Positions 1 to 64,000 of a stretch of 64,000 nucleotides of DNA are shown here, piece by piece (position 1 is the stretch's first letter; each line of letters starts with the position of its first letter). The notes under the pieces are model-generated. The model was not told the origin of the DNA. It saw only the letters and a program-made list of their open reading frames with translations, and did no database searches. Both the position numbers and the translations under genes were made by a program. The stretch is from Halobacterium sp. CBA1126 (lineage in GTDB: Archaea; Halobacteriota; Halobacteria; Halobacteriales; Halobacteriaceae). The stretch is taken from assembly GCF_009741975.1 (NCBI RefSeq), contig NZ_WPCF01000001.1, positions 1 to 64,000 on the forward strand, read 5' to 3'.

Positions 1-523
1 AGCCGGCGTCCTCCGCGCGCTCCGCGATGGCCGCGGTCACCTCGCGGACCGCCTGCCTCGCGTACCGCTGGACGAGCGCGTCCCCGGACTGCGCGAGCGG
101 CGCGATGGCCGAGAGGCCGGTCGTCGCTCGCGCCGGGTACGCCTTCGTGACGCCCGCGACCGCGACCACGCCGTTCTGCTGGACGAGCGGGTCGTCGGCC
201 CGCGTCAGCGAGACGAGCTCCGAGAACTGCACGGAGAGGGCGTCCGGCTGGCGCTCGGCGAGCTCCGCGAGCACCCACGTCGCGCCCCGCCGCACCCACA
301 CGTCGTCGTCCGCGGCCGCCTCGCGCACGTCGTCGAGGACGGTCCGGACCTTCGTCGGCTGGGTCGTGACGGCTTCGACGAGCCGCCACGCCGCCCCCGC
401 GCGCTCGTCGGCGTCGTCGCTGTGAAGCCGGTCGGCGAGCTCGTCGACGCCGTCGGCGTCCACGGACTGGCGGAGCGCGGCGACGCGCTCCTCGTCGACC
501 GAGCCGTCGGTATCCCGTTCCAT
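1..523 (-). CDS. HEAT-repeat protein, cut by the window start
   Basis: The first 174 residues are visible; the C-terminus lies beyond base 1. The ATG is at 523 on the minus strand. The sequence folds into about four helix pairs of 30-35 residues, each with the alternating Val/Leu/Ala pattern of HEAT repeats, for example VRRGATWVLAELAERQPDAL and LVQRYARQAVREVTAAIAE. HEAT proteins act as protein-protein scaffolds; no catalytic motif is seen. It is divergent from the histidine kinase at 855, with about 330 bases of shared upstream DNA. A second, unrelated HEAT protein lies in the chemotaxis region at 30809. A specific role cannot be inferred from this fragment. Confidence 0.8.
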   Translation of the reverse strand, partial: MERDTDGSVDEERVAALRQSVDADGVDELADRLHSDDADERAGAAWRLVEAVTTQPTKVRTVLDDVREAAADDDVWVRRGATWVLAELAERQPDALSVQFSELVSLTRADDPLVQQNGVVAVAGVTKAYPARATTGLSAIAPLAQSGDALVQRYARQAVREVTAAIAERAEDAG

Positions 524-854
524 CGCAGTGATTCGTCCCGTCTTCGCCGGCGGGCGCATTGAACCTTCGGCTTTCCGCGGTGGTCGTCTCGTCTCGCACA
601 GGCCGCCGTGAACACCCGGAACCGGGACGCGCTGATTCGGACGGGCGCGACCGGGACGAACGTCGACGACCCGCGCGTGCCGGTCGTGGCGGACCGAGAC
701 GCGTCCATCGCCGAGGTTCGAGCGTTCAGTAATATCTGGAATTTAGTTACAGAAATGTACTTCCTTACCTTCTTTCCATACGCTCATATCGTACTAACGG
801 ATTTTAGTGGATGTACGGAAAGAGTGATACGTGGGGCGACGGGAGGTGACGGTA
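524..854. other. Intergenic, divergent promoter region
   Basis: No gene is seen here. The stretch from about 725 to 815 is clearly AT-rich against its surroundings and holds several TATA-like boxes, including ATTTTAGTGG near 800-809, which probably drives the kinase at 855. A strong ribosome-binding sequence GGAGGTGA lies at 842-849, six bases before the kinase ATG, so that transcript has a leader, unlike many genes in this window. Confidence 0.6.
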
Positions 855-1898
855 ATGAGCGGCAACGACTCGAGGGCGGTCGACGCGCGCGAGGACGCGG
901 ACCGGTTCCGGCACCTCTTCGAGAACGTCCAGGACGCGGTCGTGGAGTTCGAACTCCACGGCGAGGAGCCGGTCGTCGCGACGGTCAACGACGCCTTCTG
1001 CGAGATGTTCGGCGTGAACCGCGGGGAGGTGGTGGGCGCGTCGCTGAACGACCTCATCGTCCCGAGCGAGCGGATGACCGAGAGCAACCGCTTCGACCAG
1101 CGTACGGCCGCGGGGAAGTCGAACTACGCCATCGTCGACCGGCGCACCGAGGACGGCCTGAAGACGCTGCTGTACCGCGGCATCCCCTACGACGGCGGCG
1201 ACCGCGGGTTCGCGCTGTACACGGACCTCACCGACGAGATTCGCCAGGAGCGCGAACTCGCCGTGCTGAACCGCGTGCTCCGGTACAACCTCTCCGAGGA
1301 CGTGGACGCGCTGCTCGGCCACGCCGAGGAGCTGGCGGCGTCGGTCGACGACCCGGAGCTCGCGGCCACGGCGTCGGCGCTCCGGGAGCGCGCGCTCGCG
1401 CTCGAGCGCACCAGCGAGGAGGCGCGGGACCTCGAGCGCGTGCTGGACGCCGACCCGGTCCTCGAGCCGACGCCCCTCGGCGAGGTGGTGCAGTCTGCGC
1501 TCGCCGACGTGCCGCTGGCGGACTACGCCGACGTGACCGTCGACGTCGGCGACGCACCGGCGGTGCTGTCGGGGGGCCACCTCGACCGCGCGGTCGCCGC
1601 GCTCGTGGACAACGCGGTCCGGTACGCGGACGCGGAGACGCCGGTGGTCGAAATCACGGCTCGGCGCACCGACGACGCCGTCGAGCTGACGGTGCGCGAC
1701 CGCGGTCCCGGACTCCCGGACACGGAGCGCCGCCTCCTCACCGGCGACGTCGACCTGACGCCGCTCGACCACGGGAGCGGCCTCGGCCTCTGGCTGGTCC
1801 GCTGGATCGCGACCGCGTACGACGGCGCCGTCGCGTACGACGAACGGGACGACGGCAGCGCCATCACGCTCGAACTCCGCGCGGCGACCGGGGACTGA
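855..1898 (+). CDS. PAS-domain sensor histidine kinase with Tyr at the H-box position
   Basis: This 347-residue soluble protein has a PAS domain at about 15-130 and a C-terminal ATP-binding domain. No membrane segment is present. The ATPase boxes are intact: N-box ALVDNAVRYAD (Asn253), G1 box RDRGPG (about 281-286) and G2 GSGLGLWLV (about 308-316). Where haloarchaeal kinases normally read LRHNL, this one reads LRYNL, with Tyr144 from codon TAC at 1284-1286. The usual phospho-acceptor His is therefore missing; the nearest His is His156. It may be a pseudokinase, an allosteric partner of another kinase, or use an unusual acceptor. The start at 855 is chosen over an in-frame codon at 831 because a strong Shine-Dalgarno precedes 855. 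No response regulator is adjacent. Confidence 0.85.
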   Translation: MSGNDSRAVDAREDADRFRHLFENVQDAVVEFELHGEEPVVATVNDAFCEMFGVNRGEVVGASLNDLIVPSERMTESNRFDQRTAAGKSNYAIVDRRTEDGLKTLLYRGIPYDGGDRGFALYTDLTDEIRQERELAVLNRVLRYNLSEDVDALLGHAEELAASVDDPELAATASALRERALALERTSEEARDLERVLDADPVLEPTPLGEVVQSALADVPLADYADVTVDVGDAPAVLSGGHLDRAVAALVDNAVRYADAETPVVEITARRTDDAVELTVRDRGPGLPDTERRLLTGDVDLTPLDHGSGLGLWLVRWIATAYDGAVAYDERDDGSAITLELRAATGD

Positions 1899-1963
1899 GC
1901 CGTCGCCCGGGCGCCCGGCGCGAACGTGAAAGCGTAAAGACCCCGCTCCGCGACGGTGCGGGT

Positions 1964-3115
1964 ATGGACCGCGTAGCAATCATCGGTGCGTCGATGACGG
2001 CGTTCGGCGACCGCGACGCGTGGGTGCGGGGGCTGCTGGCGGAGGCCGGCGACGCCGCCCTGCGGGACGCGGGCGTCGACGGCGACGACCTCGACCACCT
2101 CTACGTCTCGAACATGGCCAGCGGCGAGTTCGAGGGACAGACCGGCGTCCCGAACGCGCTCGCCCACGACCTCGGCGCGCTCGGCGCGTACACCCAGCGC
2201 GTCGACCAGACGAGCGCCTCCGGCGGCGCGGGCATCTACGCCGCGTGGCAGTCCGTCGCCTCCGGCGCCAGCGACATGACGCTGCTCGTCGGCGGGGAGA
2301 AGATGACCCACCGGACCACCGGCGAGGCGACGGACGTCATCGCCAGCCTCACGCACCCCGTGGAGTACAAGCACGGCGTCACGCTCCCGAGTTTCGCGGG
2401 CCTGACGGCGCGCAAGTACCTCGACGAGTACGACGCGCCCCGCGAGAGCCTCGGGAAGGTCGCCGTGAAGAACCACCGCAACGGCGTCGACAACCCCCAC
2501 GCGCAGTTCCGCAAGGAGGTCGACCTCGAGACCGTCCTCGAGTCGCCCGTCGTCGCCGACCCCCTCCGACTGTACGACTTCTGCCCCATCACGGACGGGA
2601 GCGCCGCGCTCCTGTTCTGCCCGGAGTCCGTCGCCGAGCAGTACACCGACGACTACGTCGTCGTCTCCGGCATCGGCGGCGCGACGGACACCCACGTCGT
2701 CCACGAGCGCGAGGACCCGACGACGATGCGGGGCGTCGTCGAGTCCTCCGAGGTCGCCTACGAGATGGCCGACCGCGGCCCCGGGGACGTCGACTTCGCG
2801 GAGCTCCACGACATGTTCACTATCTTGGAGTTCCTCCAGAGCGAGGACCTCGGCTTCTTCGAGAAGGGCGAGGGCTGGAAGGCCGTCGAGGACGGCGTCA
2901 CCGACCGCGACGGCGACCTCCCAATCAACACCTCTGGGGGACTGAAGTCGAAGGGCCACCCGCTCGGCGCGAGCGGCGTCGCACAGGCGTACGAACTCTA
3001 CGTGCAGTTGCTCGGCGACGCGGGCGACCGGCAGGTCGAGGGGAGCGTCGGCCTCGCCTGCAACGTCGGCGGCTTCGGCAACTGCGTGACCACCACCATC
3101 CTCGAACAGCCATGA
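1964..3115 (+). CDS. Thiolase-family (SCP-x type) acyl-CoA acetyltransferase
   Basis: The protein has 383 residues, the usual length of the archaeal SCP-x-type thiolase family. C-terminal thiolase signatures are present: NTSGGLKSKGHPLGASG, with the catalytic His, and ACNVGGFGN near the end. At the N-terminal nucleophile the motif reads QTSASGG, with Ser84 where thiolases carry Cys; this should affect a classical Claisen condensation, so the reaction is uncertain. The stop overlaps the next start (ATGA, 3112-3115), so it is translationally coupled to the DUF35 zinc protein. In archaea, thiolases commonly work in a complex with DUF35 proteins in acetoacetyl-CoA/mevalonate or acyl-CoA metabolism. 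Confidence 0.85.
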   Translation: MDRVAIIGASMTAFGDRDAWVRGLLAEAGDAALRDAGVDGDDLDHLYVSNMASGEFEGQTGVPNALAHDLGALGAYTQRVDQTSASGGAGIYAAWQSVASGASDMTLLVGGEKMTHRTTGEATDVIASLTHPVEYKHGVTLPSFAGLTARKYLDEYDAPRESLGKVAVKNHRNGVDNPHAQFRKEVDLETVLESPVVADPLRLYDFCPITDGSAALLFCPESVAEQYTDDYVVVSGIGGATDTHVVHEREDPTTMRGVVESSEVAYEMADRGPGDVDFAELHDMFTILEFLQSEDLGFFEKGEGWKAVEDGVTDRDGDLPINTSGGLKSKGHPLGASGVAQAYELYVQLLGDAGDRQVEGSVGLACNVGGFGNCVTTTILEQP

Positions 3116-3477
3116 GCTTCGACGCACACCGCTGCCCGAACGGCCACGTCACGTACCCCGGACACACGCGCTGTCCGGAGTGCGGGGAGGAACAGACCGA
3201 GACCGTCGACCTCGCCGACCGCACCGGCACCGTCGTCACGTGGACGACCTCCACGGCGACGCCGCCGGGCGTCCGCGAACCGAACCACCTCGCAATCGTG
3301 GAGTTCTCTGTCGAGGGGGAGGACGTGCGCGCGCTCGGCCAGCTCACGACCGCCGACGGCGTCGAAATCGGCAGCGAGGTCGAACCCGTCTACGCCGACG
3401 AGCTCCGGGACCCCGAAGCGGGCATCCGCGAGCCGGAGAGCCACGAGTGGGACGGCTACCGGTTCGAGCCGGCGTAG
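3112..3477 (+). CDS. DUF35 OB-fold/zinc-ribbon acyl-CoA-associated protein
   Basis: This 121-residue protein has an N-terminal zinc-ribbon-like pattern (Cys8 in RCPNGH, then CPECGEE) followed by a small beta-rich OB-fold domain, the architecture of DUF35 (ChsH2/YdeI-like) proteins. Members have no catalytic residues of their own; they bridge thiolases and HMG-CoA synthase or bind acyl-CoA. Its ATG overlaps the stop of the upstream thiolase, which strongly supports a complex with it. The C-terminus ends in a Trp/Tyr-containing segment (HEWDGYRFEPA) typical of the haloarchaeal family. Confidence 0.9.
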   Translation: MSFDAHRCPNGHVTYPGHTRCPECGEEQTETVDLADRTGTVVTWTTSTATPPGVREPNHLAIVEFSVEGEDVRALGQLTTADGVEIGSEVEPVYADELRDPEAGIREPESHEWDGYRFEPA

Positions 3478-3498
3478 CAATCGCTCGCGGCTGCTGCT

Positions 3499-4596
3499 TC
3501 AGAACGCGCGGTGGTACTGCACGGGCACGTCGGCCGCGTCTTCGCGCCCGAGCTCCGTCGCGGCGTGCAGCGGGAAGTAGGGGTCGCGGAGGAACTCGCG
3601 GCCGACGATGGCGAGGTCCGCGCGGTCGTTGCGAATCACGGCGTCGGCCTGCTCCGCGGAGGTGATGCCGCCGACGGTGCCGACCTTCACGTCCGTGTCG
3701 CGGCTGTTCCGGATGTGCTCGGCGAACCGGAGCTGGTAGTTCGGGCCCGTCCACTCGATGTCTTGGTCAGGGTGGATGCCGCCGGAGGAGACGTCGATGA
3801 GGTCCGCGCCGACCTCGTAGAGGTCGTCGGCGAGGCGGGCGGACTGTTCGACGTTCCACGAGTCGCGGTCGTCGAGCCAGTCGGTCGCGGAGATGCGGAC
3901 GAAGACGGCCTTCTCGTCGCCCATCTCCTCGCGGACGGCCTCGGTGACCTCGCGGACGATGCGCGTGCGGTTCTCGAAGCTCCCGCCGTACTCGTCGTCG
4001 CGGTCGTTCGTCACCGGGGAGAGGAACTCGTGGAGGAGGTAGCCGTGGGCGGCGTGGACCTCCGCGATTTCGAAGCCGGCCTCGCGGGAGCGGCGGGCGG
4101 CCTCGCGGAACGACTCGATTACCTCGTCGACGCCCTCGGCGTCGAGGGATTCGGTCGCGGGCGGCTCCCCCTCGTACGGCCACGGTTCGTCGGAGGGGCC
4201 GACGACCGTCCAGCCGCCGTCCTGGGGATGGACGGGCTCGGAGCCCTCCCACGGCCGGGACTTCGACCCCTTCCGGCCCGCGTGCGCGAGCTGGATGCCC
4301 GGCGTGGCGCCCTGGGACTTCACGAAGTCGACAATAGGCTCGAGAGCGTCCCGGTGGTCGTCGCTCCAGATGCCGAGGTCCTCGGGCGTGATGCGGCCGC
4401 GCGGTTCGACGGCGGTGGCTTCGGTCATCACGACGCCGGCGCCACCGGTCGCCCGCGAGCCGAGGTGGACGCGGTGCCAGTCGGTCGCGAGGCCGTCGCG
4501 GTCGTCCACGGAGTACTGGCACATCGGGGACATCACGAACCGGTTCCGGGCGGTCACGTCCCGCACGTCCAGCGGCGAGAACACGTCGTCAGTCAT
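3499..4596 (-). CDS. NADH:flavin oxidoreductase, YqjM-type old yellow enzyme
   Basis: This is a 365-residue FMN-dependent TIM-barrel ene-reductase. Class signatures are visible: MSPMCQYSVDD near residue 25, with the redox-tuning Cys of YqjM-type enzymes; the substrate-binding pair HAGRKG; and HAAHGYLLHEFLSP in the second half, followed by the phosphate-binding end VGREFLRDPYFPL. Such enzymes reduce activated C=C bonds with NAD(P)H; the natural substrate in haloarchaea is unknown. It converges on the thiolase/DUF35 pair and is transcribed away from the acidic small protein. Its length exceeds the roughly 340 residues of Bacillus YqjM by an acidic-rich insertion, as usual for halophiles. Confidence 0.9.
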   Translation of the reverse strand: MTDDVFSPLDVRDVTARNRFVMSPMCQYSVDDRDGLATDWHRVHLGSRATGGAGVVMTEATAVEPRGRITPEDLGIWSDDHRDALEPIVDFVKSQGATPGIQLAHAGRKGSKSRPWEGSEPVHPQDGGWTVVGPSDEPWPYEGEPPATESLDAEGVDEVIESFREAARRSREAGFEIAEVHAAHGYLLHEFLSPVTNDRDDEYGGSFENRTRIVREVTEAVREEMGDEKAVFVRISATDWLDDRDSWNVEQSARLADDLYEVGADLIDVSSGGIHPDQDIEWTGPNYQLRFAEHIRNSRDTDVKVGTVGGITSAEQADAVIRNDRADLAIVGREFLRDPYFPLHAATELGREDAADVPVQYHRAF

Positions 4597-4698
4597 CGCG
4601 TCGGCGTAGCGCCGCCGGGGGTTTAGCCGCGGTGCCCGAGGGGCTGCTTGCCGGCTCTCCCGAACGGGTTCGGGGCCGGCTCTCCGTCGGCGTGTTGG

Positions 4699-4917
4699 CT
4701 ACTCCTCGAGTTCTTCGTCGTCCATTCCCTCCGCTTCCGGCGCGTAGTACTCGTCGTCGCCGTCTTCGCCGGCGACTTCGATCTCGGCCTCCACCTCGAT
4801 GGAGACGCCGGGGGCGTCGAGTTCGGCCTCGAACTCCTCTTCCTCGCCGGCTTCGACTTCCAGCTCGGTCGAGTCCACTTCCACTTCGACCTCCGTGTCG
4901 ACGTACGTGTCGGGCAT
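4699..4917 (-). CDS. Small, very acidic haloarchaeal protein of unknown function
   Basis: The predicted protein has 72 residues with an extreme excess of Glu and Asp and almost no basic residues. Its body is an alternating Val/Glu pattern (TYVDTEVEVEVDSTELEVE), which would form beta strands, followed by an acidic, Tyr-containing tail. The ATG at 4917 is preferred over longer in-frame extensions because upstream codons give Arg/Cys/Pro-rich sequence unlike a halophile protein. It is divergent from the TetR regulator at 5015. I recognise no family; a role as a salt-adapted adaptor is only a guess. Confidence 0.65.
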   Translation of the reverse strand: MPDTYVDTEVEVEVDSTELEVEAGEEEEFEAELDAPGVSIEVEAEIEVAGEDGDDEYYAPEAEGMDDEELEE

Positions 4918-5014
4918 ACTCGGAGTGACGTGGTGACGACTGGTAAACGGTGCGGCCGGCCCGCGGAGCGGGCACCGACATGGCTTTCCCGTTCGGCGGA
5001 CTACCGGTTCGCCG

Positions 5015-5620
5015 ATGGCGCACGCCCACCCGTTCTCCGGCGAGCCGGAGACCACGCGGGAAGCGATCATGCAGGCGACGTTCCGCGCGCTCCGCGAGCA
5101 CGGCTACGCGGGACTGACCATCCAGCGCATCGGCGACCACTTCGCGAAGAGCAAGTCGCTGCTCTACCACCACTACGACAGCAAGGACGAGCTCCTCCTG
5201 GAGTTCCTGGAGTTCATGCTCGCGGAGTTCGAGCAGGCGGCGCCGGACGACGACCTGCCGCCCCGCGAGCACCTCGAGGCCGTCCTCGACCACGTGCTCG
5301 CGGCGAAGCTCCCCGACGACCACCGGGAGTTCACGGAGGCGATGGTGGAGCTGCGCGCGCAGGCCGCCCACGACGAGCGCTACCGCGACCACTTCACGCG
5401 CAGCGACGAGTCCCTGCACGAGGAGCTCGCGGGCATCGTCCGGGAGGGCGTCGAGGCTGGCGCGTTCCGCGACGTCGACCCCGACGGCGTGGCGTCGTTC
5501 CTCGTGACGCTGTTCAACGGCGCGATGAACCAGCGCGTGACGGCGGACGAGGCGCGGGCGGAGACGGTCCGCGAGGAGGTCGACGCCTACCTCGCGTCGC
5601 GCCTGTACGCCGACGCGTAG
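5015..5620 (+). CDS. TetR/AcrR-family transcriptional regulator
   Basis: This 201-residue regulator has an N-terminal TetR helix-turn-helix at about 12-60, with the signature GYAGLTIQRIGDHFAKSKSL followed by LYHHYDSKDELLL. The rest is an all-helical ligand/dimerisation domain ending in a Met/Asn-rich helix (LFNGAMNQRV). TetR proteins repress nearby or divergent genes until a small hydrophobic ligand binds. The divergent neighbour is the small acidic protein at 4699-4917, and the 97-base gap between them could hold its operator. No transporter or enzyme is in the same operon, so the ligand cannot be guessed. Confidence 0.92.
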   Translation: MAHAHPFSGEPETTREAIMQATFRALREHGYAGLTIQRIGDHFAKSKSLLYHHYDSKDELLLEFLEFMLAEFEQAAPDDDLPPREHLEAVLDHVLAAKLPDDHREFTEAMVELRAQAAHDERYRDHFTRSDESLHEELAGIVREGVEAGAFRDVDPDGVASFLVTLFNGAMNQRVTADEARAETVREEVDAYLASRLYADA

Positions 5621-5623
5621 GCC

Positions 5624-5980
5624 TCAGAAGGTGATGATCTCGTAGTCGTCGTCGACGAGCGAGCGGATGCTCGGGTGGCCATCGTGCTTGTCGAGGGTGA
5701 CGACGCCGGCGTCCGCGACCGCGTCCTCGACGCCGAACGCGCCCGAACAGTAGTCGCAGGCGGACGTGTCGTCTTTCACGGACTGGTAGAGGTCGTGGTA
5801 GTCGTGGTCGGGGTCTTCGAGCTCGGGAATCCACTGCGTGCCCGCGCCGTCGAAGATGAGTTCGAGGTCGTCCTCGGGCTCGTCGGCGAACTCCTTGGCG
5901 GCTTCGAGGCCGTTCGCGAGCCGGCCGAGGTCGCTGTGGGATTCGGTGCCTGCCAGAATCACGACTGCTGCTTTCGTCAT
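5624..5980 (-). CDS. DsrE/DsrF-like sulfur-relay family protein
   Basis: The protein has 118 residues with a Rossmann-like start, TKAAVVILAGTESHSDLGRL, typical of the DsrE/DsrF/YchN family. A pair of cysteines in SACDYCSGAFG (about 79-86) sits where DsrE-like proteins carry their sulfur-transfer Cys. The ATG at 5980 is preferred to a longer in-frame start at 6010, since the extension is short and unlike the family. The stop lies only a few bases from the convergent TetR stop. It may handle persulfide sulfur, but no sulfur-relay partner is adjacent. Confidence 0.85.
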   Translation of the reverse strand: MTKAAVVILAGTESHSDLGRLANGLEAAKEFADEPEDDLELIFDGAGTQWIPELEDPDHDYHDLYQSVKDDTSACDYCSGAFGVEDAVADAGVVTLDKHDGHPSIRSLVDDDYEIITF

Positions 5981-6059
5981 TACACTCCCGTCGAGGGGCG
6001 CCGCGCACAAAAGCCCGCGCGAACGTCCCAGTAACGGGGTTACGGGTCCGTAAGCCGCC

Positions 6060-7484
6060 TCAGTGGCGGTGGCCGCCCCGGCTGAACTGCCCGGAGAACG
6101 CGCGCTGGACGACCTCCGGGAGCGCGGGGTGGACGTGAATTGACTCCCGGACGTCCCGCACGCTGCCGGTGCCGGCCTTCATCGCGACGACGACCTCCTG
6201 AATCAGCGTCGAGGCCTCCGGGCCGACGATGTGGCAGCCGAGAATCTCGCCGTCGAGGTCGACGATGGCCTTCACGAACCCGTCGGCGTGCATCGCGTCT
6301 CCGCGCGCGGTGTCCGCGAAGTCGTAGGTGTTCGTCGCGTACTCCCGGCCCTCCGCCTCGAGGTCGGCTTCCGTGGCGCCGACGCCCGCGACCTCCGGGG
6401 ACCCGAACACCGCGAACGGCATCGCCGTGTAGTCGACCGGCTCGGGGTCGCTGCCGAAGACGTTGCGCGCGACCGCCTGCGCCTCGTGGTTCGCGCTGTG
6501 CTTGAGGAGGTACTCGCCGACGATGTCGCCGAGCGCCCACACGCCGTCGGCGTCGGTTTCGAGGTAGTCGTCGGTCTCCACGAACCCGCTGTCGTCGGTC
6601 CGCACGCCGGTCGCGTCGAGGTTCAGCGTGTCCGTGTTCGGCGTGCGGCCGGCCGCGACGAGCAGGGCGTCGCCGGTGACCGAGACCGACTCGCCGCCCT
6701 CCACGACGCCGGCGTCGTCGCCGTACTCGTACTCGCGGGCTTCCAGCGTGACCTCGCCGCCGGACTGCGAGACGCTCGTCGCCTCGTAGCCGGTGTAGAC
6801 GTCCGCGCGCTCGGCGAACCGCTCGGTGAACGCGTCGGCGACCTCGCCGTCGGCGTTCGGGAGGAGATTCGGGCGGCGGCCGACGACGGTGACCTCGCTC
6901 CCGAACGTCTCGAAGAAGTGCCCGAGCTCCGCGGCGATGTAGCCGCCGCCGACCACGACGAGGTGGTCGGGCGGCGTCTCCAACTGGAGGGCCTCGTCGC
7001 TCGTGAGGTAGTCCACGTCCTCGATGCCGTCGATGGGCGGAATCGCGGGCCGCGTGCCCGCCGCGATGAGCACGGTGTCCGCGCGGATGCGGGCGCCGTC
7101 GTCCTCGCCGCCCGAGAGTTCGACCGCGCGGTCGTCAACGAAGCGCGCCTCGCCCTCGTAGAGCGTGTGGCGGTCCGAGGAGCGCAGGCCGCGCCGAATC
7201 GAGTCCGCGTCCGCCTGCACCTCCTCGTTGACCTCGCGGACGATGCCCTCGAAGTCGACGTCGTCGACGGTTGCGTCGATGCCGAACTCGCCCGCGCGCT
7301 CGATGGTTTCGAGCACGTCGGCGTGATAGAGGAGGAGCTTCGAGGGGATGCAGCCGCGGTTCAGGCACGTCCCGCCGAGCGGCCCCTTCTCCACGACCGC
7401 GACCGACTGCCCCTGATTGGCGGCGACGTTCGCGACGTCCAGCCCCGACCCGGAGCCGATTACCAGAAAGTCGAACTCGTCCAT
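6060..7484 (-). CDS. FAD-dependent pyridine nucleotide-disulfide oxidoreductase (possibly bis-gamma-glutamylcystine reductase or dihydrolipoyl dehydrogenase)
   Basis: This 474-residue flavoenzyme starts with a modified FAD-binding motif (VIGSGSGLDVA), then the redox-active disulfide GGTCLNRGCIPSK (about 38-50), the NAD(P)-binding motif VVGGGYIAAELGHFFETFG (about 170-190), and the dimer-interface catalytic ending HVHPALPEVVQRAF. The HVHPALPEVV ending resembles mycothione/glutathione-type reductases more than dehydrogenase E3 (usually HAHPTLSE). Haloarchaea use gamma-glutamylcysteine as main thiol, so a disulfide reductase for it is a plausible role. It is not next to 2-oxoacid dehydrogenase genes, which argues weakly against E3. 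Substrate remains an inference. Confidence 0.85.
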   Translation of the reverse strand: MDEFDFLVIGSGSGLDVANVAANQGQSVAVVEKGPLGGTCLNRGCIPSKLLLYHADVLETIERAGEFGIDATVDDVDFEGIVREVNEEVQADADSIRRGLRSSDRHTLYEGEARFVDDRAVELSGGEDDGARIRADTVLIAAGTRPAIPPIDGIEDVDYLTSDEALQLETPPDHLVVVGGGYIAAELGHFFETFGSEVTVVGRRPNLLPNADGEVADAFTERFAERADVYTGYEATSVSQSGGEVTLEAREYEYGDDAGVVEGGESVSVTGDALLVAAGRTPNTDTLNLDATGVRTDDSGFVETDDYLETDADGVWALGDIVGEYLLKHSANHEAQAVARNVFGSDPEPVDYTAMPFAVFGSPEVAGVGATEADLEAEGREYATNTYDFADTARGDAMHADGFVKAIVDLDGEILGCHIVGPEASTLIQEVVVAMKAGTGSVRDVRESIHVHPALPEVVQRAFSGQFSRGGHRH

Positions 7485-7583
7485 ACGCCGCCCACGCGGG
7501 CCGGCGCCAAGAAACCGGCTGCCGCCGCGAGCGCCGCCGGTTGACCCGAGAGTTATCGGGGCCGCCCGCGTAGTCCGGGGCGA

Positions 7584-8267
7584 ATGAGTTTCGACCCGGA
7601 GCGCGTCACCACGGTGACGTTCGACTCGTACAGCACGCTCGTGGACGTCGAGGCCGCCGATCGGGCGCTCGCCGACCGCGTCGCCGACCCCGAGCCCGTC
7701 TCGCGGCTGTGGCGCTCGCGGTCGCTGGCGTACACGTTCGTCGCGAACCAGATCGACGCCTACCAGCCGTTCTACGAGATGAACCGCGACGCGCTCCAGT
7801 ACGCGCTGGACGCCCACGGCGCCGACGTGACCACCGAGGAGCGCGACGAGATTCTCGCCGTCTACCACGAGCTCGACGTCTTCGACGACGTCCGCGACGG
7901 CCTCGCGGCGCTGACCGACGCGGGCTACGACTGCTACGTCGTCTCGAACGGGAACCCCGAGATGCTGGCGTCGATGGTCGAGCACGCCGGCATCGGGGAC
8001 CTGCTCGAGGACACGGTGAGCGCCGACGAGGTGGAGACGTTCAAGCCCGCGGCCGAACTCTACCGCCACGCCGCCGCGCGCACGGGGACGCCCATCGACG
8101 AAATCGTCCACGTGACGGCGGGCTGGTTCGACGTGCTCGGCGCGTCCCACGCCGGGATGCAGAGCGCGTGGGTCGACCGGAAGGCGACGCCGTGGGAGCC
8201 GTTCGCGGGCGACCCCGACCTGACAATCGGAGACTTCCACGACCTCGTCGACGCGCTGCCGGCGTGA
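7584..8267 (+). CDS. HAD-superfamily hydrolase, haloacid dehalogenase type II-like
   Basis: This 227-residue protein carries all HAD motifs: motif I FDSYSTLVD with the nucleophile Asp at about residue 14, motif II VVSNGNPEML, the Lys of FKPAAELYRH, and motif III in HVTAGWFDVLGASHAGMQSAWVDRK. The helical cap between motifs I and II matches type II 2-haloacid dehalogenases. In that family the enzyme hydrolyses 2-haloalkanoates; many haloarchaeal members are likely general phosphatases. It is divergent from the disulfide reductase and lies just upstream of the TFB gene, with no shared operon evident. Confidence 0.88.
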   Translation: MSFDPERVTTVTFDSYSTLVDVEAADRALADRVADPEPVSRLWRSRSLAYTFVANQIDAYQPFYEMNRDALQYALDAHGADVTTEERDEILAVYHELDVFDDVRDGLAALTDAGYDCYVVSNGNPEMLASMVEHAGIGDLLEDTVSADEVETFKPAAELYRHAAARTGTPIDEIVHVTAGWFDVLGASHAGMQSAWVDRKATPWEPFAGDPDLTIGDFHDLVDALPA

Positions 8268-8346
8268 CCGCAGGACGGCGCGGGGCGTGGTATCCGCCTG
8301 AACCCCGAGCTATTTGTCCCCACACGACACATTCGGGGACGATTAG

Positions 8347-9216
8347 ATGACGACCGACGAGACGAGCGTCGAGCCGCAGGCGGTCGGCGACGCGCTCGAC
8401 AGCATCCAGTCGGCGGCGACAGCACTCGGGGTGCCGGCGGAGACGACCGAGACCGCAGTCGCGGTGTTCCGACGCCACCGCGACCAGCGCGCCGTCCACG
8501 CCCACGACGCGGCGACGGCGGCCGCGGCGTGCCTGTACGTCGCGTGCAAGGTCGAACGCGTCCCGCGCACCGTCGACGAGTTCGTCGACGCGACGGGCGT
8601 CGATCGCACCCAGCTGCTGCGGCGCGCGAAGGCCGTCACCAGCGAACTCGGCATCGACCTCTCGGGGTTCGCGGACGCCTCCCAGTACGTCGACCGGTAC
8701 GCCGGGGAGCTCGGCCTCCCGGAGGGCGTCGCGGACCGCGCGAGAGAAATCGTCGACCACTGCGAGGACGCGGGCATCGCCGGCGGCAAGTCCCCGAGCG
8801 GGTGGGCGGCCGCCGCCATCTACAACGCCAGCGTGGAGGCGGACATGGACGTCCGACAGGACACGCTCACGGAGCTCGCGGACGTCACCCACGTCACCAT
8901 CCGGAACCGCTACAAGGAGCAACGGGAGGTGCTCCGCGAGCGGAACCCGCCGCCCGCGACTGCGGTCGAGGCCGTCGACTGGTACCGCCAGTACCTGCCG
9001 GCCTCGGAGTACGTCGCGGACACCGCCCGGGACCTGCTGACGGCCGCGGGCGACGCCCACTCGGTCGACGACGAACCGGCGGCGTGGGCGGCCGCGGCGC
9101 TCCGGGTCGCCGGCGAGCGCGCGGGCGCCCCCATCGGGATGAAGGCGCTGAAGACGCCCGCGGGCTGTTCGTCCTCGGACGTCCACGACCGCGCCGCCGA
9201 CCTCGAAGCGCTGTAG
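8347..9216 (+). CDS. TFB-like transcription factor lacking the N-terminal zinc ribbon, with three cyclin-like repeats
   Basis: This 289-residue protein contains the TFIIB/TFB core: a first cyclin fold at about 10-100 (CLYVACKVERVPRTVDEF), a second at about 110-200 (WAAAAIYNASVEADM, then VTIRNRYKEQREVL). A third, shorter cyclin-like unit at about 205-289 has WAAAALRVAGERAG aligned with the second repeat. A normal TFB begins with a CxxC zinc ribbon and B-reader, which recruit RNA polymerase; neither is present, and no upstream in-frame extension contains one. Haloarchaea encode many TFBs. This form could bind TBP/BRE DNA without polymerase, acting as a competitor or repressor. A TATTT box and the inverted repeat GTCCCC/GGGGAC at 8316-8340 precede the ATG. 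Confidence 0.82.
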   Translation: MTTDETSVEPQAVGDALDSIQSAATALGVPAETTETAVAVFRRHRDQRAVHAHDAATAAAACLYVACKVERVPRTVDEFVDATGVDRTQLLRRAKAVTSELGIDLSGFADASQYVDRYAGELGLPEGVADRAREIVDHCEDAGIAGGKSPSGWAAAAIYNASVEADMDVRQDTLTELADVTHVTIRNRYKEQREVLRERNPPPATAVEAVDWYRQYLPASEYVADTARDLLTAAGDAHSVDDEPAAWAAAALRVAGERAGAPIGMKALKTPAGCSSSDVHDRAADLEAL

Positions 9217-9993
9217 TCAGGGCGCTTCTGCGAACACGCCGACGAACTCGCGCTGCTCGGCCAGTATCTCGGGGTCGAGGTCGGCGACGAGCGTGCGTTC
9301 GTCGCGGTTGAGCGCGGCGCTGACGGCGCCGTCCGGCCGCACGACCGCCGACTTCCCGGCGTAGTCGACGACGCGAGCGTCCGGGAGGTCGCGGCGGCCG
9401 GTGCGCCCGCAGCCGACCACCCAGCGCACGCCGTCGAGGGCGCGGGCGCGCAGGAGGAGCCGCCAGTTCTCGCTGTGGGTGCCCGGCCACGCGCCGACGA
9501 CGAACAGCGCGTCGACGCGCTCGCGGGCGAACTCGGCGCTGACGTCCACGAAGTTCAGGTCGTAACACGTGGCGAGCCCGGTCTTCCCCGCGGGGGTCTC
9601 CACGGTGACCGCCTCGTCGCCGGCCTCGAGCACGTCGGCTTCGCCGCCCCAGAGGTTGCGCTTCCGATAGAAAGTGCGCTCGCCGTCCGGCGCGACGTAG
9701 GCGACGGAGTTGTAGTACGCGTCGCCGGCGTCCTCGACGAAGCCCGCGAGCACGGCCACGTCGTAGTCCGCGGCGGAGGCGGCGAGGCGGTCGAGTTCGT
9801 CGCCGTCGCGGGCGAGCGCGGCGTCGTAGACGCGGTCGTCCGCGACGAAGCCCGTGAGCGCGTACTCGGGGAAGACGGCGACGTCGACGCGGTCGTCGAG
9901 GGCGGCGAGGCGCTCGCCGACCGCGGCGAGGTTGGCGGGCGGGTCGAGGTCCGCGAGGTCGGTCTGGCAGGCGGCGACGGTCGGGGTTGGCAC
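9217..9993 (-). CDS. Carbon-nitrogen hydrolase (nitrilase superfamily)
   Basis: The protein has 258 residues from a GTG start at 9993; a TTG at 10020 is an alternative but adds an Arg-rich stretch. The Glu-Lys-Cys triad is clear: FPEYALTGF (Glu about 43), YRKRNLWGGE (Lys about 111) and ATCYDLNFVD (Cys about 144). These enzymes hydrolyse amides or nitriles through a Cys thioester; the YRKRNLWG context suggests an amidase of the omega-amidase/NIT branch. Its stop directly abuts the TFB stop (convergent). It is divergent from the GapN-like gene. The substrate is not evident from context. Confidence 0.9.
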   Translation of the reverse strand: MPTPTVAACQTDLADLDPPANLAAVGERLAALDDRVDVAVFPEYALTGFVADDRVYDAALARDGDELDRLAASAADYDVAVLAGFVEDAGDAYYNSVAYVAPDGERTFYRKRNLWGGEADVLEAGDEAVTVETPAGKTGLATCYDLNFVDVSAEFARERVDALFVVGAWPGTHSENWRLLLRARALDGVRWVVGCGRTGRRDLPDARVVDYAGKSAVVRPDGAVSAALNRDERTLVADLDPEILAEQREFVGVFAEAP

Positions 9994-10036
9994 GCGGCGG
10001 AGTCGGCGCGCAGCGGGCAAAAAACCGCCGGACGGT

Positions 10037-10065
10037 CTTTATACGGATTTGAGTAAAGTCTTTAC
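10037..10065 (+). promoter_or_regulatory. Promoter with overlapping palindrome upstream of the GapN-like gene
   Basis: A clear TATA box CTTTATACGG lies at 10037-10046, followed at 10053-10065 by the perfect odd palindrome GTAAAGTCTTTAC, which covers the region between TATA and the expected start of transcription. A repressor bound here would block initiation. The sequence also contains GAGTA, half of the motif published for the Halobacterium sugar regulator TrmB, but the complete TrmB spacing is not present. Confidence 0.6.
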
Positions 10066-10088
10066 CCGGGGCGCGCCAACCACCGGGT

Positions 10089-11534
10089 ATGGAACGAGAG
10101 GCCATCCGTCGCCGGGAGCGGCTGTACGTGGGCGGCGAGTGGGTCACGGGGCCGGACACCTTCCCCGTCACCGACCTCGCCGACGGCGGCACGTTCGCGG
10201 AGGTCGCCGCGGCCGACGAGGGCGCCGCCGACGACGCGCTCGCCGCCGCCGACGACGCGAAGGCGACGCTCCGAGACACCACGATTCCGCAGCGCTGCGA
10301 GTGGCTGCAGGCCATCGCGGACGGTCTGCGCGACCGCAAGACCGAACTCGCGGAGGTCATCGTCCGCGAGGCCGGCAAGCCCATCTCCTCGGCGCGCGGC
10401 GAGGTCGACAGCGCCGCCGAGCGCTTCGAGCGCGCCATCGAGGAGATCCGCCACCTCAAGGGCGAGTACCGCGAGGGCACCACGAGCGGCCACGAGGGCT
10501 GGCAGGCCATCGTGAAACACGAGCCGGTCGGCGCCGTGCTCTGTATCACGCCGTACAACTACCCGCTCGCGACGACCGCGCTGCAGGTCGCGCCCGCGCT
10601 CGCCGCCGGCAACGCCGTGGTCGTCAAGCCCGCGAGCAAGACGCCCGTGAGCGCCGCCATCCTCGCGGAGGTCGTCGACGACGCCCACCTCCCGGACGGC
10701 GCGTTCAACTTCGTGCCGGGGAAGGCCAGCGTCATCGGCGACGAGCTCGCTGGCGACGACCGCGTGAACGCCATCGCGATGACCGGCTCCTCGGGCGCCG
10801 GCAAGCACGTCGCCCGCGAGTCCGGGATGGTGAACCTCCACATGGAGCTCGGCGGGAACGCGCCCGCCGTCGTCTTCGACGACGCCGACCTCGACAAGGC
10901 CGCCGCCGCGGCCGCGAAGGGGTCGCTGAAGTACGCCGGCCAGCGCTGCTCGGCGGTCTCGCGCGTGCTCGCCCACGAGTCCGCCCACGACGACCTCGTC
11001 GAGCGCATCGACGCGGGGATGGACGACTGGGTGCAGGGCGACCTCTTCGACGAGGACACCGACCTCGGCCCGCTCATCAGCGAGGACCAAGCGGACTGGG
11101 TCGAAGAACTGGTCGACGACGCCGTCGACCGCGGCGCGACCGTCGTCCGCGGCGGCGACCGCCACGAGGACGGCGACGGCGTCCACGTCTTCGAGCCGAC
11201 GCTGCTCGCGGACGTCCCGCAAGACGCGCGCATCGTCGACGAGGAGCAGTTCGGGCCGGTCTGCGCGGTGACGACGTTCGAGGACGACGCGGACGCGCTC
11301 GAGGTCGCGAACCGATCGGACCTCGCGCTGGACGCCTGCGTGTTCACCGCGGACTACGACCGCGCGATGCGGATGGCCGAGGACATCGACGCGGGCGCGG
11401 TCCGCATCAACGGCGCGCCCTCCCACGGGCTCGGCGACATCCCGTTCGGCGGGAACGAGGACTCCGGCATCGGCCGCGAGGGCCTCGACGCGACCATCCG
11501 CGAGTTCGTCCGCAAGAAGTCCATCATTCTGTAG
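10089..11534 (+). CDS. Aldehyde dehydrogenase, GapN-like (non-phosphorylating glyceraldehyde-3-phosphate dehydrogenase type)
   Basis: This 481-residue NAD(P)-dependent ALDH has the expected order of motifs: GAVLCITPYNYPLAT (about 148-162), VVVKPASKTPVSA, the nucleotide loop MTGSSGAGKHVA, the general base in MELGGNAPAVVF, the catalytic Cys in KYAGQRCSAVSRVL, and the end FGGNEDSGIGREG. GQRCSAVSRVL and ITPYNYPL resemble GapN and archaeal lactaldehyde/GAP dehydrogenases more than betaine or semialdehyde ALDHs. A GapN would oxidise glyceraldehyde-3-phosphate to 3-phosphoglycerate, bypassing ATP formation in the haloarchaeal sugar pathway. The exact aldehyde is an inference. The promoter palindrome implies regulated expression. 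Confidence 0.85.
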   Translation: MEREAIRRRERLYVGGEWVTGPDTFPVTDLADGGTFAEVAAADEGAADDALAAADDAKATLRDTTIPQRCEWLQAIADGLRDRKTELAEVIVREAGKPISSARGEVDSAAERFERAIEEIRHLKGEYREGTTSGHEGWQAIVKHEPVGAVLCITPYNYPLATTALQVAPALAAGNAVVVKPASKTPVSAAILAEVVDDAHLPDGAFNFVPGKASVIGDELAGDDRVNAIAMTGSSGAGKHVARESGMVNLHMELGGNAPAVVFDDADLDKAAAAAAKGSLKYAGQRCSAVSRVLAHESAHDDLVERIDAGMDDWVQGDLFDEDTDLGPLISEDQADWVEELVDDAVDRGATVVRGGDRHEDGDGVHVFEPTLLADVPQDARIVDEEQFGPVCAVTTFEDDADALEVANRSDLALDACVFTADYDRAMRMAEDIDAGAVRINGAPSHGLGDIPFGGNEDSGIGREGLDATIREFVRKKSIIL

Positions 11535-12848
11535 CGGTCCGGCGACGGGTCGCCGCCGCGACCACCGCTCCCGCGAGGACGAGGCCGCCGGCGACGCCGA
11601 ACGCCGCGACGTAGCCGGCCGTCGTCGCGAGCACGCCGCCCGCGACGCTCCCGACTGCCGTGCCGAGCCCGCCCAACGCGGTGTACGCGCCGAGGGCGTC
11701 CCCGCGGACCGCGGGCGGCGCGAGTCGCGCGACGATGCTCGTCCCGGTGACCGCGACCACCGCCCACGTCAGCCCGACGGCGACGAACAGCACGACCAGC
11801 CCCGGGAGCGCGAGCGCGCCGAGCACTGACGCGAACGCGACCGACGGGAACAGCGCGACGCGGGCGGCGAGCGCCGCGGTCTGGACGGCTTCCGGGCCGC
11901 GGGCCGCGGCGAGCGCGCCGACGCGCTCGTAGGCGACCGCGGAGGCCGCGCTGGAGACGAGGAACAGCGCGAACACGCTCCCGGAGGCGAGCCCGAGGTC
12001 CGTGGCGAGGTACGCCGGGAGCGGCCCGAAGAACACCGCGAACCCCGTGAAGAACAGCGTCGCGGCCGCGAGGTAGCCCGCGAGCCCGGGCGTGAGGCGG
12101 CCGGCGAATGCGCGCGGGTGGAGGCGGCGGAGCGCCCAGAACGACCGCACGCCGGAGAACGGCGCGAGCCGAGCGGCCCGCCCCGCGCCCCGCTGGAGGC
12201 GCTCGATGGAGACCGTGGCGCGGCCGAACCGGGCGGCCGAGACGTCCGGGCGGCCGGGCAGCCAGTGCCACGCGAGCACCGCGGCGAGCGCGCACGCCGC
12301 GGCGGAGGCGTAGAAGAACCACCGCTGGGCGCGGTGACCGCGGCGGCGTACCGGCCGGCGACGGCGGTCCACGCGGCGCCGACGAGCAGGCCGGCGAGCC
12401 AGCCGTACCCCTGCCACGCGTTCAGCACGCCGATGCGGCGGTCCCAGTCGCCGTCCGGGTGGCCGGAGACGACCAGCAGCGCGAGCACGGGCGCGGCCGC
12501 GGCGACGGCGAACTGGAGCGCGGCGTTCGCGACGACGACCGCCAGCAGGGAATCGGCGAGCGGGAGCGCGAGGAACGCCAGCGCGGAGAGCGCGAGGCTG
12601 ACGAGGAGGAACGGCCGGAAGCGGCCGGTCCGCGTCGACAGCGACCCCCACGCGAGCGCGCCGGGGATGCCGGCGAACGCGGCGGTCGCGGCGACGACGG
12701 CGACGACGAACGCGTCCGCGCCGAGCGCGATGGCGTACAGCGGCACGAGCACGGACGCGGCGCCGACGGCGGCGTAGCCGAGACTCCACGCGACCAGCCA
12801 GCGGTCCCCACGGTCGGACACGCTCGACGTCTCGCGGGGCGCGAACAT
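11524..12848 (-). pseudogene. MFS transporter, reading frame broken by a one-base deletion
   Basis: From ATG 12848 the frame reads a typical 12-segment major facilitator start (WLVAWSLGYAAVGAASVLVP, then a charged loop with WGSLSTRTGRFRPF). At about 12330-12340 the frame shifts; the C-terminal half continues in another frame from QRWFFYASAAACALAAV to the stop at 11524, adding six or so more membrane helices. The total length is one base short of a multiple of three, and restoring one G in GCGCCC joins the halves as YAAAVTAAQRWFF. Both halves remain well conserved in character, so this may be a sequencing error rather than a dead gene. The substrate is unknown. It overlaps the GapN-like stop by 11 bases (convergent). 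Confidence 0.8.
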
Positions 12849-12913
12849 ATCGCTTACGCGACGCCGCGAGCGAACCACGACGAGTGAAGTGGGTTCGGGT
12901 TCACGCCCCGCGC

Positions 12914-13216
12914 ATGGACGAGCAAGCTCGCGTCGCCGCGTTCCTCGACGACGAGGACCTCCGCGCGCCGCCCGCCAACCGCGTGCTCGACCTCGCCAGC
13001 GAGGTCGGCGAACTCGCGAAGAACGTCAACGAGACCTCCGACTACGGCGCCAGCGACGGTGCAGACGTCGACCGCGACGAGCTCGGGGACGCGCTGTTCT
13101 GCCTGCTCGCGCTCGCCGACGAACTCGACTACGACGCGGGCGCGGCCCTCGACGAGGCGCTCGCGAAGTACGAGGCCCGCATCGACGACTCCGGGACCGC
13201 CGGCTCCGGCGAGTAG
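12914..13216 (+). CDS. MazG-like nucleotide pyrophosphohydrolase
   Basis: This is a 100-residue single-domain all-alpha NTP pyrophosphohydrolase. The metal-binding motif is clear: LASEVGELAKNVNE (ExxEL helix, about 26-39) and DELGDALFCLLALADE (ExxD helix, about 56-71). MazG-type enzymes hydrolyse nucleoside triphosphates to monophosphates and pyrophosphate, removing aberrant nucleotides. The ATG at 12914 gives the family length; an upstream codon at 12884 adds unrelated residues. The last 10 residues are a Gly/Ser-rich tail. It is divergent from the MFS gene and runs in the same direction as the acetyl-CoA synthetase. Confidence 0.9.
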   Translation: MDEQARVAAFLDDEDLRAPPANRVLDLASEVGELAKNVNETSDYGASDGADVDRDELGDALFCLLALADELDYDAGAALDEALAKYEARIDDSGTAGSGE

Positions 13217-13280
13217 GGTTCTCGGTTCGCGGGAGCCGCGGACGCTTTTATGCCGCTGCTGGGCGTCTGTCCGAACGAAG

Positions 13281-15377
13281 ATGGAAGACGACGCAAGCGG
13301 GCTGTTCGCGCCCGACAGGGTCGCCGTCGTCGGCGCGACCGACCGAGAGGGCTCCATCGGTCGCGCCATCGTGACGAACCTCGCGGACTTCGACGGCGAC
13401 GTCGTCGCCGTCAACCCGGGCCGCGACGCGGTGCTCGGCTACGACTGCTACCCGGACCTGCAGTCGGCGCCCGCCGCTGACCTCGCCGTGGTCGTCGTCC
13501 CGCCGTCGGTGGTGGTCGACGCCGTCCGCGACGCGGGGGAGGCGGGCGTCCGGAACGTGGTGGTCATCACCGCGGGGTTCAGCGAGACCGGCAGCGAGGG
13601 CGCCGACCGCGAGCGCGAACTCGCGGCCGTCGCCGACGACTACGACCTCAACCTCGTCGGCCCGAACAGCCTCGGCGTGCTCTCCACGCCGTCGGGACTG
13701 AACGCGACGTTCGGCCCGTCGAACGCCCTCGACGGCTCGCTGTCGTTCATGAGCCAGTCGGGCGCGTTCATCACGGCCGTCCTGGACTGGGCGAACGACC
13801 AAGGCATCGGCTTCAAGGACGTCGTCAGCCTCGGCAACAAGGCCGTCATGGACGAGACGGACTTCCTCCGACAGTGGCACGACGACCCGGAGACGAACGT
13901 CGTGCTCGGCTACCTCGAGGGCATCGAGAACGGCCGCGAGTTCGTCGACACCGCCCGCGAGGTCACGCAGGACACGCCCGCGGTGGTGGTGAAGTCCGGT
14001 CGCACGGAGGCCGGCGCGCAGGCGGCGTCCTCGCACACGGGCACCATCGCGGGCAGCGAGGCCGCCTACGAAGCGGGCTTCGAGCAGGCGGGCGTGGTGC
14101 GCGCCGAGAACGTCCAGGAGCTGTTCGACTTCGCGCGCGCCCTCGACGGCCTCCCGCTGCCGGACTCCGAGGACGTCGCGGTCGTCACGAACGCGGGCGG
14201 CCCGGGCGTGATGGCGACCGACGCGGTCGGCGACGCGCGGCTCTCGATGGCGTCGTTCGGCGACGACACCGTCGACGAACTCGAGGCGTCGCTGCCGGAC
14301 GCGGCGAACGTCTACAACCCCGTGGACGTGCTCGGGGACGCGGGCGTCGACCGGTTCGCGGACGCCCTCGACACCGTCCTCGGCTCCCCGGACGTCGGGT
14401 GTGCGGTCGTCGTCGCCGCCCCGACGGCCGTCATGGACTTCGCGGACCTCGCCGCGGTGCTCGCCGAGCGGCAGGCCGAGCACGGCACGCCCGTGGTGGC
14501 GTGCCTCATGGGCGGCGAGCGCACCGAGCGGGCGGCCGACGCGCTCGCCGAGGCGGGCATCCCGAACTACTTCGACCCGGCGCGCGCGGTGCGGAGCCTC
14601 GACGCGCTCGCCGTCCAGCGCGCCGTCGAGGCCCGCGAGTACGAGGCGCCCACGGAGTTCGACGTCGACCGCGAGCGCGCCCGCGAGATTCTCGAGGCCG
14701 CCGCGGAGCGCGACGACCGCCGGCTCGGCGTCGAAGCGATGGACCTGCTGGACGCCTACGGCATCCCGACGCCCGACGGCGAGGTCGTCGACGACCCCGC
14801 GGACGCCGAGCGGGTCGCCGCCGACATCGACGGCGACGTCGTGATGAAAATCGTCAGCCCGGACATCCTCCACAAGTCCGACATCGGCGGCGTCAAGGTC
14901 GGCGTCCCCGACGGGGAGGTCCGGGACGCCTACGAGGACCTCGTGACCCGCGCGAAGAACTACCAGCCCGACGCCACCGTCCTCGGCGTGCAGGTCCAGG
15001 AGCTGGTGGACACGGACGCGGGCACGGAGACGATTCTCGGCGCGAACCGCGACCCCCAGTTCGGCCCGCTCGTGCTGTTCGGACTGGGCGGCATCTTCGT
15101 CGAAGTCTTAGAGGACACGAGCGTCCGCGTCGCGCCGGTCTCCGAGCGGGAGGCCGACGCGATGCTCGACGACCTCGACTCCGCGCCGCTGCTGCGCGGT
15201 GCGCGCGGCCGCGACCCCGCCGACGAGGCGGCGGTCACGGAGGCCGTCCAGCGGCTCAGCCAGCTCGTCACGGAGTTCCCCGCGATCCTGGAACTGGACG
15301 TGAACCCGCTGCTGGCGACGAGCGACGGCGTGCAGGCGCTCGACGTCCGGCTCACCATCGACCCCGAACAGCTATGA
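13281..15377 (+). CDS. acd: Acetate-CoA ligase (ADP-forming), fused alpha and beta subunits
   Basis: The protein has 698 residues, the size of the fused ADP-forming acetyl-CoA synthetase known from haloarchaea. Domain order is CoA-binding (about 10-130, start RVAVVGATDREGSIGRA), succinyl-CoA ligase-like domain with the phospho-His in SSHTGTIAGSEAAYEAGF (about 250-267), second ligase domain, then an ATP-grasp domain (about 480-690, VVMKIVSPDILHKSDIGGVK and FGLGGIFVEV). It converts acetyl-CoA, ADP and phosphate to acetate, ATP and CoA, giving ATP by substrate-level phosphorylation during overflow or sugar/pyruvate growth. Its stop overlaps the next start (ATGA, 15374-15377), so it is coupled with the BioD/DRTGG protein. 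Confidence 0.93.
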   Translation: MEDDASGLFAPDRVAVVGATDREGSIGRAIVTNLADFDGDVVAVNPGRDAVLGYDCYPDLQSAPAADLAVVVVPPSVVVDAVRDAGEAGVRNVVVITAGFSETGSEGADRERELAAVADDYDLNLVGPNSLGVLSTPSGLNATFGPSNALDGSLSFMSQSGAFITAVLDWANDQGIGFKDVVSLGNKAVMDETDFLRQWHDDPETNVVLGYLEGIENGREFVDTAREVTQDTPAVVVKSGRTEAGAQAASSHTGTIAGSEAAYEAGFEQAGVVRAENVQELFDFARALDGLPLPDSEDVAVVTNAGGPGVMATDAVGDARLSMASFGDDTVDELEASLPDAANVYNPVDVLGDAGVDRFADALDTVLGSPDVGCAVVVAAPTAVMDFADLAAVLAERQAEHGTPVVACLMGGERTERAADALAEAGIPNYFDPARAVRSLDALAVQRAVEAREYEAPTEFDVDRERAREILEAAAERDDRRLGVEAMDLLDAYGIPTPDGEVVDDPADAERVAADIDGDVVMKIVSPDILHKSDIGGVKVGVPDGEVRDAYEDLVTRAKNYQPDATVLGVQVQELVDTDAGTETILGANRDPQFGPLVLFGLGGIFVEVLEDTSVRVAPVSEREADAMLDDLDSAPLLRGARGRDPADEAAVTEAVQRLSQLVTEFPAILELDVNPLLATSDGVQALDVRLTIDPEQL

Positions 15378-16433
15378 ACACGCTACTGGTCACATCCACG
15401 GAAGCAGGCACCGGCAAGACCGCGGTCGCGCTCGCGCTCGCGCGGCTCGCGACCGAACGCGGCGACGACGTCGGCTACATGAAGCCGAAGGGCACCCGGC
15501 TGGAGTCCAACGTCGGGAAGACCCTCGACGCCGACCCGATGCTCGCGCGCGAACTGCTCGGCCTCGACGCCGAGATGCACGAACTCGAACCCGTCGTCTA
15601 CTCGCCGACGTTCGTCGAGGGCGCGATTCGCGGCCGCGAGGACCCCGCGGAACTCCGGTCGCGCGTGCAGGAGGCCTTCGACGGCCTCGCCGAGGACAAG
15701 GACGCGATGGTCGTGGAGGGCGCCGACGACCTCGCCACGGGCGGCATCGTCGACCTCACGGACCCCGAGGTCGCGGAGCTGCTGGACGCGAGGTGCTCGT
15801 GGTCGCGCCGTACGGCGAGCCCGGCGACGTCGACGACGTACTCGCGGCCGCCGACGACCTCGGCGACCGCTGCGCGGGCGTCGTGTTCAACGCGGTGCAG
15901 GACGCCGTCTACGACGACGTGGAGACGGACGTCGCGCCGTTCCTCGACGGCCGGGACGTGCCCGTGCTCGGCGTGATTCCGCGGGACGCTGACCTCGCGG
16001 GCGTCACCGTCTCGGACCTCGCGGCGGAACTCGGCGCGGACCTGCTCACGGAGGACGGCGCGGGAACCGACGGCCGCGTCGAGCGGTTCCTCGTCGGCGC
16101 GATGAGCGGCGAGGCCGCGCTCAGTCACTTCCGGCGGACGAAGGACGCGCGGTCATCACGGGCGGCGACCGCGCGGACGTCCAGACCGCGGCGCTGGACG
16201 CCCCGGGGGTGACGTGTCTGGTGCTGACGGGCGGCCACCGGCCCTCCGGCGCGGTGCTCGGGAAGGCCGCCGAGCAGGGCGTGCCCGTGCTGTCGGTGCA
16301 GTCGGACACGCTGACGACCGTCGAGCGCGCAGAACAGCTGGTGCGCGGCGGGCGCGTCCGCGACGAGCGCACGGTCGACCGGATGCAGGAGCTCCTCTAC
16401 GACCACGCGGACGTCGACGCGCTCCTAGATTAG
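15374..16433 (+). pseudogene. BioD-like P-loop/DRTGG-domain protein (phosphotransacetylase N-terminal-like), with two frame breaks
   Basis: The N-terminus is a P-loop like dethiobiotin synthetase (TSTEAGTGKTAVALALARLA, then GYMKPKG). The middle continues in a second frame from VLVVAPYGEPGDVDDVL, and the end in a third frame (AVITGGDRADVQTAALD to the stop at 16433), giving the DRTGG domain found before the catalytic part of some phosphotransacetylases. No phosphotransacetylase catalytic domain is present. Breaks lie at about 15790 and 16148. Each is repaired by adding one C (GCGAG to GCCGAG; GACGCGCGG to GACGCCGCGG), which restores 353 residues. Coupling to the ADP-forming synthetase suggests a regulator or sensor of acetyl-CoA/acetate flux. 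Confidence 0.8.
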
Positions 16434-16820
16434 GGCGTCAGGTTCCACCCAGACGACGAAGCGGTCGTCCCGGCGGACGACCCCGCGGGTCGTCTCCGAG
16501 GCCGCGGAGTCGTCGACGTCCTCGCCGTCGACGGACTCGACCTCGTGGACGTCGTCGACCAGCAGGCCCGTGCTCTCGTGCTCGGAGAGGACGACGATGC
16601 GGCTGCCGTCCGCCTCGCCGTCGACGCCGAGGCGGACGCGGGGGTCGACGACCGTCGTCGTCTCGCCGCGGAGGTCGACGACGCCGACCACGTTGGCGTC
16701 CGCGTTCGGAATCGGAGTGACGTCTTCGGTCGCGTCCACGATCTCGTCGACGTGCGCGATGTCGATGCAGTATCGGTCCTCGCCCAGCGAGAACTCGAGG
16801 ACGTCGGTCGCCGATGTCAT
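16425..16820 (-). CDS. cheW2: CheW-type chemotaxis coupling protein (CheW2 position)
   Basis: This 131-residue protein is a single CheW domain: VLEFSLGEDRYCIDIAHVDEIV at the start, the loop ITPIPN-like TPIPNADANVVGVVDLRGE (about 40-58), and VVDPRVRLGV. CheW couples transducers to the CheA kinase at the membrane or in soluble clusters. Its stop overlaps the convergent DRTGG gene by nine bases. Gene order (second cheW on the far side of the arl operon) matches the place of cheW2 in Halobacterium salinarum. It lacks the long acidic tail of cheW1 at 40533 and may serve a different receptor set. Confidence 0.9.
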   Translation of the reverse strand: MTSATDVLEFSLGEDRYCIDIAHVDEIVDATEDVTPIPNADANVVGVVDLRGETTTVVDPRVRLGVDGEADGSRIVVLSEHESTGLLVDDVHEVESVDGEDVDDSAASETTRGVVRRDDRFVVWVEPDALI

Positions 16821-16977
16821 ACCGGCGAATCTTGGCCGACCGAATTAAGCGTTGGGTCTACGCCGGCGGAAGTGTTAGGCTGCCTACGTTTCCCCGCTCC
16901 GTCCGTCGATTCCGCCTCGGCGCGGAGGCCCGCCGAGCCCGACACTCTTTTTTCCCTCCACTCACATCATCAGTCCG

Positions 16978-17319
16978 ATGGACCCGGTGGACGTGTTGCG
17001 GGTACTCGGCAACAAGTACAACGCCGAGATTCTCGAAGCCACTCACGCGCCGAAGTCGGCCCAGGAGCTCAGCGAGGAGCTCGACATCCCAATCGCGACG
17101 AGCTACCGGCGCATCGAGGAGCTCAACGAGCACGACCTCCTCAAGCTCGAGGGGAAGGAGCTCTCCGACGAGGGACGCCGCACGAAGGTGTACCGCCGGC
17201 AGGTCGACGAGATCACGGTGAAGTTCGGCGTCGACGAGACCGACGTCGAGACCACCGAGCGCACGGAGGCGAAGAACGCCCTCGTCGACGTCTGGAGCGA
17301 CCTCCGCTCCGAGCAGTAG
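16978..17319 (+). CDS. Winged helix-turn-helix (ArsR-like) transcriptional regulator
   Basis: This 113-residue protein is a winged HTH: a first helix VDVLRVLGNKYNAEILEATH, then AQELSEELDIPIATSYRRIEEL as helix-turn-helix (about 27-50), and a wing containing GKELSDEGRRTKVYRR. A short acidic C-terminal helix may dimerise. It is divergent from cheW2 and followed at 99 bases by a small three-helix membrane protein with its own promoter. In archaea, HTH proteins encoded beside arl genes can regulate motility (EarA in methanogens), so control of this cluster is possible but not shown. A palindrome TAGGCTGCCTA lies upstream at 16876-16886. Confidence 0.88.
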   Translation: MDPVDVLRVLGNKYNAEILEATHAPKSAQELSEELDIPIATSYRRIEELNEHDLLKLEGKELSDEGRRTKVYRRQVDEITVKFGVDETDVETTERTEAKNALVDVWSDLRSEQ

Positions 17320-17375
17320 GGTCGAATCCGAGAGCGTCCGGCCGTGATTCTACGAGATAATAATCGCGGGGACAT

Positions 17376-17383
17376 CTTTATAC
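17376..17383 (+). promoter_or_regulatory. TATA box of the small membrane protein gene
   Basis: CTTTATAC is a near-consensus haloarchaeal TATA box, 36 bases before the ATG at 17419. It follows the stop of the HTH gene, so the membrane protein can be expressed independently of the regulator. Confidence 0.6.
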
Positions 17384-17418
17384 GGAGTCTGGGGAACGTG
17401 CGTACGAGCCACGCGCCC

Positions 17419-17700
17419 ATGCGACCCATCGAAGCAATCTACCTGCTCTTCAGCGCGACCCTCGCCGCCGCCGGCCTCAGCATGGTGGCGTTCGCGGTCC
17501 GCGCGTACCTCGACACCGGCCGCCACTCCATGATGCACCTCTCGGCGGGGTTCGCCCTCGTCGTCACCGCAGCCATCGGCACGACCGTCGTGGCGTTCGT
17601 CACCGGCTTCGAGTACACCCGCACCCTGTTGACGGCGAACTACGTGTTCACGACCGCGGGCTACCTCTTCGTCATCTACAGCATCGTCACGCCCGACTAG
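17419..17700 (+). CDS. Small three-helix membrane protein (DUF7521-like)
   Basis: The protein has 93 residues and three predicted membrane helices: about 5-27 (AIYLLFSATLAAAGLSMVAF), 38-60 (LSAGFALVVTAAIGTTVVAF) and 70-90 (YVFTTAGYLFVIYSIV). Short families of this shape are commonly found next to ArsR-like HTH regulators in haloarchaea, which hints at a sensor or anti-regulator role for the pair. The start at 17419 is chosen over 17344, where the extra 25 residues include Arg/Asn-rich non-membrane sequence and lie upstream of the TATA box. It overlaps the minus-strand MinD-like stop by four bases. Confidence 0.8.
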   Translation: MRPIEAIYLLFSATLAAAGLSMVAFAVRAYLDTGRHSMMHLSAGFALVVTAAIGTTVVAFVTGFEYTRTLLTANYVFTTAGYLFVIYSIVTPD

Positions 17701-18635
17701 GAGAACTTCGACTTCACGCGGTCGTACAGCTTCACGCGGCGCTCCGACGCCTCGCCCTCCGTCTCCAGGCCCGCTTCCTCGATGAGGTCCTCGAGCGGAA
17801 TCTCGTACACCGGCCCGTCGTCGACCGGCTCCGCGGGCTCCTCGGTCTCGCCCGTGTCCGGGTCGACCCACTCGAAGCCCGTCGGCTCCTCCGGCTCGCT
17901 GGGTTCCATGCCGACGCTGTCCGCGAGCTTCGCCGCGAGGCGGTCGTACGCGCGCGCCGCGGGGCTCTCGGGCTTCAGCGACACCACCGGCCGGCCCTTC
18001 CGCACCGCGAGCTTGACCGCGTCGTCGTGGGGGACGCTGACGGTGACGGCGTCGGTCGTCCCGAGCGCCGTCGCGATGCCTTCCACGTCGTCGAAGCCGC
18101 CGTCGCCCGTGCGCGTGAACACCGCGCCCACCACGGGTTTGTCGAGTTTCCCGACGAGCTTCCCGGTCTTCGTGGCGTCCGTCAGCGACGTCAGCTCCGC
18201 GGTCGTCACCAGCAGCACGCCGTCCGCGACGCTCATCGCCATCGCGATGTCGTAGCTCAGCCCCGCGCCCGCGTCCAGCAACACCACGTCGTTGTCCTCG
18301 CGGAGGAACTCCACGACCCGGTGGAGGGACTTCGCGTCGGCGCGCGCGAACTGTTCCAAGTTCGTCGACCCGGGGACGAGCGTGAGGCCGTTCGTCTCGT
18401 ACGTGGCGTCGGCGGGCGCGGCGTCACCGCCGAGCACGTCGTGGAGGGTCACGTCCGGGTCGACGCCGAGGAGGCCGGCGAGGTTCGCCATCCCGAGGTC
18501 GACGTCCACGACCGCCACGTCGAACCCGTCGTCGGCGAGCGCGACGCCGAGGTTCGCCGTGGTCGTCGACTTCCCGACGCCGCCCTTCCCGCTGGCGACG
18601 GCGAACACATACCCGTCGCCTCCGGCCTCGTTCAT
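17697..18635 (-). CDS. MinD/ParA-family ATPase with acidic C-terminal extension
   Basis: This 312-residue protein has the deviant Walker A motif ASGKGGVGKSTTTANLG (about 14-30), switch I DVDLGMANLAGLLG and switch II LLDAGAGLSYD, the signatures of MinD. Residues after about 245 form a Pro/Glu-rich acidic segment ending in a short basic helix (RVKLYDRVKSKFS), which could be a membrane-targeting amphipathic helix. MinD proteins oscillate or patch at membranes to place other complexes; haloarchaeal MinD paralogues are known to position archaella and chemosensory arrays. Its place just downstream of arlJ supports such a role. A TATA-like box at about 18655-18668 suggests a separate leaderless transcript. 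Confidence 0.88.
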   Translation of the reverse strand: MNEAGGDGYVFAVASGKGGVGKSTTTANLGVALADDGFDVAVVDVDLGMANLAGLLGVDPDVTLHDVLGGDAAPADATYETNGLTLVPGSTNLEQFARADAKSLHRVVEFLREDNDVVLLDAGAGLSYDIAMAMSVADGVLLVTTAELTSLTDATKTGKLVGKLDKPVVGAVFTRTGDGGFDDVEGIATALGTTDAVTVSVPHDDAVKLAVRKGRPVVSLKPESPAARAYDRLAAKLADSVGMEPSEPEEPTGFEWVDPDTGETEEPAEPVDDGPVYEIPLEDLIEEAGLETEGEASERRVKLYDRVKSKFS

Positions 18636-18680
18636 CGTGGGGTAGGTAGCGGACTACGATACATAAGTGTGGCCCCCCGG

Positions 18681-20420
18681 TCACACGGAGAGCAGCGACT
18701 CCACGAGCCGGAGCGTCAGCGACCCGATGATGGAGGAGATCCACGTCAGCACGACGAAGTGGACGTACGCGTTCACCTTGTGGCCGCCGTCGACGACGCG
18801 AATCATCAGCGACGACAGCACCGCGTTGACCAGTACCGTCACCACCAGCAGGTACTCGATGAGCTGGATGTCGTATATCCCCGTGTTGATGAGGTCGTCG
18901 ACGGGCAGCGCAGCGTTTGAGAAGTCCAGCCCCAGCCCGGAGATGACGTCCACGATGCCCAGCCCGATGAAGAACGCGAACGTCGCCGCCGCCGTGATGC
19001 CGTACAGCACGCCGATCATCGTCGACGTCGCCTGGTTGCGGCGTTGGCGGAGCTGCTGGACTTCGCTCATGTTCCCCGAGATGAGGTCGCCGAGGTGTTT
19101 CGGGTCGCCACCCATCTGGCGCCCGATGAGGTACATCTCGCTGAACTTCTGGATCAGGTACGAGTGGGCGTCAGCGGTGAAGTACCGCCACGCCTTCTCC
19201 GCGTCCAGCCGGAGGTTCAGCCGCTTGTAGAGGTCGTCGACGAGCTCGGTGAGCGCGCCGAAGTTCTTGTTCCGCAGCGTCTCCAGCACCCGCGTTGTCG
19301 TCGTCTGGCGGGCCGTCTCGCTGGCTCCGAGCGCGCGGATGAAGTTCGTGAACGCGTCGTCGCGGTCCTTCACGCGCTTCTCCTCGGCGCGGGCCACCAG
19401 CCCCGGAATGATGAGCGGCGTCGTCGGTACCGCCGCGTACATCGGCAGCGGCACGCTGTGCGGGTCGACGCGCGTCCACCCGAGGAACACCGCCATGGTC
19501 CCCACGACCAGCGCCAGCGAGAGCCCGCAGCCGACCACGGTCGCGATGCGGAGCCGCCACTCCGTCCACGTCGTCCGGTTCTCCGGGAAGTACCACACCG
19601 GGTCGGTCGGCGCGACCGTGTAGATGGCGTACAGGAACCCGATTTGGATGAACGAGTAGAGGACGACGACCGCGGACACAGTCATCGTCGGGTTCGTCCC
19701 GGAGAGGATGGGGAGGACGGTCGCGAACACGAGCGCGAACGTCACGGACAGCACCATCGACAGGTAGAGGTCCTTCATCACCTGGAGGTTCTCCAGCTGG
19801 CCCTCGTAGACGGTCGCGTAGTTCCGGATGATGGCGTCCTGCTCGGAGGTCAGGTAGGCCTCGAGGCTCTCCCCGGAGTTGATGGTGTACGCCAGCCGGT
19901 CGAGGAAGTCAGCGACGAGGTCGCTGGGCACCTTGTTCGCGCGCATCCGGCAGGCGTCGTCGAGGCTCTGGTTCCACGCGTCGATGAGCTGGACGATGCG
20001 CCGGGACTCCTCCGCGAGCGGGCCGTACTCGTACTCGTCGCCCATCCGCCGGAACACCTCCACGCGGTCGATGTTCGTCGTCGACAGGATGGTCATGTGG
20101 GTGACGAACAGGTGGAAGCGGTTCTCCATCCGCGTGCGGCGCTGGTCGCGCTTGATCTTCGGGTACAGGACCGCTGTCACGAGGCCTAGCGCCCCCAGCA
20201 TCGGAATCGGCACGGCGAGGAACATCGGCAGGTCGACGACGAAGACGGCCGCGACGGACGCCAGCAGGAAGACCACCGAGGGGACGACGACGAGCAGCGC
20301 GTACGTGTACGCCGGCATCCCCATCTGCCGGTAGGACTCGACGACGGAGTCGACCAGGTCGCCGAGTTCGATCTCCTCCAGCGTGCCCCGTGGCTCCGCT
20401 TCGACGTCCTCGGCGGCCAT
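18681..20420 (-). CDS. arlJ: Archaellum membrane platform protein ArlJ (FlaJ)
   Basis: This 579-residue polytopic membrane protein starts just after the arlI stop. It has two GspF/T2SF-like domains (cytoplasmic helices around RMENRFHLFVTHMTILSTTN and the second around NFIRALGASETARQTTT) separated by membrane helices (LSMVLSVTFALVFATVLPIL and others), with a C-terminal set of helices ending SLTLRLVESLLSV. ArlJ is the membrane anchor of the motor ATPase ArlI and the only polytopic core protein of the archaellum. The ATG at 20420 lies two bases from the stop of arlI, so they are in one operon. It is the last arl gene of the run. Confidence 0.95.
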   Translation of the reverse strand: MAAEDVEAEPRGTLEEIELGDLVDSVVESYRQMGMPAYTYALLVVVPSVVFLLASVAAVFVVDLPMFLAVPIPMLGALGLVTAVLYPKIKRDQRRTRMENRFHLFVTHMTILSTTNIDRVEVFRRMGDEYEYGPLAEESRRIVQLIDAWNQSLDDACRMRANKVPSDLVADFLDRLAYTINSGESLEAYLTSEQDAIIRNYATVYEGQLENLQVMKDLYLSMVLSVTFALVFATVLPILSGTNPTMTVSAVVVLYSFIQIGFLYAIYTVAPTDPVWYFPENRTTWTEWRLRIATVVGCGLSLALVVGTMAVFLGWTRVDPHSVPLPMYAAVPTTPLIIPGLVARAEEKRVKDRDDAFTNFIRALGASETARQTTTTRVLETLRNKNFGALTELVDDLYKRLNLRLDAEKAWRYFTADAHSYLIQKFSEMYLIGRQMGGDPKHLGDLISGNMSEVQQLRQRRNQATSTMIGVLYGITAAATFAFFIGLGIVDVISGLGLDFSNAALPVDDLINTGIYDIQLIEYLLVVTVLVNAVLSSLMIRVVDGGHKVNAYVHFVVLTWISSIIGSLTLRLVESLLSV

Positions 20421-20422
20421 GG

Positions 20423-22309
20423 CTAGAACCCGCGCGTGATGGTGAACGGCAGGCCCTCGATGCCGTCCCGCTGGAACGACTCGATGGTCTCGTTGAACTC
20501 GTGGTACCCCGTCAAGTCCTCCTGGATGATGCGCTCGATGACGTCCGCGCGGAAGTCCAGTTCGTCGTAGATCTCGCGGGTGTCCGCGTACCCCAGGAGC
20601 GTCGCGATCTGCTCCTCGAGGACGTAGGAGTTGTTCCGGCCCTGGAAGACGATCTCGTCCTCGACGGGGTCCCAGTAGAACGCCTGCCGCGTGACCACGC
20701 CGCCCATCTCCTTCGAGTACCCCTCGATCTCCTGGACGGAGGTGACCCGGCGCAGGACGTCGTCGCCCTGCTTGACGCGGTTCTGGAACAGCGCCACGTC
20801 GGCGTTGTCCATGAACGTCTCCGGGACGTTGATGGGCTCCCCGGTGAACCGCTGGATCATCGAGACGATGTCGCTGGCGTGGAACGTCAGCATCACGGGG
20901 TGGCCGGTCTGGGCCGCCTGGAACGCCATCCGCCCCTCCTCGCCGCGCACCTCGCCGACGATGATGTAGTCGGGGCGGGAACGCAGCGCGGCCGCGACGA
21001 GGTCGAACATGTCCACGTCCGCGGAGTTCTCGCCCTGCCCCTCGCGGGTGAGCAGCTGCTGCCACGTGTCGTGGGGCGGCAGCACTTCGGCGGTGTCCTC
21101 CGCGGTGTAGATCTTCGAGTCCCGCGGGATGAACGACATGATGGCGTTCAGCGTCGTCGTCTTCCCGGACGCCGTCTCCCCGACCACGAACACTGTCTGT
21201 TCGTTCTCCAGGCAGAGCCAGAGGTACGCCGCCAGCTCCGGCGAGAGCGTCCCCCAGTTCGTGATCTGGCCGACCGACAGCGGCACCTCGTCGCCCTGGC
21301 GGATGGTCAGCGACGGCCCCTTCAACGAGACATCGTCGCTGTAGATGATGTTCACGCGGGAGCCGTCCGGGAGCGTCGAGTCCACGATGGGGTCGGAGTC
21401 CGACACCGGGTCGCCGATGCGTTCGCCCATGTTCCGCAGCCAGCCGTCGAACTCGTCGGGCGACCCGAAGTCGACGGTGGTCTCCAGCATCCCGAACGTG
21501 CCGTGGTCGACGTAGCAGTGGCTCGGGCCGATGACGTGGATGTCCTCGTTGTACGGGTCACGCATCACCGGCTCCAGCGGTCCGAACCCGACGATGTCCC
21601 GGTTCAGCTGGTAGCGGATGTTCTCGTACGTCGACTGCGTGACCGGAATCCGCCCGAACCCGAACGCCTCCTCGAGGGCGTCCCGGACGAGCGGCGCGGC
21701 CGCCCGCACCTGCCGGGCGGCCTGCTTCGGCGCCGCCGCGACGCGGCGCGCGCCCGCCTTCACCTGCTGGCCGGAGAGGTCCCCCGAGTCGAGGGACATC
21801 TGCCCGCGCTGGTCGCTGACCATCCGGTCGGCGACCGACGAGGCGTCGAAGTTCCGCACGAGCGACCCGAGGTTGTTCGGGAGCGTGCGCACGCGCTGGA
21901 ACACGCCGCCCTCGTCGTCGTTGATGCGGACCGTCTCCTCCAGCAGCTCCTCGATGCGGTCGTCGTACTCGGCTTCCTGCTCGGGCGCCGGCTTGTTCAC
22001 CGACTTCTCGAGAATGCGCTCGCGGACCTGGCCGAACACCGCCGCCTCCGGACCGGAGAGCTCCGGCTCGATGGTGTAGTACTTCGTGTCTTTCCCGAGG
22101 TCGCCGTACACGTGGCAGTAGATGGGGCCGCCGACGGGGTAGAGGACGTTCGGCTTGTCCGCCTCCCACTCCTCTTCGGGCTCGTCGATGAACTCCGGGA
22201 ACTCCCCCGTGAACTGCTTGAACCGCTGGAGGTACTCCCGCAGGTGGGTGTTCCGACTCGCGGTCTCCCGCAACTCGTGCCCGATCTGTCGACTCCCGTG
22301 GTCTGCCAT
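20423..22309 (-). CDS. arlI: Archaellum motor/assembly ATPase ArlI (FlaI)
   Basis: This 628-residue type II/IV secretion ATPase has Walker A VGETASGKTTTLNAI (about 373-387), the Asp box around YTAEDTAEVLPPHDTWQQL, Walker B PDYIIVGEVRGEEGRMAF and the His box GHPVMLTFHASD. An N-terminal region of about 200 residues, including an acidic segment and an Ala/Arg-rich stretch, is longer than in Sulfolobus and is typical of haloarchaea. ArlI hydrolyses ATP for archaellin assembly and for rotation. It lies between arlH (15-base gap) and arlJ. The start ATG at 22309 matches MADHGSRQIGHEL, which shows no better upstream alternative. Confidence 0.96.
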   Translation of the reverse strand: MADHGSRQIGHELRETASRNTHLREYLQRFKQFTGEFPEFIDEPEEEWEADKPNVLYPVGGPIYCHVYGDLGKDTKYYTIEPELSGPEAAVFGQVRERILEKSVNKPAPEQEAEYDDRIEELLEETVRINDDEGGVFQRVRTLPNNLGSLVRNFDASSVADRMVSDQRGQMSLDSGDLSGQQVKAGARRVAAAPKQAARQVRAAAPLVRDALEEAFGFGRIPVTQSTYENIRYQLNRDIVGFGPLEPVMRDPYNEDIHVIGPSHCYVDHGTFGMLETTVDFGSPDEFDGWLRNMGERIGDPVSDSDPIVDSTLPDGSRVNIIYSDDVSLKGPSLTIRQGDEVPLSVGQITNWGTLSPELAAYLWLCLENEQTVFVVGETASGKTTTLNAIMSFIPRDSKIYTAEDTAEVLPPHDTWQQLLTREGQGENSADVDMFDLVAAALRSRPDYIIVGEVRGEEGRMAFQAAQTGHPVMLTFHASDIVSMIQRFTGEPINVPETFMDNADVALFQNRVKQGDDVLRRVTSVQEIEGYSKEMGGVVTRQAFYWDPVEDEIVFQGRNNSYVLEEQIATLLGYADTREIYDELDFRADVIERIIQEDLTGYHEFNETIESFQRDGIEGLPFTITRGF

Positions 22310-22324
22310 GGTGGTTGTCTCCTG

Positions 22325-23086
22325 CTACGCGACGCTCCGACTCTCGATGACGATGCCGGTCCCGGACCGCACCGAGTACCCGATGGTGTCACCGACCTGC
22401 TCGCCCATCCCCGCGAACCGCCGCACCGCGATCGAACGGCGGACGTCGTTGCCGACCTCCGCCATCTGTAACTCGAAGTACACGTCCGCGATGGAGCGGA
22501 ACGGGCCGATGGCCTCCTCGTCTACAGTACTCGGGTCCACGGTCAAAACGATGACCTTTCCTTTCGAGACCAAGTCCCTGAAGAAGGAAATAATTTCCAG
22601 GGCGGCCTGGCGCTCCTCGTTCTGGCGGACGAGCGCCTCGAACTTCGGGTCGTTGCGCAGGATGGCGTCGAACGTGTCGATGATGACGACATCGGCCTCC
22701 CACATCTTCTCGGCCTCCATCAGCCGCTTCAACAGCTGCATGCGGTTGCCCTCCTCGTCGGAGTCCCCGCGCAGCGTGCTCCCGCCGGAGTCGACGTCCG
22801 CCTGGAAGAACAGGAGGTTCTCGTTCAGGAGGTGTTCCTCGACGTCGTAGGACAGCGAGTGCATCTGGTCGATGAACCCCCGCACCGTCAGCTCCGTCGA
22901 CACCAGCGTCACCGAGTGGTCCTCCTCGCAGAGGCCGTAGGTCATCCGCTGGCTCATCGCGGACTTCCCCGCGCCGTAGTCGCCCTCGATGAGGACGATG
23001 CTGCCGCCGGGAATCCCGCCGCCGAGTTCGTTGTTCAACCGGTCGTGTTCGTCCAGCCCGAGCGAGTAGAGGTTTCGCGTGCTCAT
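22325..23086 (-). CDS. arlH: Archaellum RecA-like ATP-binding protein ArlH (FlaH)
   Basis: This 253-residue RecA/KaiC-fold protein has Walker [18 protein letters not shown] (about 32-48) and Walker [15 protein letters not shown] (about 126-139). ArlH binds ATP but is generally inactive or weak as an ATPase; it binds ArlI and controls assembly and probably direction switching. The ATG overlaps the arlG stop by four bases (ATGA, 23083-23086), which shows translational coupling. The order arlG-arlH-arlI-arlJ is the conserved core of the operon. Confidence 0.96.
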
Positions 23087-23529
23087 GATGTTCTGAACTC
23101 CAGCAGCTCTTCGTCGCCGTTGACCGTCACCGCAATCCGGTGGTCGCCAGCCGTGAGGTTCTGCTCGAGGGTCACCCGCACGACGTGGCCGGTCTGCCAG
23201 CTCTCGCCGTCGAGGACCGTGACGTTCGACGGCACCACGTACTGGCCGTCCACGAGGACGTCGAACGCCCCCGGCCTCGCCGGCAACGTGTTCGACCCCG
23301 TGTTCTTCACGAGCAGCGTGATAGTCCCGTTGTCGTAGATGGCGGACGGCGACCCGGGGTCGCTGATTACCTCCACGTCGGTCCGAATCTCGTCGCTGAC
23401 GTCGACGCTGCGGTCGCCGAGCGCGCCGCTCAGCCGCTGGACGCCGTTTGTCATCGTGCCGGCGACCGACGCCGCCACGAGGATGCTCGCGATGAAGATG
23501 ATGAGCGTCGAGGAGGAGACGCTCGCCAT
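23083..23529 (-). CDS. arlG: Archaellum stator protein ArlG (FlaG)
   Basis: The protein has 148 residues with one N-terminal hydrophobic helix ([20 protein letters not shown], about 6-25) and a beta-sandwich ectodomain that ends EELLEFRTS. ArlG is a pseudoperiplasmic, S-layer-interacting part of the stator, forming filaments capped by ArlF. Sequons such as NGT, NVT and NLT lie in the ectodomain and could be N-glycosylated. It directly follows arlF with no spacer and overlaps arlH. Confidence 0.93.
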
Positions 23530-23976
23530 CTAGGTCCCCTCCACGGTCGCGGTCTCGGTCACGCCCGGTCCCGTGACGACCTTCACGCGGTCGGGCTCCC
23601 CCACGTCGAGGGTGACGTTGTACGTCTCCCCGGGCAGCCACAGCGACGTGTCGTTCTGCCCGCCGACGCTCCAGTCGACGTACTCGTCCCGGGGTTCGAA
23701 CGCGCCGTCGACGAGCACGTCGGTCGCCGCGACGGACAGCGTCGTCGCCCCGGCGTTGGTCACGTTCACGGTCACGTACTCGTTGCCGCTCGCGTTGTAC
23801 GTCGCGTCGACGACGGTGACGTCGGTGTTGCGCTGTTCGAGGACGCGGTCGTCGTAGCTGCTGTCCGCGTCCTGCACGCGCTCGTACCCGTTGTACGCCG
23901 CCGAGTAGAGGATGCCGACGCTGACGAACGCGGCAATGAAGAGGATTGCCGCGGAGCCACTAACGCTGAATCCCAT
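23530..23976 (-). CDS. arlF: Archaellum stator protein ArlF (FlaF)
   Basis: The protein has 148 residues: an N-terminal membrane helix ([20 protein letters not shown], about 9-28) and an Ig-like beta-sandwich ectodomain, the fold known for FlaF, which binds S-layer glycoprotein. Sequons NAS, NVT and NDT are present in the ectodomain. The start overlaps the end of arlCE by 17 bases and the stop abuts the arlG start. Together ArlF and ArlG anchor the motor to the cell envelope so that torque turns the filament. Confidence 0.93.
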
Positions 23977-25360
23977 TCCTGTGGAGGTCGTCGAAGCGGT
24001 CGACGATGGCGCGCTCGATGTTCTCGCTCGCCAGCTCGTCGATGTAGTCCAGGCTCTCCAAGTGGTCGTCCATCGTGAGCTCGGTCGTCCCGAACTCCTC
24101 GCGGTAGAGGTAGTCCGAGTCGGTCAACCCCTCGAGGTAGTCGAAGAGGTGGTCCCGGACCGGCTCGCCGATCCACCCGATGCGCTCGTAGTAGTTCAGC
24201 GTGCGGACCGTGTTCTTCGGCCCGAACTCCGAGAGCAGGTAGTCCAGCCACTCCAGCGCGACGACGTCCGCGAGGTAGCCCGTCGGCGGCTCCGCGAGGT
24301 GCGGCTCGTCGCCGTCCGAGGCGAATCCGAGCCCGGGCGCCGCCGGCGCCGAGCCAGAGGTTTCGTCGACGGCCGTCGACTCCTCTTCTTCCTCCTCGAA
24401 CTCGAAGCCGCCGTCCTCGTCGGCCGTCTCCTCGTCGTCGCCCTCGAGGTCGGAGTCGTCGAACCCGAGTTCGGCCTCCTCGGCGGACGGCTCGGGCGCG
24501 TCCGTCGCGTCTGCCTCCGCTTCGACGGGCTCGCCGTCCTCCTCTTCGGCCCAGTCGGCGTCCCCGGACTCGTACTCCTCTTTGAGCTCCTCGAAGGAGG
24601 TGCCACCGCCGCCGGCGTCCTCCTCTTCCTCCTCGTCGTCCTCGTCGCCTTCGAGGTCGAACTCCTCGTCTTCGCCCTCGTCGTCGAACTCGTCGAAGTC
24701 GTCCATCTCGTCGTCCTCGAACTCCTCGTCGAACTCCCCCATGCCGTCGTCCTCGAGGTCGCCCATCTCGTCGTCCTCCTCGAAGGCGTCGTCCTCGAAG
24801 AAGTCGTCGGCGTCCGCGTCCGCGATGTCCGCGTCGAGGTCCTCCTCGGCGGCGTCGTCGCCGCCCTCCTCGTCGTCGTCGAAGAGGCCGAAGCTCTCGC
24901 CGCCACCGCCCCCCATCGCGTCGGCGTTCACGTCGTCGACGAACGGGTTGACCCCGCGGGTCACCATCTCGTAGATCTCGAGGAGCTTCCGGACGTTCTC
25001 CTCGACGTCCTCGACGCTCTCGCTGATCTGTTCGTTCTCGCTCCGGACGGTGTTGGCCTTCGACGCGACGTTCGACACTTCGGTCTCGAGCTCCTCGATG
25101 CGGTGTTCGAGCTCGTTCACGGACGCGTTCTGGGCACCCGCACCACCGTCCCCCCCGTCCATGTCGTCGAACGACCCGAACTCGTCGTCGAAGTCGTCGT
25201 CGAACTCCTCGTCGCCGCCGAACTCGTCACCGCCGAACTCGTCGCCGTCGGAGTCCCCCGACCCCTCCTCGTCGTCGTCGAGCCAACTGGCCATCCCGAC
25301 GGCCAGCGCCCCGAGCTGGACGAAGACGAGCGCAGCCGGGGTGAGGTGGATAAACTTCAT
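23960..25360 (-). CDS. arlCE: Fused archaellum cytoplasmic ring protein ArlCE (FlaCE) with long acidic linker
   Basis: This 466-residue fusion has an N-terminal hydrophobic segment (LTPAALVFVQLGALAVGMAS), then a coiled-coil FlaC domain at about 75-150 (ELEHRIEELETEVSNVA), an extreme Asp/Glu low-complexity linker of about 200 residues, and a C-terminal ArlD/E domain at about 360-466 (YLADVVALEWLDYLLSEFG). ArlC/D/E form the cytoplasmic ring that receives the CheF-CheY signal in euryarchaea. The ATG at 25360 is preceded by a TAATTAAT box at 25387-25394 on this strand, so an internal promoter may exist besides read-through from arlD. An ATG further upstream at 25516 gives Arg/Ser-rich sequence and was not used. 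Confidence 0.93.
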   Translation of the reverse strand: MKFIHLTPAALVFVQLGALAVGMASWLDDDEEGSGDSDGDEFGGDEFGGDEEFDDDFDDEFGSFDDMDGGDGGAGAQNASVNELEHRIEELETEVSNVASKANTVRSENEQISESVEDVEENVRKLLEIYEMVTRGVNPFVDDVNADAMGGGGGESFGLFDDDEEGGDDAAEEDLDADIADADADDFFEDDAFEEDDEMGDLEDDGMGEFDEEFEDDEMDDFDEFDDEGEDEEFDLEGDEDDEEEEEDAGGGGTSFEELKEEYESGDADWAEEEDGEPVEAEADATDAPEPSAEEAELGFDDSDLEGDDEETADEDGGFEFEEEEEESTAVDETSGSAPAAPGLGFASDGDEPHLAEPPTGYLADVVALEWLDYLLSEFGPKNTVRTLNYYERIGWIGEPVRDHLFDYLEGLTDSDYLYREEFGTTELTMDDHLESLDYIDELASENIERAIVDRFDDLHRNGIQR

Positions 25361-25524
25361 TCGGAGTGATACAGGTGCCCCGGACGTAATTAATGTTCTC
25401 CCCCAGTTCTCAAAACGATGAATTGGTCTCGCACGGCCTGAGGCCACGGAGACGCGTCGAGCGGCAGTAATAGCGAGCGAGGCGACCGCGTGAGCGCTCT
25501 GAGCGCCGACCGCCACTCAACGTG
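25361..25524. promoter_or_regulatory. Spacer between arlD and arlCE with a likely internal promoter
   Basis: This 164-base gap is unusual in an otherwise tight operon. On the minus strand ATTAATTA (25387-25394) lies about 27-34 bases before the arlCE ATG, as expected for a leaderless or short-leader transcript. The half near arlD holds GC-rich repeats of the form GCGAGCGAGGCGACCGCG and an AGCGCTC-type inverted repeat that might end transcripts from the transducer/arlD side. Confidence 0.5.
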
Positions 25525-25995
25525 TCATTTCATCGACGAGAGCCGCGCGATGAAGACGAGACTGAGCACGTGGTCGGTCATCTCGAAGTCGGAGTGGCCC
25601 TCCTCGTCGGCCGGCCCCGCGAACCCCCGGACGTGATCGCGGAGCTCCTCGGCGGCGTCCTCGCCCACCCAGCCGATGGACTCGTAGTAGTCGATGGCGT
25701 CCAGCGAGCGCTTCACGCCGCCGCGCTCCAGCAGGAACTCCAGCCACTCGAACAGCGTGATCTCGGCGGCGTACTTCCCCGGCATCGTCTCCAGGTACGG
25801 CCGCTCGAGGCTCTGCTCGCTCGCGCTCGAGTGCATGAACAGCAGCTGCTTCAGCTGGCCCGACCGAATCGCCTCCTCGGCCGTCTGCTCGTGTTCGGTG
25901 AGCCGCTCCTTGAGCTCGCGGATGTTCTGGCCGTCGCTCTGGCGGGCCGCGCTGCGCAACTCCTCGGGGTCGTACTCGCGTGGATTCAGCGTCAT
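25525..25995 (-). CDS. arlD: Archaellum cytoplasmic ring protein ArlD (FlaD)
   Basis: This 156-residue protein matches the C-terminal domain of arl[23 protein letters not shown], then a [17 protein letters not shown] segment like YYERIGWIGEPVRDHL in arlCE. It lacks the hydrophobic start and acidic linker. The ATG overlaps the transducer stop by four bases (25992-25995), so arlD is coupled to the soluble transducer gene. ArlD and ArlCE are the documented contact points for CheF in Halobacterium. Confidence 0.92.
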
Positions 25996-27890
25996 GCTTC
26001 GGTCTCCTCGTCGAACTGGCCGTCGCTGGACGTCAACTGGTCGACCCGGTCGTCCAGCTCCCGGACCGCCTCCGACTGCTCGCTGGTCGCCTCCACGATG
26101 CGCTCGGACGCGTCCGCGGCCTGCTCGGCCTGGTCCTGGACTTCCTCGATGGTGACGATGACGTCCTCGACCGTCGACGCCTGTTCGTCGTTCGCGCGCG
26201 CGACCTCCGTAATTCCTGTGGCTGCCTCGTCGACCGCGTCCGCGATCTCCTCGAGGGCGGTCAGCGCGTCGTCGATCTCGTCGCCCGCGCGGTAGATCTG
26301 CTCGTGGGACTCCTCGACGGCGACGACCGTCTCGTTGGCCTGCTGCTGGACGTCGTCGATGCTGCCCGCGATGCGCTCGGTGTGCTCGCGGGTCTCGTTG
26401 GCGAGCTGTTTCACCTCGTCGGCGACGACCTCGAACCCGCTGCCCGCCTCGCCGGCGCGGGCGGCCTCGATGTTCGCGTTCAGCGCGAGCAGGTTCGTCT
26501 GGTCGGCGACCTCCGCGATGACGTCCACGACGTCCTCGATCTCGTCCATCTTCTCCTCGAGCTCGGAGACGCTGTCCACGAGGTCGTCGCTGATCTCGAT
26601 GACCTCGTCGGTCGCCTGACTCGCGCCCTCGCTGGCGTCCAGCCCGTTCTCCGCGGCGGTCTGGGCCTGCTCGGCGGCCGCCGCCACCTGGTCGGAGCTG
26701 GCCGCGACCTCCTGCATGCTCGCCGAGAAGTTCTGCATCTCGCTGGCCGCGTCCGACAGCATCTCGTTCTGCTCGTCGACGGTCTCGGCGATCTCGGTGG
26801 CGTCCTCGGTCGCCCGCTGGATGGACGCCGCAAGCTCCTGGGTCCGCCCGTCGACCTGCCCGACGAGGCGTTCGAACTCGTCGGCCATCCCGTTCAGGTC
26901 GTCGACGACGCCGAGCAGCCGCTCGTCGATGACGCCGTCGTGCTCGAAGGACGCGCGCTGTTCGAGGTGGCCGTTCGACAGCGCGTCGATGGTCGTGCTG
27001 AGCTCGGTGACGAGCTCCTCGACGGCCTCCGTCCGGCGGACCTCCTCGGTGCGGTCCTCGACGGTCTCGACGACCGCGACGAGTTCGCCGTCGTCGTAAA
27101 TCGGCGTCGCCGTGAACCGGATCTCGCGCTCCTCGCCGTCCGCGGTCACCATCGTGCTCGAGTCGACGTAGCCGGTCTCGGTCGCCTCGGCGCGCTCGAC
27201 GTCGAACTCCCGGTCGGCGGTCTCGGGGGCTTCGATGACCTTGTCCGCGAGCGTCTGCACGCGACGCCCGTCCGGGTAGAACCCCTCGCTGGCGTGCTCG
27301 AGGCCGACGGCTTCCTCGGTCGGACACTTCGTGAGGTCCGCCAGCGCCTCGTTCCACGCGACGACCTCCCCCTCGGCGTCCAGCATGAACACCGGGACGC
27401 CGACCCCGTCGAGCAGTTCGTCGTCGTCGATGTTCAGCCCGCTGGCGGTCCCGCTGCCGTACTCGTCGACGCCCGCCGCGGCGTCCTCGACGACGGCGCC
27501 GAGTCCGGTCCGCAGTTGGGCTTCCGCGCGGTCCAGCGCCTCCTCGTCGACGTTCCCGTCGCGCAGGTCCTCGAACACCGACCGCACGACGCCGTCGACG
27601 GCGGCCTCGTGTGCGGCGACGAACCCCGCGGCGTCGACGCCCGCCGCCTCGTAGGCGGGGACGTACGTCCCGGGCTCCGGCCCGGTTTCGTCGAGGAGCC
27701 CCTCGAGGTGGTCGTGGGCTTCGTCCGGGAGGCCCGCGTCGAGGCGCGCCCCCTCGACCTCGTAGCCGTCCCGGACCGCCGCCGCGTGTCTGTCCTGCCC
27801 GCCGAAGGAGAACTGGCCGGTGTCGGTGCCGCCGTCCGTCGCCGGCTGCTCCGACCCCCCGCCGAGTAGTTTTCGAAGCGTACCCAGCAT
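25992..27890 (-). CDS. htr15: Soluble methyl-accepting transducer with PAS domain (Htr15-like)
   Basis: The protein has 632 residues and no membrane helix, so it is cytoplasmic. An N-terminal helical region at about 20-140 is followed by a PAS domain at about 150-270 ([23 protein letters not shown]) and a long coiled-coil signalling domain. The CheA/CheW-binding hairpin is canonical: [21 protein letters not shown] with [20 protein letters not shown]. Glu/Gln-rich helices on each side hold possible methylation sites for CheR/CheB. ATG 27890 lies just downstream of a strong TATA box. By its place beside arlD it corresponds to htr15 of Halobacterium salinarum. The PAS domain suggests sensing of energy state or redox through a bound cofactor; no cofactor residue could be fixed. 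Confidence 0.9.
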
Positions 27891-27914
27891 TTGTAGCCCA
27901 ACAGCAACGAAGTA

Positions 27915-27925
27915 GGTATAAAAGG
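27915..27925 (-). promoter_or_regulatory. TATA box of the transducer-arlD transcript
   Basis: On the minus strand the sequence is CCTTTTATACC, one of the clearest TATA boxes in the window. It lies about 30 bases before the transducer ATG at 27890, giving a leader of only a few bases, and would drive the transducer and arlD. Confidence 0.7.
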
Positions 27926-27968
27926 TTTCCCCCACGGTTACCATTTCGTATAATCGGGTAGGCGCCCG

Positions 27969-28202
27969 CTACGCGTGCGTAAAGACAATCGTACGGTCGG
28001 TCTCCCGAACGATGCAGACGTCGACTGACGACCCCGGCGACAGCTGGCAGGTCCGCTCGGTCGTCGCCAGCGCCTCCGCGAACGCGTCCCCGCAGGCCGG
28101 GCACGTCACCCCGTCGCGGTTCTCGAACACGCGCTCGGTTCCGGTGTCCTGCACGAGCTTCAGGCGGTGTCTGACGGCCTCGAAGTCGACTGTCTCGCCC
28201 AT
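27969..28202 (-). CDS. Small haloarchaeal motility-cluster protein (DUF7385-like)
   Basis: The protein has 77 residues with the pattern [22 protein letters not shown], one CPAC knuckle, and a later single Cys in RTCQL and DVCIV, so a complete zinc site is not obvious. It ends with a beta-rich segment (DRTIVFTHA). Homologues of this shape are often annotated as flagella-cluster proteins in haloarchaea, next to archaellin genes, but the function is unknown. A TATA-like CTATAC box at about 28226-28234 on this strand would give a leaderless mRNA at 28202. It is divergent from the archaellin genes. Confidence 0.75.
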
Positions 28203-28284
28203 GCTACCGACTCACTGCGTCCGGAAGTATAGCTGTTAGCGAAGCCATACCGCGTTTTTCACGCCTGATAACCGGGGGCGTACC

Positions 28285-28294
28285 TTTTAGTATA
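28285..28294 (+). promoter_or_regulatory. Archaellin operon promoter
   Basis: TTTTAGTATA at 28285-28294 is a TATA-like box about 70 bases before the first archaellin ATG, so the mRNA should carry a leader of about 40 bases, unlike most leaderless genes here. Such a leader could allow high or controlled translation of this abundant protein. Confidence 0.6.
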
Positions 28295-28360
28295 GTTCAG
28301 GATTCTGTGCGGGTGAGCCCCAGCAGCCCGTCACGGGACCGGGGCAGAGAAACCACAAAA

Positions 28361-28569
28361 ATGTTCGAGTTCATCAACGAGGAAGACGAGCGCGGTCAAG
28401 TGGGGATCGGGACGCTCATCGTGTTCATCGCGATGGTCCTGGTCGCCGCGATCGCCGCCGGCGTCCTCATCAACACCGCGGGTGTCCTCCAGACCCAGGC
28501 CGAGGACACGGGGCAGGACAGTACCGACCAAGTCGCGAACAACATCAACGTCATCGGCGCCGTCGGTGA
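28361..28569 (+). repeat. Near-identical 5' end shared by the two archaellin genes (copy 1)
   Basis: Bases 28361-28569 match 29120-29328 at 206 of 209 positions. The three differences are synonymous (GCG ATC to GCA ATT, GCC to GCA). Identity then falls abruptly and the genes diverge until a conserved middle block and C-terminus. Both code for the signal peptide and assembly helix. Confidence 0.9.
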
Positions 28570-29110
28570 AGTGAACGACGTGAGCGAAGTCGAGTACGAC
28601 GACACGACCGTCTACGAGATCCGGACGACGGTCCAGAAGTCCCCGGGCGCGGGTGACATCGACCTCTCCGGGCTGAGCATCCAGTACGTCGGCCCGAACG
28701 GGTTCGGTAACCTCGTCCACATCAGCGAGAAGAACACGTCCCAGCACAACGTCTCCAACGTCTACTTCGTGCAGGCCATCACGGCCGAGACCGAGGAAGA
28801 CACGGTGATGACCTCCGAGAGCGACCGCTACGAACTGGTCATCCCGACCGGTACCTACTGGGACAACAGCAGCGATACGATCCAGAACGCGACCGATGGC
28901 GTTGAGGTTGCCGCGGGTGCCTACGAGGATGTCGACGACATCGACGCCAACCCGTCCGGGGTCGACATCGACAACACGGACCTCGACCTGCTTCAGGAGA
29001 GCGACCGCGTCGAGCTGACCATCACGACCGACTCGGGTTCGCAGCGCTACGTGAACCTCCGCGTCCCGTCCTCGCTCGTCGGTGACGAGGGCGGCACGGT
29101 CACGCTGTAA
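28361..29110 (+). CDS. arlB1: Archaellin (flagellin), first copy
   Basis: This 249-residue pre-archaellin has a class III signal: the charged start EEDERGQ, likely cleaved by archaellin peptidase around RGQ|VGIG, then the hydrophobic assembly helix [20 protein letters not shown]. The rest is the outer beta domain, with N-glycosylation sequons NTS, NVS, NSS and NAT. It is the main filament subunit type. The first 209 bases are almost identical to those of the next gene, 759 bases downstream. The codon choice is less GC-biased than in neighbours (for example GGT and GTT), as in highly expressed genes. In Halobacterium salinarum the matching locus is flgB. Confidence 0.95.
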
Positions 29111-29119
29111 TCCAGAGTA

Positions 29120-29944
29120 ATGTTCGAGTTCATCAACGAGGAAGACGAGCGCGGTCAAGTGGGGATCGGGACGCTCATCGTGTTCATCGCGATGGTCCTG
29201 GTCGCCGCAATTGCCGCCGGCGTCCTCATCAACACCGCGGGTGTCCTCCAGACCCAGGCCGAGGACACGGGGCAGGACAGTACCGACCAAGTCGCGAACA
29301 ACATCAACGTCATCGGCGCAGTCGGTGACATCTCGGAGTCGGACGGTACCGCACCGCCGATCGTGAACACGACCAGCGAGTCCGGCACGCAGAACTTCAC
29401 GACCTTCGAGAACGCGACCGACCAACCGAAGGCACACACCATCCGGCTCGCCGTGCAGAAGTCGCCGGGTGCTGCCGACATCGACCTCTCCGGGCTGAGC
29501 ATCCAGTACGTCGGCGGGGACTCGTTCGCGAACCTCGTCCACGCCACGCAGGCTGAAGCGCCCGTCGTGACGAACGTCAGCGACGAACCGGTCATCGAAG
29601 ACGGGAACAACGGTGAACCCGGTTACTTCGTCAGCAAGATCACCGCCGAGAGCGACGACACGGTGATGACCGCTGAGAGCGACCGCTACGAGATCGTCAT
29701 CCCGCTCCAGCAGGCGTACAACACGAGCGCTGACTCGGCGGAGAACGTCGACCAGGAAGATGTCGGTAGCGCCATCGACTCGCTCAACTCTGACGAGGGC
29801 TACGACAACAGCAAGCTCGGTCTCCTCGACGAGGGCGACGTCGCCGAGCTGACGATCACCACGGAGTCCGGTTCGCAGCGCTACGCGAACCTCCAGGTGC
29901 CCGACTCGCTCGTCGGCGACGAAGGCAGCACGGTCCAGCTGTAG
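29120..29944 (+). CDS. arlB2: Archaellin (flagellin), second copy
   Basis: This 274-residue archaellin lies nine bases after the first and surely in the same operon. It shares the leader and hydrophobic helix, a middle block [20 protein letters not shown] and the ending [20 protein letters not shown], but differs in the surface loops. Sequons NTT, NFT, NAT, NVS and NTS are present. Filaments of haloarchaea usually mix several archaellins, and the ratio can affect flexibility or handedness. Halobacterium salinarum has three genes at the same place and two elsewhere; only two are seen here. Confidence 0.95.
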
Positions 29945-29957
29945 TCGACTCCGCGCC

Positions 29958-29972
29958 GCTTTTCACTTTTTG
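29958..29972 (+). terminator. T-rich terminator after the archaellin operon
   Basis: GCTTTTCACTTTTTG follows the second archaellin stop after about 13 bases. Archaeal polymerase terminates at such oligo-T tracts in the non-template strand without a hairpin. It is the most T-rich short tract after any gene in this region. Confidence 0.6.
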
Positions 29973-30018
29973 CGCGACGCTCTCGTCGAACAGCGACGGC
30001 AGAAGAACTAGTCGAGTG

Positions 30019-30684
30019 TCACTCGGAGGTTGTCGCCGGTGACGCCGACGTGCCGTTGTCCGCTGTCTCGTTCTCGAGCGCTTCGTCGGTGTAGCCGCTC
30101 GCGAACACGGTGTTGAGGAGTTTCGTGCCGTCCCACTCGCCGCTGTTGTACTTCTGGACCCAGTCGCGGCGCACGAGGTAGCCGTCGGGCTGTTCGGCGG
30201 GGTCGTGGGGGTTCTCGATGTGGGCGTGGACGACGTCGGCTTCGTCGCCGTCCTGTGCGACGTACTCGGCGTACATGCGCGCCATCTGGCCGACCTCGCG
30301 GACGTGCTGGCGCTGCGGGGGGACGTCTTCGACCTCGCCGGCGCGCGTGCGATACGAGATTTCGACGGCGTCCGCGTCGGGGGAGTAGCGGAACTCCGTG
30401 ACGTCGAGGCGGGCGGCCTCGGTGCCGCTGTTCTCGAGGATGTAGTGGAACTCGGCGAGCGTCGCGGTGCCGTCGTCGTTCGGCTCCTCGGGTTCGACAG
30501 TCCGCGTCCCGCCGGGCTCGTCGTCGCCGAGGACGGTGTAGCCGACGCCGAGCACGGAGCCGAGGCCGATGCCGGCCGCGCCCACGACCATCGTCCGTCG
30601 GGAGACGTCGAGCACGCCGCCGTCGTCGGCGCCGGCGTCGTCGGTCGGTGGGTCGCTGGGCGTCGAACCGTCGTCTTCGCTCAT
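30019..30684 (-). CDS. Tat-exported protein of unknown function inside the motility region
   Basis: This 221-residue protein has an acidic, disordered start (about 1-27), then SRRTMVVGAAGIGLGSVLGVG (about 28-48), a twin-arginine signal followed by a hydrophobic stretch, without a clear lipobox. The exported part is about 170 residues, with HYILENSGTEAARLDVTEFRY and the Trp/Tyr-rich end DYLVRRDWVQKYNSGEWDG-like motif near 165-185, and an Asn/Thr-rich tail with sequons. I recognise no family. It lies between the archaellin operon and the HEAT/CheF genes, so an envelope role linked to the archaellum is possible. A TATA box (CATATACG, about 30703-30711 on this strand) implies a leaderless mRNA. 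Confidence 0.75.
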   Translation of the reverse strand: MSEDDGSTPSDPPTDDAGADDGGVLDVSRRTMVVGAAGIGLGSVLGVGYTVLGDDEPGGTRTVEPEEPNDDGTATLAEFHYILENSGTEAARLDVTEFRYSPDADAVEISYRTRAGEVEDVPPQRQHVREVGQMARMYAEYVAQDGDEADVVHAHIENPHDPAEQPDGYLVRRDWVQKYNSGEWDGTKLLNTVFASGYTDEALENETADNGTSASPATTSE

Positions 30685-30778
30685 GGCGGCGCCTATGCGG
30701 CCCGCGTATATGTCGCTTGGGCACTCGTGTCTGCGGGTTTACGTGTTTTCCGCGCGGGTGCTCGACCACCAACACCGA

Positions 30779-30786
30779 CTTATACG
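30779..30786 (+). promoter_or_regulatory. TATA box of the HEAT-repeat gene
   Basis: CTTATACG lies about 26 bases before the GTG at 30809, the spacing expected when transcription starts at the first base of the coding region. It supports GTG 30809 as the true start of the HEAT-repeat protein. Confidence 0.65.
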
Positions 30787-30808
30787 TTCTCGTCGTAACG
30801 TCCGGGTA

Positions 30809-32029
30809 GTGCCATCGCTGTACGGGCTCGAACGCTCCGGCGACGTCGAGAAGCTCGTCGAACTGCTCCGGGAGAGCGAGAAGGAGACGGTTCGGCGCCG
30901 CGCAGCCGAGATTCTCGGGAACCTCGACGACCCGGAGTCGGCGGGGTTGGACGCGCTCGTGGAGGCGATGAGCGACGAGGAGGCCACCGTCCGCGCGGCG
31001 GCCATCGACGCGCTCACCCAGCAGGAGGCGGTCGAGGCCCTGATGAAGGGGCTGGGGGAGTCGGTCCCGGAGTCGGGGGCGACGTGGGCGCAGGCGGAGG
31101 CGTTCGTGGAGAACCTGCGCGCGGACACGGTGGAGCTGCGGATGGCGTCGGCGAACGTGCTGGGGTTGCTCGGCGTAGAGGACGCGGCGAAGCCGCTGGC
31201 CCAGCGCCTGCAGTCCGAACCCCACCCCGAGGTGCGGGCGCGGATTGCGCGCGCGCTCGGCCGCATCGGCGACCCGTCGGTCGCGGGCGTGCTCGTGGAG
31301 TGCCTGGAGGGGCAGCCGCTGGGCGTGCGCCGGGAGGCCGCGGAGGCGCTCGGCCGGCTGAACGGCAAGACGGCGCTCCGGGGACTGCTGCAGGTCGTCG
31401 ACGACGACAGCGAGGAGATGCGGCGGACGGCCGTGAGCTCGCTGGGGAAGTTCGAGAACGCCAAGCCCGTCGACGCGCTGGTCGAGCGGCTGGGCGACGA
31501 GAGCGACCTCGTGCGCCGGGCGGCGGTGTTCTCGCTCATCGAGATCCTGTCGAACGTGCCGCCGGACCGCAGCCACGAGCTCCGGGAGACCATCGTCGAC
31601 CGGATGGCCGCGCGCAGCGACCCCTCCATCGTGGCCTCGCTCGTGGAGATTATCGAGGAGGGAACCCAGATTCACCAGCGCCGGAACGCGGTGTGGATGC
31701 TCGGCCGGGTCGCCGGCGACAAGTCAACGAAGATGGAGGCCGTGGAGGCGCTCCGCGACGTCCTCGGCGAGGACGACGACCTCATCTCGCAGTTCGCGGC
31801 GACCGGGCTCGCGGAGATCGGCGGCCGGATGGTTGAGACGGCGCTGCTGGAGGTCATCGAGACCGACGAGTACGGCGACGACTCGGTGGCGATGGCGGCG
31901 TTCGCGCTCGGGAAGGTCGGCGGCGAGCGCTCCCGGAAGCGCCTGGAGAAGCTCGTCGACGAGACCGAGAACGCGGAAGTGCGCCGGCGGGCGTTCTCCG
32001 CCATCTCGAAGCTCGGCGGCCACACGTAA
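30809..32029 (+). CDS. HEAT-repeat chemotaxis-archaellum linker protein (homologue of Halobacterium OE2401F)
   Basis: The protein has 406 residues from a GTG start placed by the TATA box. It is made of about ten to twelve HEAT/PBS-lyase-type repeats, each with pattern VRRRAAEILGNLDDPES, VRAAAIDALTQQEAVEA, RARIARALGRIGDPSVAG and so on. Longer upstream in-frame sequence is Arg/Ser-rich and lies before the promoter. In Halobacterium salinarum the HEAT_PBS protein encoded beside the two CheF genes binds CheF proteins and the archaellum, linking CheY output to the motor. Position and repeat type support the same role. It is followed after 165 bases by cheF1. Confidence 0.9.
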   Translation: MPSLYGLERSGDVEKLVELLRESEKETVRRRAAEILGNLDDPESAGLDALVEAMSDEEATVRAAAIDALTQQEAVEALMKGLGESVPESGATWAQAEAFVENLRADTVELRMASANVLGLLGVEDAAKPLAQRLQSEPHPEVRARIARALGRIGDPSVAGVLVECLEGQPLGVRREAAEALGRLNGKTALRGLLQVVDDDSEEMRRTAVSSLGKFENAKPVDALVERLGDESDLVRRAAVFSLIEILSNVPPDRSHELRETIVDRMAARSDPSIVASLVEIIEEGTQIHQRRNAVWMLGRVAGDKSTKMEAVEALRDVLGEDDDLISQFAATGLAEIGGRMVETALLEVIETDEYGDDSVAMAAFALGKVGGERSRKRLEKLVDETENAEVRRRAFSAISKLGGHT

Positions 32030-32085
32030 GCGGTCGCGCCCGCGGTCGGGCGGCCCGCTTTCAAATCCGAGAATCGCACGCAAAA

Positions 32086-32094
32086 CGTTATATG
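32086..32094 (+). promoter_or_regulatory. TATA box before the short ORF and cheF1
   Basis: CGTTATATG at 32086-32094 predicts transcription start at about 32117-32121, the A of the ATG at 32121. This ATG opens a 25-codon ORF that ends inside the cheF1 start, so cheF1 would be the second cistron of a leaderless mRNA. Confidence 0.6.
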
Positions 32095-32120
32095 CGCCAG
32101 TGGAATAACTTCCGCAAGCA

Positions 32121-32198
32121 ATGAGTAGGGACGCGCCGGGCCGGCACGCAACCGTTGGGGCTGGGACGCCCGCCCGTCCGCTCGGGGAAGCCGAATGA
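32121..32198 (+). CDS. Predicted leaderless 25-residue upstream ORF overlapping cheF1
   Basis: The frame ATG...TGA encodes MSRDAPGRHATVGAGTPARP and five more residues (LGEAE). Its stop overlaps the cheF1 start in ATGA (32195-32198), the same coupling seen in other operons here. The TATA box places the mRNA 5' end at its ATG. It is basic and Gly/Pro/Arg-rich, unlike a folded halophile protein, so it probably acts by its translation rather than as a product. cheF1 has no good Shine-Dalgarno of its own, which would make re-initiation after this ORF useful. It could also be chance. Confidence 0.45.
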   Translation: MSRDAPGRHATVGAGTPARPLGEAE

Positions 32199-33064
32199 GC
32201 GAGTCCGAGTACAAGATCGCGGACGGCGCCGGGAAGTTCCTGCAGGCGGTCAAGGACGGCCGGCGGATGAAGGACGCGGACTGGACGAACGGCCGCATCC
32301 TCCTGTCGAACAAGCGCATCGTCCTCGCGGGCAACGACGGGAAGCGCAGCCTCCCGCTGTCGAAGGTCTCCAGCCTGAGCGGCCGCTACGACGTCAACCA
32401 GACGGTCGCGAAGGTCAGCGACTACGTCTCCCTGCAGATGGAGAGCGAGAGCGTCGTGCTGGTCTCGATGGGGGAGAACACCGAGCAGTTCGAGACCAAA
32501 CTCTACGGCGCGCTGCTCGACCAGACGGAGCTGCTCGTGAAACACCCCGCGGTGAAGGGCGGCGTCGTCCAGGACGAGTCCTTCGAGCGCGCGCGCATCA
32601 AGGTCGACGACGACCAGCTGAGCGTCGCGATGCAGAACGGGTCGTTCGTCCCCGTGGACCTCGACGACGTCGGCTCCGCGGAGGCCGCCTCGCTGGACGT
32701 GCAGGGCGAGAAGAGCCCCGTGCTGAAGGTCGAGCACACCGTCGAGGACACGAGCGTGCAGACGTACTTCTCCAGCGACTCGCACACGTGCTCGATTCTG
32801 GAGTCGCTGCTGACGAAGGAAGCCGAGAAGAGTCAGGGCTCCGTGGACCTCTCGGAGACGGAGAAGCGCGTGCTGATGGCCCTGTACTCGGGGGTGTCGT
32901 CGTTCGAGATTCCGGACTTCCTCGGGATGGACGTCGACGAGGTCGAGTCCATCTTCGAGCGGCTCATCGAGGTCGACGTCTTAGAGGAGGTGCGCAAGCG
33001 CCGCGAGGTGACGATGAAGACCCGCGGGCGGAACATCGCCAGCGAAGCCATCAACGAGGAGTAG
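32195..33064 (+). CDS. cheF1: CheF1, archaeal adaptor between CheY and the archaellum (DUF439)
   Basis: This 289-residue protein belongs to the Archaea-specific CheF (DUF439) family. The N-terminal half is beta-rich, with RILLSNKRIVLAGNDGKRSL and a repeat-like middle; the C-terminus is a winged-helix-like region (SETEKRVLMALYSGVSSFEI, then VDVLEEVRKRREVTM). CheF binds phosphorylated CheY and docks on ArlD/CE, so the switch signal reaches the motor. It pairs with cheF2 on the opposite strand; the two stops are about 18 bases apart. Strong sequence likeness to CheF2 in the region of KHPAVKGGVVQDESFERARI shows paralogy. Confidence 0.93.
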   Translation: MSESEYKIADGAGKFLQAVKDGRRMKDADWTNGRILLSNKRIVLAGNDGKRSLPLSKVSSLSGRYDVNQTVAKVSDYVSLQMESESVVLVSMGENTEQFETKLYGALLDQTELLVKHPAVKGGVVQDESFERARIKVDDDQLSVAMQNGSFVPVDLDDVGSAEAASLDVQGEKSPVLKVEHTVEDTSVQTYFSSDSHTCSILESLLTKEAEKSQGSVDLSETEKRVLMALYSGVSSFEIPDFLGMDVDEVESIFERLIEVDVLEEVRKRREVTMKTRGRNIASEAINEE

Positions 33065-33082
33065 GCGGCTTCGAACCGCGAG

Positions 33083-33946
33083 TCACATGTTGACGTCTTC
33101 GATGTGCTCGCTGACGGCGGCCCGGCCCATCGACGTGAGCCGCGGGCCGTCGTCGTCGCGGACGAGTTCCTTGTCGATGAGGTCGTTGAGCAGCACCGTG
33201 AGCCGGCTGGCGTCGACGCCGAGGACGGTCGCGAGGTTCGCGCTCGGGCCGCTGGAGTAGATGGCGACCAGCGCCTCGACCTCCTCCTCGGAGAGGTCGA
33301 CGTCCGCGAGGTCCTGCTTGAGGAGCGTGTAGCGGAGGCGGATGAACCGCCCGAGGAGGTTCATCTTCCGGCCGGAGTCGAGCGCGAGCTCAGTCGTCAC
33401 GGGCCCGGTCCCGTCCATGTGCCGGACGGACAGCAGCTGCTGCGAGGAGCCGCCGAGCTCGCGGTTCACGCGCTCGAAGTGCGTGACCGTGGAGACGTCG
33501 ATTTCGGCGGCGGCGTCCCCGCGGAGTTCGACGGTGCCCGGGGAGACCGACAGGGTCCGGGACTCGAAGCTCCGGTCGGTGACGCGGCCGCCGCGGCGCG
33601 CGGGGTGTTTCGCGTACACCGTCGACCCGTTCAGCAGGCCCTTGAAGACGAGGATGACGAAGCGTTCGACCGTGTCGCCGGCGCCCTCGACGACGGCGAC
33701 GCGGCGGTCGCCGTCGCGCTCGTAGGCGATGGTGACGGTGTCGTCGAAGAACTCCGCGAGGTCGCCGGGCGCGGTGTCGTGCTGGACGTCGAAGACGCCG
33801 CCCAGCGGGATGGTGACGCGGTCGTCGTCCGTGGCGAGGACGATGCGTCGCTTGCTCATCACGACGCGCCCGCGCACGGGCTCGGCGTGCGTGGCCGTGT
33901 CGGGGATGAACGACGTGACGAAGTCCGCGATGGCTGATTCCGACAT
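33083..33946 (-). CDS. cheF2: CheF2, second CheY-archaellum adaptor (DUF439)
   Basis: This 287-residue CheF paralogue shares RGRVVMSKRRIVLATDDDRV, KHPARRGGRVTDRSFESRTL and the C-terminal helix LSEEEVEALVAIYSSG with CheF1. It lies downstream of cheR on the minus strand with a TATA-like CTTATTCTG at about 33982-33991, so it may have its own promoter inside the che operon. In Halobacterium salinarum deletion of this second CheF has a milder or different effect on switching. The end DVNM at 33083 converges on cheF1. Confidence 0.92.
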   Translation of the reverse strand: MSESAIADFVTSFIPDTATHAEPVRGRVVMSKRRIVLATDDDRVTIPLGGVFDVQHDTAPGDLAEFFDDTVTIAYERDGDRRVAVVEGAGDTVERFVILVFKGLLNGSTVYAKHPARRGGRVTDRSFESRTLSVSPGTVELRGDAAAEIDVSTVTHFERVNRELGGSSQQLLSVRHMDGTGPVTTELALDSGRKMNLLGRFIRLRYTLLKQDLADVDLSEEEVEALVAIYSSGPSANLATVLGVDASRLTVLLNDLIDKELVRDDDGPRLTSMGRAAVSEHIEDVNM

Positions 33947-33992
33947 GGCCCCGTGGTACGACCCGTAGTTGGTCAGCGAAACAGAATAAGCG

Positions 33993-34802
33993 TTACTCCT
34001 CGCCGTCGGGGAGCCGTCGGTAGATGCGGATGCGGGGGTCGGCGGCCTCGAAGCGCTCCTTGACGCCGCTGGGCAGCGTCTCGGTCTGCCCGAGGACGAG
34101 GTGGCCGCCCGCCCGCAGGGACGCGCTCACGGTGTCGAGGATGGGGCGCTTGTACTGCTTGTCGATGTAGATGCAGACGTTCCGACAGCAGACCAGGTCG
34201 AAGCCGGACTTGGGGTCGTCCGTGATGAGGTCGTGGCGCTCGAAGGTCACGAGGTCCTTGACGTGGTCGGCGACGACGAACCCGCGGTCGGCGCGCTCCT
34301 CGACGTACGCCGTGGGGTCGTCGAGGAAGCCCAGTTGCTCGCGGATGTCCGCGGTGCGCGTGCTCTGGTAGTACCCCTCGCGGGCGCGGTCGAGGGCGTC
34401 GTCGTCGATGTCGGTCGCGAGGATGTCGACGTCCCGCGGCGGGATGCCGGCGTCGAGCGCGAGCATCGCGATGGAGTACGGCTCGCGGCCGTCCGCGCAC
34501 GCCGCCGACCACACCGACACCGAGGGCCGCTGGTCGGCCGTCTCGACGAGCACGTCCTCGAGGGCCGCCCAGACCTTCCGGTCGCGGAAGAACTGCGTGA
34601 CGTTGACGCTGAGCGTGTCAAGGAGTTCCGCGCGCTCGTCGGGGTCCTCGCGGAGCACGTCGAGGTACTCGGCGTACGTGTCGGCGTCCCGGCGGCGCAT
34701 CCGCGCGGACACCCGGCGGTCGAGGTAGGCGTCGTCGTAGTAGCTGGTCGCGAACGTCGTCTCGCGTTCCACGAACGCCAGCAGGTCCTCGAACTCGGTC
34801 AA
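33993..34802 (-). CDS. cheR: CheR chemotaxis methyltransferase
   Basis: This 269-residue S-adenosylmethionine-dependent transferase methylates Glu side chains of transducers. An N-terminal helical domain ([21 protein letters not shown]) precedes the Rossmann domain with [10 protein letters not shown], the SAM loop [16 protein letters not shown] (family form is CSTGEEPYSIA), and [14 protein letters not shown] near 205-218. Coding begins with TTG at 34802, whose last bases overlap the cheD stop (34799-34801). No ATG nearby gives a full N-terminal domain, so the rare start and coupling appear real. It follows cheD and precedes cheF2. Confidence 0.93.
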
Positions 34803-35275
34803 ATCACGTCCACCCCGTCGACGCGGTCTATGCGGACGTCGCCGCTCGCGGGGGAAAAGGTCACCGACCGGCCGGTGCTGCCGCCGGTCTCGCTGGCGAG
34901 CAGCGGCACGTCCGCGTCGGCGAGCGCGCGCTCGGCGGCGTCGACGTTCCGGTCGCCGATGGCCTCCCCGACCGAGATGTCCAGCATCGCGGAGCCGCCG
35001 ACGAGCTTCGCGGCGACGTTCTCGGGGTCGGCGCCGCGGCGGTACATCGCCGCGAGCATCTCGTCCAGCCCGGAGTCGACGTACTTCGCGGGCTTCTCCG
35101 CCGGCGACGGCGCCGCGGGCAGCATCGCGTGCAACAGCCCGCCAACCGCGGCGTCGGCGTCGTAGACCGCGACCGCCACGCAGGAGCCGAGCCCGCTGGT
35201 GACGAGGGTGTCCTCGCCGTCCGTGACCCGCCAGTCAGCGACGCTGACCCGAGCCTTCTGCGCCTCGCTGCTCAC
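34799..35275 (-). CDS. cheD: CheD transducer glutamine deamidase
   Basis: The protein has 158 residues with the CheD catalytic motif: [15 protein letters not shown] (Cys about 32), [13 protein letters not shown] (His about 49) and the Thr/Ser region [13 protein letters not shown] near the end. CheD deamidates Gln residues of transducers and binds CheC-type proteins in Bacillus and archaea. It sits between cheC3 and cheR with four-base overlaps at both ends, showing a tightly coupled operon. Confidence 0.93.
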
Positions 35276-36444
35276 GCGCCGTCACCCCCGGTGTCGTACT
35301 CCGGCGGGAACTCGGGGTCGGCGTCGCCCGCCGACAGCTCGGTTGCGATTTCGGCGACCGTGTCGGCGTCCTCGGGGCTGGGGAACGCGCAGACCCGGCA
35401 GGTCAGGTCGTCGCTGAGCGCGACCGTGGCGTCCACGACGGCGACCGTGTCGGCGTGGCGGCCGTACGCCGCGGCGACCGTGTCCAGCACCGCGCGGCCG
35501 TCGTCGCGGACGTGCGAGGGCGTAGAGACGTCGATGGTGGCGTCGAGGGCGTTCGCCCAGCCGTCGAGGACGCCGCTGGCGGTGACGTTCCCGAGCTCCG
35601 CGATGGCGCTCTCCGCGAGCGCCTCGTCAGGGTCCTCGCGGGCGACGAGCGCGTCCGCGACCGCGCCCGACTCGTCCTCGTCGAACAGCACCGCGAGCAC
35701 CGTGTTCACGGGGCCGTCGCTCTCGAAGACCGCGCCCTCGTAGGCGGCGTCGTCGAGCAGCGACGGGACGTCCTCGACGGGCACGAAGTCGAAGTGCGAC
35801 TCCACGGCGTCCGGGTCGATGCCCGTCATCGCGGCGAGGTGGTCCGCGACGGCGTCCGCGCTGTGCGCGGTCAGCTGGGCGTACGCCGCGAGCGCGTCCG
35901 CCGAGAGGTCGCCGTCGTCCCCGAGGTAGTCGACGAACTCCTCGGCCGCGGGCAGCACAGCGAACCGGCAGGTGCCGTCGACGCCCGCTAAGGCGACGCG
36001 GCTCTCGAAGACGAACGCCGCGCCGTCCGCGGCGGCCACGTCGTCGACGAGCGCGTCGTCGACGTCGACCGGTTCCGGCGGCTGCACGTCGATGGTCCCC
36101 TCGGTGTTCTCGGCCCACCCGTCGACGAATCCGCTGGTGAGGATGTTCGCGACCTCCGGGAGCGCGCCGTCGCCCGTGCCGGTCTCCTCGGCGACGCGGG
36201 CGGCGAACGGCTTCTCGAAGGAGACGAGCGCGCGGCCCGCGAGCGCGCCGTCGAACGGCACCGCGATGCGCGTCGCCGCGTCCCCGAGGAACGACGACAG
36301 GCCGTCGGCGTCCACGAGCGTCGTCCGCGAGAGCTCGCAGTGCGCGGGGACGCCCGTCAGCGTCTCGAGCGCCTCGGCCGCGCGCCGGCCCCCCTTCGCG
36401 CCCGTGTGGCTGAACGACGCCAGCGAGTCGAGGTCGACCCGCAT
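35272..36444 (-). CDS. cheC3: CheC-type CheY phosphatase, two tandem CheC domains (CheC3 position)
   Basis: The protein has 390 residues, twice the usual CheC size. Each half holds one CheC unit: ALPEVANILTSGFVDGWAENTEG in the first (about 95-117) and AESAIAELGNVTASGVLDGWANALD in the second (about 285-310), with the Glu-x2-Asn active-site pair that positions water on phospho-CheY. The linker contains an acidic stretch. CheC proteins dephosphorylate CheY-P and pair with CheD. It follows cheC1 with a one-base overlap (36444) and precedes cheD. Internal duplication with only one pair of motifs per half suggests pseudo-dimer geometry. Confidence 0.92.
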   Translation of the reverse strand: MRVDLDSLASFSHTGAKGGRRAAEALETLTGVPAHCELSRTTLVDADGLSSFLGDAATRIAVPFDGALAGRALVSFEKPFAARVAEETGTGDGALPEVANILTSGFVDGWAENTEGTIDVQPPEPVDVDDALVDDVAAADGAAFVFESRVALAGVDGTCRFAVLPAAEEFVDYLGDDGDLSADALAAYAQLTAHSADAVADHLAAMTGIDPDAVESHFDFVPVEDVPSLLDDAAYEGAVFESDGPVNTVLAVLFDEDESGAVADALVAREDPDEALAESAIAELGNVTASGVLDGWANALDATIDVSTPSHVRDDGRAVLDTVAAAYGRHADTVAVVDATVALSDDLTCRVCAFPSPEDADTVAEIATELSAGDADPEFPPEYDTGGDGA

Positions 36445-37031
36445 CAGATGTCGTTGATCATCGAGACGAACTCCTCGATGTCCGGGAACGAGTAGATCTT
36501 CGCCTCGACGTCCGCGTCGGGCGCCGAGAGCGTGGCGTCGAACACCATCGCGATCTCGTGCTCGCCGGGGTCGACGCAGTGCGCGACGATGTCGTCGCCG
36601 GACGCCCGGAAGAGGTTCGGCGTGGAGATGTCGATGGTGCGCCCGAGCACGTTCGCCCAGCCGTCGATGAACCCGCTGGTCATGATGTTGCCGACCTCGC
36701 GGATGGCCGAGCGCTCCATCTCGCTGTACGCGCCGCCGTCGCTCTCGACGCCGCCCATCATCGTGGAGGCGACCCGCCGCGCGCTCGCGTCGTCGAACAG
36801 CACGAGCACGGAGCCGTGGGGCTGCTCGACGAGCGGGACGTTCACGCCGACCTGCTTCTCGTTGCCGAGGTGGGCGCCGAGGTCTTCGACGTCGATGACG
36901 TTGATCTTCGTGATCTCCATCTCCGTGTCGACGCCCGTGAGCTGGCTGAGGTTGTCAGCCACCGTGGAGGCGCCCTCGCGGGCGAGCCGGTTCACCGTCT
37001 GCAGCCGCCGGATGTCTATCATCGTGTCCAT
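36444..37031 (-). CDS. cheC1: CheC phosphatase, single domain (CheC1)
   Basis: This 195-residue CheC protein has the motif YSEMERSAIREVGNIMTSGF (about 102-121), with the Glu and Asn needed for CheY-P hydrolysis, and the second Asn-containing region DGWANVLGRTIDISTP. ATG occurs at 37031 and again at 37022; the longer form is given because it begins two bases after cheA ends. It is less diverged than either half of cheC3. Gene order cheA-cheC1-cheC3-cheD-cheR matches Halobacterium salinarum. Confidence 0.92.
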   Translation of the reverse strand: MDTMIDIRRLQTVNRLAREGASTVADNLSQLTGVDTEMEITKINVIDVEDLGAHLGNEKQVGVNVPLVEQPHGSVLVLFDDASARRVASTMMGGVESDGGAYSEMERSAIREVGNIMTSGFIDGWANVLGRTIDISTPNLFRASGDDIVAHCVDPGEHEIAMVFDATLSAPDADVEAKIYSFPDIEEFVSMINDI

Positions 37032-37033
37032 GG

Positions 37034-39079
37034 TTAGAGAGTCGACACGTCGAGGATGGTCACGACGTCGCCCTCCCCGAGGACGGCCGCGCCCGAGAGG
37101 CCCGGAATCCCCGAGAGGATGCCCTCGAAGGGCTTGACGACGACCTCCTCCTGGCCGCGCACGTCGTCGCAGTGGACCGCGACCTGCCGCTCGGTGTCCC
37201 GGATGCGGACGAGCATCCCGTCGTCCTCGCGGGTCTCCCCGGGGACGTTCAGCGCCTCGCCCAGCCGCACCAGCGGGTAGACCGTCTCGTCGTACGTGAT
37301 GACCTCCTCGCCGTCGACGGTCTTCACCTGCCGCATCCGCGAGATCTCGTCGACGGTCTTGATGGGGATGCCGTACTCCTCGCCGCCGCTCTCCACGAAC
37401 AGCACCTTCACGATGGCCACCGTCACCGGCAGCGTCATCGTGAACGTCGTGCCCTCGCCGGGGACGCTGGAGACCGACACCGAGCCGTCGAGCCGCGACA
37501 CCGTGTCGCGGACGACGTCCATCCCGACGCCGCGCCCGGAGACGTCGGTCACCTCGTCGTTCGTGGAGAAGCCCGGGTGGAAGACGAGGTCCTCGACCTC
37601 CGCGTCGGAGAGCTCCTCGACCTCCTCGCGGGACTTGATGCCCTTCTCGACGGCCTTCTCGCGGACGCGCTCGCGGTCGATGCCGCTGCCGTCGTCCCGC
37701 ACCTCGATGACCACCTGGTCGCGGTGGCGCTCCGCCGACAGGGTGACGGTGCCCTCGGGGTCCTTGCCGTTCGCTTCCCGCACTTCGGGCGGTTCGATGC
37801 CGTGGTCGACGGCGTTCCGCAGCAGGTGCATCAGCGGGTCGCTGATCTCCGTGAGGATGGTGCGGTCGAGCTCCACGTCGTCGCCCTCCACGACGAACTC
37901 GATGTCCTTGTCCTGCTCGCGGGCGAGGTCCCGGACCAGCCGCGGGAACTTCCCGACGATCTTCTTCATCGGGACCAGGCGCATGTCCATCACGGTGTCC
38001 TGCAGGCTCCCGGAGATCTTGTCGAGCTCGTCGAGCTCGTCGTCGACCTGCCGGTCGCTGCCCTCCATCCCGCGCCGGAGCTTGATGCGCGTCGTCACGA
38101 GCTGTTCGACCAGCCCGTGGAGCTCGTCGAGCTGGTCGACGTCCACGCGCACGGACTGAATCTCCGTGTCCGTGTCCGCGACCGGCGACTCCTCGTCGTC
38201 CGCAGCATCCCCTGCTGCACCGTCGTCTGCTCCTGCGTCGGCAGCGGCCGCTCCCGCCGCAGCGTCGCCGGCGTTCGCCGCATCGACCTCGTCAGTCTCG
38301 GCGTCGGCCGCGGAACTGCCGGCGTCGCCGTCCGCCTTCGCGTCGTCCACGGTCAGTTCCGCGACCGTGGCGTCGTCGAGCTTCGGGAACCCGTGGACCG
38401 TCGCGGCGACGTCGGCGACGTCGCTGGCGACGACGAGGTCGAAGCCGTCCTCGTACTCGCCGTCGTTGATGGCCTCCGGGCTCGGGTCGGCGCCGAGCAG
38501 GTCGAACTCCTCTTCGGCGGCCTCCAGCACGAACATCCCGTCGACGCCCTTCATCTGGGAGTCGCCCATGTCCACGTGGACGTGGAAGACCCGGCGGTCG
38601 GTGTTCGCGACCGTCTCGCGGTCGACGACGGCGAACGGGTCCACGTCGGGCGTCGCCTCGTCGCCGGTCGACTCCGCCGGCTCCTCGGCTGCGGCCTCGT
38701 CGTCGGCCTCGTCGAGGACCGCGCGCACGGATTCGACGGTGTCGGAGACGTCCCGCTGGACCTCCCCGTTGGCCTCGATCTCGTCGAGGCACGCCTCGAT
38801 CTCGTCGACGCCCTCGAAGATGCGGTCCATCCGGTCGCCCGTCACCGCGAGGTCGCCCTGCCGCATCGCGTCCAGCAGGTCCTCGACGGCGTGAGCGAGC
38901 TCGCTGGCCTGCTCGAACCCCATCGCGCCGAAGTTCCCCTTCAGCGTGTGGGCGGTCCGGAAGATGGCATCCATCGCCTCCTCGTTGCCCGGGTCGGACT
39001 CGAGCTCCAGCAGCGCGTTGTTCAGATTCGTTACGTGTTCTTCGCCCTCGCGCACGAACGCTTCCAAGTAGTCGTCCAT
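37034..39079 (-). CDS. cheA: CheA chemotaxis histidine kinase
   Basis: This 681-residue kinase has all five CheA domains: P1 Hpt with His in FRTAHTLKGNFGAMGF (about 43-58); a P2 region at about 165-265 with RRVFHVHVDMGDSQMKGV, after an acidic linker; P3 dimerisation (VDQLDELHGLVEQLVTTRI); P4 ATPase with HLLRNAVDHGIEPPE and DDGSGIDRERV, GRGVGMDVV; and P5 CheW-like (LFVESGGEEYGIPIKTVDEI). The region at 275-310 is a Ala/Asp-rich linker. CheA autophosphorylates at the P1 His and passes phosphate to CheY and CheB. Its ATG abuts the cheB stop. Confidence 0.97.
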   Translation of the reverse strand: MDDYLEAFVREGEEHVTNLNNALLELESDPGNEEAMDAIFRTAHTLKGNFGAMGFEQASELAHAVEDLLDAMRQGDLAVTGDRMDRIFEGVDEIEACLDEIEANGEVQRDVSDTVESVRAVLDEADDEAAAEEPAESTGDEATPDVDPFAVVDRETVANTDRRVFHVHVDMGDSQMKGVDGMFVLEAAEEEFDLLGADPSPEAINDGEYEDGFDLVVASDVADVAATVHGFPKLDDATVAELTVDDAKADGDAGSSAADAETDEVDAANAGDAAAGAAAADAGADDGAAGDAADDEESPVADTDTEIQSVRVDVDQLDELHGLVEQLVTTRIKLRRGMEGSDRQVDDELDELDKISGSLQDTVMDMRLVPMKKIVGKFPRLVRDLAREQDKDIEFVVEGDDVELDRTILTEISDPLMHLLRNAVDHGIEPPEVREANGKDPEGTVTLSAERHRDQVVIEVRDDGSGIDRERVREKAVEKGIKSREEVEELSDAEVEDLVFHPGFSTNDEVTDVSGRGVGMDVVRDTVSRLDGSVSVSSVPGEGTTFTMTLPVTVAIVKVLFVESGGEEYGIPIKTVDEISRMRQVKTVDGEEVITYDETVYPLVRLGEALNVPGETREDDGMLVRIRDTERQVAVHCDDVRGQEEVVVKPFEGILSGIPGLSGAAVLGEGDVVTILDVSTL

Positions 39080-40126
39080 TCAGGAACTCCTCCGTATCGA
39101 GTCGGTGATCGCTTCTGTCAGTCGGTCCGCCGGCAGCACCTCGTCCACGCAGCCGGTCTCGATGGCGCGCTCCGGGATGCCGAACACCGCGCTGGTCGCC
39201 TCGTCCTGCGCGAACGTCGCGCCGCCGGCCTCCTTCACCGCGCGGACGCCGTCGGCGCCGTCCGTCCCCATCCCCGTCAACACCACCGCGACCAGCGGGT
39301 CCGTGACCCGCTCCGCGGCGGACTCCATCGTCACGTCGATGGCGGGCCGCACGCTGTGGCGCCGCTCGCCCTGGTCGAGGCGCACCCGGAGCCGGCCGTT
39401 CGAGTACCCGGACACCTGCATGTGGTAGTCGCCGCGCGCGACCAGCCCCTCGCCGCCGCTGATGCGGTCGCCGTCCTCGGCCTCGCTGATGTCGTACTCG
39501 CTGGTCTGGTCGAGGCGCTTCGCGAACCGCGAGGTGAACTGGTCGGGCATGTGCTGGACGACCAGCACGCGGAAGTCCGCCTCCCGCGGCAGCGCGCCCA
39601 GAAGCGACTCCACGACGTTCGGGCCCCCCGTCGACGCCCCCACGAGCAGCGTCGGGTGGTCGACGTAGTCGGCGTCGGTCGCCGGCGTACTGGTCGTCGG
39701 CGCCGACTGCTCGACGTCGTTGCCCGCCGTCGGGTCCGCCGCGGCGACGCGCTCGACCGCCGCCACGAGCTCCTCGCTGTGGCCCGACAGCTCCGTCGAG
39801 ATGGTGCCGCCGGGCTTCGCGAACGTGTCCACGGCGCCCTTCTCCATCGCTTCGAGGGTCGCGTCGGCGTCCTCGGTGGTCAGCGCGGACAGCATCAGAA
39901 TCGGCGTCGGGTGGCGGTCCGTGATGGCTTCGACCGCCTCGATGCCGTTCATCTCCGGCATCTCGACGTCCATCGTCACCACGTCCGGGTCGAGCTCCTC
40001 GACCTTCTTGACGGCCTGCTTGCCGTTCGCCGCGGTGTCCGCGACCTCGACGCCGCCGTTCTCCAAGATGTCGCTGATGACCGTCCGCATGAAGTGCGAG
40101 TCGTCGACCACCAGCGCCGTCGTCAT
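39080..40126 (-). CDS. cheB: CheB protein-glutamate methylesterase
   Basis: This 348-residue response regulator has a receiver domain at 1-120 (ALVVDDSHFMRTV; phospho-Asp in VVTMDVEMPEMNG; KPGG) and a C-terminal esterase domain with the triad Ser in GASTGGPNVV, His in VVQHMPDQFT and Asp in GMGTDGADGV. It removes methyl groups from transducers when phosphorylated by CheA. The ATG at 40126 overlaps the cheY stop; a longer frame up to 40249 reads Arg/Gly-rich sequence and was rejected. A variable linker near 135-155 is Thr/Pro-rich. Confidence 0.97.
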   Translation of the reverse strand: MTTALVVDDSHFMRTVISDILENGGVEVADTAANGKQAVKKVEELDPDVVTMDVEMPEMNGIEAVEAITDRHPTPILMLSALTTEDADATLEAMEKGAVDTFAKPGGTISTELSGHSEELVAAVERVAAADPTAGNDVEQSAPTTSTPATDADYVDHPTLLVGASTGGPNVVESLLGALPREADFRVLVVQHMPDQFTSRFAKRLDQTSEYDISEAEDGDRISGGEGLVARGDYHMQVSGYSNGRLRVRLDQGERRHSVRPAIDVTMESAAERVTDPLVAVVLTGMGTDGADGVRAVKEAGGATFAQDEATSAVFGIPERAIETGCVDEVLPADRLTEAITDSIRRSS

Positions 40127-40485
40127 GCCGCCAACACGTCGGAGATGGCGTCCATCACGCTGGGCTTCTGGAACGGCTTCGTGATGTACCCGTCGGCGCC
40201 CGCCTTCACGGCCTTCTTCATCTTCTCCTCCTGGCCGATGCTCGTACACATGATAATGTGGGCGCTCGGGTCGTGGTCTTTGATGTCCGCGGTCGCCTCG
40301 ATGCCGTCGCGGATCGGCATCACGATGTCCATCATCACGAGGTCGGGGTCGTACTCCTTGTACATCTCGACGGCCTCGACGCCGTTCTCGGCCTCGTCCG
40401 CGATCTCGAACTCCTCTTCGAGAATCTCGCGGAGCAAGTTCCGCATAAACTCCGAGTCGTCCACCAGTAGGACCTGCTTCGCCAT
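40123..40485 (-). CDS. cheY: CheY response regulator
   Basis: This 120-residue single-domain receiver has VLLVDDSEFMRNLLREIL, the phospho-Asp in LVMMDIVMPIRDGIE (about Asp57), the Thr/Ser switch in IIMCTSIGQEEKMKKAV and the Lys in YITKPFQKPSV. Its phosphorylated form binds CheF. ATG 40485 lies about 30 bases after a TTTATTAG box (about 40509-40517 on this strand), so the cheY-B-A-C-C-D-R operon has its own promoter, separate from cheW1. Confidence 0.97.
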   Translation of the reverse strand: MAKQVLLVDDSEFMRNLLREILEEEFEIADEAENGVEAVEMYKEYDPDLVMMDIVMPIRDGIEATADIKDHDPSAHIIMCTSIGQEEKMKKAVKAGADGYITKPFQKPSVMDAISDVLAA

Positions 40486-40507
40486 GGCTCGCTGATTTGG
40501 GAACGGG

Positions 40508-40520
40508 GCTAATAAACCCT
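40508..40520 (-). promoter_or_regulatory. Promoter of the cheY-cheB-cheA operon
   Basis: On the minus strand GGGTTTATTAGCC lies 23-35 bases before the cheY ATG at 40485, fitting a TATA box with a very short leader. It is in the gap between cheW1 and cheY. Confidence 0.6.
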
Positions 40521-40532
40521 CGTCACCGATTA

Positions 40533-41075
40533 TCAGCGCTGATTGTCGCCGTTGTCCGCGTCGTCGACCGCGTCGATGAGCCGGTCGATGTCCAGCCACA
40601 GCACGAGGTCGACGTCGGCGTCCTCGATGTCGTCGTCCTCCTCGAGCTCCTCGTTGAGCTTCCGGATGACGCCCTTCACGAGGTCGCGCTCGACGGCCGC
40701 GGTGCCGATGCGGCGCACGTCCTCCCCGGTGTCGACCTGCAGTTCGGGGTAGTCCGAGACCTCCGTCACCTCGGCGACCCGCAGCCCGATCTTCTGCTTG
40801 TCGTCGGCGCGGTCCAGCACGAGGATGTTGTCCGACGGGAGTTCGCCCTCGATGGCGAGGAACTCCCGCGGGTCGACGATGGCGGTGGTCTCCCCGCGGA
40901 GGTCCATCACGCCCTCCACGGCGTCCGGCGCGCGCGGCACACGGGTGACCTGCTTGGACTCGACGATGCTGTCGACGGCCTCGATGTCGATGGCACACAC
41001 CTCGTTGCCGAGTTCGAACTCGACGACGTGGGCGGCCGTCTCGGACTGGCGCTCGCCGCCCTCGAGATTCATCAT
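40533..41075 (-). CDS. cheW1: CheW coupling protein (CheW1) with acidic C-terminal tail
   Basis: This 180-residue CheW domain protein has VVEFELGNEVCAIDIEAVDSIV, TRVPRAPDAVEGVMDLRGE and the standard end (LVLWLDIDRL), followed by an acidic tail (about 150-180). It bridges transducers and CheA. ATG at 41075 is chosen because TTTTATCG at 41098-41105 on this strand lies about 27 bases upstream; an in-frame GTG at 41096 and an ATG at 41072 are alternatives. It lies upstream of cheY in the same direction, with 47 bases between. Confidence 0.93.
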   Translation of the reverse strand: MMNLEGGERQSETAAHVVEFELGNEVCAIDIEAVDSIVESKQVTRVPRAPDAVEGVMDLRGETTAIVDPREFLAIEGELPSDNILVLDRADDKQKIGLRVAEVTEVSDYPELQVDTGEDVRRIGTAAVERDLVKGVIRKLNEELEEDDDIEDADVDLVLWLDIDRLIDAVDDADNGDNQR

Positions 41076-41144
41076 GCCCTGCAGACGAACGACCACCGAT
41101 AAAACCCTTTCGCGGCCGTTATCAGCGCGGAAAACCGGCTCCGC

Positions 41145-41777
41145 CTACCGCCGGGGGAAGACGAGGCCGTCCTCCTCGGAGACGGTCTCCACGAGCTCCC
41201 GAATCGAGTCCTCGGGCCCGAGGTCGTGGGCCTCGAGGTACGCGACGAGCCGCGACGTCGGGTAGCGAGCCTGCACGCTGGACTCCGCGAGCAGGATGCC
41301 GAGCGCCTCGTCGACGGGCGTGCCCGCCGCGACCTGCTGGGCGTACCAGACGAGCAGCCCGTCGAAGGCCGCGCCGATGTCGTCGGTCGCGAGCTGCTGG
41401 TGGTTGATGGAGTCGCCGGACTTCGCAGCGATGCGGTAGGCGTACTCGCTGTCGTGCTCGTCGAGTTCGTCGCCGAGCCACCGCTTCACGTCCCGGCCCG
41501 TGACCTCGCCGTCGTCCGCGTCCTCCGCGTCCGCGGCGTCCTCGCTGGCGTCCTCGTCGTCGGATGCTTCGGGCTCGTCGGCTGATTCCTCGTCTGCCTC
41601 CGCGTCCTCGTCGTCGACGGTCGCTTCGTCGGCGTCCTCGGGGGGGTCCGGCGGGCCGTCGGGACCGATGACGTACCGGTCGCCCCCGATCGAGGCCACC
41701 TCCTCGCGGGCCTCGATGTCGAGCTCGTCCGGGGAGAGGACGGTTTCGTCGGCGTCCGGGTCGCCGGATGGGGCCAT
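41145..41777 (-). CDS. Uncharacterised acidic haloarchaeal protein at the edge of the che cluster
   Basis: This 210-residue protein has an acidic, Asp/Glu/Ala-rich N-terminal half (about 45-95) and a folded C-terminal part with AYRIAAKSGDSINHQQLATD and WYAQQVAAGTPVDEALGILL, which appears helical. No enzyme motif, signal or membrane helix is seen. Proteins of this type sit near cheW in several haloarchaea by my memory (a DUF7500-like family), but function is unknown. It is transcribed in the same direction as cheW1, about 49 bases upstream of it, and could be co-regulated with it. Confidence 0.78.
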   Translation of the reverse strand: MAPSGDPDADETVLSPDELDIEAREEVASIGGDRYVIGPDGPPDPPEDADEATVDDEDAEADEESADEPEASDDEDASEDAADAEDADDGEVTGRDVKRWLGDELDEHDSEYAYRIAAKSGDSINHQQLATDDIGAAFDGLLVWYAQQVAAGTPVDEALGILLAESSVQARYPTSRLVAYLEAHDLGPEDSIRELVETVSEEDGLVFPRR

Positions 41778-41879
41778 ACCCGGAGGGTTGGCCGCGCGCG
41801 CTCTAAAGTCTATCGCGGGGGCTCGCCGGCGAGCCGCCGGCCACCCACCTTTTTCGCGGCGCCGGTCGAACCCGACTGT

Positions 41880-42781
41880 ATGTCGTGGTACGCGGTCGAC
41901 GCGCTGGACGAGGCGCTCGCGGAGGCGAAGTCGCTACTCGTGCCCGTCGACGTCGGCGTCTGGGTCCGGCTGGCCGTCATCACGCTGTTCGCTGGCCTGT
42001 CGCCGCCGCAGACCCCGAGCGTCTCCGTCGACGTGCCGCCCCAGGCCGTCGTCGAGTACGGCGAGAACCTCCTGCGACCGCAACTGCTCGCGGCCGCGCT
42101 CTCCCTGCTCGCTATCGGTGTCGTCCTCGCCGTCGGGTTCGCCGTCGTCGGCTCGGTCATGGAGTTCGTGCTCGTGGACGCGCTCCGCTCGCGGGACGTC
42201 CGCATTCTCGGGCCGTTCAAGCGGCGACTCGGCCCGGGGCTGCGGCTGTTCGCCTTCCGCGTCGCGGTGGGACTCGTCGTCCTGCTCGCGACCGCCGGCG
42301 TCGCGTCCCCGTGTTCCTCGCCGCGACGACCGGCACCGTCCTCCCGCTGCTCGCGCTCGTCGTGACCGTCCCGCTGTTGGCCGTCGTCGGCGCGCTCGCG
42401 GCGTTCGCCTCCGAGTTCACGACGGCGTTCGTCGTGCCGCTGATGGCCGAACGCCGCGACACGCTCCTCGGCGGCTGGCGGCGCCTCTGGCCGACGCTGC
42501 GGGCCGACTGGCGGGAGTTCGCCGTCTACGTCCTCGTGAAAATCGTGCTCGTGGTCGGCGCCGGCGTCGTCTTCAGCCTCGCGGGCGCCATCGTCGCCAT
42601 CCCCCTCGGCCTCGCCGTGTTCGGCGCCGCGCTCACGCCGGTCGCGTTCGTCGCCGTCGCGGTCGCCGGCGTCCTCGGCTTCCTCGTGCTCGCCGCGGTC
42701 AGCGTCCCGGTCGTGACCGGGCTGCGCTACCACTCGCTGTGCACGCTCGACGCGTCCGGCGTCGAGTTCACGCTTCACTAA
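41880..42781 (+). pseudogene. Multi-helix membrane protein (DUF7544-like), broken by a one-base deletion
   Basis: From ATG 41880 the frame gives membrane helices such as LAVITLFAGLSPPQ and LLAAALSLLAIGVVLAVGFAVVG, then VGLVVLLATAGVASP, after which it shifts at about 42305. The continuation in another frame (VFLAATTGTVLPLLALVVTVP to SGVEFTLH) adds several more helices and ends at 42781. Length is one base short of a multiple of three; adding one C to the CCCC run rejoins the halves as TAGVASPVFLAATT. The rejoined protein has 300 residues with charged loops (AERRDTLLGGWRRLW). Function is unknown. Confidence 0.75.
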
Positions 42782-42802
42782 TTCGCCGACTTTCCACGCT
42801 CG

Positions 42803-43087
42803 CTAATCGTCGTCGCTGCGGTAGGCGTCGCCACCGCGCTTGCGGACGCGGAGGACGTACAGCGTCTGCGAACTCCGGTCAGCGCGGCAGCCGAGGCGGA
42901 ACGGTCCGACCCGGAGTTTCTGGTGGGGTGCGCCCTGCAGTGGCTCGAGGTAGTCGAACGGGTCGCGCCACGGGTCGTCGACCACTTCGTCAAGCTTCGA
43001 CGCGATTCGCTCCTGTGCGTACGCCTCGAGGGACGCGAACTGGCGGTCGGCGGTCTTCGTAAGTTCCCAGTCCCAGTCGTCGCTCAT
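42803..43087 (-). CDS. RelE/ParE-type toxin
   Basis: This 94-residue protein has the RelE/ParE pattern: WELTKTADRQFASLEAYAQERI at the start, DPFDYLEPLQGAPHQKLRVGPFRLGCRADRS and the final beta strand LYVLRVRKRGGDAYR. RelE toxins cleave mRNA on the ribosome. It follows its RHH antitoxin gene with a four-base overlap (ATGA at 43084-43087), a normal toxin-antitoxin layout. Unlike most proteins in the window it is not strongly acidic. Confidence 0.88.
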   Translation of the reverse strand: MSDDWDWELTKTADRQFASLEAYAQERIASKLDEVVDDPWRDPFDYLEPLQGAPHQKLRVGPFRLGCRADRSSQTLYVLRVRKRGGDAYRSDDD

Positions 43088-43353
43088 TCGTCGCCGAGGT
43101 CGTACTCCGCTTTGACGTCGTCGCTGCTCCGGGTGCGCCCCTCGCGAACGTCGACTTCGCCGGCGAGCATCGCCTTGAGGTCCGCGCGGTCGAAGTCGGG
43201 GTGTTTCACGGCGTCCCGGAGGACGGCGCGAATGAACTCGCTGCGGCTGTTGTACCCTTCCTCCTGCCACGTCGCGTCGACGTCGTCGAGGAAGGTTTCG
43301 GTGATGCGGATGTTGACGGTGGTCTTCTCCGGTGGGTTCTCCGCTTCGGCCAT
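43084..43353 (-). CDS. Ribbon-helix-helix (CopG-like) antitoxin
   Basis: This 89-residue protein has a ribbon-helix-helix start: TTVNIRITETFLDDVDATW, then GYNSRSEFIRAVLRDAV (about 33-49), and an acidic tail for toxin binding. It should bind its own promoter with the RelE-type toxin. The ATG at 43353 is chosen over 43419, where the longer frame is Arg/Pro-rich. A short AT-rich stretch lies just upstream (43354-43390), as expected for an autoregulated promoter. Confidence 0.88.
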   Translation of the reverse strand: MAEAENPPEKTTVNIRITETFLDDVDATWQEEGYNSRSEFIRAVLRDAVKHPDFDRADLKAMLAGEVDVREGRTRSSDDVKAEYDLGDE

Positions 43354-43456
43354 TACGTGTTGAATTTGTGTACCAATAGCACTTACAGCTGTCGGTGGCC
43401 TCGGGACCGGACGACGCAAAACGAGCGCGACGGAGTTCGTCGGAGACCGACCCTGA

Positions 43457-45750
43457 TTACGTCAGCGCCGCCAGCAACTCGATAGCGAGCCCCTTGTCCA
43501 GCGGGTCGTTGGCGTTCCCGCACTGCGGGGACTGCACGCACGCCGGACAGCCGTCCGCGCAGTCGCAGGACTCCAGCATCGCGAGCGTGCGCTCCGCGAG
43601 GTCCGCGACCGAGTCGAAGCCCGCGCGAGCGAGGCCGACGCCGCCCGGGTAGCCGTCGTAGATGAAAATCGTCGGGCGGCCGGTGTGCGGGTGGACGGGC
43701 GTCGAGAGGCCGCCGACGTCCCCGCGGTCGCAGAGGAGCTCGGTGGGGAACATCGAAATCATCGCGTGCTCGGCGGCGTGGATGGCGCCCGGGAGGTCGC
43801 CCGCCGCACGCAGTTCGGCTTCGACGTCCGACGGGACGGTGTAGTAGAGCGCGCGCGTCTCCAGGGTCTGTTCGGGGAGGTCGAGTGTCATCGTCGCCTC
43901 CGTCTCGCCGCGCTCGGCGTTCCGGCGCTCGTAGCCCGTGACCTGCTCGGTGAGCGTGACGTCCGCGAACCGCACGGGGACGTCCTCGCGGGCGAACGGC
44001 GCGCGCTCCTCGCGGTTCTCGCGGACCTCGACGTCCTTGTCGGTGAGCACGCGCGTGTAGTGGTCGGCGTACGTCGGCTGGAGGTCCGCGACGTCGTTCG
44101 CGAGGTCGAGGTCCACGACCTCGTAGCGCTGGCCCTGGTGGTGGTAGATGGCGCCCGGGTGGGCGTCCCGGAGCGCGTCCGAGAACTCCATCGACGCCAC
44201 CGTGTCTCCTGACGGGTCCAACAGCCTGACTTCGCGGTCGTCGATGGAGCGCAGGCTCATCTCGTGCTGGGGGCTGCCGTCGCCCGCGTACGTCCAGCGC
44301 GTGCCGTAGTCGGTCTCGCGGCGCTCGAGCACGCCCCGCTCTTCGAGTGTTCGGACGCGCTCGGCGAACCTCGGGAAGTAGGCCTCGTCCTCGGGGGAGA
44401 GCCAGTTCTCCCGGGCCGCCGACGCGACGTGCGGGTCCAGCAGGTGCTCGTTCGCGGGGTCGACGATGGCGTCCTCGGGGTCGCCCTCGAACAGCTCCGC
44501 CGGGTGGGTCATCACGTACTGGTCGAGCTGGTCCTCGCCCGCGACGAGCACGACGGCAGCGGGGTCGGTGCCGCGGCCGGCGCGGCCGGCGCGCTGGAAC
44601 GTGTTCATCCGCGTGCGGGGTAGCCGTCGAGGAGGACGGCGTCGAGGCCGCCGACGTCGACCCCGAGTTCGAGCGCGCTGGTCGACCAGACGCCCCGGAG
44701 CGTCCCGTCGTGGAGGTCGGCTTCGAGGCTGCGGCGGCGGTCGTCGGTCAACGCGGCCTGGTAGGCGGCAATCTCGCTCGCGAGGTCGTGCCGGCCGCGG
44801 TCGCGGAGGTCGTCGGCGGTCCCCGTGGCGTTGCGCTCGGCGCCCTGCCGGGAGCGCGTGAACGCCAGCGTCTGGTGGCCGCGGGTCACGAGGTCGGCCA
44901 TCAGGTGCCGCGTCTCCACGTGCGAGGAGCGCCGGCGTCCCTCGCCGCCCGCCTCCTCCGGGGGGTTCCACAGCAGCCAGTGCCGCGGCCCGCGCTCGCT
45001 GTGGTCCTCGTCGACGAGCGCGAACCCGGACTCGGGCCGGCCGGTCACGCGGGCCGCGTGCTCGACGGGGTTGCCGATGGTCGCCGAACAGCAGACGAAG
45101 TCGGGGTTGGCGTCGAATCGTTCGCAGACCCGCCGCAGCCGCCGCAGCACGTGCGCGACGTGGCCGCCGAAGACGCCGCGGTACTCGTGGACCTCGTCGA
45201 GCACGACGGTCTCGAGCCCGGAGAAGAACCACTCCCAGAGCCGGTGGCCGTGCGGGAGCAGCGCGTAGTGGAGCATCTCGGGGTTCGTGAGCAGGACGGT
45301 CGGCCGGCGGTCCCGCACGGCCTGCTTCTCCGAGCGGGAGAGCCGCCCGGTGTAGGTGTCCACTTGTACGCGGCTGCCGAACCCGAGGTCGCTCGCGATC
45401 CCCGAGAGCGTCTCCGCTTGGTCGGCGACGAGCGCGTTCTGCGGCCCGATATAGAGCGTGCGGCCGCCGTGGTCCATCGCGCGCTCGAACGCCGGCACCG
45501 TGTACGCGAGGCTCTTCCCGCTCGCGGTCGGCGTCGCGATGACGACGTCGTCGCCGTCCCGGACGGCCTTGATGGCGTCCGCTTGGTGGTCGTAGAGGGC
45601 GTCGATGCCGCGGTCCGCGAACGCCGACTCCAGCCGGGATTCGAGGGCGACGTTCCGCGTGCTCGCGTCGCTGCCGGGGAGCGTGCGCTCGTCGACGAGC
45701 TGGTCGTCGTAGTGCGGGCGGTCCCGGAGCCAGTCGGCGAGGTCGTCCAC
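43457..45750 (-). pseudogene. DEAD/DEAH-box helicase with DUF1998 domain (MrfA/YprA-type), broken by a one-base deletion
   Basis: The N-terminal helicase starts at GTG 45750 and has Walker A in TPTASGKSLAYTVPAF, DEVHEYRGVFGGH (DEVH box) and SATIGNPVEHA, then LTNPEMLHYALLP. At about 44617 the frame shifts; the C-terminal part continues as RMNTFQRAGRAGRGTDP (motif VI) and ends in a DUF1998 zinc region (CDCADGCPACVQSPQCG, with the four Cys). Adding one G at CCCGCACG rejoins the gene as DGYPGTRMNTFQRAG, about 764 residues. MrfA-type helicases act in DNA repair (mitomycin). The rejoined coding is otherwise full length, so a sequence error is likely. Confidence 0.85.
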
Positions 45751-45849
45751 GCAGGACGGTGGGGTGCGGTCGCCAAACGGCTTCCGGTGGCGGCGACCGC
45801 GCCGCCGCGAGCGACAACTACTTTCCCATCTGGGGACCGAGACGGGGAC

Positions 45850-46947
45850 ATGTTCCCGCGGCTCGACTACCTCGAGTGGATTTCCGGCCGGCCGGAGGTC
45901 GCCCTCTACGACCTCGCGTCCAGCGACCTGCGCGGCGACCGCGACCACGAGCCCGAGGTCGTCCCCACACCGCTGGAGGGCCTCGACGACCCGCCGAGGG
46001 GCGCGACCCTCGAGACCCAGATCGCCGGCGAGTACGGCGTCGAACCCGAGCAGGTGCTGGTGACCGCGGGCGCGACGATGGCGAACGTCGTCGCCGCCGC
46101 GACCGCGCTCGGCCTCGACCCCGACGCCGACGCCCCCGCGAAGCAGCGCGTGCTCGTCGAGGACCCGAGCTACGAGCCGCTCGTGGAGACGCCCGCGGCC
46201 CTCGGCGCGGAGGTCGACCGGTTCGCGCGCGGCGACGACTACCGGCTGGCCGTCGAGCGCGCCGAACAGGCGATTGCGGACCACACCGAGCTCGTCACGG
46301 TGACGAACCGCCACAACCCCAGCGGCGTGCTCTCGCCCCGGGAGACGCTCGCGGACCTCGCGGACGTCGTCAGCGACGCCGACGCGCGGCTGCTCGTCGA
46401 CGAAGTATACGCACCATACGTCACGGAGCCCCGGGACGGCCCGTTCGGCGGGCCGACCGCCGTGGGGCTCGACGACGCCGTGGTCACGAGCTCGCTGACG
46501 AAGTTCTTCGGGCTGGACGACCTCCGCGTCGGCTGGCTGGTCGCGGACCGCGAGTTCGTCGAGCGCGCGCGCTCGGTGTCCATGCACTTCCTCGGCGTCG
46601 CGGACACCAGCCGCGCGCTCGGCCGGCGCGCGTTCCACAACGCCGACCACCTCGCCGAGCGCTCCCGGACGCTGCTCGCGGAGAACACCGAGCTCTTCGA
46701 GGCGTTCCTCGCCGACCGCGACGACCTCACCGGGTTCCTCGCGGAGGGGTCGACGTTCGCGTTCCTCGAACCCGAGCACGTCGACGCCGACGACCTCGCG
46801 GCCGCCGCGTGGGACGAGGGCGTGCTCGTCGTCCCCGGCCGGTTCTTCGGCGACGAGGACCGCATCCGCGTGAGCCTCGGGCGCAACCCCAGCGAGGTCG
46901 CGCCCGCCCTCGACGCGCTCGGGGGCGTCCTCGACCGCGTCCAGTAG
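45850..46947 (+). CDS. Pyridoxal-phosphate aminotransferase, class I/II
   Basis: This 365-residue fold-type I aminotransferase shows TAGATMANVVAAATAL (PLP-phosphate binding), EDPSYEPLVETPAALG, NRHNPSGVLSP (Asn), LLVDEVYAPYV (Asp/Tyr) and SSLTKFFGLDDLRVGW, with the Schiff-base Lys at about 222. The end SLGRNPSEVAPAL has the substrate-carboxylate Arg in the family position. Substrate is unknown; it resembles haloarchaeal aminotransferases for aromatic or branched amino acids or histidinol-phosphate-like enzymes. ATG 45850 lies 99 bases from the divergent helicase start, and upstream in-frame sequence is Arg-rich. Confidence 0.88.
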   Translation: MFPRLDYLEWISGRPEVALYDLASSDLRGDRDHEPEVVPTPLEGLDDPPRGATLETQIAGEYGVEPEQVLVTAGATMANVVAAATALGLDPDADAPAKQRVLVEDPSYEPLVETPAALGAEVDRFARGDDYRLAVERAEQAIADHTELVTVTNRHNPSGVLSPRETLADLADVVSDADARLLVDEVYAPYVTEPRDGPFGGPTAVGLDDAVVTSSLTKFFGLDDLRVGWLVADREFVERARSVSMHFLGVADTSRALGRRAFHNADHLAERSRTLLAENTELFEAFLADRDDLTGFLAEGSTFAFLEPEHVDADDLAAAAWDEGVLVVPGRFFGDEDRIRVSLGRNPSEVAPALDALGGVLDRVQ

Positions 46948-47013
46948 CCGCGTCGGACGCCCGTGGGACGCGAGCCTCGAACACTTATGGGGCACCGCGA
47001 CAATCACCACGAC

Positions 47014-47304
47014 ATGGACTCCGAAGCAGACGAAATCACCTCGCTGGTCGGCCGCGAGGTGTACTCGAACAACGGCGTCTTCGTCGGCGAAGTCGAAGAC
47101 GTCCGCCTCGACCTGGACACGGAAGTGGTGAACGGCCTCGCGCTCAGCGAGCTCAACTCCCAGCTGTTCGCGGACACCGAGACCGGGAAGAAGGGCGTCA
47201 TCATCCCGTACCGGTGGGTGCGCGCGGTCGGCGACGTCGTCCTCATCAACGACGTCGTCGAGCGCTACGAGAGCCCCGACGAGGACGCGGAAGTCGCGGT
47301 CTGA
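47014..47304 (+). CDS. PRC-barrel domain protein
   Basis: The protein has 96 residues with one PRC-barrel: ITSLVGREVYSNNGVFVGEVEDVRLD-like strands at about 8-33 and KGVIIPYRWVRAVGDVVLI at about 60-78. PRC barrels occur in RNA-binding, photosynthetic and cell-division proteins (CdpB in haloarchaea). Function is inferred only from fold. A TATA-like ACACTTAT box at 46981-46988 is about 26 bases before ATG 47014, which decides this start over ATG 46987. Confidence 0.85.
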   Translation: MDSEADEITSLVGREVYSNNGVFVGEVEDVRLDLDTEVVNGLALSELNSQLFADTETGKKGVIIPYRWVRAVGDVVLINDVVERYESPDEDAEVAV

Positions 47305-47355
47305 TTCTCCCGGCGAGTCGAACGGCGTAAGGCGGTCCGCCCGCTCCCCCGAGAC

Positions 47356-48264
47356 ATGGAAGTCGTCGGCCGCCTGCTCGCCTTGCTCGTCCTGCTGCTC
47401 GTGGGGACGGGACTGCGCGTGGCCGGCGTGCTCGACGACGCGCGCACCCAGCGGCTCAACGACGCCGCGTACTTCGTCGCGCTGCCCGCGCTCGTGTTCG
47501 TGTCGACGTACGACCGCGACGTCGCCGAGCTCGTCTCGCCCGCGCTGTTCGGCGGGATCCTCTTCGTGCTGCTCGCGACCGCGGCGGTCGCGTGGCTGGT
47601 CCACCGGCAGCTCCCCGGACGCGGCCGGCGGAGCGTCGCCGTCATCCAGTCCTACCACGCGAACCTCGGCTACCTCGGCCTGCCGCTGGTCGCCGCGACG
47701 TTCACCGACGACGTGACCGCGGTCGCGAGCGTCGTGCTCGGCGTCGGGTCGCTGTTCCAGGTGCCGCTGACGGTGTTCGTGCTCACGACCGTCAGCGACG
47801 CCGACGCCTCGCTGTCCGAGGAGCTGGCGAAGCTCGCCAAGAACCCCGTGTTGCTCGCGCTCGTCGGCGGCCTCGTCGTCGGGTCCGCGGGCGCCTCCGT
47901 GCCCGCGCCGGCGACCGCGGGCCTGGACGCGCTCGGGACGCTCGCGCTCCCCATCGCGTTGCTCTGCGTCGGCGCCTCCCTCGACGTCGACCTGCCGGAC
48001 GTCGACATGGGCGCGACCGGCAGCGTCGTCGCGGTGAAGATCGCGGTGATGCCCGCCATCGCGTGGGCGACGTTCTCGCTGCTCGCCGTCGACGCCGCGA
48101 CGTTCACCGCCGCCGTCGTGATGCTCGGGATGCCGACCGCGGTGTCGACGTACGTGTTCGCGAGCGAACTCGGCGGCGACGAGTCGTTCGCGTCCCTGAA
48201 CGTCTTCGTCACCACGCTCGCGTCGGTCGCGTCGCTGTTCGTCCTCTTCAGCGTCGTCGGCTGA
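47356..48264 (+). CDS. AEC-family (auxin efflux carrier type) transporter
   Basis: This 302-residue membrane protein has ten predicted helices, with the family pattern LNDAAYFVALPALVFVSTYD in the first third, and PIALLCVGASLDVDL in the second half, then VVMLGMPTAVSTYVFASELGG near the end. AEC proteins export small organic anions or are related to bacterial malate/malonate transporters. No enzyme context identifies the substrate. It is co-directional with the PRC-barrel gene, 51 bases after it. Confidence 0.9.
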   Translation: MEVVGRLLALLVLLLVGTGLRVAGVLDDARTQRLNDAAYFVALPALVFVSTYDRDVAELVSPALFGGILFVLLATAAVAWLVHRQLPGRGRRSVAVIQSYHANLGYLGLPLVAATFTDDVTAVASVVLGVGSLFQVPLTVFVLTTVSDADASLSEELAKLAKNPVLLALVGGLVVGSAGASVPAPATAGLDALGTLALPIALLCVGASLDVDLPDVDMGATGSVVAVKIAVMPAIAWATFSLLAVDAATFTAAVVMLGMPTAVSTYVFASELGGDESFASLNVFVTTLASVASLFVLFSVVG

Positions 48265-48273
48265 CCGGAGAAC

Positions 48274-49731
48274 TCAGTTCCCGTTCGAGCTCCCGGAGCT
48301 CTCGGACTCGACGCCCATCGCGTCGAAGAGCTTCTGCGTGACCGCCTCCTCGGTCAGCGACAGCAGCGTCTCGCGGTTCTCCTCCGTGGCCTCGATGCCC
48401 GTGAAGATGCCGAGCGGGATCTCCGCGGAGGCCTGCGTGGAGTGGCCGGCGGCCTCCCCGATGTTCTCGAAGGCGTCGCTGAGCACGCGCCCGATGTTCA
48501 GCCGGATGTCCTTCGAGCGCGCCGCGAGGTAGATGGTGTCCTCGACGATGCCGAACACCGCCGTGGTCGTGATGCCCTCGAGGTTCAACAGCTGGGACGC
48601 CGCCTGCGAGAGCGCGTCCCGGTCGCTGATGAACCCCGCGTTCGAGACGAGGTGGCTCCCCTGCACCTCGCGGTTCGCGATGGCCTCCGCGAGCACGTCC
48701 AGCGTCTCCGGGCTCATGTTCGGCGACTCCACCTGCTCGAGGGTGTCGTGGTCCGCGAACGGGTAGAGGTACGCCGCCGCGGTGAGGTCCGCGGGCGTCG
48801 TGTCCCGGCGGAAGTCCAGCGTCTCCGCGCGGATCCCGTACAACAGCGCGGTCGCGACCTCCTGGCTCACGGAGAGGTCGAACTCCTGGATGTACTTCGT
48901 GAGGATGGTGGAGGTCGCGGAGACGTTCGGCCGGACGTCTGCGAACTCCGCGTCGAACTCCTCGTCGACCTCGTAGTGGTCGAGGAAGATGTCGACCTCG
49001 CGGTCGATGGACACCTCGCCGGCCTTCGCCGGGTCGACCAGCGCGACCGTGTCGTAGTCGTCGATGTCGACGTCCTCGTACGGCGTCAGCTCGATGTCCA
49101 GGAGGTTCACGAACGCGCGGTTCTCCTGGTGGCCGATGTCCCCGAAGTAGAGGATGTCCGCCTCCACGCCGAGGTGGTCCGCGATGGCGTTCAGCGCGGC
49201 GGCCGCCGCGATGGAGTCCGGGTCGGGGTTGTCGTGCGTGACGATGGCCAGCCGGCCATCCGTCCCCTCGATGACGTCCGCGAGCTGGCGGGCCTTGTAC
49301 TCCAGTTCGCCGGACTCCAGCGCGCGCAGCGCCGCGTCCGCGATGACCGACGACGGGTTGATGACGACGTCCGCGCCGAGCTCCGTGAGCTCGTCGCTGG
49401 TCACGGGGTCGCTGGCGCGCACGACGACGAACTGCTCGTCGTTGCGCTCGCGGACGTTCGCCACCGCGGCCTCGTTGGCCTCCACGTCCGAGGCCATGAT
49501 GAGGACGACGTCGCGGTCGGCGACCAGCCCCGCCACCTCCTCGTCGCGGATGTCCGCGACCTGCGCGTTCAGGTCCTGGTCGCGCAGCGCCTCCACGCGG
49601 GCCTCGTCGCGGTCAACGATGAGGACGTCCTTCCCTCGCTCGACCAGCTCCTCGGCGACGGCGTGGCCGACGCTCCCGCAGCCCAGAATCGCGTACGTCG
49701 ACATCGAGGAGATGGTTGCCCGGCTGCTCAT
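48274..49731 (-). CDS. RCK (TrkA-N) plus DHH phosphoesterase fusion protein
   Basis: The protein has 485 residues. An RCK/TrkA-N Rossmann domain comes first (YAILGCGSVGHAVAEELVER, then VLIVDRDEARVEAL), at about 5-145. A DHH phosphoesterase domain follows with VTHDNPDPDSIAAAAALNAI, the motif DHYEVDEEFDAE (DHH/DHR-type metal site), and a DHHA1-like end (GHSTQASAEIPLG). DHH enzymes of this type degrade c-di-AMP or oligonucleotides, and RCK domains bind nucleotides such as c-di-AMP or NAD. A second-messenger/potassium role is thus inferred. The ATG at 49731 is placed by a TTAAGTG box about 26 bases upstream; 49704 and a GTG at 49740 are alternatives. Confidence 0.87.
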   Translation of the reverse strand: MSSRATISSMSTYAILGCGSVGHAVAEELVERGKDVLIVDRDEARVEALRDQDLNAQVADIRDEEVAGLVADRDVVLIMASDVEANEAAVANVRERNDEQFVVVRASDPVTSDELTELGADVVINPSSVIADAALRALESGELEYKARQLADVIEGTDGRLAIVTHDNPDPDSIAAAAALNAIADHLGVEADILYFGDIGHQENRAFVNLLDIELTPYEDVDIDDYDTVALVDPAKAGEVSIDREVDIFLDHYEVDEEFDAEFADVRPNVSATSTILTKYIQEFDLSVSQEVATALLYGIRAETLDFRRDTTPADLTAAAYLYPFADHDTLEQVESPNMSPETLDVLAEAIANREVQGSHLVSNAGFISDRDALSQAASQLLNLEGITTTAVFGIVEDTIYLAARSKDIRLNIGRVLSDAFENIGEAAGHSTQASAEIPLGIFTGIEATEENRETLLSLTEEAVTQKLFDAMGVESESSGSSNGN

Positions 49732-49935
49732 GATGTCCACGGATAGCGGAGGCCGTCACTTAACCTTCCCGACCTGTCGCCGGCCGCCCCACAATTCCGG
49801 CGCCGAGTGGCGAACGCGGCCGTTTTCGCTCGGCGCGGTCGGTCCCCCGCGGCCCGGGAATTCGGCTGCCGTCGAGTGACTGCCGTCCCGAATCAGAACG
49901 TATTTGAGTCGCAGCGTCGAACGGTGGAATGCGTT

Positions 49936-50009
49936 GGGCCGGTAGCTCAGTTTGGCAGAGCGACGGACTCTTAATCCGTCGGTCGCGTGTTCAAATCGCG
50001 CCCGGCCCG
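49936..50009 (+). tRNA. tRNA-Lys (anticodon CUU)
   Basis: The 74-base gene folds with acceptor stem GGGCCGG/CCGGCCC, D-arm TAGCTCAGTTTGGCAGAGC, anticodon stem ACGGA/TCCGT with loop CTCTTAA (anticodon CTT), and T-arm GCGTGTTCAAATCGCGC. The discriminator base is G; CCA is not encoded. A TATA-like ACGTATTTGA lies about 30 bases upstream. Its 3' end is the insertion site of the integrated element that follows. Confidence 0.95.
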
Positions 50010-50369
50010 CTGAATTCTATACCGCATAATATTGGCAAGCAGAAGCGCTGATACTCAAGTATCCGGTTGGAGATTAGTGCCTGATTTGAACACCCACGGA
50101 TGCGGGACGGGCCGCCTTATCGGGGTTTACCGTAGCCGAGTCCGTTTCGATGCCGGAATGACGACGACCATACTATGGAACGGTTCCACACCAGTTCTCA
50201 ACCGGCAGGTGCTGAACGTCTTCAGAGAAGTACTACCAGATGCTACTGAGTGAGGTATTGGCCGGCAGTGTTCGCCGCTCGCCGGCCTTATCGAGGTGTG
50301 TCTTGAGGACGAAATGTCTTCTCAGCACACCGATTCAGAACTAAATTGCTCGCCTGCGTCTCTAACGCT
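50010..50369. other. Left end of the element without a supported gene
   Basis: The 360 bases have mixed composition. GATTTGAACAC at 50083-50093 is the exact reverse complement of the tRNA-Lys T-arm segment at 49987-49997. A possible 31-codon frame begins at ATG 50158 (MTTTILWNGSTPVLNRQV...), but no family or promoter supports it. Confidence 0.5.
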
Positions 50370-50786
50370 CTATTTGAGCTTCGGCAGCTCAAAGGAGATA
50401 CTAACGTTAGTGATGGCGTCCGCTACACGACCAGCCACATCTGCCTTATAATCGGCTTTCCGCTGTTCACGCTCTCGCTTTCGCCGCCCTTTCGCTCGTG
50501 TGAAGTTCATCTGTATCTGGTCAGATTTATCTCCTATGAGGCGGCGGACTTCTCGGAATTCAGCTTGTGTAAGAGGCTCTTTACCGTGTATTTTCGCCAT
50601 CTCGGGAGTGACGAGTCTACCGGGGCGATATTCCGTTTTCAGTCTACGAACTTCATTAAGAAACTGAAGCTCTGCGGATTCAATATTATCTACCGTCATT
50701 TCCGCGAGGTTGTCAACAGAATACGTTTCCTCCCACATCTCGAATTTCTTCTCTACGCGGTCGGGTGGCAGGTCAGTTTGAGTCAT
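50370..50786 (-). CDS. Unknown basic protein of the integrated element
   Basis: This 138-residue protein from ATG 50786 has many Lys/Arg and Glu residues, with VEKKFEMWEETYSVDNLAEM, LTQAEFREVRRLIGDKSDQIQ and ARKRREREQRKADY-like Lys/Arg-rich stretches. Coiled or helical structure is probable. No family is recognised. It is less acidic than chromosomal proteins here and lies in AT-richer DNA, in keeping with foreign origin. It might be a DNA-binding or regulatory protein of the element; it is transcribed in the same direction as the integrase, 163 bases after it. Confidence 0.7.
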   Translation of the reverse strand: MTQTDLPPDRVEKKFEMWEETYSVDNLAEMTVDNIESAELQFLNEVRRLKTEYRPGRLVTPEMAKIHGKEPLTQAEFREVRRLIGDKSDQIQMNFTRAKGRRKREREQRKADYKADVAGRVADAITNVSISFELPKLK

Positions 50787-50949
50787 TACCTACATCTATC
50801 AACGCTTGAACCAAAGAATTAGCGGCTTCTACTATCTCCGTCGCCGGCCTTATCGGTGTCCCAGATTAGAAAAATCGACGTGGGTGATTCTCCTCTACCG
50901 TTATCGTCTCTTCAGGAGCCTCCTGATGGACTCCCACAGACAGGGAGTG

Positions 50950-51969
50950 CTACAGGTCTTTCATAAATTCCTCCCGACGAGCCAGCGCGTCAGCATCCTC
51001 CGGCTCGTCGTAGTGTGACTTGATGATTTCTGGCGAGGCATTCACGCGGTCACTGAGATGCTCAACCGGCCAACCGTTGTTTCGATGGTAGGTAATTGAT
51101 GCACTCCGAATCGCGTGAGGGAAGTAGTTGAACGGGCAGCCGGCGGCGGGCGAGCTTCCCGCGTACTCACACTCATCGGGGTCACGGTCGTCAGGACAGG
51201 GTTCCCCATATTCGCAGGGGCGAGTCATCTGGTACACCCAGTTGCGAATCGCGGTTCGAGAGACCCGGCCATAGTTGGTCGAAATCAGGGGCCGTCGGTC
51301 GTTGTCATCCGTTGCGTCGATTCGGTTGTCGGCGAGGTAATCGTCTAACAGGCGACCCATTCCCTCAGAGAGGTTTACTGCTCGTTCGCCGCTGTGTTTG
51401 TTTTTCAGCGGCGTTCCGGACGATTCCCGGTGTTTGACCTTGATGTAGCTCTTCTGAGGGTAGTAGTCCTCCACGTCGAGTCCGTGAATCTCGCCGAGTC
51501 GCATCGCTGTGTGCCACATCAATTCGAGCGCGGTGTGGCGGTTGCTCGCGTACTCGTACTTCCGAAGGTAGTGGAGCGCCGCCAATATCTCGTCAGTATC
51601 GACATCCTTGCGACGAGCCTTCTCCTTCTTGCTAATGGAGGGAACCAAGACCTTCTCGTGGAGTCCTTCCGGAACCGCGTCAATCTTCTCGCAAAACCGA
51701 ATGAAGACACGGAGCGTGGACATCTGAGTCCGTTGGCTCACTCGGTTTAGGTCGCCCTCCTTCGTCCGCCACGTCTTGTATCGGTGGACCTTCCTGCCGT
51801 CGAGGTCGTTCAGATTGTCTAATCCAACTTCGTCACACCAGCGGATGAAGTGTTGAAGCCTGATTCGGTGAGCGTTGAGCGTGTTCTCACTGTACTCTGC
51901 GTCCTTCTCGTCAAGGTACCAATCGAACGCGTCTTCTGGTTCGATAGGTTCGAGGGAGCGGTCGTTCAT
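50950..51969 (-). CDS. Tyrosine recombinase/integrase
   Basis: This 339-residue site-specific recombinase has an N-terminal SAM-like DNA-binding domain (AFDWYLDEKDAEYSENTLNAH) and a C-terminal catalytic domain. Catalytic residues visible are Arg in HTAMRLGEIHGLDVEDY, a Lys in YIKVKHRESSG, His-x-x-Arg in FPHAIRSASITYHRNNGWP, and Tyr in SPEIIKSHYDEPEDAD. A CEYGEPCPDDRDPDECEY insert before the HxxR motif is characteristic of haloarchaeal integrases and could bind a metal. It reads from the attR end inward and catalyses exchange between tRNA-Lys and the element. ATG 51969 is used; a GTG at 51978 is possible. Confidence 0.93.
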   Translation of the reverse strand: MNDRSLEPIEPEDAFDWYLDEKDAEYSENTLNAHRIRLQHFIRWCDEVGLDNLNDLDGRKVHRYKTWRTKEGDLNRVSQRTQMSTLRVFIRFCEKIDAVPEGLHEKVLVPSISKKEKARRKDVDTDEILAALHYLRKYEYASNRHTALELMWHTAMRLGEIHGLDVEDYYPQKSYIKVKHRESSGTPLKNKHSGERAVNLSEGMGRLLDDYLADNRIDATDDNDRRPLISTNYGRVSRTAIRNWVYQMTRPCEYGEPCPDDRDPDECEYAGSSPAAGCPFNYFPHAIRSASITYHRNNGWPVEHLSDRVNASPEIIKSHYDEPEDADALARREEFMKDL

Positions 51970-52034
51970 AGTTGGCACGACCCGAAGATGGAGGGGACTA
52001 CTTCACGCGAGCGAAGCGAGCGCGGTCGCGTGTC

Positions 52035-52055
52035 TCAAATCGCGCCCGGCCCGCT
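52035..52055. repeat. Right attachment site (attR) of the tRNA-Lys element
   Basis: This 21-base sequence is identical to the tRNA-Lys 3' end at 49991-50011. The upstream bases GGTCGCGTGTC are nearly the same as GGTCGCGTGT in the tRNA, so the match extends to about 30 bases with one inserted base. Confidence 0.85.
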
Positions 52056-52065
52056 TTTCAGTGAC

Positions 52066-52193
52066 CTACACCGCAGAGCGACGGGTGTGTCGCTCTGCGT
52101 GTAGTCGGACGTAAAGCGGCGAGCGATTTGAACCCTGCCAGTCGCAGCCCGCGCAGCGAAGCGAGCAGGAACGTCTGGCCCCGGTTCACAATC
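52066..52193. repeat. Hairpin plus T-arm-like inverted repeat downstream of the tRNA-Lys site
   Basis: A strong hairpin spans 52066-52104: CTACA(C)CGCAGAGCGAC pairs with GTCGCTCTGCGTGTAG, with 16 pairs, one bulge and a six-base loop. Next, GATTTGAACC (52125-52134) and GGTTCACAATC (52183-52193) form an imperfect inverted repeat like a tRNA T-arm, enclosing CCTGC/GCAGG arms and the core GCGCAGCGAAGCGAGC. The same two-part layout follows tRNA-Trp at 61991-62104. The right arm merges with a partial copy of the tRNA-Lys 3' end (to 52207). No gene is seen between 52056 and 52313. Confidence 0.65.
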
Positions 52194-52313
52194 GCGCCCG
52201 GCCCGCTTCGTCGAGGAACGCGCGTGTGAAGCGGCCACTCGTTCGTCGGTGGGACCGCCAACCACTCGAGGGAGCCGAAACGCGTTTTTGTCCCTGCGTG
52301 GAACGGACCCGTA

Positions 52314-53546
52314 ATGGCCTCGCTGCGCTCGCTGCTGGCGCGAGAGCGAGTCGACGCACTGGGAGCGTGGGGCGTCACGCTGGCGCTCTGTCTGGCCGCC
52401 GGCCGGCTCTACCAGCTGAGCGAGCCGGACTGGACCGCGTTCGCGGTGCTGCTCGTGGGCGTGATGGTCGTCGTGCCGGTGGCCGAACGCGACCCGGCGG
52501 TGACGTTCCCGAGCGAGCTGCTCGCGCTCGTCACGCTGCCGGTGCTCGTGCGGGCGTTCGACGCGTTCCCGACGGTGACGCCGTTCTTCGCGGTGGCGGG
52601 GGTCGCGCTGTTGGTCGCGGTGGTCCTGGACGCATACACGTCGCTGGCGATGACGCCGCGGTTCGCCGCGGTGTTCGTCGTGGTGGTGACGATGGCGCTC
52701 GCCGGCGTGTGGGCGGTCGGGGTATTCGCGGCCGACTCCCTCCTGGGGACGTCGTTCCTCGTGGGGCGCGTGGAGCTGATGTGGGACCTGGTGGCGGCGA
52801 CGGCCGCGGGCGTGCTCGCAGGTATCATCTTCGAGGTGTACTTCGAGTACTCCGAGCGCGTCCAGCGGCTGCGGCGGGCGGACCGGGACGACGCGTCGCG
52901 GACGGCCGAATCCGGCGAGCTGCCGGGCGAGCACCACCACCGGACGGCCGTTCGCGGGATGCAGGCGGTGCTCGCGGTTATCGCGGCGGCCGCGGTGGTC
53001 CGCGGGAACTGGACGCTGCTCGTGAACTCGGGGGTGCCGCTGGCCATCACGCTGCTGCCGGCGGCGCTCCGCCACCAGTACGACTACACGATGGACACGG
53101 GGCTGGTGGTGTGGGTGACGCTGGCGTCGACGCTGCACGCGGCGGGCGCCGTCGGGCTCTACCAGTGGTTCGGGTGGTTCGACAGCGTCACGCACGCGCT
53201 GTCCGCCTCGCTCGTCGCGGGCGTCGGCTACGCGGTCGCTCGCGCGGTCGAGTTGCACGCCCGCGCGGTGTCGTTCAACCGCGGCTTCCGCGCGACGTTC
53301 GTGGTGTTGTTCGTGCTGGCCGTCGGCGTCGGCTGGGAGATTCTCGAGTTCGCGAGCGGCGGGCTGGCGTCGGTCGTCGGCGGCGAGGCGGTGCTCGCGC
53401 AGTACGGGACCGCGGACATCGTCAACGACCTGGTGTTCAACACGGTCGGCGCGGTCCTGGTCGCGGCGTACAGCTCCGCGCACTTCGAGGACGTCGCGGA
53501 CCTGTTCGTCGACCGCGTGAGCGTCGTCGTCCGCGGCGGCGACTGA
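52314..53546 (+). CDS. Multi-helix membrane protein with YjdF/DUF2238-like C-terminus
   Basis: The 410-residue protein has about eleven membrane helices, among them WGVTLALCLAAGRLYQLS, AVLLVGVMVVVPV, AVFVVVVTMALAGVWAVGVF and FVVLFVLAVGVGWEILEFAS. The last part has the conserved polar pattern of the YjdF/DUF2238 and VanZ-like families: WFDSVTHALSASLVAG, WEILEFASGG and TADIVNDLVFNTVGAVLV. Substrate or function is unknown. It begins at ATG 52314 after the element remnants and stands alone. The N-terminal half may be a separate membrane domain joined to the DUF2238 unit. Confidence 0.82.
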   Translation: MASLRSLLARERVDALGAWGVTLALCLAAGRLYQLSEPDWTAFAVLLVGVMVVVPVAERDPAVTFPSELLALVTLPVLVRAFDAFPTVTPFFAVAGVALLVAVVLDAYTSLAMTPRFAAVFVVVVTMALAGVWAVGVFAADSLLGTSFLVGRVELMWDLVAATAAGVLAGIIFEVYFEYSERVQRLRRADRDDASRTAESGELPGEHHHRTAVRGMQAVLAVIAAAAVVRGNWTLLVNSGVPLAITLLPAALRHQYDYTMDTGLVVWVTLASTLHAAGAVGLYQWFGWFDSVTHALSASLVAGVGYAVARAVELHARAVSFNRGFRATFVVLFVLAVGVGWEILEFASGGLASVVGGEAVLAQYGTADIVNDLVFNTVGAVLVAAYSSAHFEDVADLFVDRVSVVVRGGD

Positions 53547-53831
53547 GGCGTGTCGGCGCGAGATCTACCGCGGGCCGCGCCGAACGCCCGTTTCGGTCGA
53601 CTCGTCCCGTCACGCGCCGCGTTGAGGCGATGTCGCCGAGACGCGTTCGGCCGCGTTCCTCGCGCTCCGAGTTCACTGAAATCCTCACAAAAATAGAAAA
53701 AGTACCGGACGTTCGTTAATTCCGCGACCCACAGCGGACAGGAATCTGCAGAAGCTGTCGTTCTACTGTACACCTGTCGAAACGCCTTAATGTCGGGTCC
53801 CCGTTTGCCAGTCCAGAACAGAGTGTCGCAG

Positions 53832-54491
53832 ATGGACCGAGAAAACTCCCCGGCAGTCCTGGTCGTCGACGACGAACGGGACCTCGCCGACTTGTTCACC
53901 GCGTGGCTGTCCGACGAGTACAGCGTCGAGACCGCCTACAGCGGGCAGGCCGCCCTCGACGCCCTCGACGAGTCCGTCGACGTGGTGTTGCTCGACCGCC
54001 GCATGCCGGACCTCTCCGGGGACGCCGTGCTCACGGAGATCCGCGAGCGCGACCTCGACTGCCGCGTGGCGATGGTGACCGCGGTCGACCCGGACTTCGA
54101 CATCGTCGAGATGGGCTTCGACGCCTACCTCACGAAGCCCGTGACCAACGAGGACCTCCACGGCGTCGTGGAGACGCTGCTCGCGCGCAAGCGCCACGAC
54201 GCCGCGGTCCAGGAGTACTTCCAGCTGGTGACCAAGCGCGCCGCGCTGGACGCCCAGTACGGCGCCGACGCCGCGGAAGACCCGAAGTACGAGGCGCTAC
54301 AGACGGAGATCGAGTCCCTGAAGCAGGAGGTGGACGCGCTCACGAGCGAGTTCGACGACGCGGACTTCGAGGTGGAGCTCCGCCGCATCGAGCGCAGCGC
54401 CGGCCGGGGCGACTACAGCGACGAAGCCGCGGCCGACGCCGACGAGGGAGCGGACGCGTCGAACGGAGACGGGGGTGGTCAGCGTGACTGA
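53832..54491 (+). CDS. Response regulator with HalX domain
   Basis: The 219-residue protein has a receiver domain at about 5-120 (AVLVVDDERDLADLFTAWL; phospho-Asp in DVVLLDRRMPDLSGD; Lys in DAYLTKPVTNEDL) followed by a HalX domain (KRHDAAVQEYFQLVTKRAAL and a coiled coil to about 190) and an acidic disordered tail. HalX receivers are haloarchaeal regulators thought to act with kinases or through DNA/protein binding. It overlaps the KaiC-like gene, which is followed by a histidine kinase, so the three form one signalling operon. The promoter CCTTAATG lies at 53785-53792. Confidence 0.92.
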   Translation: MDRENSPAVLVVDDERDLADLFTAWLSDEYSVETAYSGQAALDALDESVDVVLLDRRMPDLSGDAVLTEIRERDLDCRVAMVTAVDPDFDIVEMGFDAYLTKPVTNEDLHGVVETLLARKRHDAAVQEYFQLVTKRAALDAQYGADAAEDPKYEALQTEIESLKQEVDALTSEFDDADFEVELRRIERSAGRGDYSDEAAADADEGADASNGDGGGQRD

Positions 54492-55947
54492 CATCGACGA
54501 CCGCGTCTCCACCGGTATCGAGGGGCTCGACACGGTGCTGAACGGCGGGTTCGTGCCGGGGCGGGCGTACCTCGCGCGCGGCGAACCGGGGACGGGGAAG
54601 ACCATCTTCGGCTACCACTACCTCACCGCGGGCGTGGAGAACGGCGAGACGGTCCTCTACGTCAACCTCGAGGAGTCCGTCGAGGACGTGAAGGCGAACG
54701 CGCGGTCGGTCGGCTTCGACCTCGACGGCGTGGAGTTCCTGAGCCTCACGCCGGACAGCGAGGTGTTCACGGAGAGCCAGTCGTACAGCGTCTTCGGCGC
54801 CGACGAGGTCGAAGCGGGCGCGTTCAACGAGGCCATCGTCGAGCGCATCGAGGCCCTGAACCCCTCGCGCATCTTCATCGACCCCATCACGCAGCTCCGG
54901 TACCTCTCCGGGGACGACTACCAGTTCCGCAAGCAGGTGCTGGCGCTCCAGCAGTTCCTCGGCGAGCAGGACGCCACCATCCTGTTCACGTCGCAGGCGA
55001 CGCCGAACAACCCCGACGACGACGTCCAGTTCATCGCGGACGGCACGCTCGACCTCGAACGCACGCACGGCGCGCGGATGGTGTCCGTCCCGAAGTTCCG
55101 CGGGTCGTCGACGCGCAGCGGCGAGCACACGTTCCGCATCACGGACGACGGCGTGCGGGTGTTCCCGGAGCTCCAGCCCGGCAAGCACAGCCAGCCGTTC
55201 ACCGCGGAGACCATCTCCGCGGGCGTCCCCGAGCTCGACGACCTCCTGCACGGCGGCCTCGAACGCGGCACCGTCACCGTGCTCAGCGGGCCGAGCGGCG
55301 CGGGGAAGACGACGACCGGCACGCAGTTCATGAAGGCGGCCGCGGAGCGCGGCGAGCGCTCGGTCATCTACCTCTTCGAGGAGAGCCGGGAGACGTTCCT
55401 GACGCGCTCGGAGGCCGTCGACATCCCCGTCGGGGAGATGGTCGACCGCGGCACGCTCGCCATCGAGGAGATGGACCCGCTGGACCTGACGCCACAGGAG
55501 TTCGCGAGCATGGTCCGCGAGGAGGTCGAACAGAAGGGCACCGAAATCGTGATGCTCGACGGCATCAAGGGGTACAAGCTCGCGCTCGCCGGCGACGACG
55601 ACACGCTCGTCCGCCGGCTGCACGCGCTCGGCCGCTACCTGAAGAACATGGGCGTCACCGTCGTGTTCGTCGACGAGGTCGGCCACGTGACCGGCGACTT
55701 CCAGCCGACGGAGGTCGGCATCAGCTACCTCGCGGACAACATCGTCTTCCTCCGGCACGTCGAGCTCGGGGGCGAGCTGCGGAAGGTCATCGGCGTGCTG
55801 AAGAAACGCACCAGCGACTTCGAGCGGACGCTGCGCCGCCTCCAGATCACGGAGAACGGCATCGAGGTCGGCGAACCGCTGTCGAACCTGCGCGGGCTGC
55901 TGACCGGCACGCCGGAGTTCGTCGACGGCGGCGACGGCGAGTCCTGA
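54484..55947 (+). CDS. KaiC/RadA-like tandem ATPase
   Basis: This 487-residue protein has two RecA/KaiC domains. The first has GEPGTGKTIFGYHYLT (about 33-48) and Asp in RIFIDPITQLRYLS; the second has SGPSGAGKTTTGTQF (about 268-282) and TEIVMLDGIKGYKLAL. KaiC family proteins in archaea work as signalling ATPases; in cyanobacteria KaiC is the circadian clock. The second domain ends RTSDFERTLRRLQIT with Thr/Ser near where KaiC is phosphorylated, but KaiC's Ser431/Thr432 pair cannot be confirmed. It overlaps the HalX gene and precedes the kinase by five bases. The GTG at 54484 is used; GTG 54475 is an alternative. Confidence 0.88.
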   Translation: MTDIDDRVSTGIEGLDTVLNGGFVPGRAYLARGEPGTGKTIFGYHYLTAGVENGETVLYVNLEESVEDVKANARSVGFDLDGVEFLSLTPDSEVFTESQSYSVFGADEVEAGAFNEAIVERIEALNPSRIFIDPITQLRYLSGDDYQFRKQVLALQQFLGEQDATILFTSQATPNNPDDDVQFIADGTLDLERTHGARMVSVPKFRGSSTRSGEHTFRITDDGVRVFPELQPGKHSQPFTAETISAGVPELDDLLHGGLERGTVTVLSGPSGAGKTTTGTQFMKAAAERGERSVIYLFEESRETFLTRSEAVDIPVGEMVDRGTLAIEEMDPLDLTPQEFASMVREEVEQKGTEIVMLDGIKGYKLALAGDDDTLVRRLHALGRYLKNMGVTVVFVDEVGHVTGDFQPTEVGISYLADNIVFLRHVELGGELRKVIGVLKKRTSDFERTLRRLQITENGIEVGEPLSNLRGLLTGTPEFVDGGDGES

Positions 55948-55952
55948 GTCGC

Positions 55953-57371
55953 ATGTCGGAGCATCGAACCGGCGGCGACGCGGACGCCGGCGACGAACCG
56001 CTCTGCGTCGGCGCGGTGCTCTCCCACGACCGGAACCGCGCGCTCCTCTCGGAGTGGCTCGAGGGCGAGTACGACGTGCTCGCGCCCGCGAACGACGGGG
56101 TGACCCTCGAGGACGTCGCGGAGCGCGCGGACCTCCTGTTGCTCGACGCGGGCGCCTACGAGCGCCACGCCGACTGGGTGGCCGACTACCGCCAGCGCGA
56201 GGCGTCGCTGTTCCGGCCGGTGCTGTTGCTCGTCGAGAGCGACGACCTCCCGGAGGCCGCGCCCGTCTGGACGACCGTCGACGACGTCGTCTCGGTGCCG
56301 GTCCGGAAGGCCGTCCTCCACGCCCGCATCCGCGGGCTGCTGTCGCGGCGCGGCCTCTCCCGGGAGCTGGCCGCCAGCGAGGACCGGTTCCGGACGCTGT
56401 TCGAGACCAGCCCCGACCCCGCAATCGTTCTGGACGCGGACGGCCGCGTCGTCGACAGCAACGCCGCGTTCCGCGACCTCGTGGGCGTGGCCGAGGACTG
56501 CCACGGCCGGCCGCTGGAGGCGTTCGACGCCTTCGACGCCGAAGCCATCGAGGAAGTGTTCGCGGCGGGCGACGACGACCGCGAGGTCGTGGCCGTGCAG
56601 ACGGCCAGCGAGCGGCGCTACGTCGAGTGCAACGGGAACGACCTCGACACCGAGCCCGGCCATCGCGTGCTCATCCTCCGTGACGTCACCGAGCGCGTCC
56701 ACCACGAGCGCGAGCTCCAGCGGCAGGTCGACCGCCTCGACGAGTTCGCGGGCGTGCTCGCCCACGAGATGCGGAACCCGCTCGGCATCGCGACCGGCTG
56801 GCTCGACCAGGCCGAGCGAACGGGCGACCCGGCGGCGTTCGCGCGCGTCGAGGGCGCCCTCCAGCGCATGAACGAGATGCTCGAGGAGCTCCTCCAGCTC
56901 GCCCGGCAGGGCAGCGTCATCGGCGAGCAGTCGTCGGTCCCCCTGGCGGAACTGGTCGCGGAGTCGTGGGACAGCGTGACGACCGGCGACGCGGCGCTGT
57001 GCGTCTCGCCGGCGCTGGCCGACCGGACGGTGACCGGCGACCCTGACCGCATCGAGGAGGTGTTCGCGAACTTCTTCCGGAACGCGGTGGAGCACGCCGG
57101 CCCGACGGTCACCGTCGAGGTCGGCGTGACCGACGACGGCAGCGGCGTCTACGTCGAGGACGACGGCCCGGGGCTGAGCGCCGTCGACCGCGACCGGCTG
57201 TTCGAGTCCGGGTACACGACCGCCGAACACGGCACGGGGTTCGGGCTCGCCATCGTCCAGCAGATCGCCGAAGCCCACGGCTGGACGGTGCGGGCGACCG
57301 ACGCCGAGAGCGGCGGCGCGCGCTTCGAGCTCCTGGGCGCGCTGGACGACCGCGCCGACGAACCCGCGTAG
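55953..57371 (+). CDS. Histidine kinase with receiver-like and PAS domains
   Basis: The 472-residue kinase has an N-terminal receiver-like domain at about 15-130 (DLLLLDAGAYERHADWV, without a normal acidic pocket), a PAS domain at about 145-255 (TLFETSPDPAIVLDADGRVVD), a HisKA helix with the phospho-His in FAGVLAHEMRNPLGIATGW, and a HATPase domain (NFFRNAVEHAG, DDGPGLS, GTGFGLAIVQQ). No membrane helix is present. It is the third gene of the HalX-KaiC-kinase operon and likely phosphorylates the HalX regulator, perhaps under control of the KaiC-like ATPase. Confidence 0.92.
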   Translation: MSEHRTGGDADAGDEPLCVGAVLSHDRNRALLSEWLEGEYDVLAPANDGVTLEDVAERADLLLLDAGAYERHADWVADYRQREASLFRPVLLLVESDDLPEAAPVWTTVDDVVSVPVRKAVLHARIRGLLSRRGLSRELAASEDRFRTLFETSPDPAIVLDADGRVVDSNAAFRDLVGVAEDCHGRPLEAFDAFDAEAIEEVFAAGDDDREVVAVQTASERRYVECNGNDLDTEPGHRVLILRDVTERVHHERELQRQVDRLDEFAGVLAHEMRNPLGIATGWLDQAERTGDPAAFARVEGALQRMNEMLEELLQLARQGSVIGEQSSVPLAELVAESWDSVTTGDAALCVSPALADRTVTGDPDRIEEVFANFFRNAVEHAGPTVTVEVGVTDDGSGVYVEDDGPGLSAVDRDRLFESGYTTAEHGTGFGLAIVQQIAEAHGWTVRATDAESGGARFELLGALDDRADEPA

Positions 57372-57402
57372 TTTTAAGCCCCTGTCGGGCCTCGGGGCGA
57401 AC

Positions 57403-57822
57403 ATGTACCGAGTGCTGGTACCGGTCGACGACGACGTAGACCGCGCGCTCTCGCAGGCCCGCTACGTGGCGAGCCTGCCGGACGCCGCCGAGAACGTCGA
57501 AGCCATCGTACTGTTCGTGTTCACCGGGGACAGCGAGGACCTCCCGGAGGACGTCCAGCAGTTCAAGTCCGCGAGCCGCATCCAGTCGGTGCGCCGCGCA
57601 CAGGAGTACCTCGAGGACGCGGGCGTCGCCGTGCAGGTCCGGGACGACTCCGGCGACACCACCGACGACATCATCGCGGAGGCCGACGAGCACGACGTCG
57701 ACGCCATCGTGCTCGGCGGGCGGAAGCGCTCGCCCGCGGGGAAGGCCATCTTCGGCAGCGTCACGCAGTCGGTCATCCTGAACGCCGACCGCCCGGTCGT
57801 CGTCACCGGCGAGGACGCCTGA
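57403..57822 (+). CDS. Universal stress protein (UspA family)
   Basis: The protein has 139 residues: [21 protein letters not shown] at the start, and the nucleotide-binding end [33 protein letters not shown]-like, which holds the G-x2-G-x9-G-S/T motif of ATP-binding USPs. ATG 57403 lies about 28 bases after TTTTAAG (57372-57378), so it has its own leaderless promoter right after the kinase stop. USP proteins bind ATP or AMP and are expressed in stress. Confidence 0.92.
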   Translation: [139 protein letters not shown]

Positions 57823-57869
57823 CCGCGGCTACCGTAACGCATTTCTCCGAGCCGTCGCATCCCCCGCAC

Positions 57870-57992
57870 ATGGCGTTCGACACGTACGAATGCGAGGCGT
57901 GTGGCGACGAGTTCAAAGCGTTCGAGGACTCGAAGGCCGCAGACAACGGCTACTGCAGCCCGCGCTGCGAAGTCGACGGCAAAGGACTGTAG
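57870..57992 (+). CDS. 40-residue zinc-finger protein
   Basis: This small ORF encodes MAFDTYECEACGDEFKAFED and then SKAADNGYCSPRCEVDGKGL. Two CxxC knuckles (Cys8/Cys11 and Cys29/Cys33, the second as CSPRC) form a probable treble-clef or zinc ribbon site. Haloarchaea have many such small zinc proteins, which affect growth, biofilm or stress. It lies 47 bases after the universal stress protein stop, before the convergent guaB. The start codon, composition (acidic plus Lys) and Cys spacing support it; its partner is unknown. Confidence 0.8.
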   Translation: MAFDTYECEACGDEFKAFEDSKAADNGYCSPRCEVDGKGL

Positions 57993-58010
57993 GCGGTCGG
58001 TGCGCCTTCC

Positions 58011-59510
58011 TCACTCGTTCTGCGGGCTGTAGTTCGGCGCTTCGTCCGTGATCATCACGTCGTGGGGGTGGCCCTCGGTCTGGCCCGCGGCGGAGACGCG
58101 GACGAACTCCGCGTCGGCCTTGAACTCGGGGATGGTCTCCGCGCCGACGTACCCCATGCCGGACTGGATGCCGCCGACGAGCTGGTGGAGCTCCTGGGCG
58201 AGCGGGCCCTTGTACGGCGTCGCGGCCTCGACGCCCTCGGGGACGAACTCCTCGTCCTCGTCCTCCTCCTTGAGGTAGCGGTCGCCGCCGCCGGACTGCA
58301 TCGCGCCGACCGAACCCATGCCGCGGTACTGCTTGTACTTCTTCCCGTTCATCGTGATGACCCGGCCGGGGGCTTCGTCGGTGCCCGCGAAGTACGAGCC
58401 CAGCATCACGGCGTCGGCGCCCGCGGCGATGGCCTTCGCGGCGTCGCCGGAGTACCGGATGCCGCCGTCCGCGATGACGGGAACGTCCTCGGGGTGGGCG
58501 ACGTCCGCGACCTCGGAGACCGCCGTAATCTGGGGCATGCCGGCGCCCGTGACGACCCGCGTGGTGCAGATGGAGCCGGGGCCGATGCCGACCTTGATGC
58601 CGTCCGCGAAGTCGACGATGGCCGCGGCGGCCTCGCTGGTGCCGACGTTGCCGACGACGACGTCCGCGTCGACGGACCGCTTGATGTCGCGCGCGGACTC
58701 GATGACGTTCTCGTTGTGAGCGTGCGCGCAGTCGATGAAGAGGACGTCCGCGCCGGCGTCGTCGGCGGCGGTCACGCGGTCCTCCTCGAAGGGGCCGACG
58801 GCGACGCCGACGCGGAGGTGGCCGTCGTCGTCGCGGGCGGCGTCCTCGTGCTCGCGGCGCTCGAGGATGCCCTGCATCGTGACGAGGCCGACGAGGCGGT
58901 CGTCGTCGTCCACGAGCGGCACGCGCTCGATCTTGTGCTCGTACATGAGCTCGAGCGCGTCGCGCGGGGCGACGTCCTCGGCGGCGGTGATGACCTCGTC
59001 GGTCATCGCCTCGCGGACCGTGTCGGACTCGCCGACCTCGAGGTACGGGCGGATGTCGGTGCCGGAGATGATGCCGAGCACGCGGTCGTCGTCGTCGACG
59101 ACGGGCGCGCCGGAGACGCCCTCGTGGCTCATCATGCGGTCGACCTCGCTGACGGTCTGGTCGGGCGTCGCGGTGACGACGTTCTCGCGGTCGATGACGA
59201 GCTCGTCGGCGCGCTTGACGCGCTCGACCTCGGCGGCGGTCTCCTCGACGTCCATGTTGCGGTGGAGGACGCCGAGGCCGCCCTCGCGGGCCATCGCGAT
59301 GGCGAGGTCGGACTCCGTGACGGTGTCCATCGCCGCGGAGAGGATCGGGGTGTTCAGCGAGACGTTCGTCGAGACCTGCGTGCTGACGTCGGCGTCGTCG
59401 GGTTCGACGCGGCTCTCCGCGGGGCGGAGGAGCACGTCGTCGAAGGTCAACGCCTCTGGAACGCGGAGTTTCTCGGAGAATCGGCCGTCCGTCGAAGGGT
59501 CGTGCGCCAT
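58011..59510 (-). CDS. guaB: IMP dehydrogenase
   Basis: This 499-residue protein has the complete IMPDH layout: N-terminal barrel start [15 protein letters not shown], two CBS domains at about 100-220 ([19 protein letters not shown] and [21 protein letters not shown]), [11 protein letters not shown], the catalytic Cys in [19 protein letters not shown] (about 312), and [19 protein letters not shown], the IMP-binding GSYFAGTDE, and the flap [15 protein letters not shown]. It oxidises IMP to XMP with NAD in guanine nucleotide synthesis. An unusually acidic insert ([12 protein letters not shown]) lies in the flap region. Start ATG 59510 is consistent with a TTTTTG-type box at about 59535-59542 on this strand. 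Confidence 0.97.
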
Positions 59511-59818
59511 GTAAACCGTCGCGGGGCCGCCGGCAAAAACGTTCCGAGATTGGGCGAACGTGCGTCAACGACTCGCGTAGGGACGCCAGTGTCAGCACGT
59601 CCGTGTAACGGTCGCGGCTGGGGCTCCACGAACGAACAGCGAGCCGACGCTGTGCCGACGAACGTCAGAATACCGTCGCTCGTTGCGGCGAGTTTTCGAC
59701 TATTGTCCACGTCCGCCGTCGGTCGGTAGCCCGGTACTTAAAGACGGGTTTCGGTTCTCCACCACGTGTGGCCGCTTCTCACGCAATCTTTATGCGTACG
59801 ACCCTAATGGTTGTACAC
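59511..59818. other. Divergent intergenic region between guaB and the short ORF
   Basis: No gene is supported here. The guaB side has a T-rich box (AACGTTTTTGCC on the minus strand, about 59533-59545). The far side has ATCTTTATG at 59786-59794, positioned for transcription from about 59819. The middle has mixed composition with no clear inverted repeat. Confidence 0.5.
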
Positions 59819-60004
59819 ATGGACTCCATCAGTCCCGAGGCAGTGCGCACCGCCGGCGACCACACCGTCGACTCCGCCGCACGCACATTTTTCGGCAAAC
59901 TGATGGACACATTCTGGCTCGGAACGACGGCCCCCGCGGCCCCGACGCCGCGCGCGTCCCCGCATCGCCGAGCCGACTACAGGTCGTCCAGGTCAGGCCG
60001 GTAG
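59819..60004 (+). CDS. Possible leaderless 61-residue ORF before the DUF5794 gene
   Basis: The frame opens with MDSISPEAVRTAGDHTVDSA and continues with RTFFGKLMDTFWLGTT, then becomes Pro/Arg/Ser-rich. The box CTTTATGCG at 59788-59796 is about 27 bases upstream of the ATG, so a leaderless mRNA would start here. It stops at 60004, three bases before the ATG of the DUF5794 membrane protein, which suits coupled translation. The first 37 residues resemble a real helical peptide; the rest does not. It may be a leader peptide or a chance frame. Confidence 0.4.
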   Translation: MDSISPEAVRTAGDHTVDSAARTFFGKLMDTFWLGTTAPAAPTPRASPHRRADYRSSRSGR

Positions 60005-60007
60005 TAC

Positions 60008-60889
60008 ATGAGCAGCTCACGCCACCCCGTCGCCCTCCGCCTCGAGCAGCGCGTCGGCGGCGACACGCGGCTGCTCGCGACGGTCATGCTGCTCCCGCTC
60101 GTGGACGGCATCTTCGCCGCCCTCGTGCTCGCGGGCGCACTCGACACGTACGTCGGCATCGCCCAGGTCGGCCTGCTGGTGTTCGGCGGCAGCGCGACGC
60201 TCGCGGTCATCCTCGCCGAGATGGACGAGGACCCGCGCTCGCAGGCCGCGACCGTCCTCGTCGTCGGCATCCCGCTCATCGTCGTCGCCGCCGCCGAGGC
60301 CGCGCTCGCGCCCACCATCGCGACCGTCGTCGACATCCCGACGTTCGAGCGCTTCGCCGCCATCGTCATCCTCGCCATCGCCGCGAAGACCGCGAGTTCG
60401 ACCATCGGCGACTACCTCCCCTCGCCCGGCATCATCATCGGGCTCGGGTTCGTCGCGAGCGTCCAGCCCGCGGGCGCCGAACTCGTCCTGAAGGCCGACC
60501 CCGGCCTGATGCTGCGCGCGGCGGCGGCCGGCGGCGTCGCCGTCGGCTTCTCGCTCGCCATCGTCGCGCTCCAGCCGTACCTCCGCCGCGTCGTCGACAT
60601 CGACCGCTTCCGGTTCGGGAGCGCCGTCGCGCTCGGCACGCTCGCGCTCTCCGTGTTCGGCCTCGTGCCCTCGCAGGCGCCGCTGGTCGTCTTCGCCGTC
60701 GCCGGCCTGCTCGCGTTCGACCCCGACGAGGCCGACGTCGACACGCCGGACGTCCCGCCGGCCGCCGACGACGGCCCCGACGGCGCCGCCCAGCCCGCCA
60801 CCCCGGACGGCGGCAGCGACCCCGACGACGAAGCCGCCTACGGCTACCCCGGCGAGGACGGCGCCGAAGAGCGCGCGCCGTGGCTCTGA
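60008..60889 (+). CDS. DUF5794-type haloarchaeal membrane protein
   Basis: The protein has 293 residues, with about seven membrane helices: LLATVMLLPLVDGIFAALVL, VGLLVFGGSATLAVILAE, ATVLVVGIPLIVVAAAEAAL, FAAIVILAIAAKTASSTIG and others. The C-terminus (about 235-293) is acidic, disordered and ends PWL. Proteins of this shape are conserved in haloarchaea as DUF5794; function is unknown. The strongest conserved-looking stretch is GDYLPSPGIIIGLGFVASVQP. It lies three bases from the preceding short ORF and 43 bases before the DUF5795-like gene, probably one transcript. Confidence 0.82.
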   Translation: MSSSRHPVALRLEQRVGGDTRLLATVMLLPLVDGIFAALVLAGALDTYVGIAQVGLLVFGGSATLAVILAEMDEDPRSQAATVLVVGIPLIVVAAAEAALAPTIATVVDIPTFERFAAIVILAIAAKTASSTIGDYLPSPGIIIGLGFVASVQPAGAELVLKADPGLMLRAAAAGGVAVGFSLAIVALQPYLRRVVDIDRFRFGSAVALGTLALSVFGLVPSQAPLVVFAVAGLLAFDPDEADVDTPDVPPAADDGPDGAAQPATPDGGSDPDDEAAYGYPGEDGAEERAPWL

Positions 60890-60932
60890 CCGGGAGGAGA
60901 ACTCTTTACTCGCCCGCGGCCGTCCCGCCGGT

Positions 60933-61157
60933 ATGCCCGAGAACCGCGTCGTCGAAGGCCGCATGGTCACCCCGAAGAAACTCGCGGAGCTAATCGAAGG
61001 CGAGTCCGTGATGGACGCCGAACCCATCGAGGACGCCGACCGCGACTGCCCGGAGTGCGGCGGCGACGTCGTCTCCGTCGGCTACATGCCCTCCGTCACC
61101 GAGTTCGTCACCGGCTACAAGTGCCAGGACTGCGAGTGGAGCGCCCGCGAGGACTAG
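60933..61157 (+). CDS. Small zinc-ribbon protein (DUF5795-like)
   Basis: This 74-residue protein has a first helical segment (NRVVEGRMVTPKKLAELIEG) and a zinc ribbon made of DCPECGGDVVSVGYMPS and KCQDCEWSARED: two CxxC pairs 21 residues apart. No catalytic residues are seen. It is conserved in haloarchaea as a family next to DUF5794 membrane proteins by my recollection, which suggests a functional link with the preceding gene. The stop overlaps the next minus-strand stop by three bases. Confidence 0.85.
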   Translation: MPENRVVEGRMVTPKKLAELIEGESVMDAEPIEDADRDCPECGGDVVSVGYMPSVTEFVTGYKCQDCEWSARED

Positions 61158-61360
61158 CGCTGCCAGCGCACGTCCTCGATCTCGTCGCCGCTCGCGACCA
61201 CGTGGCCGACCACGTCGCCGTCACCGCAGTCCTGGACGTCGACGCGCTCGTAGCCCTCCGTGACGACCTCGCGGAGGTCCGCGTCCAGCGCGTCCGCCTC
61301 CTCGACGCCGAGGCGCATCTTCCCGCCGATCTCCCGGACGACGATTGGGTACTCAGCCAT
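61154..61360 (-). CDS. Small conserved-looking protein of unknown function
   Basis: The protein has 68 residues: EYPIVVREIGGKMRLGVEEA, then a central helix DALDADLREVVTEGYERVDV, and GDGDVVGHVVASGDEIEDVRWQ. The beta-alpha-beta pattern and balanced acidic charge suggest a folded domain. No family was recognised. ATG 61360 is the only good start. It converges on the DUF5795-like gene and follows the monooxygenase-like gene in the same direction, 37 bases downstream. Confidence 0.7.
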   Translation of the reverse strand: MAEYPIVVREIGGKMRLGVEEADALDADLREVVTEGYERVDVQDCGDGDVVGHVVASGDEIEDVRWQR

Positions 61361-61397
61361 ACCGCCGGGTTCGCGCTCGCCCCGGAAAGAACAATCG

Positions 61398-61700
61398 CTA
61401 CGCGCGAACCTCGTAGTGCGCGACCGTCTCCTCGTACCGCGCGAGCAGCCGCTCGGCGCGCTCGGGGACGTGGGCGGTCTCGTAGTCCGCGCCCGCGAAC
61501 GCCTCGATTGCGTCCCACGACGCGAACCGCGCGATGGTCACGAACTCCACCTCGTCGCCGGCCTCGCGGCGCAGCACCTCGAAACTCTGGAGGTCGTCGA
61601 TTTCGGCTTTCGCGTCCGGGAACACCGTCTCGGTCACGAACGCTTCGTACTCGTTGGCGTCCGCGGGCTCGGTCCACCCGCGCCACACGCGTGCAATCAC
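61398..61700 (-). CDS. Antibiotic biosynthesis monooxygenase (ABM)-domain protein
   Basis: The protein has 100 residues from a GTG at 61700: IARVWRGWTEPADANEYEAF, then FEVLRREAGDEVEFVTIARF and SWDAIEAFAGADYETAHVPE. This is the ferredoxin-like ABM fold found in heme-degrading and quinone monooxygenases, and in many unknown family members. A longer frame from a GTG at 61763 adds 21 Ser/Thr/Arg-rich residues that do not fit the domain. The gene lies just upstream of tRNA-Trp on the opposite strand (61795). Substrate is unknown. Confidence 0.75.
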   Translation of the reverse strand: MIARVWRGWTEPADANEYEAFVTETVFPDAKAEIDDLQSFEVLRREAGDEVEFVTIARFASWDAIEAFAGADYETAHVPERAERLLARYEETVAHYEVRA

Positions 61701-61794
61701 GGTCTGCGATACGGCCGGCGGGCTCTTGTCGGTGGTGGAGCGAGCCGTCGAATCGAAACGCACTTAGGCCAAATCGTCGTACGCCAGAACGCGA

Positions 61795-61971
61795 GGGGCT
61801 GTGGCCAAGCCAGGAATGGCGACTGACTCCAGAGGCCACGCGCCCGGGACGAAATTCCAGACTGGTATACCGAGCGGCCGACTGATCATCGGTCCGCGAC
61901 GACGACCCTCTGGAGTTCCGAGGCGCACCGGAGATATCAGTCGATCGGGGGTTCAAATCCCTCCGGCCCCA
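61795..61971 (+). tRNA. tRNA-Trp (anticodon CCA) with a 103-base intron
   Basis: Exon 1 (61795-61832) has acceptor GGGGCTG, D-arm GCCAAGCCAGGAATGGC, and anticodon half ACTGACTCCAG; exon 2 (61936-61971) has ATCAGT, the T-arm GGGGGTTCAAATCCCTC and acceptor CGGCCCC plus A. Joining them gives a 74-base tRNA. The intron (61833-61935) sits after base 37, the position used in haloarchaeal tRNA-Trp, and should be cut by the splicing endonuclease at a bulge-helix-bulge. In Haloferax volcanii the matching intron is a box C/D guide RNA for 2'-O-methylation of this tRNA. A CTGA followed by TGATCAT at 61882-61890 may be part of such boxes. Confidence 0.95.
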
Positions 61972-61990
61972 CTTCTTCAACGACTGAAAC

Positions 61991-62104
61991 CGCGAGAGCC
62001 ACAGAGGGCTCTCGCGCCGAACGCGTTGTATGGCAGTCGGGGATTCGAACGAGACCGCACGAGCGCAGCGACAGCGAGCACGTGCGGGCGTAGTTCACAA
62101 CTCC
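61991..62104. repeat. Hairpin plus T-arm-like inverted repeat downstream of tRNA-Trp
   Basis: A perfect 10-base-pair hairpin CGCGAGAGCC/GGCTCTCGCG with loop ACAGAG is at 61991-62016. Then GGATTCGAAC (62041-62050) and GTTCACAACTCC (62093-62104) form an imperfect inverted repeat like a tRNA T-arm, enclosing CCGCACG (62055-62061) and CGTGCGG (62081-62087) and the core GAGCGCAGCGACAGCGAGCA. The same order and the same GTTCACAA form occur after the tRNA-Lys attachment site. No gene is seen between the tRNA and the PIN toxin. Confidence 0.65.
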
Positions 62105-62156
62105 TGACCCATGCTCACTGTCGCACTACCGTAGTCCGTCGCAGCGACTGGCGAAG

Positions 62157-62558
62157 TCAGTACGTCTCGACAGTTAGCCCGTCGACGTCCTCGAAGTCTG
62201 CGTCGTTGCTCACGACTGGTTCGTCGAACTTGAGCGCGGTCGCTGCGACTGCCGAGTCGGCGCCGTCGAGATCGGCGAGCGAATCGGAGTGTGCGTGTTC
62301 GCCGCGGAGCCGACCGGCTCGGCGGGCGAGAGTGTCGTCGAACTCGACGACGGGGAACGATTCGAAGAGTTTCTCGTACCCGGTCTCGAGGGTTCGGCGC
62401 TTCGCGTCTGGCGCCTTCGAGACGCCGTAGTACACTTCCCACGTGACCATCGACGGGACCCGAGTCGGAACACCGGCTGCATCCAGTTCTCCTGCTTTCT
62501 GCAAGGCCGCCGGTTTCTGTTCGACGAGGCTCCCGAGGAACTGCGTGTCCAGAATCAC
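62157..62558 (-). CDS. vapC: PIN-domain ribonuclease toxin (VapC-like)
   Basis: This 133-residue PIN-domain protein starts MILDTQFLGSLVE (Asp4), has TWEVYYGVS (Glu41), and ends with DGADSAVAATALKFDEPVVSNDADFEDVDGL, holding the later Asp residues of the Mg-binding acidic quartet. VapC toxins cleave tRNA or rRNA. It overlaps the antitoxin gene by four bases (ATGA at 62555-62558), so the two are coupled. It is preceded by a tRNA and hairpin region, a frequent site for mobile TA modules. Confidence 0.9.
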   Translation of the reverse strand: MILDTQFLGSLVEQKPAALQKAGELDAAGVPTRVPSMVTWEVYYGVSKAPDAKRRTLETGYEKLFESFPVVEFDDTLARRAGRLRGEHAHSDSLADLDGADSAVAATALKFDEPVVSNDADFEDVDGLTVETY

Positions 62559-62791
62559 GGGAGTTCCTCGTCAAGCGCCTCGCGGTTCGCTGCATCGTCG
62601 GCCTCGAATGCAGCCTCGAGGGATTCAGTGTCCCACGCGTCGCTGGCTTCCGCGACGTCTTCCGCGAAGTCACGTAGGCCGTACTCGCCGACCATCCGCT
62701 CGAGCGCGTCACTGAACGATTCCCCCTCGCGTTTTTCGTCTTCGACGCGGGCGTACAGCCGTTCACTCACCCGGACTTGTTTCGTCCCCAT
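62555..62791 (-). CDS. vapB: VapB-like antitoxin
   Basis: This 78-residue protein begins TKQVRVSERLYARVEDEKRE, a short ribbon-helix-helix start, then GESFSDALERMVGEYGL (helix pair), and an acidic tail with SLEAAFEADDAANREALDEE, typical for binding the PIN toxin. Its ATG at 62791 is preferred to long upstream extensions, which overlap the neighbouring promoter. It should repress the vapBC operon. The AT-rich TTGACACTGTTGACAG region (about 62801-62816) just upstream has a direct TTGACA repeat that could be an operator. Confidence 0.87.
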   Translation of the reverse strand: MGTKQVRVSERLYARVEDEKREGESFSDALERMVGEYGLRDFAEDVAEASDAWDTESLEAAFEADDAANREALDEELP

Positions 62792-62906
62792 ACTACCTCG
62801 TTGACACTGTTGACAGTTGAAACTGGCGCCGGAATCACGGCTCATCGTAGTCGCCACCCCCGAATGAGCCACTAAGACCATCTGCCTGCGCCCCGTCGAG
62901 ACCACC

Positions 62907-64000
62907 ATGACTCGGCGGCGCGCGCTCGGCGTTCTCGCGGTCGCGGCCCTCGTCCTGCTGGCCGGGTGTAGCGGCGCCGTCACCGACGCGCCGGCGACCA
63001 CCGAAGCACCCGAAACGACGAACGCACCGCGGACCACCGAATCCCCCACGACTCAGGTCGCGACCCCGAACGGCACGCTCTCGGTGCATTTCATCAACGT
63101 CGGGCAGGGGTCGAGCGCGCTCGTCGTCGGGCCCAACGACGAGACGATGCTCGTGGACACCGGGGACTGGTCGGACGACGGCGAGGTGGTCCTCGACTAC
63201 CTTCAGGAACAGAACATCGAGCGCGTGGACTACCTCGTGACGTCGCACGCGGACGCCGACCACATCGGCGGCCACGAGGCCGTCATCGACTACTTCGAGA
63301 CGGCGGCCGCGGGCGTCGGCGCGGTGTACGACCCCGGGGTGGCGTCCACCTCGCAGACATACCGAGAGTACCTCGACGCCGTCGAGGGTCACGACGTGGC
63401 GCTGTTCCAGACGCGCGCCGGCGACGAGATTCCGCTGGGCGGCGACGCCGTCGACGTGGACGTGCTCGGGCCGCCCGCGGACCGGCTCGCGGGCGGGGAC
63501 CGCAACGAGAACAGCGTCGTCCTCCGGGTCGCGTTCGGGGAGTCGACGTTCCTGCTGCCGGGCGACGTCGAGGAAGCGGGCGAGCAGTACCTCGTCGAGG
63601 AGTACGGCGCCGGCGTGAACGCCACGGTGTTGAGCGCGGGCCACCACGGCAGCGCGTCGAGTTCCACGAGCGCGTTCCTCGACGTCGTGACGCCGAGGGT
63701 CGCCGTGATTTCGAGCGCGTACGACTCCCAGTACGGCCACCCGCACGAGGCCGTCCTCGGGCGATTCGCCGAACGCTCGGTTCGGACGTACTGGACGGCG
63801 ACCCACGGGAACGTTGTCGTGACGAGCAACGGCACCGCGGTGACGGTCGCGACCCAGCGCGCCGCGCCGACGGCGCCGCTGGACCTCCGCGACGCCGACC
63901 CGGTCGAACCGGGGACGAGCGCCGACGTGGAAGTCCGCACCGTCGTGCCCGTCAGCGAAACGGCCACGGTCCCGGACGGCGGGACGACGACCGAGCCCAC
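62907..64000 (+). CDS. Lipoprotein with ComEC/Rec2-type metallo-beta-lactamase domain (runs off the window)
   Basis: The visible 364 residues begin RRRALGVLAVAALVLLAGCSGA, a signal with lipobox LAGC, so the protein is probably a lipid-anchored extracellular protein. After a Thr/Pro-rich linker comes an MBL domain: SVHFINVGQGSSALVVGPND, the metal-binding SHADADHIGG (HxDxDHxG), LLPGDVEEAGEQYL and SAGHHGSASS. This is the ComEC C-terminal type; no ComEC membrane channel is attached. A Thr-rich C-terminal region starts near 305 and continues past 64000. It may be a secreted nuclease or phosphodiesterase; DNA-uptake use is uncertain. Confidence 0.9.
   Translation, partial: MTRRRALGVLAVAALVLLAGCSGAVTDAPATTEAPETTNAPRTTESPTTQVATPNGTLSVHFINVGQGSSALVVGPNDETMLVDTGDWSDDGEVVLDYLQEQNIERVDYLVTSHADADHIGGHEAVIDYFETAAAGVGAVYDPGVASTSQTYREYLDAVEGHDVALFQTRAGDEIPLGGDAVDVDVLGPPADRLAGGDRNENSVVLRVAFGESTFLLPGDVEEAGEQYLVEEYGAGVNATVLSAGHHGSASSSTSAFLDVVTPRVAVISSAYDSQYGHPHEAVLGRFAERSVRTYWTATHGNVVVTSNGTAVTVATQRAAPTAPLDLRDADPVEPGTSADVEVRTVVPVSETATVPDGGTTTEP

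Follow-up and report, generated by a model that had tools for sequence, protein, structure and literature searches.

ArlF and ArlG have been described as a putative stator of the archaellum that reaches the S-layer (in the passages available to us of PMC12024892, PMC8978795, PMC8667602 and PMC12448462). Two of these papers, in the same passages, treat as open questions the anchoring of the archaellum in the archaeal envelope and the identity of its static parts (PMC12024892, PMC8978795), and the term 'lipoprotein' had no match in the accessible text of PMC12024892, PMC8978795 and PMC12448462. The neighbouring HEAT-repeat and CheF proteins have also been described, together with their function in switching (available sections of PMC2666748); no mention of the protein studied here was seen in those sections, the bioinformatics section included. 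Likewise, the accessible portions of the open-licence literature searched yielded no paper naming it.

We analysed a window of 64,000 nucleotides from Halobacterium sp. CBA1126, in which a gene at 30019..30684 on the minus strand, here called X, encodes a putative Tat-exported, archaellum-associated protein. The open reading frame starts with ATG and specifies 221 residues (the coordinates include the stop codon), and its orthologues are found in synteny. Two adjoining archaellin genes (28307..29944, plus strand) match PF01917. The divergent neighbour of X is a HEAT-repeat protein gene (30800..32029, plus strand, start codon approximate), recognized by HEAT_2 and HEAT_PBS and by the adjacency of orthologues; the window also holds the CheF1 gene (32195..33064, plus strand; PF04283) and a second CheF gene (33083-33946, minus strand). 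The first-pass annotation had placed X between archaellins and CheF/HEAT adaptors, and the PF01917, HEAT and PF04283 matches on either side confirmed this position. The host genome contains a single full-length copy. When orthologues from four genomes of the same genus were compared, we found that all were full length, 76-83% identical and next to archaellins, with a dN/dS of about 0.26-0.37. A promoter-like, TATA-like CCCAAG...CATATA box (30707..30721, minus strand) lies about 30 nt before the ATG of X; among eight aligned upstream regions of orthologues the CCCAAG half was kept in seven, and the other half read CATATA in six and CAAATA in two. A scan for promoters and terminators returned one terminator-like site, at chance level. 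Collectively, the orthologues, the dN/dS values and the kept upstream box indicate, at the level of sequence, that X is a genuine gene under purifying selection, and it is probably read from a promoter of its own, divergently to the HEAT gene.

The N-terminal region of X was found to carry a twin-arginine signal that would also serve as membrane anchor (residues 28-53; 30526..30603, minus strand). The motif S28-R29-R30 lies within S-R-R-T-M-V-V (28-34), and a hydrophobic stretch spans residues ~31-51; twin arginines followed by a moderately hydrophobic stretch are the features expected of a Tat substrate. Library Tat models matched 4 of 17 aligned relatives with Pfam and 5 of 17 with NCBIfam, and the window protein was matched by neither. 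The protein has a pI of 4.1 and not a single cysteine, and thus no lipobox, so that the earlier proposal of a twin-arginine signal without lipobox was borne out. What had been said of the C-terminus held in part: the sequons are present (N205 and N210), but the supposed Trp/Tyr-rich end amounts to Trp 175, Trp 184 and scattered Tyr. Among the relatives the picture is different, as a lipobox precedes the domain in 68 of the 82 homologues examined; the three distant homologues of the window's own GTDB family (G003, G006 and G024) are Tat proteins with an AGC lipobox. The other 14 of the 82 keep the twin arginines and lack the cysteine, and they fall into three separate groups: the window's genus with a neighbouring genus, genus g42 of family f5, and genus g85. 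The family therefore consists mostly of Tat lipoproteins, of which the window member is not one. It shares the twin-arginine signal with haloarchaeal Tat lipoproteins, and it differs from them in being cysteine-free and in having a domain with no Pfam or NCBIfam entry.

Database searches did not place X in a described family. Pfam gave nothing significant (best E 0.33; up to E 1 the only match was a non-significant one to QcrA_N), single-sequence searches of NCBIfam, PHROGs and PDB sequences found no family covering X, and PDB sequence profile searches each returned one weak, unrelated match. In addition, X did not match PF01917 at E 0.1, whereas the window's ArlF, ArlG and two archaellins did; membership of X in the ArlF, ArlG or archaellin families was ruled out on this ground. 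A scan of genome contigs with the window protein as sole query gave no matches. Since a full-length profile also caught unrelated Tat proteins through their signal, it was replaced by a domain-only profile, which identified homologues in 82 of 392 genomes of the order, all at E 1.9e-18 or better. Two further genomes, G115 and G296, in which the domain is split by an insert and the reading frame was confirmed open at the locus, brought the number to 84: 69 in the Natrialbaceae (family f8), 11 in the window's GTDB family (f1; 11 of its 26 genomes) and 4 in genus g42 of family f5. A class-wide search of 292 genomes revealed no family beyond these three. Weaker relatives of the domain, at E values of about 1e-7 to 1e-14, were seen in families f4 and f5, including a 133-residue open reading frame in many genomes of the f4 genus g25. 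Judging by their sequences, these relatives, together with those at loci L112-L118, suggest a wider haloarchaeal domain superfamily.

The structure of X was predicted with AlphaFold2. The folded, presumably extracytoplasmic domain covers residues 62-208 (~147 residues; 30061..30501, minus strand), with a pLDDT of 72-93 over ten-residue blocks between residues 61 and 200, and is predicted to run alpha-beta-beta-alpha-beta-beta followed by three helices. The domain of a Halopiger homologue was predicted with higher scores (pLDDT 95.7, pTM 0.90) and showed the same order of elements, again followed by helices. Residues such as E78, E130, G146 and W175 are invariant. Foldseek against the PDB gave no match below E 0.001, nor any under E 0.05. 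The structural neighbours were all weak, with Z below 8 and low identity. They comprised the C-terminal domain of CamS-type sex-pheromone lipoproteins (3n2q, Z 6.9 with rmsd 3.5 over 97 residues and a second score of Z 6.5; 4hn3, Z 6.4, rmsd 3.4 over 98; 2qx2, Z 6.2, rmsd 3.7 over 100; 3ib5, Z 5.7 and 5.4), C-terminal domains of metal transporters (5.8), and ring-forming domains from secretion and flagellar machinery: the inner ring of a type III secretion system (8axn, Z 5.3, rmsd 2.5 over 69), the flagellar structure 7cgo (Z 4.2, rmsd 4.6 over 86) and GerM (6gzb, Z 4.2, rmsd 4.3 over 94). Because the scores of CamS, metal-transporter C-terminal, RbfA and ring-forming domains all fell within a narrow range, the attempt to name a fold family was dropped; the likeness of the model to CamS and ring domains may reflect just a common arrangement.

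We then examined where the homologues are encoded. Neighbourhoods of up to ~9.5 kb on each side were scored for all 84 genomes. An initial scoring covered 84 loci from 83 genomes; the two loci of the archaellum-less genome G110 were excluded from the reported 84, and G115 and G296 were added after it. The weak matches at L112-L118, which have no arl gene nearby, were left out of the arl-locus count. The results revealed X within ~9.5 kb of archaellum genes, the arl locus, in 60 of the 84 genomes, and between idsA and gltX in the other 24, where idsA, named from its sequence, encodes GGPP synthase and gltX glutamyl-tRNA synthetase. All 11 homologues of the window's family lie among arl genes. 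Many Natrialbaceae loci carry X, HEAT, CheF1 and archaellins in this order on one strand, while in arl loci without CheF, X adjoins the archaellins. In the named natrialbacean loci X was found at HEAT-CheF1 and/or arl genes in 18 of 18, a sample that overlaps the f8 genomes and so is not independent of them.

Two side observations concern these loci. An open reading frame of the window at 41145-41777 (minus strand) belongs to DUF7500 (PF24332, E 3e-59), and relatives of it directly adjoin X in L051, L053, L111, L129, L133, L134, L141, L157, L163, L164 and L170-L172. By these positions DUF7500 appears to be a second unstudied archaellum-linked family, beside X in many arl loci; a literature search found no mention of it. 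Moreover, within genus g1, which includes the window, the archaellins of the six X-bearing genomes (L044-L048 and the window) match PF01917 partly or over a longer stretch, and those of seven X-less genomes (L054-L060) are classical archaellins matching PF01917 positions 1-161, which may be a mere subclade difference.

The distribution of X was compared with that of the archaellum. Archaellins were present in all 84 genomes with a homologue, as compared with 287 of the 392 background genomes of the order. X was found in each of the 69 archaellated Natrialbaceae genomes, and 17 of 17 archaellum-less ones (the genomes of this kind visible among the listed results, at least 17) had no intact copy. 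The same 17 genomes had no true ArlI either, their matches reaching 34-37% identity or being weaker, as against ~77-83% in the core between the ArlI of archaellated Natrialbaceae loci and that of the window. Conversely, among archaellated genomes, 12 of the 23 in the window's family and ~203 of the 287 in the order had no detectable homologue, which makes X an accessory and not a core part; X as a core archaellum component was ruled out by its absence from those 12 genomes. X is mostly encoded with the archaellum genes and is kept or lost with the archaellum, as would be expected of an archaellum accessory.

Genus g14 allowed loss to be followed apart from linkage, since X lies there between idsA and gltX and a deletion of the arl cluster alone cannot remove it. 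In four archaellated controls the idsA-gltX spacer measures 822-975 bp. Among the eight archaellum-less genomes of the genus, X was not found in five (G168, G032, G164, G213 and G048), where the spacer measures just 77-283 bp, and two (G069 and G160) retain, in a spacer of 525 bp, a truncated remnant of X with the lipobox sequence TADC; the G160 remnant has lost the twin arginine as well. In the eighth, G192, X was not found, and idsA was outside reach. In genus g44, the archaellum-less genome G110 carries a copy frameshifted mid-gene, and in G322, also archaellum-less, X was not found at the site. The remnants in G069, G160 and G110 (loci L201, L202 and L185) make up a natural loss series. 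A gltX tree built from 69 f8 genomes was used to draw independent contrasts in archaellum state on well-supported branches, and X followed the archaellum in 6 of 6 pairs (sign test, p = 0.031); the best gltX tree requires 11 changes. Should the frameshift in G110 be a sequencing error, X would be retained in one genome without an archaellum and one contrast could fail. Reading the idsA-gltX copies as an unrelated general lipoprotein was given up, as X is absent, truncated or frameshifted there in archaellum-less relatives. Orthologues of X were thus neither rarely near arl genes nor found intact in the listed archaellum-less Natrialbaceae (60/84 at the arl locus, 84/84 with archaellins, 17/17 without intact X). 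The earlier suggestion of an envelope component tied to the archaellum, here a Tat-exported, membrane-tethered one by its sequence, is therefore well supported, by gene neighbourhood, by co-occurrence with archaellins and by loss with the archaellum. The narrower roles put forward with it, helping the archaellum through the S-layer or joining ArlF/G to the cell surface, would be candidate functions.

A different distribution was found for chemotaxis. No PF04283 (CheF) match was present in 48 of the 84 genomes with X (41 of 69 in the Natrialbaceae, 4 of 4 in the f5 genus g42 and 3 of 11 in the window's family), indicating that X tracks the archaellum and not chemotaxis; confinement of X to the CheF/HEAT chemotaxis adaptor branch was ruled out on the same count. 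The 41 archaellated Natrialbaceae genomes without a CheF match also raise the prospect that many of these organisms may swim lacking the CheF adaptor. In Halobacterium the CheF/HEAT adaptors (OE2401F, OE2402F and OE2404R) resemble X in that its gene adjoins theirs in the same cluster, but X carries an export signal and persists where CheF is missing.

These data bear on several explanations of what X does. A place in the chemotaxis-archaellum switch, as an outer-face partner of the HEAT/CheF adaptors that helps to set the direction of rotation, would account for the adjacency to HEAT in the window's family and, in many Natrialbaceae loci, for the position immediately preceding HEAT-CheF1 in the same orientation. 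It is largely refuted by the CheF-less genomes, and since HEAT and CheF are cytoplasmic adaptors whereas X bears an export signal, we consider it very improbable. Slightly less so is that X is a general envelope Tat lipoprotein hitch-hiking in the arl locus with no role in motility. The 24 genomes with X elsewhere and the weak domain relatives at places unrelated to arl would suit such a protein; against it stand the decay of the unlinked idsA-gltX copy in archaellum-less relatives and the agreement of all six contrasts, which make it improbable.

As an exported sensor or regulator, X would monitor the state of the envelope or filament and control archaellum synthesis, which would agree with a membrane-tethered domain whose gene has its own promoter-like box, divergent from HEAT. 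However, X has no cytoplasmic domain, only ~27 residues preceding the anchor, so that signalling would require a further partner, and of the explanations considered we give this one the least credence. An assembly or maturation factor deserves more attention, although we regard it as unlikely. X would then be an outer-face chaperone for the folding, glycosylation or insertion of archaellin, ArlF or ArlG and would not stay in the finished machine. The same co-occurrence data, and the location of X, usually beside archaellin genes or within the arl locus, would be expected of such a factor; on the other hand, sequence and structure searches brought up no known chaperone or enzyme resembling X, and the invariant residues named above form no obvious catalytic set.

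On balance, we think it fairly likely that X is a dedicated outer-face, membrane-tethered accessory of the archaellum, most likely one that attaches to the base of the machine on its extracytoplasmic side, and thus probably a component of the archaeal swimming motor that has been overlooked. The protein would be produced next to the archaellins, and Tat would export it in folded form. At the membrane it would be retained through a lipidated lipobox cysteine in most relatives and through the uncleaved hydrophobic signal in the window's lineage. Its small alpha/beta domain would thereby be placed between membrane and S-layer. Needed just when an archaellum is present, with or without the CheF chemotaxis branch, it would most likely bind the ArlF/ArlG stator or the proximal filament and so support, guide or anchor the archaellum base, perhaps as a collar or as a link to ArlF/ArlG or the S-layer. 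In these respects X would resemble ArlF and ArlG, which likewise lie outside the cytoplasm, are tethered to the membrane, have their genes in the arl locus and are tied to the archaellum; it differs from them in its twin-arginine signal, in having no PF01917 domain and in its restriction to certain lineages, and its predicted alpha/beta domain contrasts with the beta-sandwich that the title of a cited paper ascribes to ArlF.

The topology of ring-building domains is alpha-beta-beta-alpha-beta. A bolder and unlikely reading is that X forms a ring or collar outside the cytoplasm, the first such structure to be recognised in the haloarchaeal archaellum, in which lipid- or signal-anchored alpha-beta-beta-alpha-beta domains of the ring-building kind encircle the filament base between membrane and S-layer. 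If true, the ring would steady the rotor and the ArlF/ArlG stator, and it would do what outer rings do in bacterial flagella while having arisen separately. A literature search for 'ring-building motif' together with 'archaellum' found nothing linking the two.

As an outer-face accessory of the archaellum base, X would be in keeping with the first-pass annotation's proposal of a part not assigned in current models, which fits the review passages available to us; a universal part is excluded, as most archaellated haloarchaea searched have no detectable homologue. For genetic work, CRISPR editing has been reported in Natrinema gari J7-2 (PMC10433800). The decay of X at an unlinked site after loss of the archaellum is evidence of function that goes beyond gene neighbourhood, and for a large group of haloarchaea the family offers a specific candidate, open to genetic testing, for a component of the archaellum outside the cytoplasm.
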